A stretch of 64,000 bases of DNA from Nitrospira sp. CG24A (lineage in GTDB: Bacteria > Nitrospirota > Nitrospiria > Nitrospirales > Nitrospiraceae): assembly GCA_002869925.2 (NCBI GenBank), contig NEWT02000037.1:179231-243230 (forward strand), read 5' to 3'. The position numbers and the translations under genes were made by a program. Within the stretch, counting starts at the first letter, position 1, and the number at the start of each line of letters is the position of its first letter. A model generated the notes under the pieces. It was not told the DNA's origin and did not search any database. It saw only the letters and a program-made list of their open reading frames with translations. Below are positions 1 through 64,000 of this stretch, piece after piece.

Positions 1-137
1 CCCATTCGATACTCACCTTGAGCCGTGACAACTCTGATTTCTGCCAGAGTCGCTGTGGGCCATAGAGACAGGATGATGAACAGTGCAACGAGTCCCATGT
101 TCGGCAATAGGCTGCGGAGGAATGCTGATCGGGCCAT
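1..137 (-). CDS. N-terminus of a secreted protein, truncated by the window edge
   Basis: The reverse strand opens with ATG at 137 and reads without a stop to base 1 (45 codons). The peptide starts MARSAFLRSLLPNMG and continues into a hydrophobic stretch (LVALFIILSLW) that ends at TATLAEIRVV. This is a good Sec signal peptide with cleavage expected after the TLA motif. The mature part cannot be identified from the few residues present. The gene is divergent from the phosphatase-fold gene at 388, with about 250 bp between them for promoters. Confidence 0.6.
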   Translation of the reverse strand, partial: MARSAFLRSLLPNMGLVALFIILSLWPTATLAEIRVVTAQGEYRM

Positions 138-387
138 CGTATACGGAGGAGAGATTTGTGACATCGCCTTCACCCTCTGGATAGGAGTCCCGTGCCAGGG
201 GCTGATTCGTTGACTTCCCTGAGATAAGAAATAAGCATAACACCGCATTGACCATTGTGCCAGGAACCTTGAGACCCGCATAAACTCTGATGGGGTTGTG
301 CTGGCGAGACTTTGCCTCGCTTGCCTTGGCGGAAAACGCCATGATAGCGTAGAAGTTCCCTTGGAACAGGATAGAAGGAACTCATCT

Positions 388-1407
388 GTGCATACGTCAA
401 TGGGTTTTGATCGCGGATGGTCGATGTGGATACTGGCCGTATCCTTGTTCTTCCTTTGCCTCATTCTTCCGAAACAGGCGGCGGTGGCCGCTGTATCGGC
501 GCCGGCTTCTGCCTCAACGGTTCAGAGCGAGCACGTCATTTTGTTTGTTCTTGAGGGATTTGGCCAAGATTCCCTGAAGGGCGGCACGATGCCGACCCTC
601 AGCCGATTGGTCAAGGAAGGGGCTGTCACCTGGTCTGCCACGGCGGTGAAGCCTGCATTGCGACTACCGACGATGGCATCGTTGGTGACGGGAATGCCGG
701 TCGAGAAACACGGCATTACCTGGAATACCTTTGAATTCAGTCGCGGGTACCCACGTGCCCCGAGCGTGTTCGACTACCTTGATCTCAGCGGAGGGCGCGA
801 CAGCGCGATCTTTCTCATGGATGAGTCGCTGTATCAGTTGGCGCGTCCAGAGCCCTACACAGATTATCAGATGTGCGGGCCGCTGAAGCCTGAGTGCAGC
901 ACAGAACGAATCGTGTCGTATATCCGCCAATATTTCAAGAAAGCGACCAGCGGGCACGGCTACGGTCATGCCATCCTGTCGTTGCCGCATTTCCTGGTCG
1001 TGCATCTTCCGGAAGCTGGCCGAGTGGGAGCCTCAAAAGGTTGGGCCTCGAAGAAGTATCGTGAAGCCCTTCGCACGGTGGATAAGGCCATGCATTCCGT
1101 GTTGGATATCTATCACGAGCATGCATTGACCAAGCGGACGACTGTATTTGTGACGTCGCTGAGCGTCGAAGGACGGGATGCGAATCAAGAACAGGCTGAC
1201 GCGGCGATTCCGATGGTTCCATGGATTGCTTCGGGTGTGGGGATTAAACCAGGTTACTCGATTCACCAGCCGGTTTCTATTTTAGACACCGGCGCGACGG
1301 TGATGCGGACGTTGGGGCTGCAGACCCATACCGAATGGGAAAGTCACGCTGTGGAGGAAATCTTTCAAGCTGCCTTTGCCGCGGCTCCGCGTGGATCGTC
1401 GGAGTAG
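388..1407 (+). CDS. Exported alkaline-phosphatase-superfamily (type I phosphodiesterase-like) protein, probably catalytically degenerate
   Basis: About 339 aa. A GTG at 388 follows the AGAAGGAA box at 373-380 at good spacing; the ATG at 400 is the alternative. The N-terminus is a signal peptide (MWILAVSLFFLCLILPK). The fold is recognisable from the order of motifs: HVILFVLEGFGQD, TMPTLSRLVKEGAV, then LPTMASLVTGMPVEKHGI, which carries the usual Thr nucleophile context. The metal ligands look altered. The first Asp is Glu (VLEGFG), the DxxGHxxG-type loop reads LPEAGRVGAS, and the usual SDHG motif reads SVEGRD. It is therefore either a pseudoenzyme or has changed chemistry. The substrate is unknown. 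It is followed 200 bp later by a small exported protein. Confidence 0.7.
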   Translation: MHTSMGFDRGWSMWILAVSLFFLCLILPKQAAVAAVSAPASASTVQSEHVILFVLEGFGQDSLKGGTMPTLSRLVKEGAVTWSATAVKPALRLPTMASLVTGMPVEKHGITWNTFEFSRGYPRAPSVFDYLDLSGGRDSAIFLMDESLYQLARPEPYTDYQMCGPLKPECSTERIVSYIRQYFKKATSGHGYGHAILSLPHFLVVHLPEAGRVGASKGWASKKYREALRTVDKAMHSVLDIYHEHALTKRTTVFVTSLSVEGRDANQEQADAAIPMVPWIASGVGIKPGYSIHQPVSILDTGATVMRTLGLQTHTEWESHAVEEIFQAAFAAAPRGSSE

Positions 1408-1419
1408 CCCACATGATTC

Positions 1420-1600
1420 ATGAACACTTCTGCTGCAATCGCCAATCCGCTGCTACGACGGGCCTTCGGCCAGCGGGCTCGCCCCTCGGACCCTCGACGT
1501 ACTGCACGAGTACGCCTCAGGTCCTCCAGACTCCGCGCGCCGGTCTCACGACGCGGCTCAGCGATTTCGCGACGAACCGTCATGGATCATGCGGGCTAGG
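1420..1600. repeat. Repeat-like intergenic segment with a small palindrome
   Basis: This GC-rich stretch between two genes contains the hairpin CGTACTGCACGAGTACG near 1498-1514 and phrases such as GCCTCAGGTCCTCC. It resembles the central part of the dispersed inverted-repeat elements seen at 6628, 12035 and 19689, but I cannot match its ends. An open frame runs through it into the next gene, but it looks non-coding. Confidence 0.3.
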
Positions 1601-1607
1601 TCGCGTG

Positions 1608-2042
1608 ATGCAGACTGCGAAGTGGTCCATGGGCTGGTGTCTGGTCGGATGGTTGCTCGTCTCCGCAACAGTGATCCAGCCGGTTGCGGCCGGTCAGCCG
1701 GCTGCCTACCAGCAGGAACACGCAATCACCATCGACGCCACCACCATTAGTCCTCAATCCTGGTGGCATGTACCCGGAGTGACTCCGTCCATCTATGGCT
1801 CGGACCCTGAATCCATGGATGCTTACAAGACAACCGAGTCTCGTGCACTCAAACTCAAACCGGGGAAATATAAATTTGGGAGCTTCACGTTCGATTTTCC
1901 GTTCGCGGTGAACTTAGAGGGGAAGTTGGACTTTGCCCAGTCGCTCGACCAATGTGTCGAGGGGCGAGGGACGCAGACCTTAACCATCCGCTGCAGCCGA
2001 ACCTATCCGTATGGTGGTCAGCGCGATTACCAGTATCAGTAG
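1608..2042 (+). CDS. Small exported protein of unknown function
   Basis: About 144 aa from ATG 1608; the frame is open further upstream, but that part overlaps repeat-like DNA. The N-terminus has a signal peptide (WCLVGWLLVSATVIQPVAAG) with likely cleavage after PVAA. The mature domain is about 110 aa with alternating hydrophobic and aromatic residues (YKFGSFTFDFPFAV) that suggest a beta-rich fold. It has two cysteines, one near DQCVEG and one in IRCSRTYPYG, that could form a disulfide. No family recognised. It ends 13 bp before the first HEAT gene and may be co-transcribed with it. Confidence 0.6.
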   Translation: MQTAKWSMGWCLVGWLLVSATVIQPVAAGQPAAYQQEHAITIDATTISPQSWWHVPGVTPSIYGSDPESMDAYKTTESRALKLKPGKYKFGSFTFDFPFAVNLEGKLDFAQSLDQCVEGRGTQTLTIRCSRTYPYGGQRDYQYQ

Positions 2043-2055
2043 AGGAGCGGTGCCA

Positions 2056-3420
2056 ATGGCCCAGACGCTCGATGATCTATTGGAAGCACTCGAAGATGTC
2101 GATGACGCGACTCGCGAAGAAGCGTCCAAGGCGCTCGCTGAACGTGCCGATCCCACCACGTTGAATGCGCTTGTCGGCGCCTGTGGAGACGAGTATTGGG
2201 CTGTGCGAGCCCATGCGGGTCGTGGTCTATCCAAGATCGGCGGGGTGAAAGCGACGGAATCGCTCATCGTTCTTTTTAACGACTCCATTATGGATGTGCG
2301 GAACGATGCGGTTGCGGCAATGGCCTCGATGGGAGCTGCAGTCGTCGATCGTTTGATCGCGGCGTTGAAGGATGAACGGTGGCGTGTCCGCGAACATGCG
2401 GCAAAAACTTGCGGCGACATACAAGATCGGAATGCTGTTGAGCCCCTCATGCTTGTCTGTCGGGATCGTGATGGCGCGGTGAAGAGTGCGGCGGCAGAGG
2501 CGTTGGGCAAGATCGGCGACCCGAGAGCGATCCCGGTTCTGTGCAAGCTTTTCCGCGATCCTTCGAAGACGGTCCGAGAAACAGCCGGAACGGCACTCAT
2601 CTCTATCGGCCAGGCTTCCGTCGATCCGCTGATCGAGTGTCTCAAGGATAAAGATTTTGTGGTTCGGTGCCATGCCGCTCGCGCGCTTGGTGGTATGACG
2701 ACCGATTATCAAATCGGCCGAACCTGGGTGCGGGATGCAAAAGTTGTTGACGTTTTGATTGCCGCTTTGAAAGATCCGGATCGGGCTGTGCGCGAAGATG
2801 CGACGATCGCCCTGGGCCAAATCGGCGATCCACGGGCTATCGACGCCTTGATCGAGGCGATGAAAGATGGCGCAGTGAAGCGGCATGCGATCGCGTCGCT
2901 TGGCATGATCGGCGATCCTCGCGCCTTACTTCCGGTGCTGGACGCGTTGAAGGGCAAGGGTATTCGACAGGATGGGACTCCGACCCCTGGTTGTATCGTC
3001 AGCGAAGACGCCTTCATCAAGGAAGCTGCGGCGACGGCGCTCGGTCAATTTCGCAATCCGCGCGTCATTCCCGACTTGATCATGCTGTTGAAGGACGGCG
3101 TATTGCGCGAGAAAGCGAGTGCCGCCTTGGCGACCATCGGCGATACGGCGATCGAGCCGTTGATCGCCTTTCTCTATGACCCGAAAGCGTCTGAAGTTGT
3201 GGCAGAGGGGGAACGGGTGCTTTCCTATGCCTCGGTCCGACTCTCTGCGAAAGATGCCTTGAGACAATTGGCGCTTGAAACGCTCGAAAAATTGGGCTGG
3301 ACGCCTGCACCGGAAGATATCATCGTCAATTCAAGTGTGGCCGACAATGCCAGGGTGGATATGCCTCTAGGCGATACAGGGCGGTTCGGTCCTTCCGGCG
3401 ATTACGCCAAACGGAGCTAG
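2056..3420 (+). CDS. HEAT-repeat (PBS-lyase-like) protein 1
   Basis: 454 aa from ATG 2056, with GAGGAG at 2042-2047 as ribosome binding site. Almost the whole protein is tandem units of about 30 aa with the pattern (D)PRAIxxLxxALKDxDxxVRxxAAxALGxIG, so it should form an alpha-solenoid scaffold. About a dozen units can be counted. Near residues 300-315 an insert (RQDGTPTPGC) breaks the periodicity, and a similar Cys-containing insert occurs in the next gene. It ends with LEKLGWTP followed by a low-complexity polar tail. No enzymatic motif is seen. HEAT proteins of this type usually bind other proteins. It is the first of five consecutive HEAT genes. Confidence 0.85.
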   Translation: MAQTLDDLLEALEDVDDATREEASKALAERADPTTLNALVGACGDEYWAVRAHAGRGLSKIGGVKATESLIVLFNDSIMDVRNDAVAAMASMGAAVVDRLIAALKDERWRVREHAAKTCGDIQDRNAVEPLMLVCRDRDGAVKSAAAEALGKIGDPRAIPVLCKLFRDPSKTVRETAGTALISIGQASVDPLIECLKDKDFVVRCHAARALGGMTTDYQIGRTWVRDAKVVDVLIAALKDPDRAVREDATIALGQIGDPRAIDALIEAMKDGAVKRHAIASLGMIGDPRALLPVLDALKGKGIRQDGTPTPGCIVSEDAFIKEAAATALGQFRNPRVIPDLIMLLKDGVLREKASAALATIGDTAIEPLIAFLYDPKASEVVAEGERVLSYASVRLSAKDALRQLALETLEKLGWTPAPEDIIVNSSVADNARVDMPLGDTGRFGPSGDYAKRS

Positions 3421-3450
3421 CGGGTTTCTGAAAATTTATAGCGCCTCACT

Positions 3451-3478
3451 CAGGATGCTCAAAAAGGCTGTCCAGCAA
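3451..3478 (+). repeat. Terminal fragment of the dispersed inverted-repeat element
   Basis: CAGGATGCTCAAAAAGGC followed by TGTCCAGCAA matches, in reverse complement, the right end of the element at 6628-6835. Only one end is present. Downstream (3488-3572) is an imperfect inverted repeat built from GTGAAACGT/AAAGGTGAAAAG and its complement CTTTTCAC/CACCTTTCAC, filling the gap before the next HEAT gene. Confidence 0.6.
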
Positions 3479-3591
3479 TTGGTGCGACGTGAAACGTAAA
3501 AGGTGAAAAGTTTCGGAACAAGAACGCTCGGCAGCCCCACATTTCACCTTTCACATCTAACTTTTCACATTTCTTGGGGTTGAGGTGTGGT

Positions 3592-4674
3592 ATGGCAGAC
3601 ACAGTAGCCGAGCAGATTGCTGCGCTTCAAGACGAAGATTGGGCGATTCGTGAGGAGGCCGCCACCATGCTCGGTACACTTCGGGATCCCAGGGCTGTGG
3701 CGCCATTGGTCTCCGTGCTTCGTGACGACGATCGCGCAGTTCGGGATGCAGCGACCAGCGCTCTCTTGGCCATTGGTGAGCCGGCGGTGACGACGCTGGG
3801 CGCTTGTCTCTCCGATCCGGTGCTCACGGTTCAGGAATTGGCCTCATCAGTATTGGCGACGATTGCCGATGCACGAGTCCTCGCGCCCCTCGTCAAGGCG
3901 CTCGCGAGTCACGATTGGATTGTGCGGATGCATGCGGCCAAAGCACTAGGCAGGATTCGAGACCCTGGAACGGTCGCGCCGTTAGTGCCGCTGTTACAGG
4001 ACAAGGTGAAGGCCGTGCGTGAGGAGACATCAACTGCCCTTGCGGCTATTGGAGAGGCGGCATTGTCATCGTTGATCGCCGCGCTGACCCATGCAGAATG
4101 GCTGGTGCGCTTGCACGCGGTCGAGGCTTTAGGAAAAACACGGTCACCTGAGGCAGTGGAGCCTTTGCTGTCTGTCCTTTTCAACGATCAGGACAGGGCA
4201 GTTCGCGAAGACGCAGTCCGCGCGCTTGGTCAGATAGGGAATGCGCGTGCCGTTGGGTTTCTCGTGACGGCGATGAAGACACCTGGACTGCGACCATTGG
4301 CGGTTGAGGCGCTGGGTCGAATCGGCGATCGTCGGGCTGTGCCGGTGTTGATCGAGGTTCTTGAAGGAGTTGATCGACCGGAGATTTCGCAGCCGATCGA
4401 CGGCTGTGGCGATCAGTGGGATGAAGACAGGATTGCATTGAGCGAAGCCGCCAAAGCCTTGGGCACAATTCGAGACGAGACGGCCATCCCGTCGCTCATA
4501 AAGGCGCTCCGTTATACCGTGACACGAGCGGACGCTGCTGATGCGCTGACTCGATTCGGGAGTGCCGTGATTGCGCCGTTGCTGGCTTTGTTGGCACATG
4601 AGCCGGATGACAACATCCGGTACCACCTCAAAGAGACGCTGGCGAGGGTGGGCTGGCGGGCAGGCCGCATTTAG
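3592..4674 (+). CDS. HEAT-repeat (PBS-lyase-like) protein 2
   Basis: 360 aa from ATG 3592 (weak GAGGTG box upstream). It consists of about eleven HEAT units, for example DWAIREEAATMLGTLRDPRAV and DRAVREDAVRALGQIGNARAV. Like protein 1, it carries an insert late in the solenoid (around residues 262-280, QPIDGCGDQWDEDR) with a single Cys. It ends with the motif LARVGW, shared by the other family members. No catalytic signature. It is separated from protein 1 by 170 bp of repeat-like DNA, so it may have its own promoter. Confidence 0.85.
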   Translation: MADTVAEQIAALQDEDWAIREEAATMLGTLRDPRAVAPLVSVLRDDDRAVRDAATSALLAIGEPAVTTLGACLSDPVLTVQELASSVLATIADARVLAPLVKALASHDWIVRMHAAKALGRIRDPGTVAPLVPLLQDKVKAVREETSTALAAIGEAALSSLIAALTHAEWLVRLHAVEALGKTRSPEAVEPLLSVLFNDQDRAVREDAVRALGQIGNARAVGFLVTAMKTPGLRPLAVEALGRIGDRRAVPVLIEVLEGVDRPEISQPIDGCGDQWDEDRIALSEAAKALGTIRDETAIPSLIKALRYTVTRADAADALTRFGSAVIAPLLALLAHEPDDNIRYHLKETLARVGWRAGRI

Positions 4675-4697
4675 CAGGATGCTGAAACAGACCGCCA
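4675..4697 (+). repeat. End fragment of the dispersed inverted-repeat element
   Basis: CAGGATGCTGAAACAGACCG begins immediately after the TAG stop of the HEAT-2 gene. It matches the left end of the 6628 element (CAGAATGCTGAAACAGTCCG). The remaining spacer to 4763 holds CAGCACCCAGGACTCAGTACTC, a heptamer-like short repeat resembling the one after tRNA-Pro. Confidence 0.6.
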
Positions 4698-4763
4698 AAT
4701 GGTATTTGAATTCTTAATTCAGCACCCAGGACTCAGTACTCATTGCATTTCACGTTGTAGTCT

Positions 4764-5870
4764 ATGCCGAAAGAAACAATCGAAACGTTAGTTTCTGAGC
4801 TCATCCACGAAGAGGATTGGCGGCGGATGCGGGCGACGGTCGCATGCCTGTCGGGTGGACCGCGTGCAGTTCAAGCGCTCATCCAGGCGCTGCAGACTGG
4901 ATCATCGGCATTGAAGGCCGAGGCTGCGGCTATGCTGGCTCGGGTGAACGACCCGCAGGCCGGCGTGCCCTTGGTTGCCTTGCTTCGTGATGAGGATGAG
5001 ACTGTCCGTAGGGCGGGCGCAGCAGCCTTGGAACATTTGGCTGGGGTGCTGGACGAAACGACTGCGGCGGCGCTGACCTCTCTGTTGTATGAATCGAAGG
5101 ATACGGATGAGAGCATTCGTGGGGTGGCCTCGCAGTTGTTGGGAGTGATCCCGAATGCGATCGCGCCACTCTGTGAGATGTTGACCCATCAGGACCCGGA
5201 TGCGCAGATCATGGCCGCGGCGATGCTGGAACATTTGCTTGAGCCCCGTTCGGCTGACGCATTCATCAATGCCATGGGACAGCCGGCTGTGTCCGACATT
5301 GCGGTGCGGACACTCAAGAAGTTGAGTGCGATTCGCGAACGCATCGACGAGGTGTTTGACGGGCTGCGCGCGATTGAAGAGCTGAGTGAGCGAGAAGAGG
5401 CGCGCATGAGCACCGTGATCAATCTTCTAGCCATCGGGCGCCCGAGCGTAGAGATCTTGATCGAGTATTTGGACGATGACGATTGGGTGATCCGTGAAGC
5501 TGCCGCTGATTTGCTGGGGAAGATCGGCGATGTCCGCGCGGTTGAGCCCTTGATGCAGCGGTTGCGGGTCGATAAGGATACGGGAGTCAAAGAACTGGCG
5601 ATGAAATCGTTGGGCTTGATCGGCGATGCCAGGCCGGCTCAACTCTATATCGAGGCCATTCCCATTCGACCTTTGCGGGTGTATGCCATGGAAGCCTTGG
5701 CCAAAGTGAAAGATGTGGAAGTGTTGCGGCCCTATAAGGAACTCTTCGATCGGTTGAGGGCGGACCGAGACGGTCTGGTCGCGTACAATTCCGGGTTGAT
5801 CGCCGACAAACTGGAGGCGCTCGATGGGACACCTGTCGGGAGTCAGGGAGGGCAGGACGACGATGAGTGA
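4764..5870 (+). CDS. HEAT-repeat protein 3, divergent
   Basis: 368 aa starting MPKETIETLV. HEAT units are recognisable at both ends (ALKAEAAAMLARVNDPQAG; DWVIREAAADLLGKIGDVRAV). The middle (residues about 170-215, ending in IEELSEREEARMS) is less regular and charged, and looks like a linker or coiled segment. The C-terminus is an acidic Gln/Gly tail (GGQDDDE). No catalytic motif. Its stop overlaps the start of the HEAT-4 gene by 8 bp, showing translational coupling within the cluster. Confidence 0.8.
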   Translation: MPKETIETLVSELIHEEDWRRMRATVACLSGGPRAVQALIQALQTGSSALKAEAAAMLARVNDPQAGVPLVALLRDEDETVRRAGAAALEHLAGVLDETTAAALTSLLYESKDTDESIRGVASQLLGVIPNAIAPLCEMLTHQDPDAQIMAAAMLEHLLEPRSADAFINAMGQPAVSDIAVRTLKKLSAIRERIDEVFDGLRAIEELSEREEARMSTVINLLAIGRPSVEILIEYLDDDDWVIREAAADLLGKIGDVRAVEPLMQRLRVDKDTGVKELAMKSLGLIGDARPAQLYIEAIPIRPLRVYAMEALAKVKDVEVLRPYKELFDRLRADRDGLVAYNSGLIADKLEALDGTPVGSQGGQDDDE

Positions 5871-6627
5871 TGAGATGCAGGCTGAACGGATCGAACAATT
5901 GATCGGCGCCCTTCGGGACGACAATGACGCGCTTCGGGACCATGCGATTGCCAGTTTGAGCCAAGTGGGCGAGGATGCGGTGGGGCCGCTGATCGGGCTG
6001 ATGGCGGACGAAGACGTGCTGATTCGTGAAGCGGCGACCAGTGCCATTGTGCGGATCGGTCCATCCGTTGTCGATCCGTTGATTGAAGCGTTACGGGACG
6101 ATGAATGGGCGATTCGCGAGCAGGCTGCATCGGGGTTGGGCAAGTTGAAAGACCCTCGAGGTGTCGATCCCCTCGTGAAGGCGCTCAAGGATAAAGATGG
6201 CGCAGTGCGGACTGCTGCGGTATGGGCGCTGGAGCGTGTCGGCGATGCGCGTGCTGTGCCCGGGTTGGTTGAAGCGCTGACTGATCACACGGTGCGTGAG
6301 GACGTGGCGCGTGTGCTGAAAAAAATCGGCGACGTGCGGGCTGTGGATGCGTTGATCGACGGGTTGATGGGAACGAACTGGATGGTGCGGCGCCATGCGG
6401 CTGAAGCCTTGGGCAAGATCGGCGATGCCCGTGGAGTCGACCCGTTGATCGAATCGCTCAAGGACGAGGATTGGCTCGTGCGCCGGAATGCGGCCGAGTC
6501 GCTTGCGCGTCTTGGGGCAAAGCAGGCGATCGACCACCTGCTTCCGCTGCTCGAAGATGAAAATACGATGGTACAGGAAACAGTCGAAGGGGTGTTAGCG
6601 AGTTTTGGATGGAAGGCGAAGTCGTAA
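5863..6627 (+). CDS. HEAT-repeat protein 4
   Basis: 254 aa from ATG 5863, which lies inside the end of the preceding gene (8 bp overlap) behind a GGGAGGGCAGG purine-rich box. It is the most regular family member. About eight near-consensus units follow one another, such as DEWAIREQAASGLGKLKDPRGV and DWLVRRNAAESLARLGAKQ. It ends in LASFGWKAKS, the same Gly-Trp ending as HEAT-2. Function is unknown; it is presumably a scaffold acting with HEAT-3. Confidence 0.85.
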   Translation: MSDEMQAERIEQLIGALRDDNDALRDHAIASLSQVGEDAVGPLIGLMADEDVLIREAATSAIVRIGPSVVDPLIEALRDDEWAIREQAASGLGKLKDPRGVDPLVKALKDKDGAVRTAAVWALERVGDARAVPGLVEALTDHTVREDVARVLKKIGDVRAVDALIDGLMGTNWMVRRHAAEALGKIGDARGVDPLIESLKDEDWLVRRNAAESLARLGAKQAIDHLLPLLEDENTMVQETVEGVLASFGWKAKS

Positions 6628-6835
6628 CAGAATGCTGAAACAGTCCGCCAGCAGCGTTCTCGCGTCGTTCAGAGTCTCAACGCTGAGGGGCACCCCTCGG
6701 ATATTCGAAATACCGAAGGGGCTTATCCGTTCGCCAAGATTCATTACAAGGGCGAACGGCCACACCAAGTGCGGTCCGTACCTCCTCGCTTCTTCGCTCG
6801 CTGCGGCCTTGCTGGACGGCCTTTTTGAGCATCCT
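6628..6835 (+). repeat. Dispersed inverted-repeat element (MITE- or REP-like), copy A
   Basis: The element is bounded by imperfect terminal inverted repeats: CAGAATGCTGAAACAGTCCG on the left and CGGCCTTTTTGAGCATCCT on the right. The ends can pair (AGCATCCT with AGGATGCT) so the whole element can fold. Its core (about 6690-6790) is almost identical, in opposite orientation, to the core of the element at 19689-19900. It contains no transposase. It sits directly behind HEAT-4. The rest of the gap to 6941 holds only a purine-rich ribosome binding site. Confidence 0.75.
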
Positions 6836-6941
6836 ATATTGGGTATCAATTTCACGGAAAATTTCTGACGGTGTTGGCATATAAACCGAGTTTTTCCGCA
6901 GCCTGTTAATTTTTATTTCGTTGTTAAAAGGACACATAATC

Positions 6942-7652
6942 ATGGCGGATGAAGTTCCTCCAAAGCTTATTCAGATCGGTCCAAAGGGCGGCGTGAAGAA
7001 GGACGGGTTTAATCTCGTCACGGAACGAGTCGTCGCGGTGAATCCTGAAACGAAACAACTCGAAGTCGAACTGTTGGCCTACGATGGGAAGACCGTCGTG
7101 CTGGACGTCGATGACGAAGCGCTTGAAGAGCTGAAGAAGATCAAAATAGGAGATGGCGCCACGATTCGTATCGTGGAAGAAGGCGGGCGCCGGGTCGCCA
7201 AGAGCTTTCGGATTCGTGCGAAAGACCCGAATGCGGCGCGAGCCGACGCGATGCTGTTGGATCTACGAGATAGTCACTGGCTCAACCGCAAGTATGCAGC
7301 GGAAGTACTGGGTGAACTTAAAGACATCCGCGCCGTGCAGCCGTTGGTCGATGCGTTGGCGGATGAAGTCGGGGATGTCCGGCAGCGCGCCTATGATTCG
7401 TTGATCAAAATCGGCGGGCCGGCGGTCTCGGTGCTCGTGCCCTTGCTGGTTTCTGAGGAGGATGAGATCAGGCAATCCGTGACGGAAATTATCCGTAAAA
7501 TAGGAAAGCCCGCCGTCGAGCCGTTGGCCACGGCGCTTGCCGAGGCCGACGACCGTTTAAAGACGAGGGTGATGAAGGTGTTGGACCGGATGGGCTATAA
7601 GCCGAAAGTTAAAGAGGAAGCCAAGGCAACCGAAGCACCGCGACTCACATAA
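6942..7652 (+). CDS. HEAT-repeat protein 5 with an added N-terminal beta domain
   Basis: 236 aa from ATG 6942 with AAAAGGACA upstream. Residues 1-85 are not HEAT. They alternate short beta-like stretches (VVAVNPETKQLEVELLAYDG, TIRIVEEGGRRVAKSFRI) and read like a small beta-barrel. Residues about 90-220 form four HEAT units (SHWLNRKYAAEVLGELKDIRAV). The tail is LDRMGYKPKVKEE and charged. This is the only member of the cluster with an extra domain, which could be the one that contacts a partner or ligand. Confidence 0.8.
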   Translation: MADEVPPKLIQIGPKGGVKKDGFNLVTERVVAVNPETKQLEVELLAYDGKTVVLDVDDEALEELKKIKIGDGATIRIVEEGGRRVAKSFRIRAKDPNAARADAMLLDLRDSHWLNRKYAAEVLGELKDIRAVQPLVDALADEVGDVRQRAYDSLIKIGGPAVSVLVPLLVSEEDEIRQSVTEIIRKIGKPAVEPLATALAEADDRLKTRVMKVLDRMGYKPKVKEEAKATEAPRLT

Positions 7653-7661
7653 CCTTTGGTG

Positions 7662-8987
7662 TTATGTGGTTGGGGAAGGAGCCTTGCTGGGCCTCCCGAC
7701 CGAAATATGACGGAAGCCAAAAGCGGCAACCCGATCTGATTCATAGACATTGCGCAAGTCGAAGAAGATGGGCTGGCGCAATGCAGTTTTCAGTCTGTCG
7801 AAATCGAGGGTTCGGAACTGGTTCCATTCTGTCATGAGGATGAGCGCGTCTGCTCCCTGTGCGGCCTCATAGGCATCTTTGCAGGGCACGAGGCCTGGAA
7901 CGGTCTGACAGGCTTCCTCGAGCGCGGCGGGGTCATAGGCGCGAACGGTGGCGCCCTGTTTCATGAGTTCTTGCGCGATGGCCAGGGCCGGCGAATCCCG
8001 CAGGTCGTTCGTATTGGGCTTAAAGGACAGACCCAACATTGCGAACGTCTTCCCCTTGAATCCTCCGATTTCTTTCGCGATCTTTTCAATCATCCGGTTT
8101 CGCTGCTGTTCGTTGATGAGAGCGGCGGCGCCTGCGATTTGCATGGGATAGCCGACTCGTTCTCCTGTTTGTACGAGGGCGGCCAGATCTTTGGGAAAGC
8201 ACGATCCACCGAACCCCGGTCCTGCGTGGAGAAACTTCGATCCAATCCGGTTGTCGAGCCCCATCCCTTTTGCCACCATCTGCACATTGGCGCCCACCCG
8301 CTCGCAGACGGTGGCGATTTCGTTGATGAACGAAATTTTTGTGGCGAGGAAGGCGTTGGAGGCGTATTTGATCATCTCGGCAGTCGGGATATCGGTCACG
8401 ACGAACGGAGTTTCGATGAGATACAACGGGCGATACAGATCTTTCATGATTGCAACCGCCTGCTCGCTGTCTGCGCCGATGACAACCCGGTTTGGCCGCA
8501 AGAAGTCTTCGATGGCGGATCCTTCACGAAGAAATTCCGGGTTGGAGACAATGTCGAACCGGAATTTGCCTGATTGATTGGCGTTGATCACTTCACGCAG
8601 CTTTTCCCCTGTTCCGACCGGGACGGTCGATTTGGTGACAATGACCTTGTAGCCGGTCATGGTTTTGGCGATGCCGCGGCCGACTTCTTCGACATATGAG
8701 AGATCGGCTGATCCGTCAGGCTTCGGAGGGGTTCCCACTGCTATGAAGATCACGAGGGCCTTGTCGACGGCTTTGGCGATGTCGGTCGTAAAGCTGATCC
8801 GGTTCTCTTTGATTCCTTTGGCGACGAGCTCCGTGATACCCGGTTCATAGAAGGGCACATCGCCCTTCTCAAGCCTGGCGATCCGTTTAGCATCGGTATC
8901 CATGCAGGTCACGCTGACTCCGAATTCCGAGAAGCAGGCTCCTGTTACTAACCCGACATAGCCGGTTCCAATTACACTGATATGCAT
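7662..8987 (-). CDS. ugd: UDP-glucose 6-dehydrogenase
   Basis: 441 aa, the usual length. It oxidises UDP-glucose to UDP-glucuronate with two NAD+, for extracellular polysaccharide or lipopolysaccharide. The N-terminal Rossmann motif GTGYVGLVTGACFSEFG and the catalytic Cys in GGSCFPKD (about residue 263) are both present, followed by the LGLSFKPNTNDLRDSPA segment. AGGAGG lies just upstream of the ATG. The gene is convergent with the HEAT cluster, and the two stops are only about 10 bp apart. Confidence 0.95.
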   Translation of the reverse strand: MHISVIGTGYVGLVTGACFSEFGVSVTCMDTDAKRIARLEKGDVPFYEPGITELVAKGIKENRISFTTDIAKAVDKALVIFIAVGTPPKPDGSADLSYVEEVGRGIAKTMTGYKVIVTKSTVPVGTGEKLREVINANQSGKFRFDIVSNPEFLREGSAIEDFLRPNRVVIGADSEQAVAIMKDLYRPLYLIETPFVVTDIPTAEMIKYASNAFLATKISFINEIATVCERVGANVQMVAKGMGLDNRIGSKFLHAGPGFGGSCFPKDLAALVQTGERVGYPMQIAGAAALINEQQRNRMIEKIAKEIGGFKGKTFAMLGLSFKPNTNDLRDSPALAIAQELMKQGATVRAYDPAALEEACQTVPGLVPCKDAYEAAQGADALILMTEWNQFRTLDFDRLKTALRQPIFFDLRNVYESDRVAAFGFRHISVGRPSKAPSPTT

Positions 8988-9179
8988 GGGCCTAGGTCCT
9001 CCTAATCTATTCTCTCGCGAGAGTTAAAACGCACTCGCGGAGTATAGCAACGGGACCGTGGGGTGAGCAACGAAGTTATGCAAATAACCTTCACAGGGTG
9101 GAATTACTCAGGCCGCTCGTTGACAGGTGCGCGAGGGCTGGGTAGTATTTGCTCCCTCCATCGAACGGATCCTAATCGT

Positions 9180-9590
9180 ATGGCGATTCAGAGCAGAACT
9201 TTCCAGCGACCTCTCGCCGTGATGATGCGCCGGACCTTGCGCACGATCAGTCAGGAGGCCACGCTGTTGGAGGCGGCCAAGCAGATGCGGGACGCGAAAG
9301 TCGGCGCCTTGTTGGTGCAGGAGGCTGGTCACTACAGAGGTATCGTCAGCGAATCGGATTTGGTCCGCAAGGGGATGGCTGAATCGTACCCGGCGCAGGA
9401 GACATTGGTCCGTGCTGTCATGAGTAGCCCGCTGTTGGCGATTGACATTACGGGCTCGGCTCACGAGGCGAGTGAGAAGATGGCGGAACATGGGATTCGC
9501 CATCTCGCGATTTCCGAAGAGGGGCAGATCGTCGGAATCATCTCGGTCCGTGATCTCTTGCACTACTTCAAAAATTGGGGCGGTCTGTGA
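9180..9590 (+). CDS. Tandem CBS-domain protein
   Basis: 136 aa from ATG 9180; the frame is open from 9063, but conservation-type sequence begins after this Met. It has two CBS motifs. The first is TISQEATLLEAAKQMRDAKVGALLVQEAGHYRGIVSESDLVRKG and the second is SAHEASEKMAEHGIRHLAISEEGQIVGIISVRDLL. Such stand-alone pairs bind adenine nucleotides and act as energy sensors on partner proteins. The partner is not evident here; the next gene, 67 bp downstream, is the spermidine-synthase-like membrane protein. Confidence 0.85.
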   Translation: MAIQSRTFQRPLAVMMRRTLRTISQEATLLEAAKQMRDAKVGALLVQEAGHYRGIVSESDLVRKGMAESYPAQETLVRAVMSSPLLAIDITGSAHEASEKMAEHGIRHLAISEEGQIVGIISVRDLLHYFKNWGGL

Positions 9591-9657
9591 TCTTCTGGGT
9601 TCGTGAGGCCACGCTAGATCGTCTTCCTCCCTTGCGCCATATTCCTGCACGAGTTTC

Positions 9658-11223
9658 GTGAACCGGTCGTCTCCCATCCCTCAATGGTTTCTGCTGTTCA
9701 CGGCGCTGGCGACCGGTGCGGTGGTGATGGCGCTTGAGATCGTGGGAAGTCGGCTCTTGGCTCCCGTTTTTGGAAACTCCCTATTCGTCTGGGGCGCATT
9801 GATTGGGGTGATTCTTGCTGCTATGAGCAGCGGGTACGCCTTTGGAGGCTGGCTCTCGGACCGATATCCCGGCGCACAGGTGTTGGCCGGTCTGCTTCTG
9901 TTCTCCGGAGCCTGGACATTTCTTGTCGCGTGGTTTGAACAGCCGGTGCTCTTTAAGGTGGCCGGACTGATTGAGGATCCTCGATGGGGACCCTGTGTGG
10001 CCGCAGCCGTGCTGCTGGGGCCGCCAGCTTTTGGCTTGAGCGGCGTGCTGCCGGCCCTGTTGCGATTGGCCGTGTCGGACCTTGAATATTTCGGTCGGCA
10101 TACCGGTCGGATGATCGCGCTCTCCACTGTCGGGAGCTTGGCGGGAACCTGGGGCACAGCGTTTTTCTTTCTGTCCTGGATCGGCAGTCAGGCGCTGGTC
10201 GCGTGGCTTGGCGTTATTCAAGTGTGTCTTGGTCTCTGGTGGTTGATCAGCAGGACGTCCGTGAGACCCTTGGTAATTGGCCTACTCTGCCTCTGCATTG
10301 GAGGGTTGGGGGCTGGTGCGTGGTTTCCAATTCAGGTCTTGAAGGCGCCGGTCTATCAAAAAGACAGCCCGTACCAACAAGTGAGAATTCGCGATGACGA
10401 TCTGTTTCGCTACCTGATCTTAGACCGGACATTCCACGCGGTGATGTGGAAGGCGGATCCGGTCGCACTGTTTCTCCCCTACAGTCAACTGATGGTGGCA
10501 TCGTTGGCGTTAGTGCCGGAATCGAAACGGGGTTTGATCCTCGGTCACGGGGGCGGATCATTGGCAAAATGGCTCGCCAATCGATGGCCTGAGCTCGAGC
10601 TAGACGTGGTTGAGTTTGACCCCGCGGTCGTCCGTATGGCAGAAGAATATTTCTTCTATCGGCCGCCTCTCCAGCATCATGTGCACGTTCGGGATGCCCG
10701 GGTCTTTCTGAATTCCACGAAGCGGACCTACGACCTCATATGGGTCGATGCATTTGCCCGGCACATGATTCCGTTTCACTTGACCACGGTGGAATTCTTC
10801 GCAGAGTTGCGTGCCCATCTTGCGCCGAACGGTGTATTGGCAGTGAATTTGGCCTCGTCGGGCGAGGGCGGAGATCTCTTACGTGCTAATGCGGTCGTAC
10901 AGACGATGCGGCGGTCGTTTCCCGATATCCAGTCTTTTGCGGTCAAGGGGCCATGGAATTCTACCCCGACGCGTGCCGAGAATCTCATTTTCTTCGCTGG
11001 GGCGCCACTCAAACAGTACCAGCCCTCTATCATGGCCACAAATGTGGCCCAATTGGTTGAGCGGCAGCGTCTCCCATTCGAGGCCGTGGCGCTGCTGGCG
11101 ACTCATCGCGCGCAACAATGGGAATTGGGCGTCGAGCTCACAGACGATTATGCGCCGTACGATCTCTTGATTGGGTCTACGGTTCAGGAGGGACAGCCTG
11201 AGGCGGATAAGCTATTGAAATAA
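9658..11223 (+). CDS. Membrane protein fused to a spermidine-synthase-like methyltransferase-fold domain
   Basis: 521 aa from GTG 9658. Residues about 10-215 hold six or seven hydrophobic segments with MFS-like loops (ALEIVGSRLLAPVFG; GYAFGGWLSDRYPG). Residues about 265-440 form a spermidine-synthase fold with a nucleotide motif (LGHGGGSLAKWL), an acidic residue after beta 2 (VVEFDPAVV), a VRDARVFL segment and LIWVDAF. The fusion is widespread in bacteria. Real aminopropyltransferase activity is unproven for it, and the DAFARHMIPFHLTT loop departs from the polyamine-binding consensus. Confidence 0.85.
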   Translation: MNRSSPIPQWFLLFTALATGAVVMALEIVGSRLLAPVFGNSLFVWGALIGVILAAMSSGYAFGGWLSDRYPGAQVLAGLLLFSGAWTFLVAWFEQPVLFKVAGLIEDPRWGPCVAAAVLLGPPAFGLSGVLPALLRLAVSDLEYFGRHTGRMIALSTVGSLAGTWGTAFFFLSWIGSQALVAWLGVIQVCLGLWWLISRTSVRPLVIGLLCLCIGGLGAGAWFPIQVLKAPVYQKDSPYQQVRIRDDDLFRYLILDRTFHAVMWKADPVALFLPYSQLMVASLALVPESKRGLILGHGGGSLAKWLANRWPELELDVVEFDPAVVRMAEEYFFYRPPLQHHVHVRDARVFLNSTKRTYDLIWVDAFARHMIPFHLTTVEFFAELRAHLAPNGVLAVNLASSGEGGDLLRANAVVQTMRRSFPDIQSFAVKGPWNSTPTRAENLIFFAGAPLKQYQPSIMATNVAQLVERQRLPFEAVALLATHRAQQWELGVELTDDYAPYDLLIGSTVQEGQPEADKLLK

Positions 11224-11479
11224 GGATGGCTGATCTTTGATGTGTCTGTCTACATAGGAAGTGACATCGGGAAAGATCTAGAATAAACGTTCTTGCTTCC
11301 GATTTCCTCTCAGTGCTATTTATAAGGATATTCGTGAAGCATATCCATGCTGTTAGAGCATGACGGGCAGACGTAGGAAAGCAGGAGTCGGCAAAAGGTC
11401 AGGGCTATGCTATATGGGTTTTATGGTAGGTCGTTACCAACCTAATCGCATCTCTTTTTCTTTTTTAAGGAGGTAGGTC
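11224..11479 (+). promoter_or_regulatory. Leader and promoter region of the cupredoxin gene
   Basis: This 256 bp gap has a short inverted repeat (GATCTTTGATGTGTC with GACATCGGGAAAGATC) at about 11231-11279. A weak sigma70-like pair, TTGCTT at 11293 and TATTTA at 11317, is spaced 18 bp apart. A strong AAGGAGG box (11468-11474) stands just before the ATG at 11480. If that promoter is used, the transcript has an untranslated leader of about 150 nt. Confidence 0.35.
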
Positions 11480-11959
11480 ATGGGCAAGGCGATGTTAGGG
11501 GTCTTCTTCGGCCTCATGATGGTCGTGGCTGGAGCATCTGCCGCGTTTGCACTTCAGGCAGGTGGAGCGGAAGTCGGAGATCTGGAGACCGGCTCCGTTG
11601 TGGGTCAGTCGTTTAAGGAGTTGGATGTGGATGCCCAACTGTTCGCCATCGAGATAGGGGACCTCAAGACGTGGTATCCGCCAATTACCATCCTCGATTT
11701 CAAAGTTCGCCCTGGTCGCCCAGTCTTGCTCAAGGTGACGAATAAAGCCACGGCCGAGCATGGATTCCAGATGACGGATGCCGCGAACGCTGGTTCACCG
11801 TTTGTCATGAAAGCTGAAGTGGTCTTGAAGCCTGGCGAAACAAAGTATATTGGGATTCCCACCAGCGACATGTTCTACGCGACCCAAGGGAACACATTGA
11901 CCTATCGCTGTCATTTGCACCCGGGCCATGTCGGCGGCAAGATTTTGATGATCAAGTAA
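11480..11959 (+). CDS. Secreted cupredoxin, nitrosocyanin/plastocyanin-like copper protein
   Basis: 159 aa with a clear signal peptide (MLGVFFGLMMVVAGASAAFA). The mature part is a cupredoxin domain: a beta segment with PVLLKVTNKATAEHGFQM, then KPGETKYIGIP, and the C-terminal loop YRCHLHPGHVGGKIL. Candidate copper ligands are Glu93/His94, Cys144, His147 and His150. There is no Met at the usual axial position after CxxH. The CHLHP loop recalls nitrosocyanin (CQLHP) more than plastocyanin. It should be a periplasmic electron carrier or copper-binding protein. It has its own strong ribosome binding site and terminator. Confidence 0.85.
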   Translation: MGKAMLGVFFGLMMVVAGASAAFALQAGGAEVGDLETGSVVGQSFKELDVDAQLFAIEIGDLKTWYPPITILDFKVRPGRPVLLKVTNKATAEHGFQMTDAANAGSPFVMKAEVVLKPGETKYIGIPTSDMFYATQGNTLTYRCHLHPGHVGGKILMIK

Positions 11960-11987
11960 GAGAATAGGTATTGGCCGAGGCGAGTGA

Positions 11988-12031
11988 CCATCGCCCTCTT
12001 TGCAATACTGCGGAGAGGGCGATGGTTTTTT
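11988..12031 (+). terminator. Rho-independent terminator of the cupredoxin gene
   Basis: A perfect 12-bp stem (CCATCGCCCTCT at 11988-11999 with AGAGGGCGATGG at 12014-12025) is followed directly by a run of six T. Confidence 0.9.
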
Positions 12032-12034
12032 AGT

Positions 12035-12224
12035 AGGATGCTGACAAAGTCGCCCTTCTCACCCGCCCAACCCTGTGCGCGGCTCGACTGAGCTCGCCGA
12101 AGTCCGAGACGCGCCTTGTCCTGAGCATCGTTCTCGTTTCGCTCCGATCCTCAATGTACCCCTGAGAGTACGCGTCTGGTCTTCGCTCACTGCGGCTTTG
12201 CCGGACGGTCTTTTGAGTATCCTG
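12035..12224 (+). repeat. Dispersed inverted-repeat element, copy B (variant core)
   Basis: The left end AGGATGCTGACAAAGTCGCC and right end GCCGGACGGTCTTTTGAGTATCCTG are the same terminal inverted repeats as in the 6628 and 19689 elements. The core differs: it holds GCTCGACTGAGCTCGCCG and GTACCCCTGAGAGTACGCG. It lies between the cupredoxin terminator and the ferredoxin terminator, so it interrupts no gene. Confidence 0.7.
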
Positions 12225-12232
12225 CCCGAAGC

Positions 12233-12272
12233 AGGAAGGCCCGGCTTCTCACATGAGTAGCCGGGCCTTCCT
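12233..12272 (-). terminator. Terminator hairpin downstream of the ferredoxin gene
   Basis: A perfect 14-bp stem (AGGAAGGCCCGGCT at 12233-12246 with AGCCGGGCCTTCCT at 12259-12272) encloses a 12-nt loop. It lies 21 bp beyond the stop of the minus-strand ferredoxin gene. The T tract is weak, so termination efficiency is uncertain. Confidence 0.6.
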
Positions 12273-12293
12273 TGTTGAACGGTTGAACGATGA

Positions 12294-12731
<438 letters not shown>

Positions 12732-12854
12732 TCATTCTAGTCTGACGTTCTTTTCCAAGTCAACAGCGCAGGGTTTGTTCAGAAGGCCTAGATTCCCTGT
12801 ATTAATGGGCCTTTGGGCCCAGGGATTCGTGAAGAACCATGACCGGGAATATCT

Positions 12855-13349
12855 ATGGCGACCGCACAGACAGGCGATCGGGGGCAGAAAAAGAAGCGTA
12901 TCGTCACGCTCGCTCTCATGGCGATTTTTTTGATGAGCGCATCGTTTTTTCTCATCGATCGAAAAGAAGAGACCATCATCGTCGTCTCGTTCCCGAATGG
13001 TCGTGAACTCGAGGCGGAGGTGGCAGATACACCGGAGAAACTGCTTGTCGGTCTTGCCTTTCGAGAAGCATTGCCGGCGAACGGTGGATTGCTCTATATC
13101 TTCGAGTCGACGGGGCAGAACCACCTCTGGACGAAAGCCTATCGGTTCCCGGTGGATATGATATGGGTCGACGAAAGTCATCACATTGTAGGGCTGAAGG
13201 AAAATGTCGCCCCTTGCCAGCTAGACGATTGCCCGAAGTATAGTTCCTCTCCCGAAGCGGTTCGCTATGCGATTCAAACAGAAGCAGGTTTCATCAAACG
13301 GGAAGGAATCACCATAGGGCAGGAGTTGAAATATACGCTTCGGATGTAA
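12855..13349 (+). CDS. Membrane-anchored DUF192 protein
   Basis: 164 aa. A basic N-terminus (GQKKKR) precedes one hydrophobic anchor (IVTLALMAIFLMSASFFLI), so the domain is periplasmic. The DUF192 fold is recognisable from VEVADTPEKLLVGLAFREALP-type sequence, GGLLYIFESTGQNHLWTKAYRFPVDMIWVDESHHIVG, and the closing PCQLDDCPKYSSSPEAVRYAIQTEAGF. Its biochemical role is not known. It has a short intergenic gap to the Rieske protein and is probably co-transcribed with it. Confidence 0.85.
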   Translation: MATAQTGDRGQKKKRIVTLALMAIFLMSASFFLIDRKEETIIVVSFPNGRELEAEVADTPEKLLVGLAFREALPANGGLLYIFESTGQNHLWTKAYRFPVDMIWVDESHHIVGLKENVAPCQLDDCPKYSSSPEAVRYAIQTEAGFIKREGITIGQELKYTLRM

Positions 13350-13399
13350 GGTGTGGGGGGAGATGTGGCAGGGCGCATGATGAGAGGAGTCGGTGCAAC

Positions 13400-13720
13400 A
13401 TGCTAGAAGGATTTCAATCTGTCGCACTGGTCGCCGAGCTGCCGCCAGGGAAATCAAAAGCCGTCTTGGTGAACAATCGGGAGATTGCGCTCTTCAATAT
13501 TGAGGGGAAATATTTTGCGATTCATAACCTCTGTCCTCACGAAGGAGGTCCTTTGTGCGAAGGGCGTGTGAAAGGCTTTGTCGTCGCCTGTCCGTGGCAC
13601 GACTTGGCGTTCGATGTTCGGAACGGGCGAGGGACAGACGGTGGTGGATATTGTGTGGGGAGTTACGACGTGTTGGTGGAAGGAACGGAGATTTTTGTTG
13701 GACCTCGGCGAAAATCATAG
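13400..13720 (+). CDS. Rieske [2Fe-2S] ferredoxin (NirD/BphF-like)
   Basis: 106 aa with no signal peptide. Cluster ligands are in CPH (Cys45, His47) and CPWH (Cys64, His67), the canonical C-x-H/C-x2-H Rieske pair. It lacks the disulfide Cys pair of bc1-type Rieske proteins, so it belongs with soluble dioxygenase- or NirD-type ferredoxins. A soluble cytoplasmic electron carrier is expected. It is followed 37 bp later by the chagasin-like gene. Confidence 0.92.
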   Translation: MLEGFQSVALVAELPPGKSKAVLVNNREIALFNIEGKYFAIHNLCPHEGGPLCEGRVKGFVVACPWHDLAFDVRNGRGTDGGGYCVGSYDVLVEGTEIFVGPRRKS

Positions 13721-13757
13721 CCGATAGCAAAATTCTACGGAGTGGGGTATCGCGTCA

Positions 13758-14120
13758 ATGACCATGAATCCGCCGGCCGGCTACAACCATGATGGCGCCA
13801 CGCACTCGGATGGAGCCAAGGTCATTGAGGCAACCCTTGAACGTCCCATTCAGATTCATCTCTGGGAAGATCGGACTCGAGGGGAGCTTTGGGTCCCGAC
13901 CTATGATCCTACAGGGGTCGAGTTGTTGGCTGACGACTACCTGCGCATCGCCGGGAATAATGCGGTCGATAACGGGCAGAGGACATTCGAGTTTCGAGCG
14001 GTCAAGCCGGGAACCCACCGGATATTGTTTGAAAAACGCATGGGGTGGAAGTTCACTGCCGAAGATCGACGCGTCTTTGACGTGACGGTTTTAGATGCTA
14101 TGTCTCGGAGGAGTCTGTAA
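13758..14120 (+). CDS. Chagasin-like (inhibitor family I42) small protein
   Basis: 120 aa with no clear signal peptide. The C-terminal two thirds fit an all-beta I42/chagasin domain: IQIHLWEDRTRGELWVPTYD, then RTFEFRAVKPGTHRILFEKRMGW and a final RVFDVTV strand. The classical NPTTGY loop is not intact, so cysteine-protease inhibition is only a family-level guess. It lies between the Rieske ferredoxin and the transaminase. The stop is 2 bp before the next GTG, indicating one operon. Confidence 0.6.
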   Translation: MTMNPPAGYNHDGATHSDGAKVIEATLERPIQIHLWEDRTRGELWVPTYDPTGVELLADDYLRIAGNNAVDNGQRTFEFRAVKPGTHRILFEKRMGWKFTAEDRRVFDVTVLDAMSRRSL

Positions 14121-14122
14121 TC

Positions 14123-14962
14123 GTGCCGAATGTGGCCTTTGTGAACGGAGCGTTCATGCCGCTGGCCGAGGCCAAAGTCTCGATCGAAGATCGAGGCTTT
14201 CAGTTCGGCGACGGCGTCTACGAAGTCATTCGTACTTATAAGGGACGTCCATTCTCACTCGACGCCCATCTGGCTCGGCTTGATCGTAGTGCCGCAGCGC
14301 TCAACCTGCCGCAACCGTATTCTCGCGCCGATTGGACGCATCATATTTTGGAAGGGATTAAGCAGGCCGCGTATCCCGAAGCCAAAATCTATCTTCAAAT
14401 CACCAGAGGGGTTGCGCCCCGAGATCACGCCTATTCCGATGACGCGACGCCTACGGTCGTCATGACGGTCCGTGAGTTTCACCCGCTCGACAGATCGGTA
14501 CAAATCACTGGTGTGGACGCGATGACGACCGAGGATATCCGATGGGGACGCTGTGACATCAAGAGTGTCAATCTATTGGCCAATGTGTTGGCGCGTCAGC
14601 GCGTCAGGCAGGCCGGGGTGTTCGAGGCCATTTTAGTCAATGGGGGGGTCATGACTGAAGGGGCCATCAGCAATGTGATGGTTGTCCAGGGAGGGATGGT
14701 CGTGACGGCTCCCGAAGGGGCGCGCATTCTGTCTGGGGTCACGCGGGCCATCGTGCTGGATCTTGCCCGGAGTGCGGGCGTTCGGGTTCAAGAACGTTTT
14801 GTTTCTCAGGCAGAACTCTATGAGTCTGACGAAGTATTTCTCACGGGAACCACGGTCGAGGTTTTGGCCGTCGTCCGTATAGATGGGAAAATGATCGGAG
14901 CTGGACGGCCTGGACCGATTACCCAACGACTCGCCGAGAGTTTCACAAATCGGATCGATTAG
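14123..14962 (+). CDS. dat: D-amino-acid transaminase (class IV aminotransferase)
   Basis: 279 aa from GTG 14123 with GGAGGAG just upstream. It is a fold-type IV PLP enzyme. It has the RGFQFGDGVYEVIRTYKGRPF start, ITRGVAPRDH, and the PLP lysine Lys147 in RCDIKSVNLLANVLARQ. SNVMVV and FLTGTTVEV contribute to phosphate binding. The DIKSxNLLxNVLA motif points to D-alanine/D-amino-acid transaminase, supplying D-glutamate or D-alanine for peptidoglycan. 4-amino-4-deoxychorismate lyase is the main alternative. Confidence 0.85.
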   Translation: MPNVAFVNGAFMPLAEAKVSIEDRGFQFGDGVYEVIRTYKGRPFSLDAHLARLDRSAAALNLPQPYSRADWTHHILEGIKQAAYPEAKIYLQITRGVAPRDHAYSDDATPTVVMTVREFHPLDRSVQITGVDAMTTEDIRWGRCDIKSVNLLANVLARQRVRQAGVFEAILVNGGVMTEGAISNVMVVQGGMVVTAPEGARILSGVTRAIVLDLARSAGVRVQERFVSQAELYESDEVFLTGTTVEVLAVVRIDGKMIGAGRPGPITQRLAESFTNRID

Positions 14963-15007
14963 CCCCCTTGCTTTGGTATAGGTGGCGTGCTATGTTTCCC
15001 AGTCTGG

Positions 15008-15031
15008 AAGTGGGCGCAGGCCCACTTTTTT
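15008..15031 (+). promoter_or_regulatory. Terminator-like hairpin in the rimP leader
   Basis: AAGTGGG, six-base loop CGCAGG, CCCACTT followed by a T run. The hairpin sits about 11 bp before the chosen rimP start. Hairpins of this form often precede the rimP-nusA-infB operon in bacteria and may act as an attenuator. It argues for a rimP start downstream of it. Confidence 0.65.
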
Positions 15032-15041
15032 GTTTGAACTC

Positions 15042-15557
15042 GTGAGTAAGCCATCAAAAGATACGGGGCTAAGCGTGTCGGTGAAGGAGTCCCGATCGGT
15101 CGTTGATCGCATCAGCGAAGTGGTATCGCCCATCCTCTGGGCATTGGGTTTAGAATTGGTTGATGTTGTGTGTGTAGGGCAGGGTGCGCGGTCGATCGTT
15201 CGTGTGTATATCGATAAGCCGGGCAGCGTCACGGTAGACGATTGTGGGCGTGCACACCTCGCAATCGGCCCAGCCTTGGATGTGGCTGACCCATTCCCCC
15301 ATGCCTATACGTTGGAAGTCTCCTCGCCTGGTCTGGATCGAGCCTTCAAGCGGATTCAGGATTATCGCCGGGCATTGGGAGAGCAAGTGAGCGTGAAGCT
15401 CAGGCAACCGATCGATGGACAGTGGCGTATGGTCGGGCGGTTGCAGGAAGTAACTGAGCAAGGAATTACGGTTGTGGTGAAGGATGTGCGTGCTGAACGG
15501 GTAGCCACCCTTGAATTCGGCTCAATAGCTGAAGCGCGGCGCGTTGTGACATTTTAG
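15042..15557 (+). CDS. rimP: Ribosome maturation factor RimP
   Basis: 171 aa from GTG 15042; an earlier GTG at 14982 would place the leader hairpin inside the coding region. It assists 30S subunit maturation. Typical features are VVSPILWALGLELVDVVCVGQG, the RVYIDKPGSVTVDDCGRAHLAIGPALD block, and YTLEVSSPGLDRAF. The C-terminal SH3-like part (VSVKLRQPIDGQWRMVGRL) follows. It is the first gene of the rimP-nusA-infB operon. Confidence 0.93.
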   Translation: MSKPSKDTGLSVSVKESRSVVDRISEVVSPILWALGLELVDVVCVGQGARSIVRVYIDKPGSVTVDDCGRAHLAIGPALDVADPFPHAYTLEVSSPGLDRAFKRIQDYRRALGEQVSVKLRQPIDGQWRMVGRLQEVTEQGITVVVKDVRAERVATLEFGSIAEARRVVTF

Positions 15558-15626
15558 GCTGTATCAGATGAAGATGATTACCGTGGTGTGGAGTGGGGCT
15601 GTAGGGGATTCGCCGGAGAGTACGCT

Positions 15627-16784
15627 ATGAATCGAGAGTTAATTTCTGTCATCGATGAACTTGGTCGGCAAAAGGGCATCGACAAGAGTCGAGTGATCGG
15701 GGCGATCGAAGCCGCTCTTCAAATGGCTGCGAAGAAACGTTTCGGGCAGGCTGAGAATATTCAAGTTGAGATCGACTCCAAGACCGGTGAGATCTCTGTC
15801 GTGTCAAAGAAGACCATTGTCGATGCGGTCGCCAATCCCAAGACCGAAGTCTCGCTTCAGGAAGCTCGCCAGTTCGACAGTGAAGCGGAGGTTGGTGACG
15901 AAATCGGGTCGGTCATTGAGATGAGTGATTTAGGTCGGATCGCTGCTCAAACCGCTAAGCAGGTCATCTTCCAAAAGGTCCGGGAGGCCGAATGGGAGGC
16001 CGTTCAAAAAGAATATTCGACACGACAAGGCGATTTGGTCAACGGCATCATTCTCGGGGTGGAACGCCGGAATTATTTAGTGGACCTGGGCAAGACCGAG
16101 GCGGTGTTGCCGATTCAAGAGCAGATTCCACGGGAAACGTATCGTGGGGGCGATCGGGTGAAGGCCATGTTGTTGGAGGTGCGTCGAACTCCGAAAGATG
16201 TTCAGGTCGTCTTGACGCGGAGTCATCCGCAGTTTGTGGCAAAGCTTTTTGAATTAGAAGTGCCCGAAGTGCTCGAAAAAATTGTCGAGATCAAGTCCAT
16301 CGTGCGGGAGCCTGGTGACCGGACGAAGATTGCCGTGACCTCTCGCGAGAAGGCGGTTGATCCGGTCGGAGCCTGTGTAGGAATCAAGGGTTCGCGGGTT
16401 CAAGCGGTGGTCCGTGAACTCCGTGGAGAGAAAATCGACATCATCACCTGGACTTCAGACCCGCGTGTCTTTATCGCTGAGGCGTTGAACCCCGCGAGCA
16501 TTGAAAAGGTCGGCGTTGATGAGGAAAAGAAGTCGGCTTTGGTTGTTGTAGCGGATTCCCAGCTATCGCTGGCAATCGGGAAGAATGGCCAGAATGTGCG
16601 GTTGGCGGCTCGTCTGACGGGCTGGAAGATCGATATCATCAGCGCGACAGAATACGAAAAGGAAAAGGCAGAGCGAGATAAAGAAATTAAAGCGGCGTTG
16701 GCGGAAGAAACCGAGGCGTTGCATCAGCAAGAAGAAGCCCGGGAACAGGAATTAAAAGCCCGGGCAGAATCGGATGCCGGATAA
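15627..16784 (+). CDS. nusA: Transcription termination/antitermination factor NusA
   Basis: 385 aa from ATG 15627. It binds RNA polymerase and controls pausing, termination and antitermination. The order is an N-terminal RNAP-binding domain (MNRELISVIDELGRQKGIDKSRVI), an S1 domain (VNGIILGVERRNYLVDLGKTEAVLP), then two KH domains (AVDPVGACVGIKGSRVQAV; SLAIGKNGQNVRLAARLTGWKIDI). The end is a short charged Glu-rich helix, with none of the C-terminal acidic repeats found in enterobacteria. Confidence 0.96.
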   Translation: MNRELISVIDELGRQKGIDKSRVIGAIEAALQMAAKKRFGQAENIQVEIDSKTGEISVVSKKTIVDAVANPKTEVSLQEARQFDSEAEVGDEIGSVIEMSDLGRIAAQTAKQVIFQKVREAEWEAVQKEYSTRQGDLVNGIILGVERRNYLVDLGKTEAVLPIQEQIPRETYRGGDRVKAMLLEVRRTPKDVQVVLTRSHPQFVAKLFELEVPEVLEKIVEIKSIVREPGDRTKIAVTSREKAVDPVGACVGIKGSRVQAVVRELRGEKIDIITWTSDPRVFIAEALNPASIEKVGVDEEKKSALVVVADSQLSLAIGKNGQNVRLAARLTGWKIDIISATEYEKEKAERDKEIKAALAEETEALHQQEEAREQELKARAESDAG

Positions 16785-16816
16785 ACCGGAACCAGAGGAG
16801 TGAGTGTTAATTTCTC

Positions 16817-19372
16817 ATGCGTGTGTATGCGTTGGCTAAGCAACTTGGGATGGAGAACCGTGATCTCCTTCCAGAACTGAAACGGATGGGGATCACGGTT
16901 GCGTCGCACAGCAGTGTGTTGGATGACGACGTGGTACAGAAGGTCTTGGAGAAACTCGGCCCGAAGCTCAAGGCGCCAGGCAAGGATGCTGCGACCGATG
17001 CTGGCCGGGGTGAGCGGGCTAAGGTCGGTTCGGGATCAGGCCATGCAGCGGGAGAGAAAGTCGGATCGACTCTGACGGCTTCGGTGGATGAGTCGTTTAA
17101 GTCTGACAAGCGCCGTATTTTGATCAAGCGCAAAAGAGCTGATGATGCTCCAACTGAAGGAGCTCCGTCTCTGCCCGCAATTGAATCGGTAGGCGCGAGC
17201 GGAGCCCTCACCGACTCCCCTGTGGTAAGCCCGCCGCCTGCACATTCTCAAGCCGAGACTCCAGCCGTGACGGATGTTGACCTGTCGGTAACACTCGACC
17301 AGCCGCATGCGATAGGAACGACAGCCTCTTCGGTTCCTGCGGCTCCCGTCAAGCTTCCTGTTGCACCGATTGTCGAAGTGCTTCCTGGAAAAAAGAAAGC
17401 CCTCTCCCTTGAAGAGTTGCAGGCAGAGGGTTTGAAAGAGAAGGGGAAGAAAGCTCGTAAGCCTGGCCGTACGCGTGAAGAAGAAGAGCTTCGGGTTCGG
17501 GAGGATGCGGCTCGCTGGCAGGATCTTCGTGCCATTCCAGTGCAGCAGCGCCGAGATGATCGTAGCAAGCATGTGCATCACAGCACGCCGGGGGAAGTTA
17601 CGAAGCCACGGAGGAAGAGCTTCAAGCTGACGCCCGGCATGACGGTGAAGGAGTTTGCTGAGCTGATTGGACAGCGCCCAGCCGATATTATGCGCAAACT
17701 CATGGATATGGGCCAGATGCTCACGTTCAATCAGACGATGAACGTTGATGCAGCCGTGATCATTGCGGAAGAGAACGGGATTAAAATCGATGTGTCGATG
17801 GAGAAGGCAGGGGAAGAGTTGTTGGATTCGGCTGTGCAGACGGAGGAAGGTGTTCAGCTTGAGCCGCGGCCGGCGGTCGTGACGATCATGGGCCACGTCG
17901 ATCACGGCAAAACCTCGTTGCTCGACGCCATCAGAAAGACGAAAGTGGCGGAAGGCGAGGCCGGCGGCATCACGCAGCATATCGGCGCCTATACGGTTGC
18001 GGTACGCGGGAAACAGGTGACGTTCCTCGACACGCCGGGCCACGAAGCCTTCACGGCGATGCGGGGCCGCGGTGCCAAAATCACCGATATCGTGATTCTG
18101 GTTGTTGCCGCGGACGATGGAGTGATGCCGCAAACGATTGAAGCAATTCATCATGCCAAAGCCGCGTCCGTGCCGATTATCGTGGCCATCAACAAGATCG
18201 ATAAGCCTGGTGCGAATTCCGATCGTGTGAAGAACGCATTGTCTGAGCATGGACTCATATCTGAATCCTGGGGTGGCGACACGATCATGGTGGAGGTTTC
18301 GGCCAAAGAGAAAATCGGCTTGGACAATCTACTGGAAATGATTCTTCTGCAATCAGAGGTATTGGAGCTCAAGGCCGATCCGCATCGGTTGGCGAAGGGT
18401 GCTGTGGTAGAAGCCAAGCTGGAGCGAGGACGTGGCCCGGTGGCAACGGTGCTGGTTCAAAGCGGGACGCTTCGCGTTGGCGACGTGTTTGTCGTTGGAA
18501 TTTTTAGCGGGAAAGTTCGCGCGTTGATCACGCATACGGGATCTAAGGTCCAGGAGGCCGGTCCTTCTATTCCGGTAGAAGTCGCTGGACTCCCAGGCGT
18601 GCCGTCTGCCGGTGATGTATTTCAGGTCGTCAAGGACGAGCGAGTTGCGCGAGAGATTGCCGAAGATCGAGCCCGTAAGCAGCGAACAGCTGATTTGTCC
18701 GGATCGGCCAAGGTCACGCTGGACGATTTGTTTGCCAAGATTAAGGAAGGGTCGGTCAAGGAGTTGGCGCTGGTCATCAAGTCCGATGTGCAGGGGTCGG
18801 CTGAAGCATTGACGGCAGGCGTCGAAAAGCTTGCGACTGCCGCGGTTAAGCTGCGTGTCATTCACAGCGGTGTCGGTGGGATCACAGAATCCGACGTGTT
18901 GCTGGCTGCCGCATCGAATGCCATTGTTGTTGGGTTCAATGTCAGGCCGGAGCCGAAGGCTGCGGCCTTAGCCGAGCAGCAAGGCGTCGATGTCCGCTTG
19001 TACACGATTATTTATGATGCCTTGGCTGAGATTAAGGCCGCAATGGAAGGGTTGCTCGAACCGACGCTGAAGGAGCGGGTCTTGGGGCGGGCCGAAGTGC
19101 GACAAGTTTTTACAGTATCCAAGGCCGGCGTCATCGCGGGGTCGTACGTGGTGGATGGTACGATCACACGTGCAGCGGTCGGGGTGCGGGTGATTCGCGA
19201 CAATGTGGTGGTGTACGAAGGGAAGCTGGGGTCGCTACGCCGTTTCAAGGATGACGTCCGTGAAGTGCAGCAAGGCTATGAATGCGGAATTAGCGTCGAG
19301 AATTTCAACGATATCAAGGCGGGAGACATTGTCGAGGCCTATGCGATCGACAAGATTGCTGCGAAGCTCTGA
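16817..19372 (+). CDS. infB: Translation initiation factor IF-2
   Basis: 851 aa. It positions fMet-tRNA on the 30S subunit and promotes subunit joining with GTP. It has an IF2_N domain ([25 protein letters not shown]), a long low-complexity basic and Ala/Pro region to about residue 270, and a second IF2_N ([12 protein letters not shown]). The GTPase motifs follow: G1 GHVDHGKT at about 358-365, G3 DTPGH and G4 NKID. Domains II to IV complete it. GAGGAG lies upstream of ATG 16817. Confidence 0.97.
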
Positions 19373-19388
19373 GGCGTGAGTCTGCGCT

Positions 19389-19676
19389 GTGGGTATGATC
19401 GTTGGTCTCTGTACGGTCGAGCTCTTCATCCCGGGAAGTCAGTCGCTAAAAGATAAGCGGCAGGTGCTGTTGAGCCTCAAAGATCGATTGCGAGAGCAGT
19501 TCAATCTCTCCGTTGCCGAGGTCGATGGGCAGGATCTGTGGCAGAAGACCGTGTTGGGGCTTGCGTGCGTGGCCAACGAAGGGCGATATGTCAATCAAGT
19601 GTGCGACCAGGCACTGAACCTGATTCGGAATGTCCCCGCTGTAGAAATCATCCAGTCTCGGGTAGAATTGTTGTGA
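19389..19676 (+). CDS. ylxP: YlxP-family (DUF503) protein
   Basis: 95 aa from GTG 19389 (ATG 19395 is equally possible). The DUF503 pattern is clear: MIVGLCTVELFIPGSQSLKDKRQVLLSLKDRLREQFNLSVAEVDGQDLWQKTVLGLACV. The family sits between infB and rbfA in many bacteria and is thought to help ribosome assembly, though its biochemistry is not settled. The order here is the usual one, except that an inverted-repeat element separates it from rbfA. Confidence 0.9.
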   Translation: MGMIVGLCTVELFIPGSQSLKDKRQVLLSLKDRLREQFNLSVAEVDGQDLWQKTVLGLACVANEGRYVNQVCDQALNLIRNVPAVEIIQSRVELL

Positions 19677-19688
19677 CGACGGCATATT

Positions 19689-19900
19689 CAGCAGGTTGCT
19701 CACAATGGCTGTCGAGCAAGGCGGTAGCGAGCGAAGAAGCGAGGAGGTACGGACCGCACTTGGTGTGGCCGTTCGCCCTTGTAATGAATCTTGGCGAACG
19801 GATAAGCCCCTTCGGTATTTCGAATATCCGAGGGGTGCCCCTCCGCGTTGAGCTTCTGAGCGAAGTGAGAACGAAGCTGGCTGACTTTTTCAGCATCCTG
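19689..19900 (-). repeat. Dispersed inverted-repeat element, copy C, inside the infB-rbfA operon
   Basis: This is the same element as at 6628-6835 but inverted. Its right end CTTTTTCAGCATCCTG and left end CAGCAGGTTGCTCACAATGG form imperfect terminal inverted repeats. The central 100 bp or so (GAGGTACGGACCGCACTTGG through CGAATATCCGAGGGGTGCCC) is essentially the reverse complement of the copy A core. It ends 16 bp before the rbfA start and therefore lies inside the operon. Confidence 0.75.
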
Positions 19901-19916
19901 CTAGGTGGAGCACGCA

Positions 19917-20312
19917 GTGGCCAAAACAGGATATCATCGGGCCGATCGTGTGGCCGATCAAATCCGCATGGAAGTGGCGGATATTCTCATGCGGAAGATC
20001 AAAGATCCACGCGTGCAGTCCGTGACCGTGACCGACGTGAAATTGACCAGCGATCTGCGGATTGCGCGAGTGTTCGTGACCACCATGGGTACGGAAGAAG
20101 AAGAGCGAAACGTCTTCGCCGGGTTGACTCAAGCCAATGGTTTTGTGCGTGGTGAACTGGGCCGTCGGCTCTCGCTTCGATATCTGCCGGAGATTGTCTT
20201 TGCCAAGGATGTCAGTGGGCCGAGAGGCGATCGGGTCTTGAAGCTGTTGGACGAACTCCACGTGAAGACGGAGGCCGAGAGAAATTTTCCTGAAGAGAAG
20301 ACGTGTTCGTAG
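19917..20312 (+). CDS. rbfA: Ribosome-binding factor A
   Basis: 131 aa from GTG 19917, which has AGGTGGAG seven bases upstream; a GTG at 19905 is less likely. It is a KH-fold 30S maturation factor. Motifs are HRADRVADQIRMEVADILMRKIKDPRV, VTVTDVKLTSDLRIARVFVT, and LRYLPEIVFAKD. It carries the expected cold-adaptation and 16S-processing role. An inverted-repeat element lies directly upstream, so its leader RNA can fold strongly. Confidence 0.95.
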   Translation: MAKTGYHRADRVADQIRMEVADILMRKIKDPRVQSVTVTDVKLTSDLRIARVFVTTMGTEEEERNVFAGLTQANGFVRGELGRRLSLRYLPEIVFAKDVSGPRGDRVLKLLDELHVKTEAERNFPEEKTCS

Positions 20313-20325
20313 TGTTGGGGATGAG

Positions 20326-21282
20326 ATGATGGGTCTTGCACAGGGCTGCGCTGTTATCGATGGTGTACTGATCATCAAGAAGGAGGCCGGCTGGACGTCT
20401 CACGATGTAGTGGCGAAGGTGCGGCATCTTTTCGGTGAAGTGAAAGTCGGTCACGCTGGGACTCTCGACCCTGCGGCAACGGGCGTCTTGCCTGTGCTGA
20501 TTGGGCGGGGAACTCGCATTGCTGAATATCTTGTCGAGTGGGATAAAGAATATCGTGCGGTCCTGCGTCTCGGTGAAACGACCGATACGCAGGACGCAAC
20601 GGGAACAGTTCTGACGCGATGCACGACGGACTCTGTGACGCCGGAAGCGATCCATGAGGTGGTCGGTAGATTTCACGGACCGATTGAGCAAGTTCCTCCG
20701 ATGTACTCGGCGGTAAAAGTCGGAGGGGTGCCTTTGTATAAGTCAGCTCGGGCGGGCAAAACGATTGCGCGAAACGCTCGAACGATCATCATCCATAACC
20801 TTGAGGTGGAAGCAATTCAGGCACGGGATGTGACATTGCGCATCGTCTGTTCGAAGGGGACCTATGTGCGGACGCTCTGTGCCGACATCGGCGAAGCGTT
20901 GGGCGTCGGCGGCCACATGTTCGCATTAGAGCGACGGCGCGTGGGTCCTCTGACGATTGGTGACGCGTTGACGGTCAATGAGATCGGCATCCGTCATGCT
21001 CTTGGCCGGATAGGGGATGATCTGTTGTCGCTGGATCGCACATTGGGCCATCTGGGAATTGCCGTCATCGATGAACAGACGGTCGATCGTGTGCGACACG
21101 GTGCCTCTGTACCTATAGCCAATATCCTTCGTTGGGAGGGGGTGGCAGATGCCGCGCGCGGGGCACAGGTGCCGATCCGTGTTCACGATACATCTGGCCG
21201 CCTCGTGGCGATTGGAACGTACCAGGATGCATCAAGGGGCGTGCTTAAGACTGAGAAAGTGTTGATCGATCAGGACATATGA
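20326..21282 (+). CDS. truB: tRNA pseudouridine(55) synthase
   Basis: 318 aa. It converts U55 of the tRNA T-loop to pseudouridine. The catalytic Asp48 lies in HAGTLDPAATGVLPV. DGVLIIKKEAGWTSHDVV, KEYRAVLRLGETTDTQDATG and CSKGTYVRTLCADIGEALG are typical motifs. A C-terminal PUA-like part (GASVPIANILRW) follows. Starts at 20326 and 20329 cannot be separated. It lies 13 bp after rbfA in the same operon. Confidence 0.96.
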   Translation: MMGLAQGCAVIDGVLIIKKEAGWTSHDVVAKVRHLFGEVKVGHAGTLDPAATGVLPVLIGRGTRIAEYLVEWDKEYRAVLRLGETTDTQDATGTVLTRCTTDSVTPEAIHEVVGRFHGPIEQVPPMYSAVKVGGVPLYKSARAGKTIARNARTIIIHNLEVEAIQARDVTLRIVCSKGTYVRTLCADIGEALGVGGHMFALERRRVGPLTIGDALTVNEIGIRHALGRIGDDLLSLDRTLGHLGIAVIDEQTVDRVRHGASVPIANILRWEGVADAARGAQVPIRVHDTSGRLVAIGTYQDASRGVLKTEKVLIDQDI

Positions 21283-21326
21283 GACGTTGTTGCGGATGAA
21301 GGAAAGGAGCGGGAAGGAAGATACCC

Positions 21327-21596
21327 ATGGCATTACTTAAAGAAGCAAAGACTGAGTTGATCAAGCAATACCGGCAGCATGAAACGGATTCCGGCTCACC
21401 GGAAGTTCAGATCGCGGTGTTGACCAACCGAATCACGTATTTGACGGAACATTTCAAGCTCCACAAAAAAGATCATCACTCGCGGCGCGGACTGCTTCTC
21501 TTGGTCGGACGTCGCCGGCGGTTGCTCGACTATCTTCGTGGCATTAGCGACGCACGCTATCGTGCGGTGATCGAACGATTGGGCATCAGAAAGTAG
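21327..21596 (+). CDS. rpsO: 30S ribosomal protein S15
   Basis: 89 aa, the standard length. The core H-x-x-DTGSPEVQ-type motif appears as [27 protein letters not shown], followed by [25 protein letters not shown]. It binds the central domain of 16S rRNA. GGAAGGAAGA lies ahead of the ATG. The gene order truB-rpsO-pnp is the common bacterial one. Confidence 0.97.
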
Positions 21597-21687
21597 TATT
21601 CTGTCTCGCTGGCTGGCCAGGGGGCACACTAGCGGATCGTAGTCAGTCGCACAGGTGAACACTGAGATGCGCTCGTGCGCACAAGTC

Positions 21688-21738
21688 AAAAGTAAAAACT
21701 CAAAAGCAGAAACCACTTCGCTTTTGCCGACTTACTTT
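21688..21738 (+). promoter_or_regulatory. Hairpin in the pnp leader
   Basis: Two nested stems: AAAGTAA (21688-21694) with TTACTTT (21732-21738) outside, and CAAAAGC (21701-21707) with GCTTTTG (21720-21726) inside. It lies in the 215 bp rpsO-pnp gap. In enterobacteria a hairpin at this place is cut by RNase III to autoregulate PNPase; the same role here is only inference. Confidence 0.4.
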
Positions 21739-21811
21739 TTGAGAAAGACTTGCACTCCGACCCGAGCACATCTCTGTGGGCATCTGTGGGGCGTAACCAG
21801 AGGAGACCCAG

Positions 21812-23929
21812 ATGGTACACACAGTTGAAATAGAGGTCGCCGGGCGTATCCTGCGACTTGAGACCGGTCGTGTGGCACGACAAGCAGACGGTTCGATTTG
21901 GGCCTCATATGGCGATACCGTCGTGTTGGCGACGGCCGTTGCGTCGCAAGTTGCCAAGCCAGGCATCGATTTTCTTCCCTTGACGGTCGATTATCAGGAA
22001 AAATCCTTCGCAGCTGGGAAAATTCCTGGCGGGTATTTCAAGCGGGAAGCTCGCCCATCGGAAAAGGCTGTGCTGACCAGTCGACAGATCGATCGAGGGC
22101 TCCGTCCGCTCTTTCCTGAGGGCTATTACTTCGAGACCCAAGTCATCGCCTCAGTTCTCTCGACCGATCAGACGGGCTCGTCCGACATACTGGCCATTAT
22201 TGCCTCCTCTGCTGCCCTCACTGTTTCAAATATTCCGTTTGACAATCCTATCGCAGGTGTGAGGATCGGTCGGCTGGACGGAAAGTTTGTCGTCAACCCA
22301 GATCTTGAAGCGGTGGCGAAGAGCGAGCTGCACCTCGTTGTGGCGGGAACGGCTGATGCGGTTATGATGGTCGAAGCAGGGGCGAACGAACTATCCGAAG
22401 CCGTCATGCTCGAGGCGATTGAGCTTGCCCATGCCGAGATCAAAAAGATTGTAGCCAAGATTCGAGAACTGCAAGTTCTTGCCGGCAAATCCAAGCGGAA
22501 GGTCGTGAAGGAGCAGATCGACTCCGCGCTCGCTGCTCAAGTAAAGGCCCTGGTGGCGCAAGGGATCCGCGAGGCCATCATGATTCCAAATAAAGCGGCA
22601 AGACAGGAGCGGTTGGACGAGGTCAAGGACGGCGCAGTTCAGCAACTCAAGAGTGTGGACGATCCAAATCGGGAGCGGCACGTCAAGCTGGTGTTCCACG
22701 AGCTGGAATATACAGAAGTACGTCATATGATTCTGGAAAAAGGATCACGGGCAGATGGACGTGGTCCGGCTGATATTCGTCCGATCACGTGTGAAGTCAG
22801 TGCGCTGCCACGGACACACGGCTCCGCGATCTTCACCAGGGGCGAGACTCAAAGTTTAGCGGTGGTCACGCTGGGGACCACGGATGACGAACAGCGGATC
22901 GATGCGTTGGAAGGGGAGTACATGCGGACGTTCATGCTCCACTACAATTTTCCGCCGTTCAGCGTCGGCGAGGCGCGGCCACTTCGTTCACCGGGGCGTC
23001 GGGAAGTTGGTCATGGTGCATTGGCGGAGCGGGCATTGGCTCCGGTGATTCCGAGCAAGGACGCGTTCCCCTACACGCTCCGTATCGTGTCCGACATCCT
23101 CGAGTCCAACGGATCCTCGTCGATGGCGACTGTTTGTGGCGGGAGTCTTGCGTTGATGGATGCTGGCGTACCGGTCAGCAAGGCGGTAGCTGGGATTGCG
23201 ATGGGATTGATCAAGGAAGGCGATCGAGTCATGATCCTTTCCGATATTCTCGGACTGGAAGATCATCTGGGTGATATGGACTTCAAGGTTTGCGGCACCA
23301 AGCAGGGTGTAACCGCATTACAGATGGATATCAAGATCGGTGGCATTACATCGGCGTTGATGCAGCAGGCTTTGGAACAAGCCAAAGCCGGCCGTTTACA
23401 CATTCTGAGTTGCATGGAAAAGGCGCTCCCTGTGCCGAGGACCACGTTGTCAGCTTACGCGCCACGAATTTTCACGATGAAGGTGAAGCAGGACAAGATC
23501 CGTGAGATCATTGGTCCAGGCGGCAAAACGATTCGCGGCATCATTGCGGATTGCGGGGTCAAGATTAACGTTGACGACAGCGGAACCGTGACGATCGCGT
23601 CGGTTGATGGAGCGTCAGCCGAAAAGGCCAAAGACATGATCAGCCGGATTACCGAAGAAGTCGAGATCGGGAAGATCTATATGGGCACGGTTCGGAAGAT
23701 TATGGATTTTGGAGCGTTTGTCGAGGTTTTGCCGGGAACCGACGGACTGGTGCATATTTCGCAATTGGCGCATCATCGAGTTCAAGCGGTATCCGATGAA
23801 GTAAAGGAAGGCGATCAAATTCTGGTGAAGGTTCTGGAAGTGGATCGGCAGGGAAAGATCCGTCTTAGCCGGAAGGAAGCCATGCCGGCTCCCAGCGCAG
23901 CCGGTGCGCCTGATCCGTCCGCCAGGTAG
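21812..23929 (+). CDS. pnp: Polyribonucleotide nucleotidyltransferase
   Basis: 705 aa, normal length. It performs 3'-5' phosphorolytic RNA decay and forms a trimer. Two RNase PH domains (first from residue 1, with DFLPLTVDYQEKSFAAGKIPGG; second from about 310, with RGETQSLAVVTLGT and FSVGEARPLRSPGRREVGHG) flank an alpha-helical linker. The KH motif is IREIIGPGGKTIRGI and the S1 domain starts at YMGTVRKIMDFGAFVEVLPGTDGLVHISQL. Confidence 0.97.
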   Translation: MVHTVEIEVAGRILRLETGRVARQADGSIWASYGDTVVLATAVASQVAKPGIDFLPLTVDYQEKSFAAGKIPGGYFKREARPSEKAVLTSRQIDRGLRPLFPEGYYFETQVIASVLSTDQTGSSDILAIIASSAALTVSNIPFDNPIAGVRIGRLDGKFVVNPDLEAVAKSELHLVVAGTADAVMMVEAGANELSEAVMLEAIELAHAEIKKIVAKIRELQVLAGKSKRKVVKEQIDSALAAQVKALVAQGIREAIMIPNKAARQERLDEVKDGAVQQLKSVDDPNRERHVKLVFHELEYTEVRHMILEKGSRADGRGPADIRPITCEVSALPRTHGSAIFTRGETQSLAVVTLGTTDDEQRIDALEGEYMRTFMLHYNFPPFSVGEARPLRSPGRREVGHGALAERALAPVIPSKDAFPYTLRIVSDILESNGSSSMATVCGGSLALMDAGVPVSKAVAGIAMGLIKEGDRVMILSDILGLEDHLGDMDFKVCGTKQGVTALQMDIKIGGITSALMQQALEQAKAGRLHILSCMEKALPVPRTTLSAYAPRIFTMKVKQDKIREIIGPGGKTIRGIIADCGVKINVDDSGTVTIASVDGASAEKAKDMISRITEEVEIGKIYMGTVRKIMDFGAFVEVLPGTDGLVHISQLAHHRVQAVSDEVKEGDQILVKVLEVDRQGKIRLSRKEAMPAPSAAGAPDPSAR

Positions 23930-23934
23930 CTGTC

Positions 23935-25188
23935 TTGTATCGCAAGCTCGTTCTGGACAACGGGGTGCGGGTGGTGACCGAACGGATGCCGACGCTCAAG
24001 TCGGTCACCGTGGGCGTGTGGGTTAACGCCGGGTCTCGGGACGAGCAGACTTCCCAAGCAGGGTATTCCCATTTCATCGAGCACATGCTCTTTAAAGGAA
24101 CGCGCAAGCGTTCTTCCACAGAAATTTCACGTGAAATCGACGCGCTTGGTGGAGAGATGAACGCCTTCACCTCGCGTGAAACGACTACCTATTACGTGAA
24201 GGTGCTGGATCAACATTTGGCGCACGCGCTCGAGCTCCTCTCCGACCTGTTCCACCATTCTAGTTTTGCACCCAAAGAAATTGAAAAAGAAAAACAGGTC
24301 GTTCTGGAAGAGATCCGTATGGTCCAAGATGACCCGGAAGATCTTGTACAAGAGCTCCACATGGGACAAGTGTTGGAGCGCCATCCGCTTGGACGCTCCA
24401 TTCTTGGTCGAGAGAAGACGATCGAAGGCCTGCGACGTCAGGATCTGTTGGACTATATCGAAGCACGTTACGATCCAAGGCAGACGGTTGTTTCAATTGC
24501 CGGAAACTTCGAACAGGCCAAACTTGATCGACTCGTTGCCCGGCATTTCGGCAAGGGCAGGGTCGTAAAGACAGCTTCGCTCAATGGGCGTTGCCCACCT
24601 GAGGTGCGTAGCGGTGTCTTGCTGAAGAAAAAACAGTTAGAGCAGGTGCATCTCTGTCTCAGTCTCAAAGGCGTCGCTGCCGGACATCAGGATCGCTATG
24701 CGTTGTACGCGCTGAATAGCGTCTTGGGTGGTAGTGTCAGTTCACGATTATTCCAGGAAGTTCGAGAGAAGCGGGGTCTCGCCTATTCGATCTACTCGTT
24801 CTTGTCCGGCTATTCGGATGGCGGCATGATCTCGGTCTATGCGGCGACAAGGCCGAAAGAAGTCGATCGCGTCGTGGATCTTGTCTGCCGAGAGATTCGA
24901 CAGATTGGGATCAAAGGTGTCGAACGGAACGAGCTTGAGCGCGTGAAGGCTCAGATGAAGGGTAGTTTGATGCTGAGCTTGGAAAGTTCACACAGCCGAA
25001 TGAATAAGCTGGCGAAGGACGAGCTCACATACGGAAGGCATACCTCGCTCAATAGTATGTTGGCGCATATCGATCACGTGAATGTGGAGCAGGTCTTCAA
25101 TGTGGGCCGACAGTATTTCAGACTGGACTCCCTAGCGATCACCGGGCTTGGGCCGCTCGCCTCACGCAGTCTCCACGCATACCAATGA
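23935..25188 (+). CDS. M16-family zinc peptidase (processing-peptidase-like)
   Basis: 417 aa from TTG 23935, 5 bp after pnp. The inverted zinc motif HFIEH (His46, Glu49, His50) and the downstream Glu in EIEKEKQVVLEEI are intact, so it should be active. The C-terminal M16_C half (KKKQLEQVHLCLSLKGV; SSRLFQEVREKRGLAYSIYSF) has the R/Y motif of the partner domain. Homologues commonly follow pnp. There is no signal peptide, so it is likely cytoplasmic. Confidence 0.92.
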   Translation: MYRKLVLDNGVRVVTERMPTLKSVTVGVWVNAGSRDEQTSQAGYSHFIEHMLFKGTRKRSSTEISREIDALGGEMNAFTSRETTTYYVKVLDQHLAHALELLSDLFHHSSFAPKEIEKEKQVVLEEIRMVQDDPEDLVQELHMGQVLERHPLGRSILGREKTIEGLRRQDLLDYIEARYDPRQTVVSIAGNFEQAKLDRLVARHFGKGRVVKTASLNGRCPPEVRSGVLLKKKQLEQVHLCLSLKGVAAGHQDRYALYALNSVLGGSVSSRLFQEVREKRGLAYSIYSFLSGYSDGGMISVYAATRPKEVDRVVDLVCREIRQIGIKGVERNELERVKAQMKGSLMLSLESSHSRMNKLAKDELTYGRHTSLNSMLAHIDHVNVEQVFNVGRQYFRLDSLAITGLGPLASRSLHAYQ

Positions 25189-25318
25189 GAATTTTTTAAT
25201 ATGAGCTCATCGAATAGTAAGTGTACGCAAAGACCACCATCACGAACATTCGCAATATGTTGATTGCTCAACGTATTTTTGTTGAAAGCTGCAGCTATCA
25301 ACAAGCCAAACAATTTCT

Positions 25319-25347
25319 TGACACAGTTTCATGATTTCAGTACCATG
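25319..25347 (+). promoter_or_regulatory. Sigma70-type promoter candidate P1 for the exported-protein gene
   Basis: Perfect -35 TTGACA (25319-25324), 17 bp spacer, -10 TACCAT (25342-25347, four of six matches to TATAAT). It lies about 170 bp before the start codon at 25517. Confidence 0.45.
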
Positions 25348-25428
25348 GCGAAAATTTCTGACAGCGAATATTATCGAGTGATCTGAATCGAAATATAATA
25401 AGAGAAGAAGTTGGAATATCTACGTTTC

Positions 25429-25455
25429 TTGACTCAACGTTGAAGTTTTTATAGT
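25429..25455 (+). promoter_or_regulatory. Sigma70-type promoter candidate P2
   Basis: TTGACT (25429-25434) and TATAGT (25450-25455) are separated by 15 bp, slightly short of the ideal spacing. It lies closer to the gene at 25517 than P1, so the two may serve different conditions. Confidence 0.35.
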
Positions 25456-25516
25456 TCTTGAATTAGATATTCATTCGGTTGTTCTTGTTGATATTTTTAT
25501 GAAGGAGGGACTAGGT

Positions 25517-26038
25517 ATGCCAAAGGCCATACTTATCGCCGCCATGACAGTGTTTTCCGCAGTGAGTTTACTCATGACTCAATTTGCAATTGCCGATCCT
25601 GCGGCTCCTCCTGAAGCTGGACCGACGGGTCCGACTGATAACATTACAGGCGGAAAGCCTATGAAGGGTGAGACAACCAAGACCCTCAAGGGTCGAGTCT
25701 GGTCACAATGGGCCGACAATCCTGATGGAGAGCTACTGTTTGGTATCCAATATTGGAACAGTGGTGAGCAGGCGTCTGGAACCCCGAATGGCCGCTCATC
25801 GTCTGATCTTGATGTGAAGCCGCCTGATCCATTGCTTACTTGTTGCGGATGGGGCTTTGTGGGTGGTACCGATAAGAATAATCCGTACTCGGGTTGGTAC
25901 CATGCTGCCACAACTGTTCGGTTGGCGGTGAAGGACAAGGCCCTGATGGATCAGATCATTAAGGCCTCTCAGGAACTTGTCGCCATGGAAGTGAGCCTGG
26001 ATGGTCGGACGATCACCGGCTTTAAGGTTATCAAGTAA
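25517..26038 (+). CDS. Exported protein of unknown function 1
   Basis: 173 aa from ATG 25517 with GAAGGAGGG upstream. The signal peptide is MPKAILIAAMTVFSAVSLLMTQFAIA, with cleavage expected after AIA. The mature start is rich in Pro, Gly and Thr. Then comes a domain of about 115 aa beginning TKTLKGRVWSQWADNPDGELLFGIQYWNSG. It contains adjacent cysteines (LTCCGWGF) and ends KVIK. No known domain recognised. It shares a gene pair and the theme 'GRV..' with the next exported protein. Confidence 0.75.
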   Translation: MPKAILIAAMTVFSAVSLLMTQFAIADPAAPPEAGPTGPTDNITGGKPMKGETTKTLKGRVWSQWADNPDGELLFGIQYWNSGEQASGTPNGRSSSDLDVKPPDPLLTCCGWGFVGGTDKNNPYSGWYHAATTVRLAVKDKALMDQIIKASQELVAMEVSLDGRTITGFKVIK

Positions 26039-26090
26039 TCGACCTTGACAAGATTTTATTCTTTCATGCTCTGTTAAGGGGGATGCGATT

Positions 26091-26759
26091 ATGAAGTTTC
26101 ATGCAAAAGGGTTAGCCATCATGGCGGCTGTAGGGCTCGTGGTTTCAACCGCCTCTTCCGCGCTGGCGATCGAATCATTCCAAGAGCGGTTTGAGTGGGG
26201 AGATATGAGCAAGCCCACCACCATACAGGGTCGGGTGATCGTGCTCGATCCCTACGATGAAGCGGTCTGGATCAACGTCTCTGTGTTCGGCGGAGTTGCC
26301 GAGAGCGGTCTCTTCTGGCAGAAAATTCACCCAGGCAAAAATCTCAAGTTCTATGCAGACAAGGGCGCGTGGGAAGAACTGAAGAAGATGGGCCGTCCTC
26401 ATGCGGGACCGGCTGCGGCAAAGGAAGTACCACCTGGCAGCACGACCGACTTGATCGAGTTTGTGGCGACAGAACCAGAACAGAATCATCGTGTCATTTC
26501 CTCAGTCAAGAAGATTCAGGAAGTAGCCGGTTCCATGGGGAAGCCGTTGAGCATTTCCGGTCTGCGATTGAAAGAGTGCGCGGGGAAGAGCGAAGTCGAG
26601 GCTGGTTGCGCAGCAGCGAAGCAAGGCCTCAATACCTCACCGAAGTCTCCTAATGGGGCCGCTCTTCCCATGCAGTACGATGTGTTGCTCCCAGGTGGAG
26701 AGCCCATCGCTGGCTTGATTCCCTGGACCGCGAAGTACAACCTTGGGTCCGGTCATTGA
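26091..26759 (+). CDS. Exported protein of unknown function 2
   Basis: 222 aa. The signal peptide is KGLAIMAAVGLVVSTASSALA. The mature part opens IESFQERFEWGDMSKPTTIQGRVIVLDPYDEAVWINVSVFGG, suggesting a small beta domain that modifies or binds something. Two cysteines (KECAGK, AGCAAA) may pair. It is 53 bp behind the first exported gene with its own AGGGGGAT box, followed by a terminator. Function unknown. Confidence 0.75.
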   Translation: MKFHAKGLAIMAAVGLVVSTASSALAIESFQERFEWGDMSKPTTIQGRVIVLDPYDEAVWINVSVFGGVAESGLFWQKIHPGKNLKFYADKGAWEELKKMGRPHAGPAAAKEVPPGSTTDLIEFVATEPEQNHRVISSVKKIQEVAGSMGKPLSISGLRLKECAGKSEVEAGCAAAKQGLNTSPKSPNGAALPMQYDVLLPGGEPIAGLIPWTAKYNLGSGH

Positions 26760-26780
26760 CCTGAGCTAGACGCTAACTTC

Positions 26781-26820
26781 AAAGGCGGTATCTCCGAAAG
26801 GGGATGCCGCTTTTGTTTTG
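26781..26820 (+). terminator. Rho-independent terminator after the exported-protein pair
   Basis: A stem GCGGTATCTCC with GGGGATGCCGC (two G-U pairs), loop GAAA, then TTTTGTTTT. It lies between convergent genes, so it may also slow transcription from mutS. Confidence 0.8.
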
Positions 26821-26824
26821 AGGG

Positions 26825-29476
26825 TTACTTGTCGGAGTCAGCGACCCTGCGCTGCAGATCGGCTAGCCGGTTGAGCGCATCCAGCGGAGTCATTGAAAAA
26901 AGATCGAACTGTCTGACCTCATCCACAATCGGGTGTGGATGGGGAAGGGAAGCTTGGGTTGGTGTGTGCTCTGAGGGCAGAGCAGGAGTCTGAGTCGTCG
27001 AATCGGTTTGTTCCAGCTGCGCGAGTACCTCCTGGGCTCTCTCGATCACGGAGGCCGGTAATCCCGCCAGTTTGGCAACATGAATACCGTAACTGCGGTC
27101 TGCGCCACCCGCCACAATTTTACGCAGGAAAACTACCTCTCCATCCCGTTCCTGGACCGCCACGCAATAGTTTTTGATCCCTTCCCGTAACCCTTCCAGT
27201 TGCGTCATTTCGTGATAATGAGTCGCAAATAGCGTCCTGGCTCCCAAGTGCCGGCGGTCTTGTATGTGCTCTGCGATAGCCCAGGCGATACTCAGTCCGT
27301 CGTAGGTGCTGGTGCCTCGCCCAATCTCATCCAAGAGAATCAAGCTGCGGGCGGTTGCGCTGTTCAAGATGTGGGCCGACTCGATCATCTCGACCATGAA
27401 GGTACTCTGTCCGGCAGCCAAGTTGTCCGAGGCTCCCACGCGCGTAAAAATCCGATCGACCAGTCCAATGCGGGCTTCGGCTGCCGGTACGAAGCTCCCG
27501 ATCTGTGCCAATAGCACGATCAGAGCCACCTGACGGAGATAGGTGCTTTTCCCTGCCATATTGGGTCCGGTAAGAATCACAAGACGGTTGTGTTCACAGT
27601 CGAGAGTGATGTCGTTGGGAACGAAGGTCAGATCACTATGAAGTTGCTCGACGACTGGGTGCCGACCTTCCCGAACAAGGATTGTGCTGCTTTCATCGAC
27701 GAGGGGTTTGACATAGCGCTGTAACGCGGCGGTCTCCGCTAGACAAGCGAGGACATCGAGTAATGCGACAGCCTGGGCCATCGTGTGAAGGCGAGGCACC
27801 TCGATTGCTACGCGTTCGCGCAATTGTTCAAACAGCTCTTGTTCGAGCGCCAGCAGTTTTATTTCAGCGCCCGTGACACGCTCCTCCAACTCTTTGAGTT
27901 CCGGTGTCATGAATCGCTCGGCATTGACTAACGTCTGTTTGCGAATGTAGTCGGGCGGGATGCGTGACAGGTGTGTCTTCGTAATCTCGATGTAGTAGCC
28001 GAATACTTGATTGTAGCGAATCTTCAAGGAGTCGATCCCCGTTCGCTGTCGTTCTTTGGCTTCCAATGAGGCGATCCAGTTCTTGCCCTCCGTGCTTGCC
28101 TTGCGCAGTTCATCGACCCCGGCATGGTACCCCTCACGAATGACGCCACCGTCTCGGAGCGCCATCGGCGCATCCTGTTTGACGGCCTGCGCAATCGCAT
28201 CATGCACATCCTGGCAATCGTCCCACGACTCTCGAACATCAGCCAACAATGAAGCAACGAACGATTGGAGGTGGGATCGTAACTCCGGCAAGGCGTTCAC
28301 GGACTGTTTCAACGCAAGTAGTTCGCGCGGCCCTGCGATGCCGAGCGTGACGCGGCTTCCCAGACGGGCCATATCTTGCACAGTGCGGAGTGAGGATCGG
28401 AGAGATACGCGTTGTTGAAAGAGATCTTTCAACTCGCTGACGGCATCGAGGCGAGCGTGAATGGCGTCACAATGAAGGAGCGGTCTGACGAGCCATTGGC
28501 GTAACAAGCGACTGCCCATCGCTGTGGTCGTACGGTCCAGTACCGACAACACTGTGGGTTGATCCTGGCCTGATCGGTGCTCACCGGCTTCCAACGGCCG
28601 CACAAGTTCGAGGTTGCGAATGGTGGCGCTATCCAGATGCATGGCATCGCCGTTCCAGCGAACGTGTATACGGCGAAGATGTGCGAGAGAAGCGGTTGGC
28701 TGAGTTTCTCGAACATATTGTAAGACTGCTCCGGCGGCTCCGATCCCTGCGCTCAGGCCGCGGCAGCCGAATCCATCGAGCGAATGCACCGTAAACTGTG
28801 CTTGAAGCAATCGCTCAGCATCATTGGAGTTGAAGGAGGTCGAGGGTTGGGCGCAGAGCCGTGGCCCACGCAGGCGAGTCAGGCACGATGCAGTATTCGC
28901 AGGAGAATCGGGGTAGAGTATCTCCCGTGGTTCCAACCGGGCCAGTTCATCCATCAGCTGAATCTCCGCCTGTGCCCCTTGGAACTCTGTGACCCAAAAC
29001 TCTCCGGTGGAGACGTCCAAACAGGCCAGACCAATGACGGATTGCCTCTTGGCAGATGAAACCGTCTCGTCGGAAAAGGCGACCGCTGCCAGGAAATGCG
29101 ATTCCCCAGGAGAGAGGAACTCCGTATCGATCAGCGTTCCCGGTGTGTATACACGAACGACTTCTCGGCGCACGAGGCCCTTCGCGAGTTTCGGGTCCTC
29201 TACCTGTTCGCAGAGGGCGACAGTTCGTCCGGCTTTGAGAAGTTTGGCGATGTAGCCTTGCGCGGCATGGTAGGGGACGCCACAGAGTGGAACTGGGTTG
29301 GCGCTGGATTTGTCTCGAGAGGTGAGGGCAATGGAAAGAAGTGGGGAAGCAATCTCCGCATCTTCGTAAAACATTTCGTAGAAGTCACCGACGCGGAACA
29401 ACAGAATAGCATCGGGATAGCCGCGCTTAATCTCGCGGTGTTGCCGCATCAAGGGGGAGGCATCTGCATCACTCAT
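26825..29476 (-). CDS. mutS: DNA mismatch repair protein MutS
   Basis: 883 aa. It recognises mismatches and recruits MutL. It has an N-terminal mismatch-binding domain (GDFYEMFYEDAE includes the F-x-E wedge), connector, lever and clamp regions, then the ATPase with Walker A GPNMAGKSTYLRQ near residue 634 and the following LDEIGRGTSTYDGLSIAWA. The C-terminal dimerisation segment is EVRQFDLFSMTPLDALNRL. It overlaps the upstream LapA-like gene by 8 bp. Confidence 0.97.
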   Translation of the reverse strand: MSDADASPLMRQHREIKRGYPDAILLFRVGDFYEMFYEDAEIASPLLSIALTSRDKSSANPVPLCGVPYHAAQGYIAKLLKAGRTVALCEQVEDPKLAKGLVRREVVRVYTPGTLIDTEFLSPGESHFLAAVAFSDETVSSAKRQSVIGLACLDVSTGEFWVTEFQGAQAEIQLMDELARLEPREILYPDSPANTASCLTRLRGPRLCAQPSTSFNSNDAERLLQAQFTVHSLDGFGCRGLSAGIGAAGAVLQYVRETQPTASLAHLRRIHVRWNGDAMHLDSATIRNLELVRPLEAGEHRSGQDQPTVLSVLDRTTTAMGSRLLRQWLVRPLLHCDAIHARLDAVSELKDLFQQRVSLRSSLRTVQDMARLGSRVTLGIAGPRELLALKQSVNALPELRSHLQSFVASLLADVRESWDDCQDVHDAIAQAVKQDAPMALRDGGVIREGYHAGVDELRKASTEGKNWIASLEAKERQRTGIDSLKIRYNQVFGYYIEITKTHLSRIPPDYIRKQTLVNAERFMTPELKELEERVTGAEIKLLALEQELFEQLRERVAIEVPRLHTMAQAVALLDVLACLAETAALQRYVKPLVDESSTILVREGRHPVVEQLHSDLTFVPNDITLDCEHNRLVILTGPNMAGKSTYLRQVALIVLLAQIGSFVPAAEARIGLVDRIFTRVGASDNLAAGQSTFMVEMIESAHILNSATARSLILLDEIGRGTSTYDGLSIAWAIAEHIQDRRHLGARTLFATHYHEMTQLEGLREGIKNYCVAVQERDGEVVFLRKIVAGGADRSYGIHVAKLAGLPASVIERAQEVLAQLEQTDSTTQTPALPSEHTPTQASLPHPHPIVDEVRQFDLFSMTPLDALNRLADLQRRVADSDK

Positions 29477-29813
29477 CGTGTCGGTCTCGATGTGCTTCGC
29501 CGGTAAGAGGGGGGGATGTACGACCGGTGGCGGTATCGAGAGAAAGGCGTAATCGTTCTAAGTCTCCTTCGGCTTCTTGCAGAGCTTTGGTTTTTCGGCG
29601 GAGTTCGAGGCGGTTCTTTACCCACGGAGGAAAGAGAAGAATTCCGGAGACCAGAAGCCCCACCGCGAATCCAGCCAAGATGGGTTTATAGATCGGCGTC
29701 GACGCTTCGAAGAGCCCAAAGAAATATCGGAGGGTGACTTCCTGTTCCTGGTTCTGAAGGAAAAAAGCCAGTGAGAGAAGCAGCAGCACTCCGACGAAGA
29801 TCAGTCTAATCAT
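29469..29813 (-). CDS. LapA-domain (DUF1049) membrane protein
   Basis: 114 aa. Two transmembrane helices (LIFVGVLLLLSLAFFLQN; PILAGFAVGLLVSGILLF) enclose the typical NQEQEVTLRYFFG segment. A charged C-terminal coiled coil (LELRRKTKALQEAEGDLERLRL) faces the cytoplasm. The family is linked to lipopolysaccharide assembly and trafficking; a direct role here is unproven. Its start overlaps the TsaE stop by 4 bp and its stop overlaps mutS, giving one coupled operon. Confidence 0.85.
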   Translation of the reverse strand: MIRLIFVGVLLLLSLAFFLQNQEQEVTLRYFFGLFEASTPIYKPILAGFAVGLLVSGILLFPPWVKNRLELRRKTKALQEAEGDLERLRLSLDTATGRTSPPLTGEAHRDRHDE

Positions 29814-30436
29814 GGCCTTGAGGTTTCCTTTTCGCTCAAGGCCCCGGGTGATGACCCTCGCTGTCCCCCACCGGTCTTTCTGTACTGCATACGTGTGAGC
29901 GCGATGATTTCGTTGGACGTCGGTCCCGTCGCGCGCAACTGAATCGTTCGGCTTCGCATGGCACGATGATTTAGTGTGATCTCAATCCGGTCCTGTGGCA
30001 GTGCGGCAAGGCCCTTATCGGCCCATTCTATGATCGCCACAGTCTGCCCTGAAAAATACTCGATCAATCCTGTTGATTCAAGATCATGGGGTGAGCGAAT
30101 GCGGTATAAATCCATGTGAGCAAGTGGGAGGCGTCCTTGGTCATATTCGTGGATCACGACGAACGTCGGGCTGGTCACTGTCGCTGGCGATGCACCTAGA
30201 CCCTGCGCGATTCCACGAACGAGCGTAGTTTTGCCCGCTCCGAGCGGTCCAAAGAGCGCAATGCTTTCTCCCCCGCGAAGCACGCGACCGATCGCTTGGC
30301 CGAGTCGATCAGTATGCTGGCGCGATATCGACACGAGTCGCCATGGCAGGCTCGACGTGGCGTGACGGCGCGCGGTCGCAAGGTTAGCCTTGGCTGGCCT
30401 GGTGAGGTCAGGTCGTTTTCGTCTGTTGGAGCGCAT
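29810..30436 (-). CDS. tsaE: tRNA threonylcarbamoyladenosine biosynthesis ATPase TsaE
   Basis: About 208 aa if started at the ATG at 30436, which overlaps the end of the nnr gene; the frame is open to 30466, so the start is uncertain. The Walker A motif is [20 protein letters not shown], followed by [27 protein letters not shown] and IIEWADKG, all diagnostic. It supports TsaB/TsaD in making t6A37. The C-terminal 40 residues are longer than usual and low in conservation. Confidence 0.9.
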
Positions 30437-31961
30437 AAGGAATCTGAGCGATGAGGTCGCCAGCAAGCATTCCTGGTTGCCCGAGGTGTCGCGAAGCTAA
30501 GTCGCCGGCCAATCCATGAACATAGGTTGCGGCACAGGCAGCTTCCCATGCTGGAACCCGCTGTGCCAGTAGGCCGACAATCATGCCGGTCAACACATCA
30601 CCGGTTCCTGCCGTGGCCATGCCGGGATTGCCGGTTGGGCAAATAGCGACAAGCCCGTCGGGGCGGGCGATCACGGTTCGTGCGCCTTTGAGGACGACGA
30701 ACACGCCGCGTTCCCGGGCAAACCGTCTGGCTGTGCCGATTCGGTCTGCGTTGACGCTCTGCGTCGTGGCGTCGACCTCGAGCCTGGCCATCTCGCCGGG
30801 GTGTGGGGTGAGAATGGGCGGGGTGGTACATTCGGTCAGTAATGAGGCCCGCCCTGCTAAGGCGTTGAGCGCATCGGCATCGAGAACCGATGGGCGATCC
30901 AGATGTTTCAACAGCGACTGCACGAGCTCAACGGTTTCCGGGTGGGTTGAGAGCCCTGGACCAACGGCGATCGCTGTGCGTGCCTGGATAAATGCAATGA
31001 CACGATCGAGCCCAGAGCGGGCCAGTGTCCGTGCTTTCGTTTCCGGGAGCGGAATGGTCATCGCTTCCAGTAACTTGGCTTCCAGAACATCGTTGACGCT
31101 GTTGGGCGTGGCGACAGTCACCAGGCCGGCTCCAATGCGGAGGGCCGCTCGGGCCGCCAACGCTGCCGCGCCTGTTTTTCCGACGGATCCTGCAATAATC
31201 CCTGCATGGCCAAACGTTCCCTTATGGGAGGAGGGTGCGCGCTTCGGTAGAGACTGACACACGTTGTCGTGTGTCAAGAGCAAGGTCCGGCTCTCGATGG
31301 CATCCACATAGGTAGGTGGAATGCCGATATCTGCGACCAGGACGGCACCGGCGTGGTCGATCCCCGCATCGACATAGAGGCCAAGTTTCGGGAGGCCACA
31401 AGTGATGGTTAATGTGGCATGGATTGCCTGTCCAAGAACGGCGCCGGTATCGGCATGGAGACCGGACGGAATATCGACGGCGACAATCGGTTTTCCGGCA
31501 TTGTTGATGAGGTCAATGGCCTCACGATAGGCTCCGGTTACGACGGAGGACAATCCTGTCCCCAGGAGGGCGTCGATAAGGATGTCGCTGGAGGCGAGGA
31601 GAGGTTGTAATTGGTCAGCAGATCGGAATCGAACGATCACGGTTCGCCCTATGCTCCGAACGAGCCGTCGATACATCGTTGCGGCATCGCGACCCAAGTC
31701 GGTGATAGGAGTGAGGAGGACGACATGGATTCGTGCGCGTCGGCGATGCAGCAGCCGGGCCACAACCAATCCGTCTCCTCCGTTGTTTCCTTTTCCGCAG
31801 AGAATGGTAATAGTCTTGCCTCGTACCGGTCCACAGTACTCCTCCAGATGTCTGACAATGCCTTCGCCGGCGCGTTCCATCAAGACGGTGCTGGGGACAT
31901 GCGCTTCGGTGATCGTGCGGCGATCGAGCGACTGCATCTCGGTTCCTGTCACGATCTTCAT
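30408..31961 (-). CDS. nnr: Bifunctional NAD(P)H-hydrate epimerase / ADP-dependent dehydratase
   Basis: 517 aa from ATG 31961 (MKIVTGTEMQSLD); the open frame extends upstream without support. It repairs damaged NAD(P)H hydrates. The N-terminal epimerase half has CGKGNNGGDGLVVARLL and DALLGTGL. The C-terminal kinase-like dehydratase half has KGTFGHAGIIAGS, PHPGEMARL and TAGTGDVLTGMIVGLLAQ. The fused arrangement is the common bacterial one. It overlaps tsaE by about 29 bp. Confidence 0.94.
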   Translation of the reverse strand: MKIVTGTEMQSLDRRTITEAHVPSTVLMERAGEGIVRHLEEYCGPVRGKTITILCGKGNNGGDGLVVARLLHRRRARIHVVLLTPITDLGRDAATMYRRLVRSIGRTVIVRFRSADQLQPLLASSDILIDALLGTGLSSVVTGAYREAIDLINNAGKPIVAVDIPSGLHADTGAVLGQAIHATLTITCGLPKLGLYVDAGIDHAGAVLVADIGIPPTYVDAIESRTLLLTHDNVCQSLPKRAPSSHKGTFGHAGIIAGSVGKTGAAALAARAALRIGAGLVTVATPNSVNDVLEAKLLEAMTIPLPETKARTLARSGLDRVIAFIQARTAIAVGPGLSTHPETVELVQSLLKHLDRPSVLDADALNALAGRASLLTECTTPPILTPHPGEMARLEVDATTQSVNADRIGTARRFARERGVFVVLKGARTVIARPDGLVAICPTGNPGMATAGTGDVLTGMIVGLLAQRVPAWEAACAATYVHGLAGDLASRHLGQPGMLAGDLIAQIPYALQQTKTT

Positions 31962-32109
31962 CGACGGCCTTGCGTGCATAATCGATATGGCATATGGAAT
32001 CGGGTGAGTGCGGAGTCGAGAGAGATGTGTTGCCGATGGTGTACTGTCATGACCAGTGTGAATCGCGTGGTCCACAGAGGAGCGCGGGGTATCGCACCGG
32101 CGAGAGGGT

Positions 32110-32823
32110 TCAACTCAGCAACGCTTTCATTTCTCTCACAGCTTGGTCGAGGCCTACGAGAACCGCTCGGGCAATAATGCTGTGGCCGATATTGTATTCG
32201 ACGATTTCAGGAATATGCGTGAGCCGCATCACGTTGCGGTAGTCCAAGCCGTGCCCGGCATTGACGCCCATGCCAAGTTTGTACGAGAGCTTAGCCGATT
32301 GTGTAATCGCCTCGACTTCAGCGTCGGCTTCTTTCGAGCGTTTGGCATTCGCGTAGCGGCCGGTATGGAGTTCGACGAAGTCGGCTGAGACTCTGTGCGC
32401 GGCTTTGACTTGGGCCAAATCCGGCTCGATGAAGAGACTCACAGGAATACCTGCGTCGTGAAGGAGGGTCACGATCTGCTGGATACGATCTTTGTGGGCG
32501 GCCACGTCCAGGCCGCCTTCAGTCGTCAGCTCCTGACGTTTCTCCGGGACGAGGGTCACCATATCCGGTTTGATGGTCAGAGCAATCTTGGCCATCGTTT
32601 CATCGGCGGCCATCTCCAGATCGAGCTTGGTGCGGATGAGTTCACGTAAGAGGCGAAGGTCGCGGTCTTGGATATGACGTCGATCTTCTCTCAGGTGGAC
32701 GACAATACCATCAGCCCCTGCTAGTTCTACGAGCACAGCGGCGGCCAGGGGGTCCGGGTCGGTTCCACCACGGGCTTGCCGTAATGTCGCCACATGGTCG
32801 ATGTTCACCCCAAGTCGTGGCAC
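32110..32823 (-). CDS. pdxJ: Pyridoxine 5'-phosphate synthase
   Basis: 237 aa. It condenses 1-deoxyxylulose 5-phosphate with 3-amino-1-hydroxyacetone phosphate, the last step of the DXP-dependent vitamin B6 pathway. Motifs are [69 protein letters not shown] and GHGLDYRNV. It is the likely first gene of the minus-strand operon pdxJ-nnr-tsaE-lapA-mutS, divergent from the amino-acid block with a 284 bp gap. Confidence 0.96.
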
Positions 32824-33107
32824 GGACCCTCCGTTCTGCTATGTAGAGCGTGGGAAAACTGAGTTGAGTGATGAGCGCAAAAGGCGTTGCAGTTGTAACA
32901 GAAATCAACAGAGCGGGGCAAGGACCTGGAGGCAGAACTGGCTGGATATCGTCTCAGTCAATCAAAAGGGTCTAGATGCCGAACCCCACAGAATCACGGC
33001 ATAATTTGACTCGATATGCTCTTCGCCATTAGAATAGGCCCCTTCAAGCAGCCGGGGCGACTACTTGATGCTCCGGCGTATGTGGGTATGACCGACAGAG
33101 GACGTAC

Positions 33108-34304
33108 ATGGGATTAGGCGACGGATTTTATCGCATTAAACGACTACCGCCGTATGTATTTGCCCAGGTGCAGAGTCTCAAACTCGAGGCTCGCCAGCAG
33201 GGTGAAGACATTATCGATTTTGGAATGGGTAACCCGGACCAACCGACGCCGAGCCATATCGTCGAGAAGATGATCGAGGCGGCACGGAAGGGAAAAAATC
33301 ATCGGTACTCGGCCTCGCGTGGCATTACAAAACTGCGGCATGCGATCACCGGTTGGTACAAGCGGAATTACGGTGTCGATCTGGATCCTGAGACCGAGAC
33401 CATCGTCACAATCGGCTCGAAAGAAGGTTTAGCACATTTGGCGCTGGCCTTGATCGGACCCGGCGACGTCGTGCTGACGCCGACGCCGACCTATCCCATT
33501 CATATGTACAGTTTCATTATTGCGGGGGGGGAAGTCCGTGGGATTGAGTTACGACCGGACAGCGATTTCTTCGACGAGTTGCAGCGGGTCTATCGCCAGA
33601 CCTTTCCGAGGCCGAAGATCTTGGTCATCAATTTCCCACACAATCCCACCACGGCCGTAGTGGACCTCGAATTTTTCAAGAAGATCGTCACCTTTGCCAA
33701 AGAACATTCCGTGATCGTCATTCATGACCTGGCCTATGCCGACTTGGTCTTCGACGGATATAAGGCGCCGAGCTTCTTGCAGGTTCCTGGGGCCAAGGAT
33801 GTCGGCGTCGAGTTCTATACTCTCTCCAAGGCCTACAACATGCCCGGTTGGCGCGTGGGCTTTTGTTGCGGTAACCGCGAGGTGGTCGGGGCCTTGGCCA
33901 AGATTAAGAGTTATCTGGATTACGGTATTTTCCAACCTCTCCAGATTGCCAGCGTCATCGCCCTTAATGGACCTCAGGATTGTGTCAAGGAAACAGTCTT
34001 GCGATATCAGAAGCGTCGCGATGTGTTGGTGAGTGGACTGAATCGCATTGGGTGGCAGGTGGATAAGCCGGTCGCTACGATGTTCGTTTGGGCCAGGATT
34101 CCACTGCCCTACCGTTCTATGGGGTCGCTGGAATTTTCGAAACTCTTGCTGCGCGAAGCGAAAGTAGCGGTGTCTCCCGGGATCGGGTTCGGCGAAGGCG
34201 GGGATGAGTATGTGCGGTTCGGCCTTGTCGAAAACGAACATCGCACGCGACAAGCGGTGCGAGGCATCCGGAAAACCCTGAAGCTTGAGGGCTCGGAAAC
34301 ATGA
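33108..34304 (+). CDS. Class I/II aminotransferase (AlaC-like alanine/LL-DAP aminotransferase group)
   Basis: 398 aa. It is a fold-type I PLP enzyme with PLP lysine Lys241 in [16 protein letters not shown]. Other motifs are [31 protein letters not shown] and [11 protein letters not shown]. The group contains alanine transaminase AlaC and relatives of LL-diaminopimelate aminotransferase, so the exact substrate is uncertain. Its stop overlaps the hom start by 4 bp (ATGA), tying it to aspartate-family synthesis. Confidence 0.88.
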
Positions 34305-35614
34305 TGTCGCGTGTGGGCGTCGGCATCATTGGGTTCGGAACGGTTGGGACGGGTGTCGCAAAGATTCTGTTGGAGAACGTCGCCTTGATCAGCCGCCGGG
34401 TCGGTGTGCCGATCGAGCTTGTTCGCATTGCCGACCTCGATACGACACGCGATCGAGGTGTTGCGCTGCCGCCCGGCCTGCTCACAACCGATGCAAAGCA
34501 GATTCTCGCCGATCCGTCGATCGACATCATCGTGGAATTGATCGGAGGCTGCGATGCAGCCAAACGCATCATTCTGGAATCCATCGCGGCGGGGAAGCAT
34601 GTTGTGACTGCCAATAAGGCCTTGCTCGCGTTACATGGAGAAGAAATATTTGCGGCGGCGTCCCGCGCGAATATCGACTTAGGTTTCGAAGCGAGCGTGG
34701 GCGGAGGGATTCCCGTCATCCAGGTGTTGAGGGAAGGGCTGGCGGCCAACACCATCCAATCTATTTATGGGATCATCAACGGAACGGCTAATTACATTCT
34801 CTCACGCATGACCCATGAAGGCCAGAGTTTTGAGACGGTACTCGATGAAGCGAAGCAGGCCGGGTATGCCGAAGCGGATCCGACCTTCGATGTAGCCGGT
34901 ATCGATTCCGCGCACAAGTTGGCCATTCTAGTGGCGCTGGCCTATGGGACACCGGTCAATGTCAAAGAGGTGTATACCGAGGGGATTACTCACATTACAC
35001 CGCTCGACATCGCGTTCGCCAAGGAGTTCGGCTATACCATCAAGCTGCTGGGTATTGCCAAGTTAGTCGGCGACGAAATCGAAGCCCGAGTGCATCCCAC
35101 GATGCTGCCATCCTCATCTCCAATCGCCCAAGTCGAGGGAGTCTACAACGCGATCCAACTCGTCGGCGATGCGGTGGGCGACGTGGTGCTCTATGGTCGT
35201 GGCGCGGGATCCATGCCAACCGGCAGTGCGGTGGTCGGCGATCTCATCGCGATTGCGCGCAACTTCCTGAAGGGAGCGGTCGGACGGGTGCCGCCCGTTT
35301 CATTCCAGCAAAACCAGCGTCGCCCGATTCGTATACGAACGATGGATGAAATCAGCTCGCTCTATTACCTCAGGTTTATGGTGTCGGACCGCCCAGGTGT
35401 CTTGTCGCACATTGCAGGGGAGTTGGGCCGGTGTGGGATCAGTATTTCGTCTGTTCTTCAACAAGGGCGACGTGAAGGACACACGGTTCCGATCGTGATC
35501 AAGACCCATACCGCTATGGAGCGTGATGTGCAAACGGCTTTGAGGGCGATCAATCGCATGGCCTTCATTTCCGAGCCCACCACGTTGATCAGGGTTGAGG
35601 GCAAGGACGAGTGA
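34301..35614 (+). CDS. hom: Homoserine dehydrogenase
   Basis: 437 aa. It reduces aspartate semialdehyde to homoserine. It has the NAD(P)-binding [45 protein letters not shown], the catalytic region [14 protein letters not shown] and [21 protein letters not shown]-terminal ACT domain ([24 protein letters not shown]) suggests threonine feedback control. It overlaps both neighbours by 4 bp. Confidence 0.96.
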
Positions 35615-36678
35615 ATGCGATGAATTGCTGGCGTGGTGTGATCGAGGAGTATCGCAAGTTTCTTCCGGTCACCGACCGCACCCCTGTGGTGACGCTTGGC
35701 GAAGGTAACACTCCACTCATCAAGGCGACGCGGCTGGCGAAACAGATTGCCCCCGGCATCGACCTCTACCTCAAATTTGAAGGCATGAATCCGACGGGAT
35801 CATTCAAGGATCGCGGCATGACGATGGCCATTTCAAAGGCTGTTGAATCAGGCGCCAAGGCTGTGATCTGCGCCTCAACGGGAAATACCTCAGCATCCGC
35901 AGCAGCCTATGGCGCCCGGGCTGGGCTGGCGGTTTATGTGTTGATTCCTGCCGGGAAGATTGCCATGGGGAAACTGTCTCAGGCCATGATGCACCAAGCC
36001 ACGGTGATCCAGATTGAAGGAAATTTCGACCAAGCCTTGACCATCGTCAAAGAATTGTCGGCGACCTATCGCATCGAGTTGGTCAACTCGATCAATCCCT
36101 ATCGGATTGAGGGGCAGAAAACTGGTGCGATGGAAGTCTGCGATCAGCTCGGCGATGCTCCGACTGTTCACGCATTGCCGGTTGGGAACGCCGGCAACAT
36201 AACGGCGTATTGGAAGGGGTACCAGGAATACCGTGCAGCCAATCAATCCACACGGTTGCCCCGTATGGTTGGGTTTCAGGCGGCCGGTGCGGCACCGATC
36301 GTACTTGGCTGCATTGTCGAGAATCCGCAAACGGTCGCTTCGGCGATCCGGATCGGCAATCCTGCCAGCTGGGAAACGGCTATAACTGCCGTGAAGGAAT
36401 CAGCGGGAGCGATTGATTCGGTGACGGATGAAGAGATTCTCCAGGCCTATCGCGCGGTGGCGGCGGCGGAAGGAGTGTTCTGTGAGCCGGCATCCGCCGC
36501 ATCGGTTGCCGGCGTCATGAAGCTGAACAAGCAGGGCGCATTGCGTGAAGGCGAGATCGTGGTATGCACCTTGACCGGCCATGGATTGAAAGATGCCGAC
36601 ACAGCCATCAATGTATCGGCACAGCCGAAAACCGTTAGGGCGACGCGGGAGGATGTCGCTCGTTTGCTAAGGGTGTAG
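35611..36678 (+). CDS. thrC: Threonine synthase
   Basis: 355 aa from GTG 35611, overlapping the hom stop. It converts O-phosphohomoserine to threonine. The PLP lysine is Lys66 in [28 protein letters not shown] and [18 protein letters not shown] are typical. It is the short bacterial form without the N-terminal extension. It requires a homoserine kinase product, yet no GHMP-type thrB is present in this operon; see the next gene. Confidence 0.96.
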
Positions 36679-36700
36679 ATATCATGCGAGTAGGGCTTCG

Positions 36701-37942
36701 ATGAAACATGTGATTCTCCATATCGATGGGATGGCCGACCACCCACGGGAGGAATTGGGCGGACGAACACCGCTTCAAGCGGCGTCAACCCCTCATCTGG
36801 ATCAGCTGGCGCAAAGCGGGGAACTCGGGCTTCTGGCCGCGAATTCTGAGAACGTGCGACATGGGAGCGGTCTGATGGGAACGGCTATTCTCGGATACGA
36901 TCCCAAGAAGTACTACCAGGGCCCCGGCCCGCTTGAAGCGGCGAGTCTGGGGGTCGCTGTTGGCGAGCATGATGTGGTGTATTGCTGCACGATGGTCTCG
37001 TTACGGTCAGACGCTCCGCCTGGAAGTAAGGGCGGATTGAACGAAATCAAGAAGCTTGGACCGCACGTGGAGATGGATGATGCAACCGCAGGCTTGATTT
37101 CCACGGAAGAGGCTCGAGAATTGATCGAGGCGATCAATGAACAGCTTGGGTCTGAGATGATTCAGTTCTATCCAGGGGTAGGCCACCGTCATCTCATGGT
37201 GTGGGTCAACGGGAAGTCGCGAGCAGTGTGTATGGATCCACAACTATTGGTCGGTCGACTGATTGCCGATGTGTTGCCGACGGGAGATGGGTCCGACATT
37301 CTTTGGAAACTCATGGACGCCTCGTTTCAGATCTTGCGAGATCATCCCCTTAACGATGAACGCTTGGATGCAGGGCAGAAGCCGGCCAATTGTCTCTGGC
37401 TCTGGGGCCAAGGCCGGCCTGTGCTTTGGCCAAGTCTCTCTGAGCGATTGAAAACGACCGGTGTGGTGGTCTCGCAGAGTGATGTTCATTGCGGACTCGG
37501 CATCATGGCCGGGCTTGAAGCCGTGGACGGAGCAAGATTGGCCGGTGGGGATCTTCGTACCCAAGCGGCGGTCGCCCTGGAGGAGCTGAAGAAGAAGGAT
37601 TTTGCATACGTGCATGTGGAGTTGTCGGACGAGGTCGTCTATGGGTCGGACGTCGCGGCCAAGGTGAAGGGTATCGAAGCGGTCGATCGAGAACTGGTCG
37701 GGCCGTTGCTCGAAGGACTGGCGCAGTTAGGCCCTCATCGTATCGTGACGGTGTGCGACGGAGGCACTGCACACCATAGCCAAGCCGTGGAAGGTCCAGC
37801 AATCTTTGCCTATCGTGAGAGTGCCGCATCCTCCACTGCCGAGGCCGGACGGAGATTTACCGAGGTTGACGCTCGCAGCTCGACCGTGCCTCCTCGTGAT
37901 GCGACGAAATTCGTTGTGCGGCTGTTTGCAAAAGGATCCTGA
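36701..37942 (+). CDS. Archaeal-type phosphoglycerate-mutase homologue; proposed homoserine kinase
   Basis: 413 aa. It belongs to the cofactor-independent aPGM/alkaline-phosphatase superfamily. It starts [31 protein letters not shown] with metal Asp9, and the nucleophile Ser56 is in [15 protein letters not shown]. Members of this subgroup lie next to hom and thrC in many bacteria and have been proposed to phosphorylate homoserine. Several canonical ligands look changed: the residue after Ser56 is Gly rather than Asp, the DEAGH-type motif reads SDEVVYG, and the PDHPT-type motif reads CDGGTAHH. Activity is therefore uncertain. Confidence 0.8.
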
Positions 37943-37947
37943 CGGTC

Positions 37948-39189
37948 GTGGCGTTGATAGTTCAGAAGTATGGGGGAACGTCGGTGGGCACGATCGAGCG
38001 GATCCGCTCTGTGGGCGACCGCATCGAGAGGGCGCACAAGGACGGCCATCGCGTCGTGGTTGTGCTGTCCGCGATGAGCGGCGAAACAGACCGATTACTT
38101 CGGTTGGCGCATGAGATTACGCCGCTGCCGGACGATCGCGAACTCGATATGCTCCTGTCGACTGGAGAGCGAGTGACCATTGCCTTATTGGCGATGGCCT
38201 TGCGGGCCAGGGGATTGGATGCCCAATCATTTACGGGGCGTCAAGTCGGGATCATGACAGACAGCGCTCATACGAAGGCGCGCATTACTCGTGTGAGCGC
38301 GGAGCGAATCTGTGAGGCGCTGCTCAATGGGATTATTCCGGTGGTCGCCGGGTTTCAAGGGATTAATGAGCAGTCAGATGTCACGACATTGGGGCGCGGA
38401 GGATCCGATCTCACGGCCGTTGCATTGGCGGCAGCGCTAAAAGCGGATCGCTGTATCATTTTTACCGACGTCGATGGTGTGTATACCTCAGATCCCAACA
38501 TTGTGCCTGCGGCTCGACGAATCGACAAGATTTCCTATGAGGAAATGCTGGAAATGGCAAGTCTGGGCGCGAAAGTGTTGCAGGGCCGTTCCGTCGAATT
38601 TGCTGCGAAGTTCAATGTGCCGGTGGAAGTGAACTCCAGCTTCAAAGAAGGAAAGGGGACACTCGTGACGCGTGAAGATCAGGATATGGAGGCGGTCGCG
38701 GTGTCGGGCGTGACGGGTGATCGCAATCAGGCCAAGATTACGATTGTGGGTGTGCCGGACAAGCCAGGGATTGCATCCAAGCTGTTCGGGCCGGTGGCGA
38801 AGGCCAACATCAATGTCGACATGATCATACAGAATATGAGCCAGTCGGGCATGACGGATATTTCCTTCACGATTCCACGGGTAGACATCAAGAAAGCTCT
38901 GCCGTTGATTCAGGACGTGGCGAAAGGTATTGAGGCCAAATCGGTTGCCGTGACTGAGGCGATCGCAAAGGTTTCGTTGGTCGGCGTCGGGATGCGCTCT
39001 CATTCAGGAGTCGCCGCCAAGATGTTCGAAGTCTTGGCGGAGGAAGGCGTGAACATTCTCATGATCAGCACGTCGGAGATCAAGATCTCCTGCGTCATCG
39101 ATGAAAAGTATGTTGAGCTTGCGATGCGTTCGCTCCATTCCGCATTCGGCCTGGATCAGTCGCCGGCAGGAGACCGAATTGCGAAGTAG
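37948..39189 (+). CDS. lysC: Aspartate kinase
   Basis: 413 aa from GTG 37948, only 5 bp behind the mutase homologue. It catalyses the first step of the aspartate family. The kinase part has [46 protein letters not shown] and [12 protein letters not shown]. Two C-terminal ACT domains ([59 protein letters not shown]) indicate feedback inhibition by lysine and/or threonine. Confidence 0.96.
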
Positions 39190-39247
39190 TTGATTCCAGC
39201 GAAATGAGCCTCGACAGGTTTGTCCCGCTCCTGGTATCGTTTCCCCT

Positions 39248-40900
39248 ATGGCTCGAAAATCTTCACACCCACGACTCTCGCAAGGCAAGCCGGTCGGTGC
39301 TACGCCGTCCGGTACAGCTCCGTCTGCCGCTCGGCTGGCAGCGCTAGAGATTTATGATACGACCTTACGGGACGGAGCTCAGGCCGAGGATGTGACTTTT
39401 TCGGCCGAAGACAAGGTTCGGGTTGCCCAACAGTTGGACGGTCTAGGCGTCCAATTCATCGAAGGCGGGTGGCCCGGGGCAAATCCAAAAGACATCGAGT
39501 TCTTTCGGATGATCAAGACTGTGCCGTTGCAGACCGCGACGGTGGTGGCGTTCGGATCGACGAGAAAATCGAGCAACGCCGTGCAGAAGGATCCAAATAT
39601 CCGGGCGTTGCTGGAGGCTGAGACGACGATCATTACGCTCTTCGGAAAAACCTGGTCGCTGCACGTGACCGATGCACTCGGGATTTCCCTTGTGAAGAAT
39701 CTCGAACTCATCAGCGATTCCGTGGCCCATCTCCGCTCGAAAGGCCGGAGGGTGTTTTACGATGCCGAGCATTTCTTTGACGGATACAAGACGAATCCGG
39801 ACTACGCGCTGGAGACCATTCGTCATGCCGTTGCAGCTGGGGCCGAGCGGGTGATTCTCTGCGACACCAATGGCGGATCGATGCCCTGGGACATCAAAGA
39901 AATTTGCCAGATTGTTCGGCGAGAGTGCGCGGTCCCGTTGGGGATTCACGCGCACAATGATTGTGAAATGGCCGTTGCGAATTCGCTGGTGGCGATCGAA
40001 ACCGGCGTGGTGCAAGTACAGGGGACGATTAACGGGATCGGCGAGCGGTGCGGTAATGCCAATCTCTGCTCGATTATTCCCAATCTTGAACTGAAAATGA
40101 AACGTCCGACGTTAAGAGATCGTCTGAGCCATCTCAAGCGGGTCTCAGGGTTTGTTGCCGAAATTGCGAACCTCATGCCCAATAAGCACCAGCCCTACGT
40201 GGGAGATTCCGCGTTTGCCCATAAGGGAGGGGTTCATATCCATGCGGTACTCAAGAATCCCGCCACCTATGAGCATGTGATTCCTGGCTTGGTCGGCAAT
40301 CACCAGCGTGTGCTGGTATCGGACGCAGCAGGCCGGAGTGGGTTGCTGGAGAAGATTGAGGCGTATGGAATTAAATTGGATAAGAGTCACGCCAAGCTGC
40401 AAGAATTGATCGGTGTGTTGAAGGAGCGCGAAAGTGAAGGCTACCAATTTGAGGCAGCGGAAGGTTCCTTCGAATTGCTCATGAGGAAAGCCATGGGAAC
40501 GCATAGACCGGCGTTCCAACTCTTGGGGTTTCGAGTGATCGTCGAGAAAAGACAAGACCATGGGGCTTCGTCGTCTGAGGCCACCGTGATGGTCAAAGTC
40601 GGTGGTGTGGTGGAGCATGCAGCCGCAGTTGGAGCCGGTCCGGTGAATGCGCTTGACCACGCATTGCGGAAAGCATTGGAAAAATTCTATCCCCAACTCC
40701 GGGAAGTGAAACTGCTCGACTACAAAGTGCGCGTGCTGTCGGCCAATCGCGGGACTGAGTCCAAGGTCCGAGTGTTGATCGAGTCAGGCGACCATAAGGA
40801 TAAATGGGGCACCGTCGGCGTGTCCGAGAACATTATGGAGGCGAGCTGGCAAGCGTTGGCGGACAGTATCGAGTACAAACTACTGTCCAGGGACGAATGA
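39248..40900 (+). CDS. cimA: (R)-citramalate synthase
   Basis: 550 aa. It condenses pyruvate and acetyl-CoA to citramalate, the threonine-independent route to 2-ketobutyrate and isoleucine. The HMGL-like barrel has EIYDTTLRDGAQAEDVTFSAEDK, FIEGGWPGANPKD, CDTNGGSMPW, HAHNDCEMAVANS and NGIGERCGNANL. A C-terminal LeuA regulatory domain (YKVRVLSANRGTESKVRVLIE) suggests isoleucine feedback. It is the last gene of the amino-acid block. Confidence 0.94.
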   Translation: MARKSSHPRLSQGKPVGATPSGTAPSAARLAALEIYDTTLRDGAQAEDVTFSAEDKVRVAQQLDGLGVQFIEGGWPGANPKDIEFFRMIKTVPLQTATVVAFGSTRKSSNAVQKDPNIRALLEAETTIITLFGKTWSLHVTDALGISLVKNLELISDSVAHLRSKGRRVFYDAEHFFDGYKTNPDYALETIRHAVAAGAERVILCDTNGGSMPWDIKEICQIVRRECAVPLGIHAHNDCEMAVANSLVAIETGVVQVQGTINGIGERCGNANLCSIIPNLELKMKRPTLRDRLSHLKRVSGFVAEIANLMPNKHQPYVGDSAFAHKGGVHIHAVLKNPATYEHVIPGLVGNHQRVLVSDAAGRSGLLEKIEAYGIKLDKSHAKLQELIGVLKERESEGYQFEAAEGSFELLMRKAMGTHRPAFQLLGFRVIVEKRQDHGASSSEATVMVKVGGVVEHAAAVGAGPVNALDHALRKALEKFYPQLREVKLLDYKVRVLSANRGTESKVRVLIESGDHKDKWGTVGVSENIMEASWQALADSIEYKLLSRDE

Positions 40901-41036
40901 GCGAGGGTTCTTCTTCGTCATCTTTCTTCTTGACAGGCCGTATAACCTCACGTAACTTATAGCGAAACTGTTGATCGATCGTCGTGAGCTCATAGGCGAA
41001 TATTCGAGACGTTTGCGCAAGTGTCGGAGGGAATGC

Positions 41037-41312
41037 ATGCGAAAGGCAGATATCGCGAACGAAATCTACAAGCAGGTTGGTATTTCGAAAAATGAAGCCG
41101 CAGATATCGTCGAACTCGTGCTGAATATGTTGAAAGATGTGTTGCACAAGGGAGAGTCGGTTAAGATTGCCGGATTCGGAAATTTTGTGGTGCGTAGTAA
41201 AGGGGCACGGAAGGGTCGAAATCCTCGAACCGGCGAAGAAATAGGCATCACACCTCGTCGCGTGGTCACGTTTCGTCCCAGTCAAGTATTTAAGAAATAC
41301 GTCAACTCGTGA
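41037..41312 (+). CDS. ihfA: Integration host factor alpha-type DNA-binding protein
   Basis: 91 aa from ATG 41037 with GGAGG ten bases upstream; the longer open frame upstream is not supported. HU/IHF fold: MRKADIANEIYKQVGISKNEAADIVELVLNMLKDVLHKGESVKIAGFGNF, then the DNA arm RKGRNPRTGEEIGITPRRVVTF. It bends DNA and shapes the nucleoid. In several bacteria ihfA stands directly before a MerR gene; here an islet separates the two. Confidence 0.93.
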   Translation: MRKADIANEIYKQVGISKNEAADIVELVLNMLKDVLHKGESVKIAGFGNFVVRSKGARKGRNPRTGEEIGITPRRVVTFRPSQVFKKYVNS

Positions 41313-41642
41313 TCAAGTCCACTCTCTAGACACTCCTTCATCTTCCAAATACCCAGCAACACCGCTCCCAGAGCCACTTCAATGGCTCTCTCCAGCATAA
41401 CTGCAGTCTATAGCGCATCTGATACACTCCCTTGTGATGACCCAGCTGATAAAAGAGAAACAACCTACAATCGCGCTGACGAGAATCGCTCCGTGGGCAA
41501 GAGTGTTGCGGAGCGGGTGTATTTGGCGAGTGTGAAGTTCAGTTTGAAGGGGTTGCCTGAGGCGTTGGAAGCCGTGAAGTTCCCTATTTGATTCACGGCG
41601 GGCAAGATTTTATCGACTTGCTAGTTGGAGGGGATAGACAGA
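41313..41642 (+). other. Intergenic stretch with a possible gene fragment
   Basis: These 330 bp carry no complete recognisable gene. An open frame at 41382-41591 (69 codons) lacks a ribosome binding site. Its C-terminal half (GKSVAERVYLASVKFSLKGL) is compositionally protein-like, so it may be a remnant of a larger gene. It starts the islet between ihfA and merR. Confidence 0.3.
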
Positions 41643-41936
41643 ATGGGCTACGAAAACGGTTCCCTCGTCGAAGCGAACGTGGAAGTCATTCGAGAATACC
41701 TGATCAGCGAATTCAAAGGGTTTGAAGTTACGGAAAAGAAAGATGTTCCAGTCTCATGCATGTTTACCGTGACAAAATCGGCAGACGAGCGATACCAATT
41801 AAAGATTTTCTGGCCACAGCTTTCAGATAAGAACAACACCCCTGAAAGGACCAAAAAGCGCCTGGTCACGGATGATGTAGCTGGTAGGATGAAAGGTAAG
41901 TCTCAGGGGGAGTATTTCCTGTGGGGAAAGCACTGA
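41643..41936 (+). CDS. Small hypothetical protein
   Basis: 97 aa from ATG 41643 with GGAGGGG ten bases upstream. It is soluble and charged: EANVEVIREYLISEFKGFEVTEK, a Cys in SCMFTVTKSADERYQLKIFWPQL, and a Lys-rich end. A mixed alpha/beta fold is likely. No family recognised. It lies in the AT-richer islet and is convergent with the next small gene. Confidence 0.6.
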   Translation: MGYENGSLVEANVEVIREYLISEFKGFEVTEKKDVPVSCMFTVTKSADERYQLKIFWPQLSDKNNTPERTKKRLVTDDVAGRMKGKSQGEYFLWGKH

Positions 41937-41951
41937 GGCGCCTCAGAAGGG

Positions 41952-42167
41952 CTAGCCTCTCATCAATTCCAGCCACTGCTTCAGATCATATCTATAATTC
42001 CAATTGCGAACCCCATTCCAGGTTGATTTGATCTGAAGCGCTGGCTGATTCTGCATATAGGGTGTGGCGGCCACTTTAGTCTCTTCCAATGTCTCGAAGA
42101 TTTCGGGTACCCGTTGCTGATTGACGTAAAGAAAATATGCTTGCATCGGTGTGATGTCGCTTATCAT
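41952..42167 (-). CDS. Small hypothetical protein
   Basis: 71 aa from ATG 42167, chosen because GGAAGG stands eight bases upstream; an in-frame ATG at 42200 is the alternative. Sequence begins MISDITPMQAYFLYVNQQRV and ends WNYRYDLKQWLELMRG. It is rich in aromatic residues, with no signal peptide or known domain. Part of the islet. Confidence 0.5.
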   Translation of the reverse strand: MISDITPMQAYFLYVNQQRVPEIFETLEETKVAATPYMQNQPALQIKSTWNGVRNWNYRYDLKQWLELMRG

Positions 42168-42313
42168 CTGCGCACCTTCCTTTCTTCCCATGAAGACCAT
42201 CGTTGCCCCGATGATCGCCTGATCGCCCGAAGGGTGTCAAATACACCCGCGTGGCTCTTGTGCCTTCGTTAGTGTGCCTCTTACAATACCCGCCTCCAAT
42301 AGCAGCTATCCAA

Positions 42314-43276
42314 ATGCCACTCGATCATTTTGTATCTCAAGTTCATCTAAGGCGTTTCTATTCCCCAAGTCTTGTGAATCGGCTGTATGCCATCAGCAAG
42401 AAGGACATGAAACAATTCTCGCCAAGCTCAAAAGATGTGTGCAGAATTGAGGATGGTAGTACGAATGCCTATCTGAAGGAGGATCGGGCAGTTGAAGAGT
42501 TTCTCAAAACCATTGAACCGAACTATAACACTGCCGTCGAAAAGCTTTTTGACAATAAAATTGATAGAGAGTGCATCTACACTATTGCGGGATTTGTCTC
42601 TTACATACATGCCTGTTCCCCTGCAGGCATGAGAATACACTCAAGGCTACTGCAGGCGAAATCTGAGATGGAGTATTTCATGGCCGATTCCCAAGGCCTG
42701 TTTCCAGCTCCGCCTCCAGAGTTAGGCGGAATGAATTTGACTGAGATCCTAAAAAAAGGAATCGTCAAAATCGATATCGATCCGAAATTTCCTCAGGCGA
42801 TAGGGATAACTTCGATACTCAAAAACGCAGCGATGTTCGGTAACTTCAAGTGGGAACTACTTCACAACGGTTTTGCCGATAGTGCATATTTCACCAGCGA
42901 TTTTCCTATAGCTATTGAAAAATCAGTCGATATGGACGTGATGAATAAGATCGTTCCACTTTCACCAACTCTTGCAATTAGAATACGACCAGATCGCCAG
43001 ATTAACAGAGAGCATGCCGATTTCACTTTTGCAAACTTTAATTATCAGTGCAAAAGACTGAAGCGGGAACAGGTTGCACAGATAAATAGGTTAATTGTTC
43101 GATGTGCTGAAGAAGTGGTGTTTTTTCGCGACAACCATCCGTGGGTGGTTGAGCTTGTTCGCAGGAACAGGAAGTATCGCATGGAGTTGCGCACTGATAC
43201 GACGCCCATTGGAAATGGAATGGCCATGTTTTATAGCGAAACAATAGCCGAAACTCCGAAATCAATCGGCGGCTAG
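42314..43276 (+). CDS. DUF4238 family protein
   Basis: 320 aa from ATG 42314 (MPLDHFVSQVHLRRF); the open frame starts further upstream. The N-terminal H-x-V-x-x-x-x-LRRF and LYAISKKDMKQF segments, the central helical region and the SDFPIAIE / VPLSPTLAIRI block match the DUF4238 pattern. Function is unknown; the family is scattered among accessory genes. Its codon and base use is AT-richer than the housekeeping neighbours, suggesting horizontal acquisition. Confidence 0.75.
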   Translation: MPLDHFVSQVHLRRFYSPSLVNRLYAISKKDMKQFSPSSKDVCRIEDGSTNAYLKEDRAVEEFLKTIEPNYNTAVEKLFDNKIDRECIYTIAGFVSYIHACSPAGMRIHSRLLQAKSEMEYFMADSQGLFPAPPPELGGMNLTEILKKGIVKIDIDPKFPQAIGITSILKNAAMFGNFKWELLHNGFADSAYFTSDFPIAIEKSVDMDVMNKIVPLSPTLAIRIRPDRQINREHADFTFANFNYQCKRLKREQVAQINRLIVRCAEEVVFFRDNHPWVVELVRRNRKYRMELRTDTTPIGNGMAMFYSETIAETPKSIGG

Positions 43277-43390
43277 CTCATCGCATGCACAATTGACTAT
43301 CTTGAGCCAGTCGGTTTCCTGCTTTCTTCTGTTGTTCCACCTTACCCCGGCCTGCTCGATGGCCAGCCAGATCTCTTCGATTGTTCGCAT
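43262..43390 (-). CDS. Very small protein, 42 aa
   Basis: It starts at the ATG at 43390 behind a GAGGGGGGAC box. The peptide MRTIEEIWLAIEQAGVRWNN continues RRKQETDWLKIVNCACDELA. It is amphipathic and helical with two closely spaced Cys. The stop overlaps the 3' end of the DUF4238 gene by 15 bp. The TGA of the preceding minus-strand frame abuts its ribosome binding site, which suggests translational coupling. No family recognised. Confidence 0.5.
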   Translation of the reverse strand: MRTIEEIWLAIEQAGVRWNNRRKQETDWLKIVNCACDELAAD

Positions 43391-43399
43391 TGTCCCCCC

Positions 43400-43632
43400 T
43401 CAGTCGTAAACGGTCATGTATCTCGTGCTGGAACACAATTGGCTGCTGCCGTCTCTGTCCTGTCGGTTGTAGGTGTGGAGTTCGCCGGCTCTATGCCGAT
43501 CCTCTCGGTTGAGACGCTCGGTATATTCCTGCTCTCGTTGCATGGTCTGCCTGTGTTCGTCGGACTGGAAGTAACCCTCTCCAGCGTAGACAGAGCCCCT
43601 AACAAAACCCATAGCCAAATGAATCGCTTCAT
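43400..43632 (-). pseudogene. Probable frameshifted small secreted protein gene
   Basis: An ATG at 43632 behind GAAGGGGGGAA begins a signal-peptide-like sequence (MKRFIWLWVLLGALST). That frame then turns Ser/Thr/Pro-rich without clear structure and stops at 43414. The +1 shifted frame from about 43590 reads VYAGEGYFQSDEHRQTMQRE and onward to a TGA at 43400 that touches the ribosome binding site of the next small gene. The simplest reading is one gene with a frameshift after the signal peptide. Confidence 0.4.
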
Positions 43633-43796
43633 GGTAAATTCCCCCCTTCAAGTGATGGTTGATGTGCAACTGACAATCTGTTCCTTAAGCCTGTGGACAA
43701 CATATATAACCCCTTGAGGAGGCTATCTTGTTAAGATCTACGTCAATTCATAGCCTCGTCCATCACCTTTAACTTATCCCACCACGAGGACCGGTC

Positions 43797-44147
43797 ATGG
43801 GGAACGAGCCCAGGCTGGGCAGCAAGATTTTTTATAAGATTGGCGAAGTCAGCCAAATTGCCGAGCTACCGGCTTATGTGTTGCGATTCTGGGAGTCAGA
43901 ATTTCCATTTCTTAGGCCGAAGAAAAGTCGCGGGAATCAGCGGCTCTATGTCAGGAAAGAAGTTGAAACGGTGCTGGAGATCAAGCGGATGCTCTATGAA
44001 GAGGGGCATACGCTCGCAGGCGTCAAGCGCTATTGGGCCAGGCGCGGCCGGGTGGCAAGCCAGCGGGTACGCCCCAAAGAACTTGCGCAGAAACTGCGGG
44101 GGAATCTCCAGGCGATTCTCAAAATTATGGAGTCGCATTCCAGCTAA
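43797..44147 (+). CDS. MerR-family transcriptional regulator
   Basis: 116 aa. The winged HTH has FYKIGEVSQIAELPAYVLRFWESEFPFLRPKKSRGNQRLYVRKEVETVLEIKRML. The C-terminal coiled coil is short (VRPKELAQKLRGNLQAILKIMES) with no effector-binding domain or metal-binding Cys. The FWESEFPFLRP signature is that of the MerR proteins that usually follow ihfA. The target is unknown. It precedes tRNA-Pro by about 90 bp. Confidence 0.9.
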   Translation: MGNEPRLGSKIFYKIGEVSQIAELPAYVLRFWESEFPFLRPKKSRGNQRLYVRKEVETVLEIKRMLYEEGHTLAGVKRYWARRGRVASQRVRPKELAQKLRGNLQAILKIMESHSS

Positions 44148-44235
44148 CCACAGTGTGTGGCATCCCGTTCGATCGGGTCGTATATCGGCCTCTTGGGGGA
44201 CCATGCAGGAAACGGTGCCGTTAAATAGCCTGTGT

Positions 44236-44312
44236 CGGGGCGTGGCGCAGCCCGGTAGCGTACTCGCTTGGGGTGCGAGTGGTCGGCCGTTCAAATCGGC
44301 TCGCCCCGACCA
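44236..44312 (+). tRNA. tRNA-Pro (anticodon GGG)
   Basis: 77 nt. The acceptor stem CGGGGCG (44236-44242) pairs with CGCCCCG before ACCA, so CCA is encoded. The anticodon arm ACTCGC / loop TTGGGGT / GCGAGT gives anticodon GGG, reading CCC and CCU. The T arm has TTCAAAT. All four arms can be drawn. Confidence 0.95.
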
Positions 44313-44321
44313 AAACAGACC

Positions 44322-44411
44322 GCGCTGAGAACTGAGACGAATAGGATCGTGTCGTGCTCGGTTCTCAGCGCTCAGCACTGAAGCTGCGAGCTGCCCCCGG
44401 CAGCTTTTTTT
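44322..44411 (+). terminator. Hairpin region and terminator after tRNA-Pro
   Basis: An 11-bp stem, GCGCTGAGAAC (44322-44332) with GTTCTCAGCGC (44361-44371), made of heptamer-like CTGAG/CTCAG units, is followed by the terminator AGCTGCC CCC GGCAGCT (44389-44405) with a run of T (44406-44411). Confidence 0.8.
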
Positions 44412-44426
44412 GTCTCTGACGAACCC

Positions 44427-45230
44427 ATGCGAATTTTGGTGACAAACGATGATGGGGTTCATTCGCCTGGTTTGACGGCGCTCGCTAAGGCGTTATCAAG
44501 AGTGGGTGAGGTGTGGGTGGTTGCGCCGGATCGTGAACGGACTGCCGTGGCGCATGCGGTCACGCTTCATAAGCCACTGCGAGTGCAGCAGCTTGGACCG
44601 CGGATCTATGCGGTCAACGGCACGCCGGTCGACTGTGTGAATCTGGCCGTGCTGAAAGTCCTGTCGGCGCCGCCCGATCTCCTCGTGTCAGGGATCAATA
44701 AAGGTGTGAATCTGGGCGACGATGTGTTGTATTCAGGAACAGTTTCGGCAGCGATGGAAGGAACGATTCTCGGCGTCCCTTCGATGGCAGTGTCACAGGA
44801 GGGGCAGGAGCATTTCTATTTCGATGCCGGCGCTCGCTACGCTGTTCGTATCGCTCGCTTGATTTTGAATGAAGGGCTACCGGATGAAACACTCGTGAAT
44901 CTCAACATTCCGAATCGTCCGTTCCGGTCGATCACCGGAATCCGAGTCACCTGTCTGAGCCGCAGGCGTTTCGATAATCCGATCATTGAAAAGATCGATC
45001 CGCATGGCCGGACCTACTATTGGATCGCCGGGACTCGTGTGTCGTGGAGCCGAAACAAGGATGCCGACCACGAGGCGCTTGAGCAAGGCGCGGTGTCGCT
45101 CACTCCCATTCATCTCGATACGACGAATCACGGGGTATTGGATCGTTTCAAGAAGTGGGAAACGGTGCGCCCCAAAAATATGCGCCGGGTGGTGGTTTCG
45201 TCGAAGTTGAAGGGCAAGCAGAGGAGCTAG
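44427..45230 (+). CDS. surE: 5'-nucleotidase SurE
   Basis: 267 aa. It is a metal-dependent nucleoside-monophosphate phosphatase, active in stationary-phase survival. Metal site residues start with TNDDG (residues 6-10). Further motifs are GTPVDCVNLAVL, LVSGINKGVNLGDDVLYSGTVSAAMEG and LVNLNIPN. It is the first gene of the surE-dedA-cysS-rlmB run; the genes are nearly contiguous. Confidence 0.95.
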   Translation: MRILVTNDDGVHSPGLTALAKALSRVGEVWVVAPDRERTAVAHAVTLHKPLRVQQLGPRIYAVNGTPVDCVNLAVLKVLSAPPDLLVSGINKGVNLGDDVLYSGTVSAAMEGTILGVPSMAVSQEGQEHFYFDAGARYAVRIARLILNEGLPDETLVNLNIPNRPFRSITGIRVTCLSRRRFDNPIIEKIDPHGRTYYWIAGTRVSWSRNKDADHEALEQGAVSLTPIHLDTTNHGVLDRFKKWETVRPKNMRRVVVSSKLKGKQRS

Positions 45231-45236
45231 GGTGTT

Positions 45237-45875
45237 GTGGGGAACCTGATCGAAGCGATCATTACAGAACTCAGCCGGTTTATCGTGTCGATGATCTCGA
45301 CCTTCGGCTACACCGGCATATTCCTTACCATGGCCATTGAAAGTGCCTGTATCCCATTGCCCAGCGAAATCATCATGCCCTTTGCCGGATATCTCGTGGC
45401 ATCGGGACAGTTCACCATGCTCGGCGTGACTTTGGCCGGCGCGATTGGGAACGTAGCAGGGTCAGTTGTGGCCTACTATGCCGGCGTGTGGGGAGGTCGG
45501 CCATTTGTCGAGCGGTACGGGCCCTATGTCTTGGTGTCGCGAAAAGACATCGAGATGGCGGATCGATGGTTTGCCAAATATGGCGATGCAGCCGTATTTT
45601 TCAGCCGAATGCTTCCGGTTGTCCGAACCTTCATCTCGTTACCGGCCGGCATCGCCAGAGTGAATATCTATCGGTTCATGCTCTATACATTTCTCGGCGC
45701 ACTGCCCTGGTGCTATCTCCTGGCCTATATTGGTGTGAAAATGGGAGAGCAGTGGGAGCATCTGAGAGACTATTTCCATCAGTTCGATATCGTGATCGGC
45801 GTCTGTCTAGCGATTGCCGTGGGCTATTTTCTTTGGTCTCATTGGCCGAAACGCCGCGCCACTCCGGGAGTCTAA
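45237..45875 (+). CDS. DedA-family membrane protein
   Basis: 212 aa from GTG 45237, 6 bp after surE. It is a SNARE-associated/VTT-domain protein with several transmembrane helices. The characteristic motifs are ESACIPLPSEIIMPFAGYL, GNVAGSVVAYYAG, FSRMLPVVRTFISLPAGIARV and FLGALPWCYLLAYIG. Family members flip undecaprenyl phosphate or other lipids. The C-terminus is short and basic. Confidence 0.92.
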   Translation: MGNLIEAIITELSRFIVSMISTFGYTGIFLTMAIESACIPLPSEIIMPFAGYLVASGQFTMLGVTLAGAIGNVAGSVVAYYAGVWGGRPFVERYGPYVLVSRKDIEMADRWFAKYGDAAVFFSRMLPVVRTFISLPAGIARVNIYRFMLYTFLGALPWCYLLAYIGVKMGEQWEHLRDYFHQFDIVIGVCLAIAVGYFLWSHWPKRRATPGV

Positions 45876-45882
45876 CCAGCCC

Positions 45883-47382
45883 ATGCTCTCGATCTACAAC
45901 ACCCTCACCGGGAAAAAAGAGCCGTTCCACTCGCTCCAGCCGAAGACTGTGAGAATGTATGTCTGTGGTGTGACGGTCTACGACTACTGCCACATTGGCC
46001 ATGCCCGCAGCGCGCTCGTGTTTGACGTGATCCGGCGCTATCTAGAATACAGCGGTTACCAGGTCGAATTCGTCAAGAACTTCACCGACGTGGATGACAA
46101 GATCATCAAGCGAGCAAATGAGCGAGGCGTGTCCTGCGATGCGATTACCGCCGAATATATCGAGGCCTACTATCAGGATATGGGGAGACTCGGAATCAGA
46201 CGAGCGACCAATGAACCGAAAGCGACTGAGCATATGGCCGAGATCATTGAGCTGGTCGGCCGGCTTATCCAAAAAGGCCTTGCCTATGAAGTGGCCGGCG
46301 ATGTTTATTTCCAAGTCGAGAAATACCAGCCCTATGGCCGTCTCTCGAAACGCAAGCTCGAAGATCTGCAAGCGGGCGCGCGGGTGGGAGTGGATGAACG
46401 AAAACGCCATCCGATGGATTTCGCGCTCTGGAAGAGCAGCAAGCCAGGCGAGCCCTCATGGGAAAGTCCCTGGGGCGCAGGGCGCCCCGGCTGGCATATC
46501 GAATGTTCCGCCATGTCGATGCGCCATTTAGGTGAAACGTTCGACATTCATGGCGGGGGGATGGATCTGATCTTCCCCCATCATGAGAATGAAATCGCCC
46601 AGTCCTGCGGCGCCACTGGCAAAGAGTTTGCGCGGTACTGGGTCCACAACGGTTTCGTGCAGATCAACCAGGAGAAGATGTCTAAGTCTCTGGGGAATTT
46701 CTTCACGATTCGGGAGATCTTTGAAAAGTCCAAATGGCCTGAGCCTGAAACGGGAGAGATGTTGAGGTATTTCCTGCTCGGGACACATTACCGCAGCCCG
46801 TTGGATTTTTCAGACAAAAGTATAGAGGAGGCGAAGAATGCGTTGAACGGCTTCTACGATCTGTTCAAGCGACTAAAAGAGTCTGAAGAGAGAGCCACGG
46901 CAGACGAGGGGCTGATGGCGGTGATTGAGCGATGCAGGGTCGCATTTCGGGAGGCAATGAACGACGACTTCAACACATCAGTGGCCATTGCTGAGCTTCA
47001 GCGAATGAAAAGCGACGTCAATAAATTACTGGGCCTAGGCCTCTCGACGGAGGCGAGAAAGTTTGCGAGAGAAGAATTTCGTTCGCTCGGCAATAACCTG
47101 GGATTGCTTCAGTTAGATACGTGGCAGTTCGTAGGAGGCATAGTTGTGACGCCAGGCGTCGCGCGCGTGACGATCACGAGCTTTGCTCCGACTGTTACGG
47201 TTAGTCCGGTATCACCCGAGATTGAACTCTCGGAAGTGCAGATCGAACAACAGATTGCGGAGCGTCTCGATGCAAAAAAGAAGAAGAACTTTGCACAAGC
47301 CGATGAGATCAGAAAATCTCTCGCGTCCCACGGCATCGTCATCGAGGACAAGCCCGACGGTACCAGCCGGTGGAAGCGATAG
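45883..47382 (+). CDS. cysS: Cysteinyl-tRNA synthetase
   Basis: 499 aa from ATG 45883. It charges tRNA-Cys. The class I HIGH motif appears as CHIGHARSAL and the KMSKS motif as EKMSKSLGNFFTI. The zinc ligand region includes YVCGVTVYDYC and HIECSAMS. The C-terminal DALR and anticodon-binding part follow. A region near residues 415-445 (TPGVARVTITSFAPTVTVSP) is an unusual beta-rich insert before the final helical segment. Confidence 0.95.
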   Translation: MLSIYNTLTGKKEPFHSLQPKTVRMYVCGVTVYDYCHIGHARSALVFDVIRRYLEYSGYQVEFVKNFTDVDDKIIKRANERGVSCDAITAEYIEAYYQDMGRLGIRRATNEPKATEHMAEIIELVGRLIQKGLAYEVAGDVYFQVEKYQPYGRLSKRKLEDLQAGARVGVDERKRHPMDFALWKSSKPGEPSWESPWGAGRPGWHIECSAMSMRHLGETFDIHGGGMDLIFPHHENEIAQSCGATGKEFARYWVHNGFVQINQEKMSKSLGNFFTIREIFEKSKWPEPETGEMLRYFLLGTHYRSPLDFSDKSIEEAKNALNGFYDLFKRLKESEERATADEGLMAVIERCRVAFREAMNDDFNTSVAIAELQRMKSDVNKLLGLGLSTEARKFAREEFRSLGNNLGLLQLDTWQFVGGIVVTPGVARVTITSFAPTVTVSPVSPEIELSEVQIEQQIAERLDAKKKKNFAQADEIRKSLASHGIVIEDKPDGTSRWKR

Positions 47383-47392
47383 TCAGTCGGAA

Positions 47393-48148
47393 TTGATTTA
47401 TGGGCTGCATGCTGTGCGTGAAGCGCTGCGCGCGGGTACGCGGCCCTTGCAGCGGCTTCTTGTCCTCCGCACCGATCGGCAATTCCACGACCTTGTCCAA
47501 CTTGCGAAGGCGCAAGGAGTTCCTGTCCATATCGAGCCGCAGCAAGCGTTCGACCGTCTTGCCCCGGGCGGCCACCATCAGGGCGTGATCGCCCTGATCG
47601 CGGCGAAATCCTACGACACGACGGAGCAGATTCTTGATCGGGCACAGGTGCGAGGTGAAAAGCCTTTTCTGGTGCTCCTCGACGGAGTCGAAGATCCCCA
47701 CAACTTAGGAGCGGTCTTGCGGACGGCTGAAGCCGCAGGTGTTCATGGGGTTTTCATCCCGGAACGGCGTGCTGTTGGTTTGACATCCGTGGTGGCGAAA
47801 GTGTCAGCGGGAGCGCTGGATCACATTGCTGTGGGGCGGGTGAGTAACCTGATTCGTCTGATTCAGGATCTCAAGAAAGTCGGCCTGTGGGTGTACGGCG
47901 TGGACCCACAGGCGACGAAGCGTCATACCGACATCGACATGACCGGCTCGATTGCGCTGGTGTTTGGAGGAGAAGGAGAAGGTCTTCGCCCTGGTGTGTT
48001 GGGAGAGTGCGATGACCGCATCAGGATTCCAATGCAGGGGCGTGTCCAGTCCTTGAACGTCTCAGCTGCAGCTGCCGTCACGTTGTTTGAAGCGGTTCGC
48101 CAGCGTTGGAATCGTGTTGCGACTTCGTCAACGCCTACCGGATCTTGA
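47393..48148 (+). CDS. rlmB: 23S rRNA 2'-O-ribose methyltransferase RlmB (TrmH/SpoU family)
   Basis: 251 aa from TTG 47393 (the residue before IYGLHAV); an ATG at 47303 inside cysS would add 30 residues. It methylates G2251 of 23S rRNA in the E. coli enzyme. The N-terminal RNA-binding domain is followed by the SPOUT knot motifs LVLLDGVEDPHNLGAVLRTAEAAGV, ALVFGGEGEGLRPGVL and IPMQGRVQSLNVSAAAAVTLFEA. It is convergent with the LuxR gene and overlaps it by 14 bp. Confidence 0.92.
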   Translation: MIYGLHAVREALRAGTRPLQRLLVLRTDRQFHDLVQLAKAQGVPVHIEPQQAFDRLAPGGHHQGVIALIAAKSYDTTEQILDRAQVRGEKPFLVLLDGVEDPHNLGAVLRTAEAAGVHGVFIPERRAVGLTSVVAKVSAGALDHIAVGRVSNLIRLIQDLKKVGLWVYGVDPQATKRHTDIDMTGSIALVFGGEGEGLRPGVLGECDDRIRIPMQGRVQSLNVSAAAAVTLFEAVRQRWNRVATSSTPTGS

Positions 48149-48416
48149 TCGTCCCGTCTTGGATCGCAGTTTTGATCAGTTGAGCGGTGTTCGACACGCG
48201 CATCTTTTTCATCATGTTGGCTCGATGTGCCTCAACGGTCTTCACACTGATCTTGAGTCGTTGACCGATTTCCTTATTTTTGAACCCGGCCCAAATCAGT
48301 TCAAGAATTTCTTTTTCCCGGCTGGTGAGCGATTCAGGCCGCTTCTTGCGTGGGGGTGGAGTCAGATTGGCCAGGGAAGGTTTGGCTTTCGACTTCGCAG
48401 TCCGTGCCTTTGCCAT
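48135..48416 (-). CDS. Stand-alone LuxR/GerE-type DNA-binding protein
   Basis: 93 aa from ATG 48416 with AAAGGAG upstream. Residues 1-35 are a basic Lys/Pro-rich tail (AKARTAKSKAKPSLANLTPPPRKKRPE). Residues about 36-93 are a complete LuxR HTH: SLTSREKEILELIWAGFKNKEIGQRLKISVKTVEAHRANMMKKMRV. There is no receiver or ligand domain, so activity may depend on abundance or a separate partner. It is divergent from the pilus genes, which makes it a candidate regulator of them. Confidence 0.88.
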   Translation of the reverse strand: MAKARTAKSKAKPSLANLTPPPRKKRPESLTSREKEILELIWAGFKNKEIGQRLKISVKTVEAHRANMMKKMRVSNTAQLIKTAIQDGTIKIR

Positions 48417-48636
48417 TATTGCGTTCTCCTTTAGCAAATAAAAGATAGTACGGTATAATTTAGGTCGATGGGGTGAGGCTAAGAACCAACCCGTACCCAG
48501 TCGGGGCCAATTATAAGAACTCTCGTGTCATAAGTAAACCGTAGGAGCCAGATTCAAGTGAAGCTACCTAGTTTATTTCACATTTCCCGCAACGTAACTT
48601 GGGCGTTCTGGGCCGGAGTTTGCTCCCGAGTCGATT

Positions 48637-49419
48637 ATGCATGAATGGTCTCTCTATGGTGTCGTCGGGCTCCTCGGTGCGCTGGTCGGCAGTTTTCTCA
48701 ACGTCTGCATCTACAGACTGCCCCGGGGTGAATCAATCGCCTGGCCCGGTTCTCATTGCCCCTCGTGTGCTCACCCCATCGGGTTCTACGACAATATTCC
48801 GATACTGAGCTACCTGTGGCTTGCTGGACGCTGCCGGGCTTGCCGCACGCCGATTTCAACACGATACCCCCTCGTCGAAGCCACTAACGCACTGGGCTAT
48901 CTCGCCGTCTTATGGTACTTCGGTCCTACCTGGACGGCTGCGCTCTATGCTCTGCTATTTTCAGCGCTGGTTGTGGTGACAGGAACGGATCTCACCCACA
49001 AGATGATCCCCAATGTCATTACCATACCAGGGGTGGTGGTTGGACTTCTAGGTGCCGTGACGGTATTGCCGGTGGGTGTGATCAATTCTGTGGCCGGTCT
49101 TACGGTGGGTGGCGGCATTCTCTGGATCTTGGCCTGGCTCAGTCCCTATCTCTTCGGTAAAGAGGGAATGGGCGGCGGCGATATCAAGTTGCTGGCGATG
49201 ATCGGTGCATTTCTTGGCTGGAAGCCGGCGCTTCTTACCATCATGATCGGCTCGCTCACTGGTTCGATCATCGGCGTAGGTTTGATTGCGCTGCACGTCA
49301 TCAAGCGCGATGACTATATCCCCTTTGGCCCCTTTCTTGTGTTGGGGGCTCTTCTCTCCATGTTTTTTGCCCAGCCGCTCCTCGATTGGTATCAAGGTCT
49401 TTTTGACTCTGCCTTCTAA
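48637..49419 (+). CDS. pilD: Type IV prepilin peptidase / N-methyltransferase
   Basis: 260 aa, integral membrane. It cleaves and methylates type IV pilins. The cytoplasmic zinc loop has Cys41/Cys44 and Cys66/Cys69 (HCPSCAHP, RCRACRTP), so the methyltransferase half is retained. The catalytic Asp pair is Asp118 (GTDLTHKMIPN) and Asp182 (GGGDIKLLAMIG). It heads the pilus region and would process the pseudopilins encoded downstream. Confidence 0.95.
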   Translation: MHEWSLYGVVGLLGALVGSFLNVCIYRLPRGESIAWPGSHCPSCAHPIGFYDNIPILSYLWLAGRCRACRTPISTRYPLVEATNALGYLAVLWYFGPTWTAALYALLFSALVVVTGTDLTHKMIPNVITIPGVVVGLLGAVTVLPVGVINSVAGLTVGGGILWILAWLSPYLFGKEGMGGGDIKLLAMIGAFLGWKPALLTIMIGSLTGSIIGVGLIALHVIKRDDYIPFGPFLVLGALLSMFFAQPLLDWYQGLFDSAF

Positions 49420-49677
49420 CCCGCTCCCTGTATCTCTTTGGGCGAATCCCTGTATCTAAATCGTGAGATGTTTTTCTGGTTTCCTTCTTCTTTTCCGCCG
49501 GGCATAGGCCGGCTCCGCTGCCTTGCTCCTGCATGCAATGCGAAACTGCGCGTACCTATGGGGTATTTCACCCCCGCTACGTACGATGCGTTCGGCAACC
49601 TCAGTGTGGATCAATGTGGGCATGGGTCTTGGATACTGGGCTCATCCTCGTAAGGGAAATTTCTTTGCGAGGGGGAT
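49420..49677 (+). other. Gap between prepilin peptidase and first pseudopilin
   Basis: 258 bp. Open frames here lack start signals and pilin features. I see no clear promoter; a GAGGGGG purine box at about 49669-49675 precedes the pseudopilin ATG at 49678. Confidence 0.4.
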
Positions 49678-50127
49678 ATGCCGAGAGAATTACAGACACA
49701 CGAGCAGGGCTGGAGCCTGACGGAGCTTCTGATCGTCCTGGCGATCATAGGCCTGTTGGCCGTGTTAGCTGGGCCGAGTTATCAGGCAGTAGCCGCAAGG
49801 GTTCAGGCACGTAGCGCGACGGTGGAGATTGCGTCGGAACTCCGTCTCGCCAGGCAGCTGGCCATGGGCAGACGAGAGCGGCTTCGAGTCATTTTCGATC
49901 GAGAGAGCCGGACGATCACGCTACGACGTGCGGATGCCGAGGGCATCCTTCACGTCTACGACTATGCGGGCACGGGTGTGATTGTGGAGGAGCCAACCTC
50001 GGGCCCTGAACTTCTGTTTCATCCCAGCGGTCGCTCGGTGACTCCGACAACCATTCGTGTCCGCGACAGTCGAGGCCGGGAAACCATGTTTACGGTGAGT
50101 ATCACCGGAAGGGTATCTATCTCATGA
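49678..50127 (+). CDS. GspH/FimT-type minor pseudopilin, set 1
   Basis: 149 aa. The prepilin peptidase site is Gly11/Trp12 with Glu at +5 (EQGWSLTELLIVLAIIGLLAVLAG), which gives a typical N-terminal helix. The C-terminal part is beta-rich, with the GspH pattern (RLARQLAMGRRERLRVIF; HPSGRSVTPTTIRVRDSRGRE). It belongs to the initiation complex at the pilus tip. Its stop overlaps the next start by 4 bp. Confidence 0.88.
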   Translation: MPRELQTHEQGWSLTELLIVLAIIGLLAVLAGPSYQAVAARVQARSATVEIASELRLARQLAMGRRERLRVIFDRESRTITLRRADAEGILHVYDYAGTGVIVEEPTSGPELLFHPSGRSVTPTTIRVRDSRGRETMFTVSITGRVSIS

Positions 50128-50615
50128 TCCGGGGTCAATTATTTCATGCAGAGGGCGGAGCCAGTTTTGCTGAAGTGTTGGTGGCGATGACGCTGACGTT
50201 GATCGGATTGGTCGGCGCGATGGGGGCGTTTCAGGCAGCAGAACAGAGTATTCGAGTAGGGACATTAGCGACGCGCGCGCTCGCGATGGCAGAATCACGG
50301 ATTGAAGCAAAGCGATCTGTGAGATGGGATCGTCTCTTGTTGGACGATCTCAATCACGATGGTACATCAGATCTCGTCATGCATGACGATGGAGTAGCCG
50401 GCGATGCGCTGGCCGGTGATGGGGTGTATTCCGGTAGTTGGGACCAGGATGGTGTACGGCTCATTTGGACGGTCACGCCGAGCCGCACCGGTTCGCTGTC
50501 GGGCTCAGGGCATGTCCTGATCGAGGCTCGCGCCGTCTATGCTGCAGGTGAGAACCAGCGAGAAGTGCGAGTCGGGACCCTGCGGGCCAACCCATTGTTC
50601 GTTGGGAGCCGATAA
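50124..50615 (+). CDS. PilV-like minor pilin, set 1
   Basis: 163 aa. The cleavage motif is GG/ASFAE (Glu at +5) followed by a hydrophobic helix VLVAMTLTLIGLVGAMGAF. The C-terminal globular part has an Asp-rich segment (DDLNHDGTSDLVMHDDGVAGD) that resembles a calcium-binding loop. It overlaps both the preceding gene (4 bp) and abuts the next. Role: minor pilin of the tip complex. Confidence 0.8.
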   Translation: MIRGQLFHAEGGASFAEVLVAMTLTLIGLVGAMGAFQAAEQSIRVGTLATRALAMAESRIEAKRSVRWDRLLLDDLNHDGTSDLVMHDDGVAGDALAGDGVYSGSWDQDGVRLIWTVTPSRTGSLSGSGHVLIEARAVYAAGENQREVRVGTLRANPLFVGSR

Positions 50616-50616
50616 C

Positions 50617-51381
50617 ATGACGAAATTAGGAGTAGGCAGGATGCGAACGGAGCGGCAAGCACGAGGCACCCACCAGAAAGTGTGGACGGAGACAGGGACG
50701 AGTCTGATCGAGCTGATGTTTGCTATGGCGGCTGGGCTAGTCGTCCTCGGCGCCACGCTTCAAGCCCTGTCGTATTTCCAGCAACAGTTTATGAAGCAAC
50801 AACGTGAGGTCGCTCAACAGCAAGATCTTCGCCTGGGGCTAGAAGTTCTTGAGCAGGAAATGCGGCTGGCGAGGTCCGGCTCTCTCGCCAGCACAACTTC
50901 GGACTCAGTGGAGTTTTTGGCGAATCTGCATGGTCTCTCGACAACGGTCACGGCAACAGCAGCGGTCGGCCAAACGATTCTCTCGGTCGATGACGGACGA
51001 GAGTGGGATGATCGTAAAACTATTGTGGTCTGTTGGGCTGAGCGGTGTGAAAGGCTTACCTTGGTTCGTGATGGACAACGGCGCGTGCTTACTGTGATGC
51101 AGCCGCTGACTAGGGAGATTCCATCCGGAGCCTTTGTCTCCCTCCTGAACCATGTCCGCTACTACAGTCGACAGGATGAGCGCGGGGTTCTGCGATTGCT
51201 GCGGCAGGTCGACGGAGGCGCGAGTGTGTTGGTTGGAGATATCCGGGAGGCTCGGTTCTCCTACTGGGACGAAAATGGACAGGTTTCAATACAACCGGCG
51301 CTCGTCAGATTGGTTGTGATTGACGTGATGATGTCTGGCAGAGGAATTCGTGCAGTTCGAGAAATCAGCCTCAGGACTTAA
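50617..51381 (+). CDS. PilW-like minor pilin, set 1
   Basis: 254 aa from ATG 50617, right after the previous stop. The cleavage site is Gly27/Thr28 with Glu32 (GTSLIELMFAMAAGLVVLGATLQAL). Downstream is a helical stretch (REVAQQQDLRLGLEVLEQEMRLARSG) and a beta-rich globular part ending ISLRT. Two Cys (CWAERC) may form a disulfide. Minor pilin role by family. Confidence 0.82.
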   Translation: MTKLGVGRMRTERQARGTHQKVWTETGTSLIELMFAMAAGLVVLGATLQALSYFQQQFMKQQREVAQQQDLRLGLEVLEQEMRLARSGSLASTTSDSVEFLANLHGLSTTVTATAAVGQTILSVDDGREWDDRKTIVVCWAERCERLTLVRDGQRRVLTVMQPLTREIPSGAFVSLLNHVRYYSRQDERGVLRLLRQVDGGASVLVGDIREARFSYWDENGQVSIQPALVRLVVIDVMMSGRGIRAVREISLRT

Positions 51382-51415
51382 CGGAGGCTTCTTCAATAAG
51401 AAGGGGAGTGGAAAT

Positions 51416-52903
51416 ATGAAAAAGGGAGAAGGGCGTGCAACGAAATTCCACCTTCAATGCGACGAGGGCCACGTGCTTCTCGCGGCACTCATGCTGATCT
51501 TTCTGCTTGGAATCCTCGGCATGACATCTCTTCACCTGGCAGCTCAGGATGGACCGGGCATCAGTTCCATGAAAGAGGATAACGTTGCGCAACAGCTGGC
51601 CGACGGTGCAGCGGATGTGGTGATGAGTTGGTTCCACGATTCGTCAGCCACGCCAACGGCCCTTGCCGGATTGCTCGGCAAGCGCCAAGGGGACCCTGAG
51701 AACGGGCCGTCGTTCTTCGACGCAGCCGGGCGTTCCCAGTTTGCGGGAACCGCTGACCGTCCGGACATCATACTTGATGCGGCAAATCAAGCGGACAACC
51801 AGACGCTCAACGGTTCGTCCAGCGGTTTCCCCACTGCCCTAGGGGGGCTTGGTCGTATTCTTCAGTTGAAAGTGTATGGTCCTTTGCAGCCAGGCTTGTT
51901 GAGCACGGTTGAGGTGACGGCCACGACGGTCGCTCACAAGCCGATTACACGGACGGTTCAGCTCCAACTCGGGGCTGTGAAGATTCCCGCGGTTCGTGCT
52001 GCGGCGCAGGTTGGACAGACTCTTGGAGCCATGCAGTCAGGAGGGGAATCTCCCGTCATGGTCCATTGGGGCGATCAACGGGTATTAGGCGATCTTGTGG
52101 TGCAGCGAGTCGAGGACCTTGCCCTCAAGCGCACTGAGGCCTCAGTGACCGGTCAATCATATGGTGAGATGTTGTATGCACAGGATCGCTGGACGGAATA
52201 TTGGATTGGAGGGACCGTCTCGGTCATCGCTCCTCCACCCGGTCAAGGGGTGAATCCTCCGCTTCCTGAAAGCGTGCACCTGCACCAATATCCGACGCCT
52301 GGGGTAAGGCTCGATCAGTGGGACTACGACTCGCTCAAGAAGATCGCATTGCGATGGGGGACGTATTATCGACTTGATCGTGCAGGGCAGCTCCATCCGC
52401 AGGGGGCTTCGGATTCTGATCAGGGAATCGCGCCGATAGACGCACTGGAATCTCAGGTCGTAGGAGACCATCGTGGATTGGTCTTCATCGACACCATCGA
52501 TGGGCAGGCGCCGCGTGAGGACAATATGGGAACACTGTTGCTGGAGGCGGACTATGTCGAAGGCCTGTTGGTCGTGCAAGGCCATGTGGTGTGCAGGCCT
52601 CGTGCGGCGGGGAAATCAGTGCCATCTCTCAGTCCACCATTACCAGGAACAGCATCGTTAGGGACAAGGGTGCCGGTGCAATTGTCCGGTATCCACGTCA
52701 ACGGCTTGCTGTATGCGGCTGGTGCGATCAAGGTTGAACGCCCCGCTCGCGTATACGGGGCGATCATGGCAGGGCAGAGCGTGACGTCGATTGGAGCCGG
52801 TACCGGCATTGAAGTCTGGTACAACGCCGATTTGGCGCAGGGACTCTTTCGGGGTCTTCCGGTTGTATACCGGGAACCGGGGACTTGGTTAGCGAAGTAC
52901 TAA
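51416..52903 (+). CDS. PilX-like minor pilin with a long C-terminal domain, set 1
   Basis: 495 aa from ATG 51416 behind AAGGGGAGTGG. The N-terminal PilX-like segment is EGHVLLAALMLIFLLGILGMTSL. It is much longer than a normal PilX (about 150-200 aa). The remaining 430 residues include VQLQLGAVKIPAVRAAAQVG and TALGGLGRILQLKVYG and look beta-rich. The end (GIHVNGLLYAAGAIKVERPARVYGAIMAGQSV) resembles the C-terminus of cell-surface pilus-tip proteins. A specialised adhesive tip is plausible. Confidence 0.75.
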   Translation: MKKGEGRATKFHLQCDEGHVLLAALMLIFLLGILGMTSLHLAAQDGPGISSMKEDNVAQQLADGAADVVMSWFHDSSATPTALAGLLGKRQGDPENGPSFFDAAGRSQFAGTADRPDIILDAANQADNQTLNGSSSGFPTALGGLGRILQLKVYGPLQPGLLSTVEVTATTVAHKPITRTVQLQLGAVKIPAVRAAAQVGQTLGAMQSGGESPVMVHWGDQRVLGDLVVQRVEDLALKRTEASVTGQSYGEMLYAQDRWTEYWIGGTVSVIAPPPGQGVNPPLPESVHLHQYPTPGVRLDQWDYDSLKKIALRWGTYYRLDRAGQLHPQGASDSDQGIAPIDALESQVVGDHRGLVFIDTIDGQAPREDNMGTLLLEADYVEGLLVVQGHVVCRPRAAGKSVPSLSPPLPGTASLGTRVPVQLSGIHVNGLLYAAGAIKVERPARVYGAIMAGQSVTSIGAGTGIEVWYNADLAQGLFRGLPVVYREPGTWLAKY

Positions 52904-52932
52904 CACGACGGTACACACGAAAGGCGTTACAC

Positions 52933-54741
52933 ATGTTGGTCGATACGAATGTAGTCGCGAGTGGAACCAATGGAAAGAAGAGTGGCCGTGTATCGAAACC
53001 CTTCCGCTCCGCGATTGAGCAAAACGTGCTCGATAGCTTGGTCTGCCGCGGCATGATCAGTCTTTCCGACGTGTTGACGGCGATTGACGAGTCTAAAGAT
53101 GGCAGCGTTGACCTCGAAACAGTGCTCCTAGACCGCTATCGTGTCCCGAAAGATGCGTTGGGGTCCGCCCTGAGCGATTTTTATCAATGCCCCTATCTCC
53201 CTTATGACGAACGAACGATCATCGATGCCGACTTGCTTAAAACGCTCAATCTGGATTATCTCAAGAAAAATTTCTGGCTGCCCCTTATGCGTCGAGGCTC
53301 ACTGATCGATGTGCTCACCAGTGATCCTCACGATTTCGACAAGTGCTGGGATGTACGGCGCACATTTCCTGGAATGACCATTCGCTATGTCGTGGGTCTG
53401 CGTCGCGACATCGAACAATTTCTCCATCTGGCCAGAGGACAGGGCACCAGCGGTTCCATCGGCGCCATTCTCGGTGAGTTGGTCAATGATATCAATCTTG
53501 AGCCGGCGATTGACTCTCTATCGAGTGGGATCGACGAAAACGACTCAGCCATTGTGCGGCTGACCAATCAAGTGATTGCCGAAGCCGACCGTCTCGGCGC
53601 GTCGGACATTCACATCGAACCGTATGAGGATTGTCAAGACATGGGTGTGCGCCTGCGCATCGACGGCACGTGCTCAACGTTCATGAGGATTCCGGCGATC
53701 TATCGGCGTGCGATTGTGTCACGCATCAAGGTCATGGCCAATCTTGACATCGCGGAACGCCGCAAACCGCAAGACGGAAAGATCCGGTATCGGTTGACGA
53801 AGGATCGAGAGGTCGAATTGCGTGTCGCAACCCTGCCTACCTCAGGACAGGAGGAAGATGTTGTGTTGCGTCTTCTGACGGCCAAGCAACCGATGCCGCT
53901 CGACGCCATGGAATTTGCCCCCGCCACATTGCAAGCCATACAGGCGATCGCAGAGAAACCTCACGGGATCATCTTATGTGTCGGGCCGACTGGCTCAGGA
54001 AAAACCACAACCCTGCACGCGATTCTCAAACACATCAATACCGACGAGCGAAAGATTTGGACGGCCGAGGATCCCATTGAAATCACCCAGAAGGGCCTTC
54101 GCCAAGTCCAAGTCCATCCGAAGATCGGCCTTACCTTCGCGACCGCGATGCGGGCGTTTCTGCGCGCCGACCCCGATGTCATCATGATCGGCGAGATGCG
54201 AGATAAAGAAACAGCCGACATCGCTATTGAAGCCTCGCTCACTGGCCACTTGGTGCTCAGCACCCTCCATACGAACAGTGCTGTTGAAACGGTGATCCGG
54301 TTGTTGGATCTCGGGTGCGACTCGTTTAACTTTGCCGACGCCATGTTGGGAGTGCTTGCCCAGCGTTTGTGCAAACGGATTTGTACCCAGTGCAAAGAGG
54401 CCTATCATCCGACCCGACAAGAGTACGATGAGTTGGTGCAGGGATATGGCACGCAGGATTGGCCCACCCTCGGTATCGAGTATCGAACCGATTGGAGCCT
54501 GTACCGTGGGCGAGGCTGCGAGGCCTGCAACCGAACGGGCTTCAAGGGGCGAGTGCCCTTGCATGAATTTTTACGAGGATCAGAAGAGATGAAGCGGCAG
54601 ATCCAATCAAGAGCCGGGATTGCTGACATGCTCAGTCTGGCAATGACAGACGGGATGTCGACCTTGGTCCAAGATGGGATACAGAAAGTCCTGCGAGGAG
54701 AAACCACCTATCGCCAAGTCAGGGCTGTGGCAATGAAATAG
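52933..54741 (+). CDS. PilB/GspE-type pilus or secretion ATPase
   Basis: 602 aa from ATG 52933. It has an N-terminal MshEN-like part (SVDLETVLLDRYRVPKDALGSALSDFYQCPYLPY). The ATPase follows: Walker A GPTGSGKTTTLHAIL near residue 350, Asp box RKIWTAEDPIEI, Walker B PDVIMIGEMRDKET near 413 and the His box LVLSTLHTNSA. A zinc-binding tetra-Cys pair is present (CKRICTQC, GCEACNRTG). It is likely an assembly motor. It lies between the two minor-pilin sets. No PilC or major pilin is in the window. Confidence 0.92.
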   Translation: MLVDTNVVASGTNGKKSGRVSKPFRSAIEQNVLDSLVCRGMISLSDVLTAIDESKDGSVDLETVLLDRYRVPKDALGSALSDFYQCPYLPYDERTIIDADLLKTLNLDYLKKNFWLPLMRRGSLIDVLTSDPHDFDKCWDVRRTFPGMTIRYVVGLRRDIEQFLHLARGQGTSGSIGAILGELVNDINLEPAIDSLSSGIDENDSAIVRLTNQVIAEADRLGASDIHIEPYEDCQDMGVRLRIDGTCSTFMRIPAIYRRAIVSRIKVMANLDIAERRKPQDGKIRYRLTKDREVELRVATLPTSGQEEDVVLRLLTAKQPMPLDAMEFAPATLQAIQAIAEKPHGIILCVGPTGSGKTTTLHAILKHINTDERKIWTAEDPIEITQKGLRQVQVHPKIGLTFATAMRAFLRADPDVIMIGEMRDKETADIAIEASLTGHLVLSTLHTNSAVETVIRLLDLGCDSFNFADAMLGVLAQRLCKRICTQCKEAYHPTRQEYDELVQGYGTQDWPTLGIEYRTDWSLYRGRGCEACNRTGFKGRVPLHEFLRGSEEMKRQIQSRAGIADMLSLAMTDGMSTLVQDGIQKVLRGETTYRQVRAVAMK

Positions 54742-54970
54742 CTGATCCGTAGTTTTCGCTTCAGACAACACCCTCCTGCTCCCGGGCTTCCCCTTGCTCA
54801 AGAAATCCCCTATTGGGGTTCCCCTTCTTCGACAAGAATTGTCTCTGCCAAGTCCGAAAAGCGTCCATTCAAAATGGGGTCGCGCTAATGATCCAATGTA
54901 TATCAATGACTTAGCGGCAGTCCCTCATATGTTCGTAACGGCACGCCCCTTGCGTAGAGGTACTGGCGCT
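54742..54970 (+). other. Gap between the ATPase and second pseudopilin
   Basis: 229 bp without a supported gene. Frames continuing upstream of the pseudopilin contain two more in-frame Met codons at 54899 and 54929, but the pilin leader fits the one at 54971. I see no clear promoter. Confidence 0.4.
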
Positions 54971-55537
54971 ATGGGTGTACGAAGACCAAATAGAGTTGAT
55001 CGCCCACTGGGGCGGAACCCGCGTGAGGGCGGATTTACATTGATAGAGATCATGATCGTCGTGGCGATCATTGGGGTTGTCTCGGCGATTGCGGTGCCCT
55101 CCTATGTTCAATGGAATGCTCGCTACCAGCTCAGACAGGCGACGAGTGACCTACAAACCAATCTTCTCCTAGCCAGAATGTCAGCAAGAAATCGCAATAC
55201 CGCCATGACCGCCACGTTTATAAAGGCGGCTGACGGGACCTACAGCGCGACATTTGGTGGCACGCTCGCTCCGATAAACTTTCCAAAGAGCGTGACAGGG
55301 GGGAGCATGATTCTGGTGACTGGTCTGGGCCCGCCTCCGACGACGACTGTCACTGACTTCGCATCGTCTTCCGCCGGGACCTTGGGAACCATCATGTTTA
55401 GCCAACAGGGGGTGAGAGTTGCCGGTGGTGTCGGAACTCAAACGGTCACGCTGCAATCTGCCCAAGGAGTGACGTATTCAGTCGCGGTCGCTCCTAGCGG
55501 AAAAGTCAACTGGTGCGCAATGGCGAGCTGCCCATGA
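54971..55537 (+). CDS. GspH/FimT-type minor pseudopilin, set 2
   Basis: 188 aa from ATG 54971 with a GAGGT box upstream. The cleavage site is Gly21/Phe22 with Glu26 (GGFTLIEIMIVVAIIGVVSAIAVPSYVQW), a textbook type IV pilin leader. The helix is followed by RQATSDLQTNLLLARMSARNRNTA and a beta-rich end with two Cys (WCAMASC). Its stop overlaps the next start by 4 bp. Confidence 0.88.
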   Translation: MGVRRPNRVDRPLGRNPREGGFTLIEIMIVVAIIGVVSAIAVPSYVQWNARYQLRQATSDLQTNLLLARMSARNRNTAMTATFIKAADGTYSATFGGTLAPINFPKSVTGGSMILVTGLGPPPTTTVTDFASSSAGTLGTIMFSQQGVRVAGGVGTQTVTLQSAQGVTYSVAVAPSGKVNWCAMASCP

Positions 55538-56064
55538 AGAAGAACCGAAGAAATGAAACGATACGCCAGCGTCGCCCGATAGGGCAGGCTGGTTTCACCC
55601 TGCTTGAAGGCATGATTGCGGCGGCATTACTGGCAGTCGGGTTGCTGGGGCTTGCGGGGATGCAAGGGATTTCACTGGGCAGGAATGTGGACGCGCATGA
55701 TATGGCTCGAGTCACGAATATCAATGCCGATCTCATGGAACGAATCAAGTTTAACAGAGGGCGAGCATTGGCGTACCACAATATCAACACCAGTAACGCC
55801 GCAACCCAGCCTCCGAGCACGCAGCCGATGGCACGGGGAGATTATGCACAGTGGAAGACGTTGCTGGACAGTTCAGGGCTGGCTAATGCTCAGGGTCTCG
55901 TCACAGTGACCAGGATCGACCCGGACCCAACCCTGAACATCACTTCGCTGAATCGATTTGCAGTAGCGGTTCAAATTCTTTGGACCCCCTCCTCGAAGGG
56001 GGGAGAAGCCACGAGCACGCGCACGAAGACCGTGACGTTTGCAAGCGTTCTGGCTCCAGAGTAA
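55534..56064 (+). CDS. pilV: PilV-like minor pilin, set 2
   Basis: 176 aa from ATG 55534 overlapping the previous stop (ATGA). The cleavage site is Gly20/Phe21 with Glu25 (AGFTLLEGMIAAALLAVGLLGLAGMQ). Downstream VTNINADLMERIKFNRGRALAYHN is the normal PilV helix region. The gene order fimT-pilV-pilW-pilX-pilY1 is the classic minor-pilin operon. Confidence 0.88.
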   Translation: MKKNRRNETIRQRRPIGQAGFTLLEGMIAAALLAVGLLGLAGMQGISLGRNVDAHDMARVTNINADLMERIKFNRGRALAYHNINTSNAATQPPSTQPMARGDYAQWKTLLDSSGLANAQGLVTVTRIDPDPTLNITSLNRFAVAVQILWTPSSKGGEATSTRTKTVTFASVLAPE

Positions 56065-56087
56065 CCCTAGCGAGAGAGAGAAGACTC

Positions 56088-57194
56088 ATGCGACGGATAT
56101 GGCAAGCAGAAGAGGGAGTCACGCTCATCGAGCTCATGGCGGCCGTTGTGATAACCACGGTCGTGGCCGCAGCGGCGATGACACTCGTCGTCACCAGCAA
56201 TAAGGCCACACAGGTAAACGAGCAAGTGGCCGATACTCAGCAGAACGTGCGGCTTGCCATGGAGCTCATCTCCCAGGATATCAAATTGGCCGGATTCAAT
56301 ATGAGCAATGCCGTGGGGGCTTGTACGGTGGGGCCGTTGAATTACCCGGCTCCGATCGTTCCTGGAGATAACGTCCCAGGCGGAGCTGTGGGGGTCATCA
56401 ACGACACTGGACCGGATACCGTGAGATTGGTGGTGCCTTCTATGACGGCAGGCACTGGAGGGGGGACTCCGGTGCTTTCGGCTATGGCAACCGGCGCGTC
56501 CAATACCATCGCGCTGTCTGCCGCTGATATGAGCGCCATGACAGCGTCCGGACTGGCAATCGGGTCTGTGGTATCGGTTGGTGGCAGCTCCTCCAGCCAG
56601 GTGACGGTTGTTGGGGCAGCCTCGTTGACCCTTGCGAAGCCTCTGTCAACGTCTTCGATCGCACAATTTCCCAGCGGAACACCCGTCTACTTGCTGCAAT
56701 GTGTGCAATACACCATTTCAACCGTTTCCGCTGTGTGTGCAGGCAGCACGTCGTGTCTGCTTCGAAATGGAATTCCGATGGTGGATGGGATTGAAGATCT
56801 TCAACTCGCCTATGGCTGCGATGGGTGCAACATCCTTCCGCCAAACCCGCCGGGGCCCGACGGAATCATTGACGATCAAGATGCTCCCGGTCCAGGTCCG
56901 ATCGGGTCAGGTGTGTTTACTCCAGCCGATTATGTCACCAACAATGCATGGTCTCTTCCCCCGATGGTACCTGACAAGATCAAACTGGTGCAGGTCACCA
57001 TTGTGGCACGGGAAAATCAGCCGCCAAGGGCGCTCGCGGAAGGTAACAACAGGCAAGCTATCAACACAGCGGGGCCGGTCATTGTGAGTGACCATAATCC
57101 ATCGGTGGATGCGGGGTACAACGCCACCACCTACCAACAGCAACGTCGGCGGGTTCTTACGAGAACGATTCAAGTAAGGAATCTGGAGTCATGA
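56088..57194 (+). CDS. pilW: PilW-like minor pilin, set 2
   Basis: 368 aa from ATG 56088, 23 bp after pilV. Cleavage site Gly10/Val11 with Glu15 (EEGVTLIELMAAVVITTVVAAAAM). NVRLAMELISQDIKLAGFNM is the typical PilW helix motif. The long globular part is rich in Gly, Ala and Pro, with several Cys (CVQYTI, CAGSTSCLL, CDGCN) that may form disulfides. It overlaps pilX by 4 bp. Confidence 0.85.
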   Translation: MRRIWQAEEGVTLIELMAAVVITTVVAAAAMTLVVTSNKATQVNEQVADTQQNVRLAMELISQDIKLAGFNMSNAVGACTVGPLNYPAPIVPGDNVPGGAVGVINDTGPDTVRLVVPSMTAGTGGGTPVLSAMATGASNTIALSAADMSAMTASGLAIGSVVSVGGSSSSQVTVVGAASLTLAKPLSTSSIAQFPSGTPVYLLQCVQYTISTVSAVCAGSTSCLLRNGIPMVDGIEDLQLAYGCDGCNILPPNPPGPDGIIDDQDAPGPGPIGSGVFTPADYVTNNAWSLPPMVPDKIKLVQVTIVARENQPPRALAEGNNRQAINTAGPVIVSDHNPSVDAGYNATTYQQQRRRVLTRTIQVRNLES

Positions 57195-57823
57195 GTATAC
57201 CGGCTAAGGATAGAGGAGCAGCAGATCGTGTAATGAAACCGATCGCGGCAGGCCAGCGCGGAATCGCCCTTTTGACGGTGATGATGTTGATGCTCATCAT
57301 GACCGTGATAGGCGTTGCTGCGATCACGGTGACGGGCCTGGAGAACAGAATGGCCGGATTCACCAGAACCGGCGAGTCGGCAGCGACTGCTGCAGACTCC
57401 TGTATGGGCGTGGGGGCCAACATCATACGACAGGCTCTCGCGCCGACAAACGTGGGGACGGGGGCGATTCCGTTGGCCTATCTATCCACCGCCGGCGGTC
57501 CGGTCCCGGCGACCAATTCAGTGATATTGTTTCAAGAGATCTATGGCATGGCCGGCATAGACGCGGCGGCAGTGTCGACGAAAAACAGTCCCGATACAGC
57601 GGCCGGTGTGCCGAACCTTGTTCTTACGGTCAACGGCTTTACCGTGAACGGGGACATCGATTTTCTGTACAACGAAAAAACGGCAGCAACGGGGAAGTCG
57701 GAGACAAACGTCTATCGGATCAACTGTGTGGCAACGAACGTGGCGACGGGAACGTCCAGTTCGGTCACCGCAGTGTACGGATGCACATTTGTGTCAGGCT
57801 CGGAATGCACCAAGAAGTTCTAG
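57191..57823 (+). CDS. pilX: PilX-like minor pilin, set 2
   Basis: 210 aa, overlapping pilW by 4 bp. The N-terminal PilX_N motif is QRGIALLTVMMLMLIMTVIGVAAITVTGLENRMAG. A moderately sized globular domain with Cys residues (DSCMG, INCVAT, YGCTF, SECTKK) follows. It is thought to form the tip complex with PilV, PilW and PilY1. Confidence 0.85.
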   Translation: MSIPAKDRGAADRVMKPIAAGQRGIALLTVMMLMLIMTVIGVAAITVTGLENRMAGFTRTGESAATAADSCMGVGANIIRQALAPTNVGTGAIPLAYLSTAGGPVPATNSVILFQEIYGMAGIDAAAVSTKNSPDTAAGVPNLVLTVNGFTVNGDIDFLYNEKTAATGKSETNVYRINCVATNVATGTSSSVTAVYGCTFVSGSECTKKF

Positions 57824-57834
57824 GAGGTGTGAGC

Positions 57835-58167
57835 ATGAGAAAGCACCGGAGCACAATCTTACTCGCGATCACGCTGTTTACCCTCCAGGGAAATGTTGGG
57901 ATTGCGCACAGCGACCAGGCTCCTGAGGCCGTTGTGGTGCAGACGAAGACCGGATATGTGACCGGGGTAAGCACCAACGACATCCAGATCGACGGATACG
58001 GTTATAGGTTTAAAGTCGGGGTCGAACTCCTTGACCCGGAAGGCGAACCGCTGATGGAAAGCGAAGGCGTTCCGTTTCCGGTGACGAAGATTGTGCTGGG
58101 CTCGGCCGTGAAGTTTTTTCTCAAGGCAGGCGAGATTCAGAAAATGATCGTGACATTTCCGCAGTAA
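57835..58167 (+). CDS. Small exported protein in the pilus operon
   Basis: 110 aa from ATG 57835 with AGGAGGTG just upstream. The signal peptide is STILLAITLFTLQGNVGIAHS. The mature part (VVQTKTGYVTGVSTNDIQIDGYGYRFKVGVELLDPEGEP; KFFLKAGEIQKMIVTFPQ) looks like one small beta-barrel. It lies between pilX and pilY1, so a role in pilus assembly or as a PilY1 partner is plausible. No family recognised. Confidence 0.7.
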   Translation: MRKHRSTILLAITLFTLQGNVGIAHSDQAPEAVVVQTKTGYVTGVSTNDIQIDGYGYRFKVGVELLDPEGEPLMESEGVPFPVTKIVLGSAVKFFLKAGEIQKMIVTFPQ

Positions 58168-58234
58168 CTCAATGGACGTGCGCTCATTCGGCGGCAACTT
58201 GCCGCCCATGGTGGTGCAATAAGGAGGACTTGCC

Positions 58235-61200
58235 ATGAATCGCCGAACCATAGCGATACTAGCGAGCCTGGTAGCGGCTGTGACGGGAATTGTGATGGTG
58301 CCGACTCACAGCGCGGCTCAATCGAATGCCGACTACACGGCCCAGCCGCAGTTTATCTCCAACGTGGTGACCCCCAATATCATCCTCCTCATGGACAACT
58401 CCGGGAGTATGAGCGGCCTAACCTGTGACTTCTCTAATCCGGCCGACGGGGACTGTAGCGACGCCGGTGATCGGCCATTCAATAACGCGACCACTTTTTC
58501 AGGCTATTTCGATTCTCTCCTCTGTTACACCTATGACTCAGGCAGCGATGCACGCTTCGAGCCTGCGACGGTAAAGGCCACGTTGGCGACGGCCTGCTCC
58601 GACACTCAGTGGGATGGAAACTTTCTGAATTTTGCAACCTTCCGGCGGTTCGATGCGGTCAAGAAATCGATGATCGGTGGCGACTGCTTTGTCGCGCGGG
58701 CCGCAGACGGAACTTGTCCGACGAATGGTTCGCCAGCACTGAAGACGGTGCGGGCACAGGCGACAGGAGTGAATACAGAGTTAGTGGATACCGACTATGC
58801 TGGAGGGACAGGAGCAACAACGTACGTTGGAAGAATCCCGCTAGATGACAGAGGAAGCAATCCCGCAACCATCTGGATCGGTGTCGCCGGCGGATATTTC
58901 TGTGTCGATAACGACAATACTTTTAATAGTGATTGCGGAGACTCCTTCAGCGATAGAAAGTATGAGCTCAAGATCGGATCCAGCACGGAGCCAACAGGAG
59001 TGATTCAGCAGGTCGGCTCCAAGGCGAGGTTTGGACTGTTTGAATTCAAACCGGCGGGCGACGGAGCCAGGATGCTGGTGTCCCCCGGGTCTCGTCAAAC
59101 CGTCAATTTCTCGGACATGGACATCGAGACGTTCAACACGAATACGGCTGCGATGATCGACGCGGTTCAGGAATCCTTCCCCTCCACCTGGACGCCTCTC
59201 GCGGAATCGCTCTACGAAACCGCCCGGTACGTGGCGCAAATCAATTCGACGTATGTGCCTGGTTCCTATGTGTTTCCTATCGCCTTTTCCGGAGGCATCT
59301 CGAACGGCGTCGCCTTAGCTGCAAATGGCGTTGGGTCCCTTGGGGTCGACACCGGTTCTGGTACGGATACGCCGGAGCATACAGTATTAACTGGCTCCGA
59401 AACATGCCCTGCAGGCTATATCTCCGGTGCATGTGGGCGCGATCCCTTTTTCCTCGGCACGAACCACACCCCACCTTGGGTGGGGACATCGCAGCCGGTG
59501 AACTGTTGCAAAACCTTTGTGATCATCTTTACTGACGGGGCACCGACGCAGGATTTGAATATTCCAGCTGGGATCCAGACATATGCGAGTGCGGTCTCAG
59601 GCATGCCTTGTGTCGGTGGAAGTATGACCATTCATGCGCCAGACGGCACGTGCAATATCAATCCGTTGACGCCGCCCGCCACATTGCTTGGAGAACACAA
59701 GACGGACTATGCAGATAGCGGAACCCATTTCCTCAACGACGTGGCCTACTGGGCCCATAGCAACGATTTGCGGCCCTGTACCGGAACTGCCGACGGCACA
59801 ATCGCGGTACTTGCGGTCACAGGACATTGTTTGCCCGGTACGCAGAGCTTGACGATCTACACATTTTTCGCCTTCGGCGGAGTCTCCGGCAGAGAAATCT
59901 TGATGCATACGGCTCAACAGGGGGCCTTTGAAGATGCCAACAACGACGGCATTCCCCAAGTCACTGAGTACGACAAGGAGAACAACTATACGGGAGTGGC
60001 GACACCGGACGGAGTTCCCGATGCCTATTTCGAGTCCTCGAATGTGGACGACCTGCAAGACAAGCTGCTGGCAACCATCTCGAGCATTATAAGAAAAAGC
60101 GCGGCTGGGTCGTCGGTCTCTGTGTTGGCGACCTCCACGACCGGTGAAGGCGCCTTGTATCAGTCGTATTTTTACCCCAACACGATCGAGGGCTCCACGC
60201 TTGCCAACGTTACTTGGACCGGCTATACCCAGAGCCTCTTTATCGACACCTTCGGTAATCTCCGAGAAGACACAGACCAGGACAAGGTGCTCAAATACAC
60301 AACAGACAAGATCCTGGTCACCCGGTACGATACCATCGCTAATCTCGTCAAGGTGGACTATTACGATGATCTCAATGGAGATGGTCTTGCGGACGACAAA
60401 AGTGTCCCTGCCGATGGCATCATCAATAGTCAGGATTGTCTGCCCTGCGATCAACTGTTGAGTTCGATTAAGCCGGTCTGGGAGGCAGGAAAACAGCTGG
60501 CGTTGAAGGACGCCAGCACGAGGACGCTCCTCACCTGGGTGGATGCCAACAATGATGGAGTGGTCGATTCTGGTGAGCAGATTCCCTTCACGACAGCCAA
60601 TTCATCAACTCTCGGCCCGTATCTGCGTGCCGGGGCGGCGCCCTTCACGGCAGACGCCATCATCAACTTCATCCGCGGATGCGAACGATCTGTCTGCGCA
60701 GAACAAGCAAGTCTTCGGGACCGACGGTTACAAGTCCCGGCCGGAAGCGGCACACTGAAGACCTGGAAGTTAGGCGATCTCATTCACTCCGCCCCGCAGG
60801 TGGTCGCGAGTCCGTCGGATCGGTATGACGCGAAGCACGGAGATCTCAGTTACCAGCCCTTTCTGGCGAAGTATGTTAACCGTCGTCAGGTCATCTACGC
60901 CGGCGCGAATGACGGGATGCTGCATGCTTTCAACGGCGGGTATTACCATCCCGGTGATGATCCGATTACAGGGACTTCAGCCAGCCCGATCGTCGAGCAT
61001 GGATGGTTTACAAGAACGCCGACGGATAACAGCGCCGGCCCACAGTTAGGCGATGAACTATGGGCCTTCATCCCCCATCAGCTCTTGCCGCATCTGCAGT
61101 GGCTTACGAGGGCCGACTATCAGCATGTGTATTTTGTCGATTTGCAACCGACAATCGCGGATGTCCGTATCTTCACGCCGGATACGGACCATCCTAACGG

Positions 61201-62722
61201 CTGGGGCACGATCTTGATTGGGGGGATGCGTATGGGCGGCAGTTGCCGCGGTGCGGTGTCCCCGGCGGCTGCGACCTGCGTGGGTGGAACCGGCGCCCCG
61301 CCCATGAGTGTGACGGCGGACTTCGGCAGCGGGACCCAAACGCGCAGATTCTATAGTGCCTATTTTGTGCTTGACATTACGAATCCGGAGGTGGCCCCGA
61401 AATTGCTGATGTCCTTCACCGATGAAGGGCTCGGGCTGACGACCAGCCTTCCGACGGTGGTTCGCATCAATCCTACGACCGGTGGTGAGGTCAGCAACAC
61501 GCTCGCGAAGTGGTACATGGTCTTGGGTTCCGGCCCAACCGGGTACGGTGGTGGCGTGACGCAAAGCGCCAATGTCTTCGCCGTGGACTTGGCCACTGGT
61601 CCTGGCCCATACACAATCCCCGGCGCTTCCGCTTCATATCGTCATAGTCTGGTGCAGACCTTCCCGATCGGCAGTTGGAATTCTTATATCGGCGACATGG
61701 CCTCGTTCGACCGAAACCTCGACTATCGGACGGATGCGGTCTATTTCGGCGGTGTTATTCACGACGGAAGCCTGCCCTGGAGAGGCAAGCTCTATCGCCT
61801 GACGTTGGGAGAAACGGTGACCGGGTCTAATCCGCCGGTCTTTGGTACACAAGCTGCCTCGGCTTGGGGTATAGACGATGGTGGCCCTCGGGTTCCAACC
61901 GAAATCCTCGATACGTTTACTGGCACCTGCGCGCCGTTAGGCTGCACGCCGCCCACGATTGAGTTGGGGCCGGTCGCAACGGCGCCTGGTATTGTCGTTG
62001 ATGACACAGCAAAGGTGTGGGTCTTTGCCGGGACGGGGCGCTACTACAGCGCGGCCGATAAGACGGATACGACGCGACAGTATTTCGTCGGTGTGAAAGA
62101 CTCCGTTCTCAGTGTGACCTGTACGCAGGCGGACAAGACAAACTGTCTGGACAACGATTTGTTGAATGTCTCCGCTGCAACGGTGTGTATTGTCGGGCAG
62201 GGACTCTGTGGCCAGTCAGGCGGTACGGACCAGGTCACCGGGGTGACGGGTGTTACGACCTTCACGGGATTGGTTGATAAAATCCAGGGCAATTCAGTCC
62301 TGTCGATTCCGGCGAAGGACGGATGGTACACGGCCTTGCCTCAAAGCGGAACGGCGAATGGAGAGCGAGTGCTGGCCAGTCCCGTGGTGTTTGGGGGCAT
62401 TGTCTACTTCCCCACCTTCATTCCGACAAATGATATCTGCGCGTCCTCAGGGACGAGTTATCTCTACGCGCTGTACTACAAGACAGGGACTGCCTATTCA
62501 GACCCTATCCTCGGAACCGGCGCGACTCCCAAAGTCTCGCTTGGAGAAGGGTTGGCCTTCGGCGGTGTGACGCATATCGGCAGTGGGTCAGATGGAGGCA
62601 AGCCCCTCAAGATCTGTAACAACACCAGTACGGGCGCCCTGCTCTGCACTGAAAGCGGGATGGCTGGAGGCCCCAGTGCTCCGAGCCCGCTTAGCCACTT
62701 TATGTCGTGGATCTATCGATAG
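58235..62722 (+). CDS. pilY1: PilY1-type pilus tip adhesin/calcium-binding protein
   Basis: 1495 aa with a signal peptide and AAGGAGG upstream. The N-terminal VWA domain has the MIDAS motif MDNSGSMSG (near residue 53) and IIFTDGAPTQD. The C-terminal beta-propeller (from about 860) has ASPSDRYDAKHGDLSYQPFLAKYVNRRQVIYAGANDGMLHAFNGG. Three Asp-rich calcium-type loops occur near residues 566 (DANNDGIPQ), 711 (DLNGDGLAD) and 770 (DANNDGVVD). It is expected at the pilus tip or secreted. Confidence 0.93.
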   Translation: MNRRTIAILASLVAAVTGIVMVPTHSAAQSNADYTAQPQFISNVVTPNIILLMDNSGSMSGLTCDFSNPADGDCSDAGDRPFNNATTFSGYFDSLLCYTYDSGSDARFEPATVKATLATACSDTQWDGNFLNFATFRRFDAVKKSMIGGDCFVARAADGTCPTNGSPALKTVRAQATGVNTELVDTDYAGGTGATTYVGRIPLDDRGSNPATIWIGVAGGYFCVDNDNTFNSDCGDSFSDRKYELKIGSSTEPTGVIQQVGSKARFGLFEFKPAGDGARMLVSPGSRQTVNFSDMDIETFNTNTAAMIDAVQESFPSTWTPLAESLYETARYVAQINSTYVPGSYVFPIAFSGGISNGVALAANGVGSLGVDTGSGTDTPEHTVLTGSETCPAGYISGACGRDPFFLGTNHTPPWVGTSQPVNCCKTFVIIFTDGAPTQDLNIPAGIQTYASAVSGMPCVGGSMTIHAPDGTCNINPLTPPATLLGEHKTDYADSGTHFLNDVAYWAHSNDLRPCTGTADGTIAVLAVTGHCLPGTQSLTIYTFFAFGGVSGREILMHTAQQGAFEDANNDGIPQVTEYDKENNYTGVATPDGVPDAYFESSNVDDLQDKLLATISSIIRKSAAGSSVSVLATSTTGEGALYQSYFYPNTIEGSTLANVTWTGYTQSLFIDTFGNLREDTDQDKVLKYTTDKILVTRYDTIANLVKVDYYDDLNGDGLADDKSVPADGIINSQDCLPCDQLLSSIKPVWEAGKQLALKDASTRTLLTWVDANNDGVVDSGEQIPFTTANSSTLGPYLRAGAAPFTADAIINFIRGCERSVCAEQASLRDRRLQVPAGSGTLKTWKLGDLIHSAPQVVASPSDRYDAKHGDLSYQPFLAKYVNRRQVIYAGANDGMLHAFNGGYYHPGDDPITGTSASPIVEHGWFTRTPTDNSAGPQLGDELWAFIPHQLLPHLQWLTRADYQHVYFVDLQPTIADVRIFTPDTDHPNGWGTILIGGMRMGGSCRGAVSPAAATCVGGTGAPPMSVTADFGSGTQTRRFYSAYFVLDITNPEVAPKLLMSFTDEGLGLTTSLPTVVRINPTTGGEVSNTLAKWYMVLGSGPTGYGGGVTQSANVFAVDLATGPGPYTIPGASASYRHSLVQTFPIGSWNSYIGDMASFDRNLDYRTDAVYFGGVIHDGSLPWRGKLYRLTLGETVTGSNPPVFGTQAASAWGIDDGGPRVPTEILDTFTGTCAPLGCTPPTIELGPVATAPGIVVDDTAKVWVFAGTGRYYSAADKTDTTRQYFVGVKDSVLSVTCTQADKTNCLDNDLLNVSAATVCIVGQGLCGQSGGTDQVTGVTGVTTFTGLVDKIQGNSVLSIPAKDGWYTALPQSGTANGERVLASPVVFGGIVYFPTFIPTNDICASSGTSYLYALYYKTGTAYSDPILGTGATPKVSLGEGLAFGGVTHIGSGSDGGKPLKICNNTSTGALLCTESGMAGGPSAPSPLSHFMSWIYR

Positions 62723-63735
62723 TGCACAGCATACGTCTCCTGAGCCGGCTTAGAACACGGGGTGAGACACCCCGTGTTCTAAGCCGCACCAGCCCTGCAC
62801 GCTGGTCCGTTGTCTTGCTTGCAACCCTCGTGGCCGGCTGTTTTTCAGAGCCTAACCAGTCAGGAGTGGCGCCAGGCACCGGTGTTTCGCAGAGCGGAAA
62901 TCGTCCACCTGTCATTCAACAAGTCGTGGTTTTGCCTGCCCCTCTTACCCTGAGCGGTCCTCTTGGGGTCCAGATTGAGGCCGATGATCCAGATCGCAAT
63001 CCGCTGACATATGGCTATCAATGGTTTATCAACGGACATCGCGTCGAAGGGGAAACTCAGTCGACGTTGTCGCCGACCTTCCTCAAGCGCGGTGACAGAG
63101 TTGAGGCAGAGATCGTCGCCTCCGACGGTCACACTTCAGGGAAGCCCTACAAGTCCGAACCGGCAACCGTGGGGAATACTCTGCCGGAGGTCGTAAGCGT
63201 CGCGATTGAGCCGACGCGATCAGACCGAAGCGAGGTGCGGGCCATCGTAGAAGGGGTTGATGCCGACCGCGATGCAATTTCGTATGTATATCGGTGGCGG
63301 AGAAATGCCGCACTCGTCGTCGAAGGAGAAAATACGACACTTGACACGGCGGCCTTTCATCGGGGTGACTCGATCACGGTAGAAGTGATACCGCACGATG
63401 CGGGAGGGGTCGGCACAGCTAAATTATCGGTGCCCGTTGCGTTGGAAAACAACGCTCCCAAGATTACGTCTCATCCACCGAGCCAGTTCGAAAAAGGGCT
63501 TTTCGTCTACGGCGTTCAGGCCAGCGATGATGATAGGGACAGTTTGAAATACGTATTGGACACTGCTCCGTCCGGGATGACGATTGACTCAACCACAGGG
63601 ATGATTTCCTGGCAGGCTGCTCCAGATACGAAGGGAATACATCGAGTTCGCATTGTGGTACAAGATGGTTATGGTGGTTCCGCATTCCAAGACTTCGATC
63701 TCTCACCCGACTCCACCACCACTATCAAGGGCTAA
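62722..63735 (+). CDS. Lipoprotein with Ig/cadherin-like repeats
   Basis: About 337 aa from GTG 62722, sharing one base with the pilY1 stop; an ATG at 62707 inside pilY1 is an alternative. The lipobox is LVAGC after VVLLATLVAGCF. The mature part has repeats of about 90 aa with PEVV/DADRDxxxYxYxW, such as DPDRNPLTYGYQWFINGHRVEG and DADRDAISYVYRWRRNAALVVEG, then an Ig-like NNAPKITSHPPSQFEKG end. It is probably an outer-membrane partner of the pilus tip. An 18-bp palindrome lies inside its 5' coding region. Confidence 0.8.
   Translation: MHSIRLLSRLRTRGETPRVLSRTSPARWSVVLLATLVAGCFSEPNQSGVAPGTGVSQSGNRPPVIQQVVVLPAPLTLSGPLGVQIEADDPDRNPLTYGYQWFINGHRVEGETQSTLSPTFLKRGDRVEAEIVASDGHTSGKPYKSEPATVGNTLPEVVSVAIEPTRSDRSEVRAIVEGVDADRDAISYVYRWRRNAALVVEGENTTLDTAAFHRGDSITVEVIPHDAGGVGTAKLSVPVALENNAPKITSHPPSQFEKGLFVYGVQASDDDRDSLKYVLDTAPSGMTIDSTTGMISWQAAPDTKGIHRVRIVVQDGYGGSAFQDFDLSPDSTTTIKG
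62747..62785. repeat. Perfect 18-bp inverted repeat within the 5' end of the lipoprotein gene
   Basis: GGCTTAGAACACGGGGTG (62747-62764), loop AGA, then its exact complement CACCCCGTGTTCTAAGCC (62768-62785). There is no T run, so it is not a standard terminator. In RNA it would be very stable, about 25 bp after the start codon. Confidence 0.85.
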
Positions 63736-63778
63736 TTCATCCTCCGCGGCTTTTGGGGCGTATTTCCAGAACATCTAG

Positions 63779-63808
63779 TTGTCTCTCCTTTTTGCTCTTT
63801 GCTATAAT
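63779..63808 (+). promoter_or_regulatory. Sigma70-type promoter of the PhoH gene
   Basis: TTGTCT (63779-63784), 18 bp spacer and a perfect TATAAT (63803-63808). A GGGAGG box (63825-63830) follows. This would start transcription near 63815 for the PhoH-family gene. Confidence 0.5.
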
Positions 63809-63847
63809 GAGAAACACGAGACGAGGGAGGAATTCCTAACCCAACGC

Positions 63848-64000
63848 GTGCGTAGACTTAAACTCAGAGAAGGCACCAATACGGCCGTGTTGTTTGGTCA
63901 CCACGACCGGCACCTCAAGCTGATCGAAGCAGATCTGGGCGTGCGCCTTTCGGCGCGCGGAGAAGAGCTCACCCTCGATGGTACAGCCGATGCTACCCGC
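63848..64000 (+). CDS. PhoH-family ATPase, N-terminal part (cut by the window edge)
   Basis: A GTG at 63848 opens a frame that runs to the end of the window (51 codons). It reads VRRLKLREGTNTAVLFGHHD, then RHLKLIEADLGVRLSARGEE and LTLDGTADATR. This is the N-terminal domain of PhoH-like proteins (the FGxHDRxLKLIExxLGVRLSARGxELxLDG pattern). The ATPase core lies beyond the window. The start is uncertain because the GGGAGG box is 17 bp away. Confidence 0.75.
   Translation, partial: MRRLKLREGTNTAVLFGHHDRHLKLIEADLGVRLSARGEELTLDGTADATR

Follow-up and report, generated by a model that had tools for sequence, protein, structure and literature searches.

A degenerate ThrB2-type protein in the threonine gene cluster of Nitrospira is probably a retained pseudoenzyme displaced by ThrH

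The open reading frame between thrC and lysC of Nitrospira sp. CG24A, here called X, encodes an aPGM-fold protein that is orthologous to the proposed homoserine kinase ThrB2 (TIGR02535). We consider it likely that X is a retained pseudoenzyme, descended from ThrB2 and catalytically displaced by ThrH, with a cap domain that may serve a role in the aspartate pathway. The DNA analysed, called the window, is a stretch of 64,000 nucleotides in which X lies in the following cluster:

33108..34304, + strand: dapL, LL-DAP aminotransferase-like aminotransferase (above the PRK08175 cut-off)
34301..35614, + strand: hom, homoserine dehydrogenase (546 bits, cut-off 205)
35611..36678, + strand: thrC, threonine synthase (TIGR00260, 321 bits, cut-off 167)
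36701..37942, + strand: X, aPGM-fold protein of 413 amino acids, ATG to TGA, predicted to be catalytically dead (open reading frame, profile, alignment and fold prediction)
37948..39189, + strand: lysC, aspartate kinase (638 bits, cut-off 346)
39248..40900, + strand: cimA, citramalate synthase (756 bits, cut-off 450)

The order dapL-hom-thrC-X-lysC-cimA was compared with that in other genomes, and (dapL-)hom-thrC-X-lysC-cimA was common to many of them across the phylum, showing that X and the intact proteins described below are orthologues at one locus. Open reading frame and profile searches bore out a sequence-only reading of this DNA, which had named X, the adjacent hom and thrC genes and the aPGM family. 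X matched PF10143 (143 bits) and PF01676, and on the aPGM profile TIGR00306 it barely passed the cut-off (320.8 bits, cut-off 320). On TIGR02535 it stayed below the cut-off with 313.5 bits against 446.3, and on PRK04200 with 325 bits against 426, whereas its intact Nitrospirota orthologues reached 484-560 bits on TIGR02535. Clustering with threonine genes, a trait of TIGR02535, was observed for X, as hom-thrC-X-lysC is conserved. A scan for promoters and terminators gave nothing above chance. Downstream of the thr cluster, an open reading frame of 341 amino acids was found at window positions 42251-43276.

The AlphaFold2 model of X had a mean pLDDT of 90.8 and a pTM of 0.90, with low confidence (pLDDT < 50) at residues 357-362, the former third-ligand loop. 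Its best PDB matches were the archaeal aPGMs 2ZKT, 3KD8 and 3IDD (VIA-align Z 31-38). The superposition gave Z 37.8 and rmsd 3.6 over 358 residues for 2ZKT, and Z 31.7 and rmsd 6.8 over 356 residues for 3KD8. X matches the archaeal aPGM fold over its whole length.

The active site was read at seven positions, which we take to form two metal sites: D9, the nucleophilic serine and the D and H of the DH pair in one, and the D and H of DxxxH with a third H in the other. They were chosen according to what is established about catalysis in the phosphoglycerate mutase family. The intact orthologue L116 was used for the numbering and as the reference, and the sites in the window are:

36725..36727, + strand: codon of D9, former metal ligand, kept in the window X; G, E or S in other Nitrospiraceae
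36866..36868, + strand: codon of S56, former nucleophile; N, G or R in close relatives
37628..37642, + strand: DEVVY in place of DxxxH, the metal ligand His being replaced by Tyr 314 (alignment)
37757..37777, + strand: DGGTAHH in place of DHxTP...H, the second His ligand being replaced by Gly 354 (alignment and model)

The motifs HGSGLMG (residues 54-60), SDEVVYG (309-315) and CDGGTAHH (352-359) read as had been quoted earlier. Compared with the intact orthologues, X has Y in place of H314 and G in place of the His in the DH pair (354), and nothing in it aligns with the third His ligand. It retains D9, S56, D310 and D353, which makes four of the seven two-metal residues of TIGR02535 (D, S, D-H, D-H, H). 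Unlike the archaeal aPGMs (TIGR00306), it lacks the catalytic metal ligands. A function of X as the glycolytic phosphoglycerate mutase was rejected on account of these losses and of a separate PF00300 protein in the genome (160 bits), which reads as a cofactor-dependent phosphoglycerate mutase. A second PF01676 protein in the genome was rejected as an iPGM, being a phosphopentomutase-like open reading frame by sequence.

Across the order Nitrospirales, zero to five of the seven positions are kept. D9 has become G in genus g2 and E in g4 and in g6. In g1, H314 is replaced by Y and H354 by G, S, A or W, and g3 has P at position 354. The claim that the nucleophilic serine is kept while several ligands differ thus holds for the window X, but not for its close relatives with N, G or R at this position; G, N or R was also found in many other Nitrospirales. 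The comparison with Nitrospira orthologues that had been proposed for these positions was carried out, and it confirmed that several ligands differ, with losses that are mosaic between the genera. R75, N97, Y162, P179, H181, D182, T281 and K288 are lost as well in the Nitrospirales proteins and otherwise invariant in the intact ones (R75, N97, H181, D182, T281 and K288 at 98-100%). R163 and H164, possible substrate contacts, are kept.

It is improbable in our view that X still phosphorylates homoserine through a rearranged or metal-light active site. Such an activity would be in keeping with the strictly conserved position in the thr operon, the low dN/dS, the intact predicted fold and the presence of D310 and D353 in most members of family f1. 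The positions D9, S56, H314, H354 and the third His are, however, lost in different genera, and none of the ligand positions is universal in the order. Substrate-pocket residues are gone, and close relatives of the window X are without the serine. The pair H358-H359 was considered as a source of compensating ligands and rejected, since it varies within the window genus. In addition, three ThrH-bearing genomes without X retain hom and thrC. The mosaic loss of catalytic residues across the whole order is harder to explain by an active site that has changed under constraint than by a loss of catalysis. The window X itself may have some residual or altered chemistry with its four remaining positions.

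The source of O-phosphohomoserine was then sought in the whole genome, which is 95% complete. No GHMP-type thrB was found in it (TIGR00191, cut-off 168, best match 34 bits), in agreement with the sequence-only reading, which had called for a genome-wide thrB search. The weak match was rejected as a homoserine kinase, as its score and setting suggest an IspE-like protein. An APH-type ThrB was not found either (TIGR00938, cut-off 256, best match 19 bits); here the weak match is an APH-like protein adjoining a nucleotidyltransferase and was also rejected. In a family-level search for a second SKI gene besides aroK, as a candidate for a shikimate-kinase-like homoserine kinase of the DvMF_0971 kind, a single SKI-family gene scored above its cut-off.

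A gene for ThrH is present outside the window at C31:289991-290578, about 74 kb from X. It scored 302.2 bits on TIGR02137 (cut-off 223.4) and 314.7 bits on PRK13582 (cut-off 133), and over 197 residues its product shares 62% identity with the Pseudomonas aeruginosa ThrH of solved structure (1RKU), including the HAD motif I DLEGVLVPE of the catalytic site. The P. aeruginosa enzyme does not work as an ATP-dependent kinase: it dephosphorylates phosphoserine and can also pass the phosphate group of phosphoserine on to homoserine (PMC1079889). A ThrH-like gene in a Geobacter threonine cluster has been proposed to fill the equivalent gap (PMC2700814). By this likeness, ThrH as a phosphoserine:homoserine phosphotransferase probably carries out the missing step of threonine synthesis in Nitrospira. 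The sequence-only reading had left it between a diverged mechanism of X and a kinase elsewhere; ThrH, far above its cut-off, favours the second option, and the mosaic losses do not favour the first.

None of the sampled Nitrospirales genomes had a SerB above its cut-off, and ThrH occurs there without ThrB and SerB above the cut-offs. ThrH could therefore serve both serine and threonine synthesis. It could also be a phosphoserine phosphatase only, needed for serine, while a homoserine kinase of unknown kind makes O-phosphohomoserine and X has no part in this step; catalogues are known to miss novel homoserine kinases (PMC5764234, PMC7311316). This seems quite unlikely to us, as the P. aeruginosa protein has both activities (PMC1079889) and the distribution of ThrH matches the lost catalytic X and the absent ThrB.

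The distribution was determined in 148 Nitrospirota genomes, in which ThrH and GHMP ThrB were scored by the profile cut-offs; absences in draft genomes can reflect assembly gaps, and the ThrH check covered the families other than f27 and f33. ThrH was above the cut-off in 37 of the 148 genomes, which are exactly those of the order Nitrospirales (families f1 and f2). GHMP ThrB was found in 28 of 148, both together in none, and a homologue of X in 109. When neither ThrH nor ThrB was present, all 47 X orthologues examined were intact at seven of seven positions. In the ThrH genomes none of 34 was intact, one to five positions being kept (two to six lost) with a subset that differs by genus. Fisher's test for this contrast gave p ~1e-23; because the cases are related, the association is largely one phylogenetic contrast and not 81 independent cases. 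Among the ThrB genomes, three of four X homologues were intact and that of G131 kept zero of seven. One of the three, from G020, is a remote relative and not an orthologue, and intact X persists in two ThrB-bearing families (G119, G007).

In a wider look within the class, the proteins of f3, f30 and f32 were intact. Those of f33 kept four to seven positions and f27 kept five, with the nucleophilic Ser changed to Gly; f1 kept one to five, f2 zero to three and f4 none. Partly eroded sites were seen in L213-L218 of f33, some without the third His and one carrying N in place of D9, which reads as an intermediate stage. In f4, the X orthologues L149, L209 and L210 have none of the seven ligands and lie at the same locus, and G131 of this family has a GHMP ThrB and an NEQ cap motif in common with Nitrospirales. 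In a quick tree, the Nitrospirales X proteins formed one clade with an SH-aLRT of 99, and the dead X of f4 (G131) joined them in one clade with a support of 32; the two may share one origin. Two further proteins were noted. L237 (G250:C1:1139534-1140775), which is not part of the thr cluster, is an additional, remote aPGM-like protein that keeps six of the seven ligand positions and has C in place of D9, and a second, distant threonine-synthase homologue (L199, L200 and others, 36-38% identity) occurs in all nine Nitrospirota genomes searched for it.

X is missing from some genomes. In the three ThrH genomes mentioned above (G065, G081 and G133) it has been cleanly deleted from an otherwise intact operon, leaving a gap of about 60-180 bases between thrC and lysC. 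None of the eleven g7 genomes listed has it, and it is also missing from the cluster of the ThrB-bearing G139. The copy in G202 (L227, G202:C10:275947-276987) lies in a thr cluster that is normal in other respects, has four stops (TGA three times, TAG once) and is apparently a pseudogene caught in decay.

In the window genus, X is under purifying selection. The median dN/dS of X was 0.117, compared with 0.068 in hom and 0.062 in both thrC and lysC, computed from pairs that are not independent. The pairwise identity of the cap (residues 58-240) was 67% in Nitrospirales versus 55% in the intact orthologues, and that of the C-terminal catalytic part 41% versus 51%. Residues E41, K117-K118, R139, N146-E147-Q148, S151-E152 and Q155, in the cap and nearby, are fixed in Nitrospirales and variable in the intact proteins. 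The most marked segment is:

37115..37171, + strand: cap-domain block, residues 139-157, nearly invariant in Nitrospirales and variable in intact orthologues

We also considered that X is a functionless, decaying relic that lies between thrC and lysC by chance. It does evolve faster than its neighbours (X/thrC distance ratio 2.8 versus 1.6 for the intact orthologues), and it has been deleted or pseudogenised in parts of f2. Yet every Nitrospiraceae copy that was read whole is a full-length open frame, the dN/dS is 0.12, and in Nitrospirales 80 columns reach a conservation of 95% or more, newly fixed residues being present in the cap. A relic is therefore unlikely.

Taken together, the conserved cap, the cluster position and the lost chemistry suggest that X binds a ligand or a partner, and we infer a regulatory role of this kind in the aspartate pathway. 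The ancestor of X would have been an active, metal-dependent homoserine-phosphorylating enzyme of the aPGM type (ThrB2/TIGR02535), a type that most other Nitrospirota still have intact at this locus. ThrH would have taken over the reaction in Nitrospirales, converting phosphoserine and homoserine to serine and to the O-phosphohomoserine on which ThrC acts. X would then have lost its metal site and substrate contacts. Most Nitrospiraceae would have retained it as a pseudoenzyme with the cap under strong selection, most likely as a binder of a pathway metabolite or of a partner among the aspartate-pathway enzymes, and parts of f2 would have dropped it. That X is without catalysis and that ThrH is active in Nitrospira as a phosphotransferase is what we infer from the sequences. 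ThrH may also have arrived after X had already been freed by ThrB, since genomes of f3, f4 and f5 of the class have a GHMP ThrB. More tentatively, at somewhat less than even chance, the displaced enzyme is kept family-wide as a non-catalytic regulator of aspartate and threonine synthesis, its cap acting as a metabolite sensor or as a binding site for Hom, ThrC or LysC.

Among the closest known systems is TIGR02535/ThrB2 with BT2402 of Bacteroides thetaiotaomicron, with which X shares the fold, full-length homology and the orthologous place in the thr operon. Unlike BT2402, which keeps its zinc sites (PMC9765024), X is without several ligands and below the family cut-off (313 versus 446). The genetics of BT2402 suggest a homoserine-phosphorylating role (PMC7311316, PMC9026213), as the TIGRFAM curators had proposed. 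BT2402 is needed for threonine prototrophy yet did not complement an E. coli thrB mutant, and homoserine phosphorylation is a proposed activity for TIGR02535 as a whole (PMC7311316). The TIGR02535-like Dehre_1608 in a cobalamin operon has been proposed to be an L-threonine kinase (PMC4285132), and the family may phosphorylate more than homoserine.

Intact X where no other known homoserine-phosphorylating enzyme was seen, together with its decay or loss in most ThrH or ThrB lineages, gives independent genomic support for the role of TIGR02535. The title claim of the earlier reading, a phosphoglycerate mutase homologue in place of thrB, probably does not apply to X in view of ThrH and the mosaic losses; the intact ThrB2 orthologues of other Nitrospirota probably do stand in for thrB. 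The distribution in the phylum tells which proteins merit an assay for homoserine phosphorylation. Annotation pipelines would mislabel the Nitrospira X as a phosphoglycerate mutase or a homoserine kinase. In conclusion, the analysis points to ThrH as the step that would couple serine and threonine synthesis in these nitrifiers of wide ecological importance.
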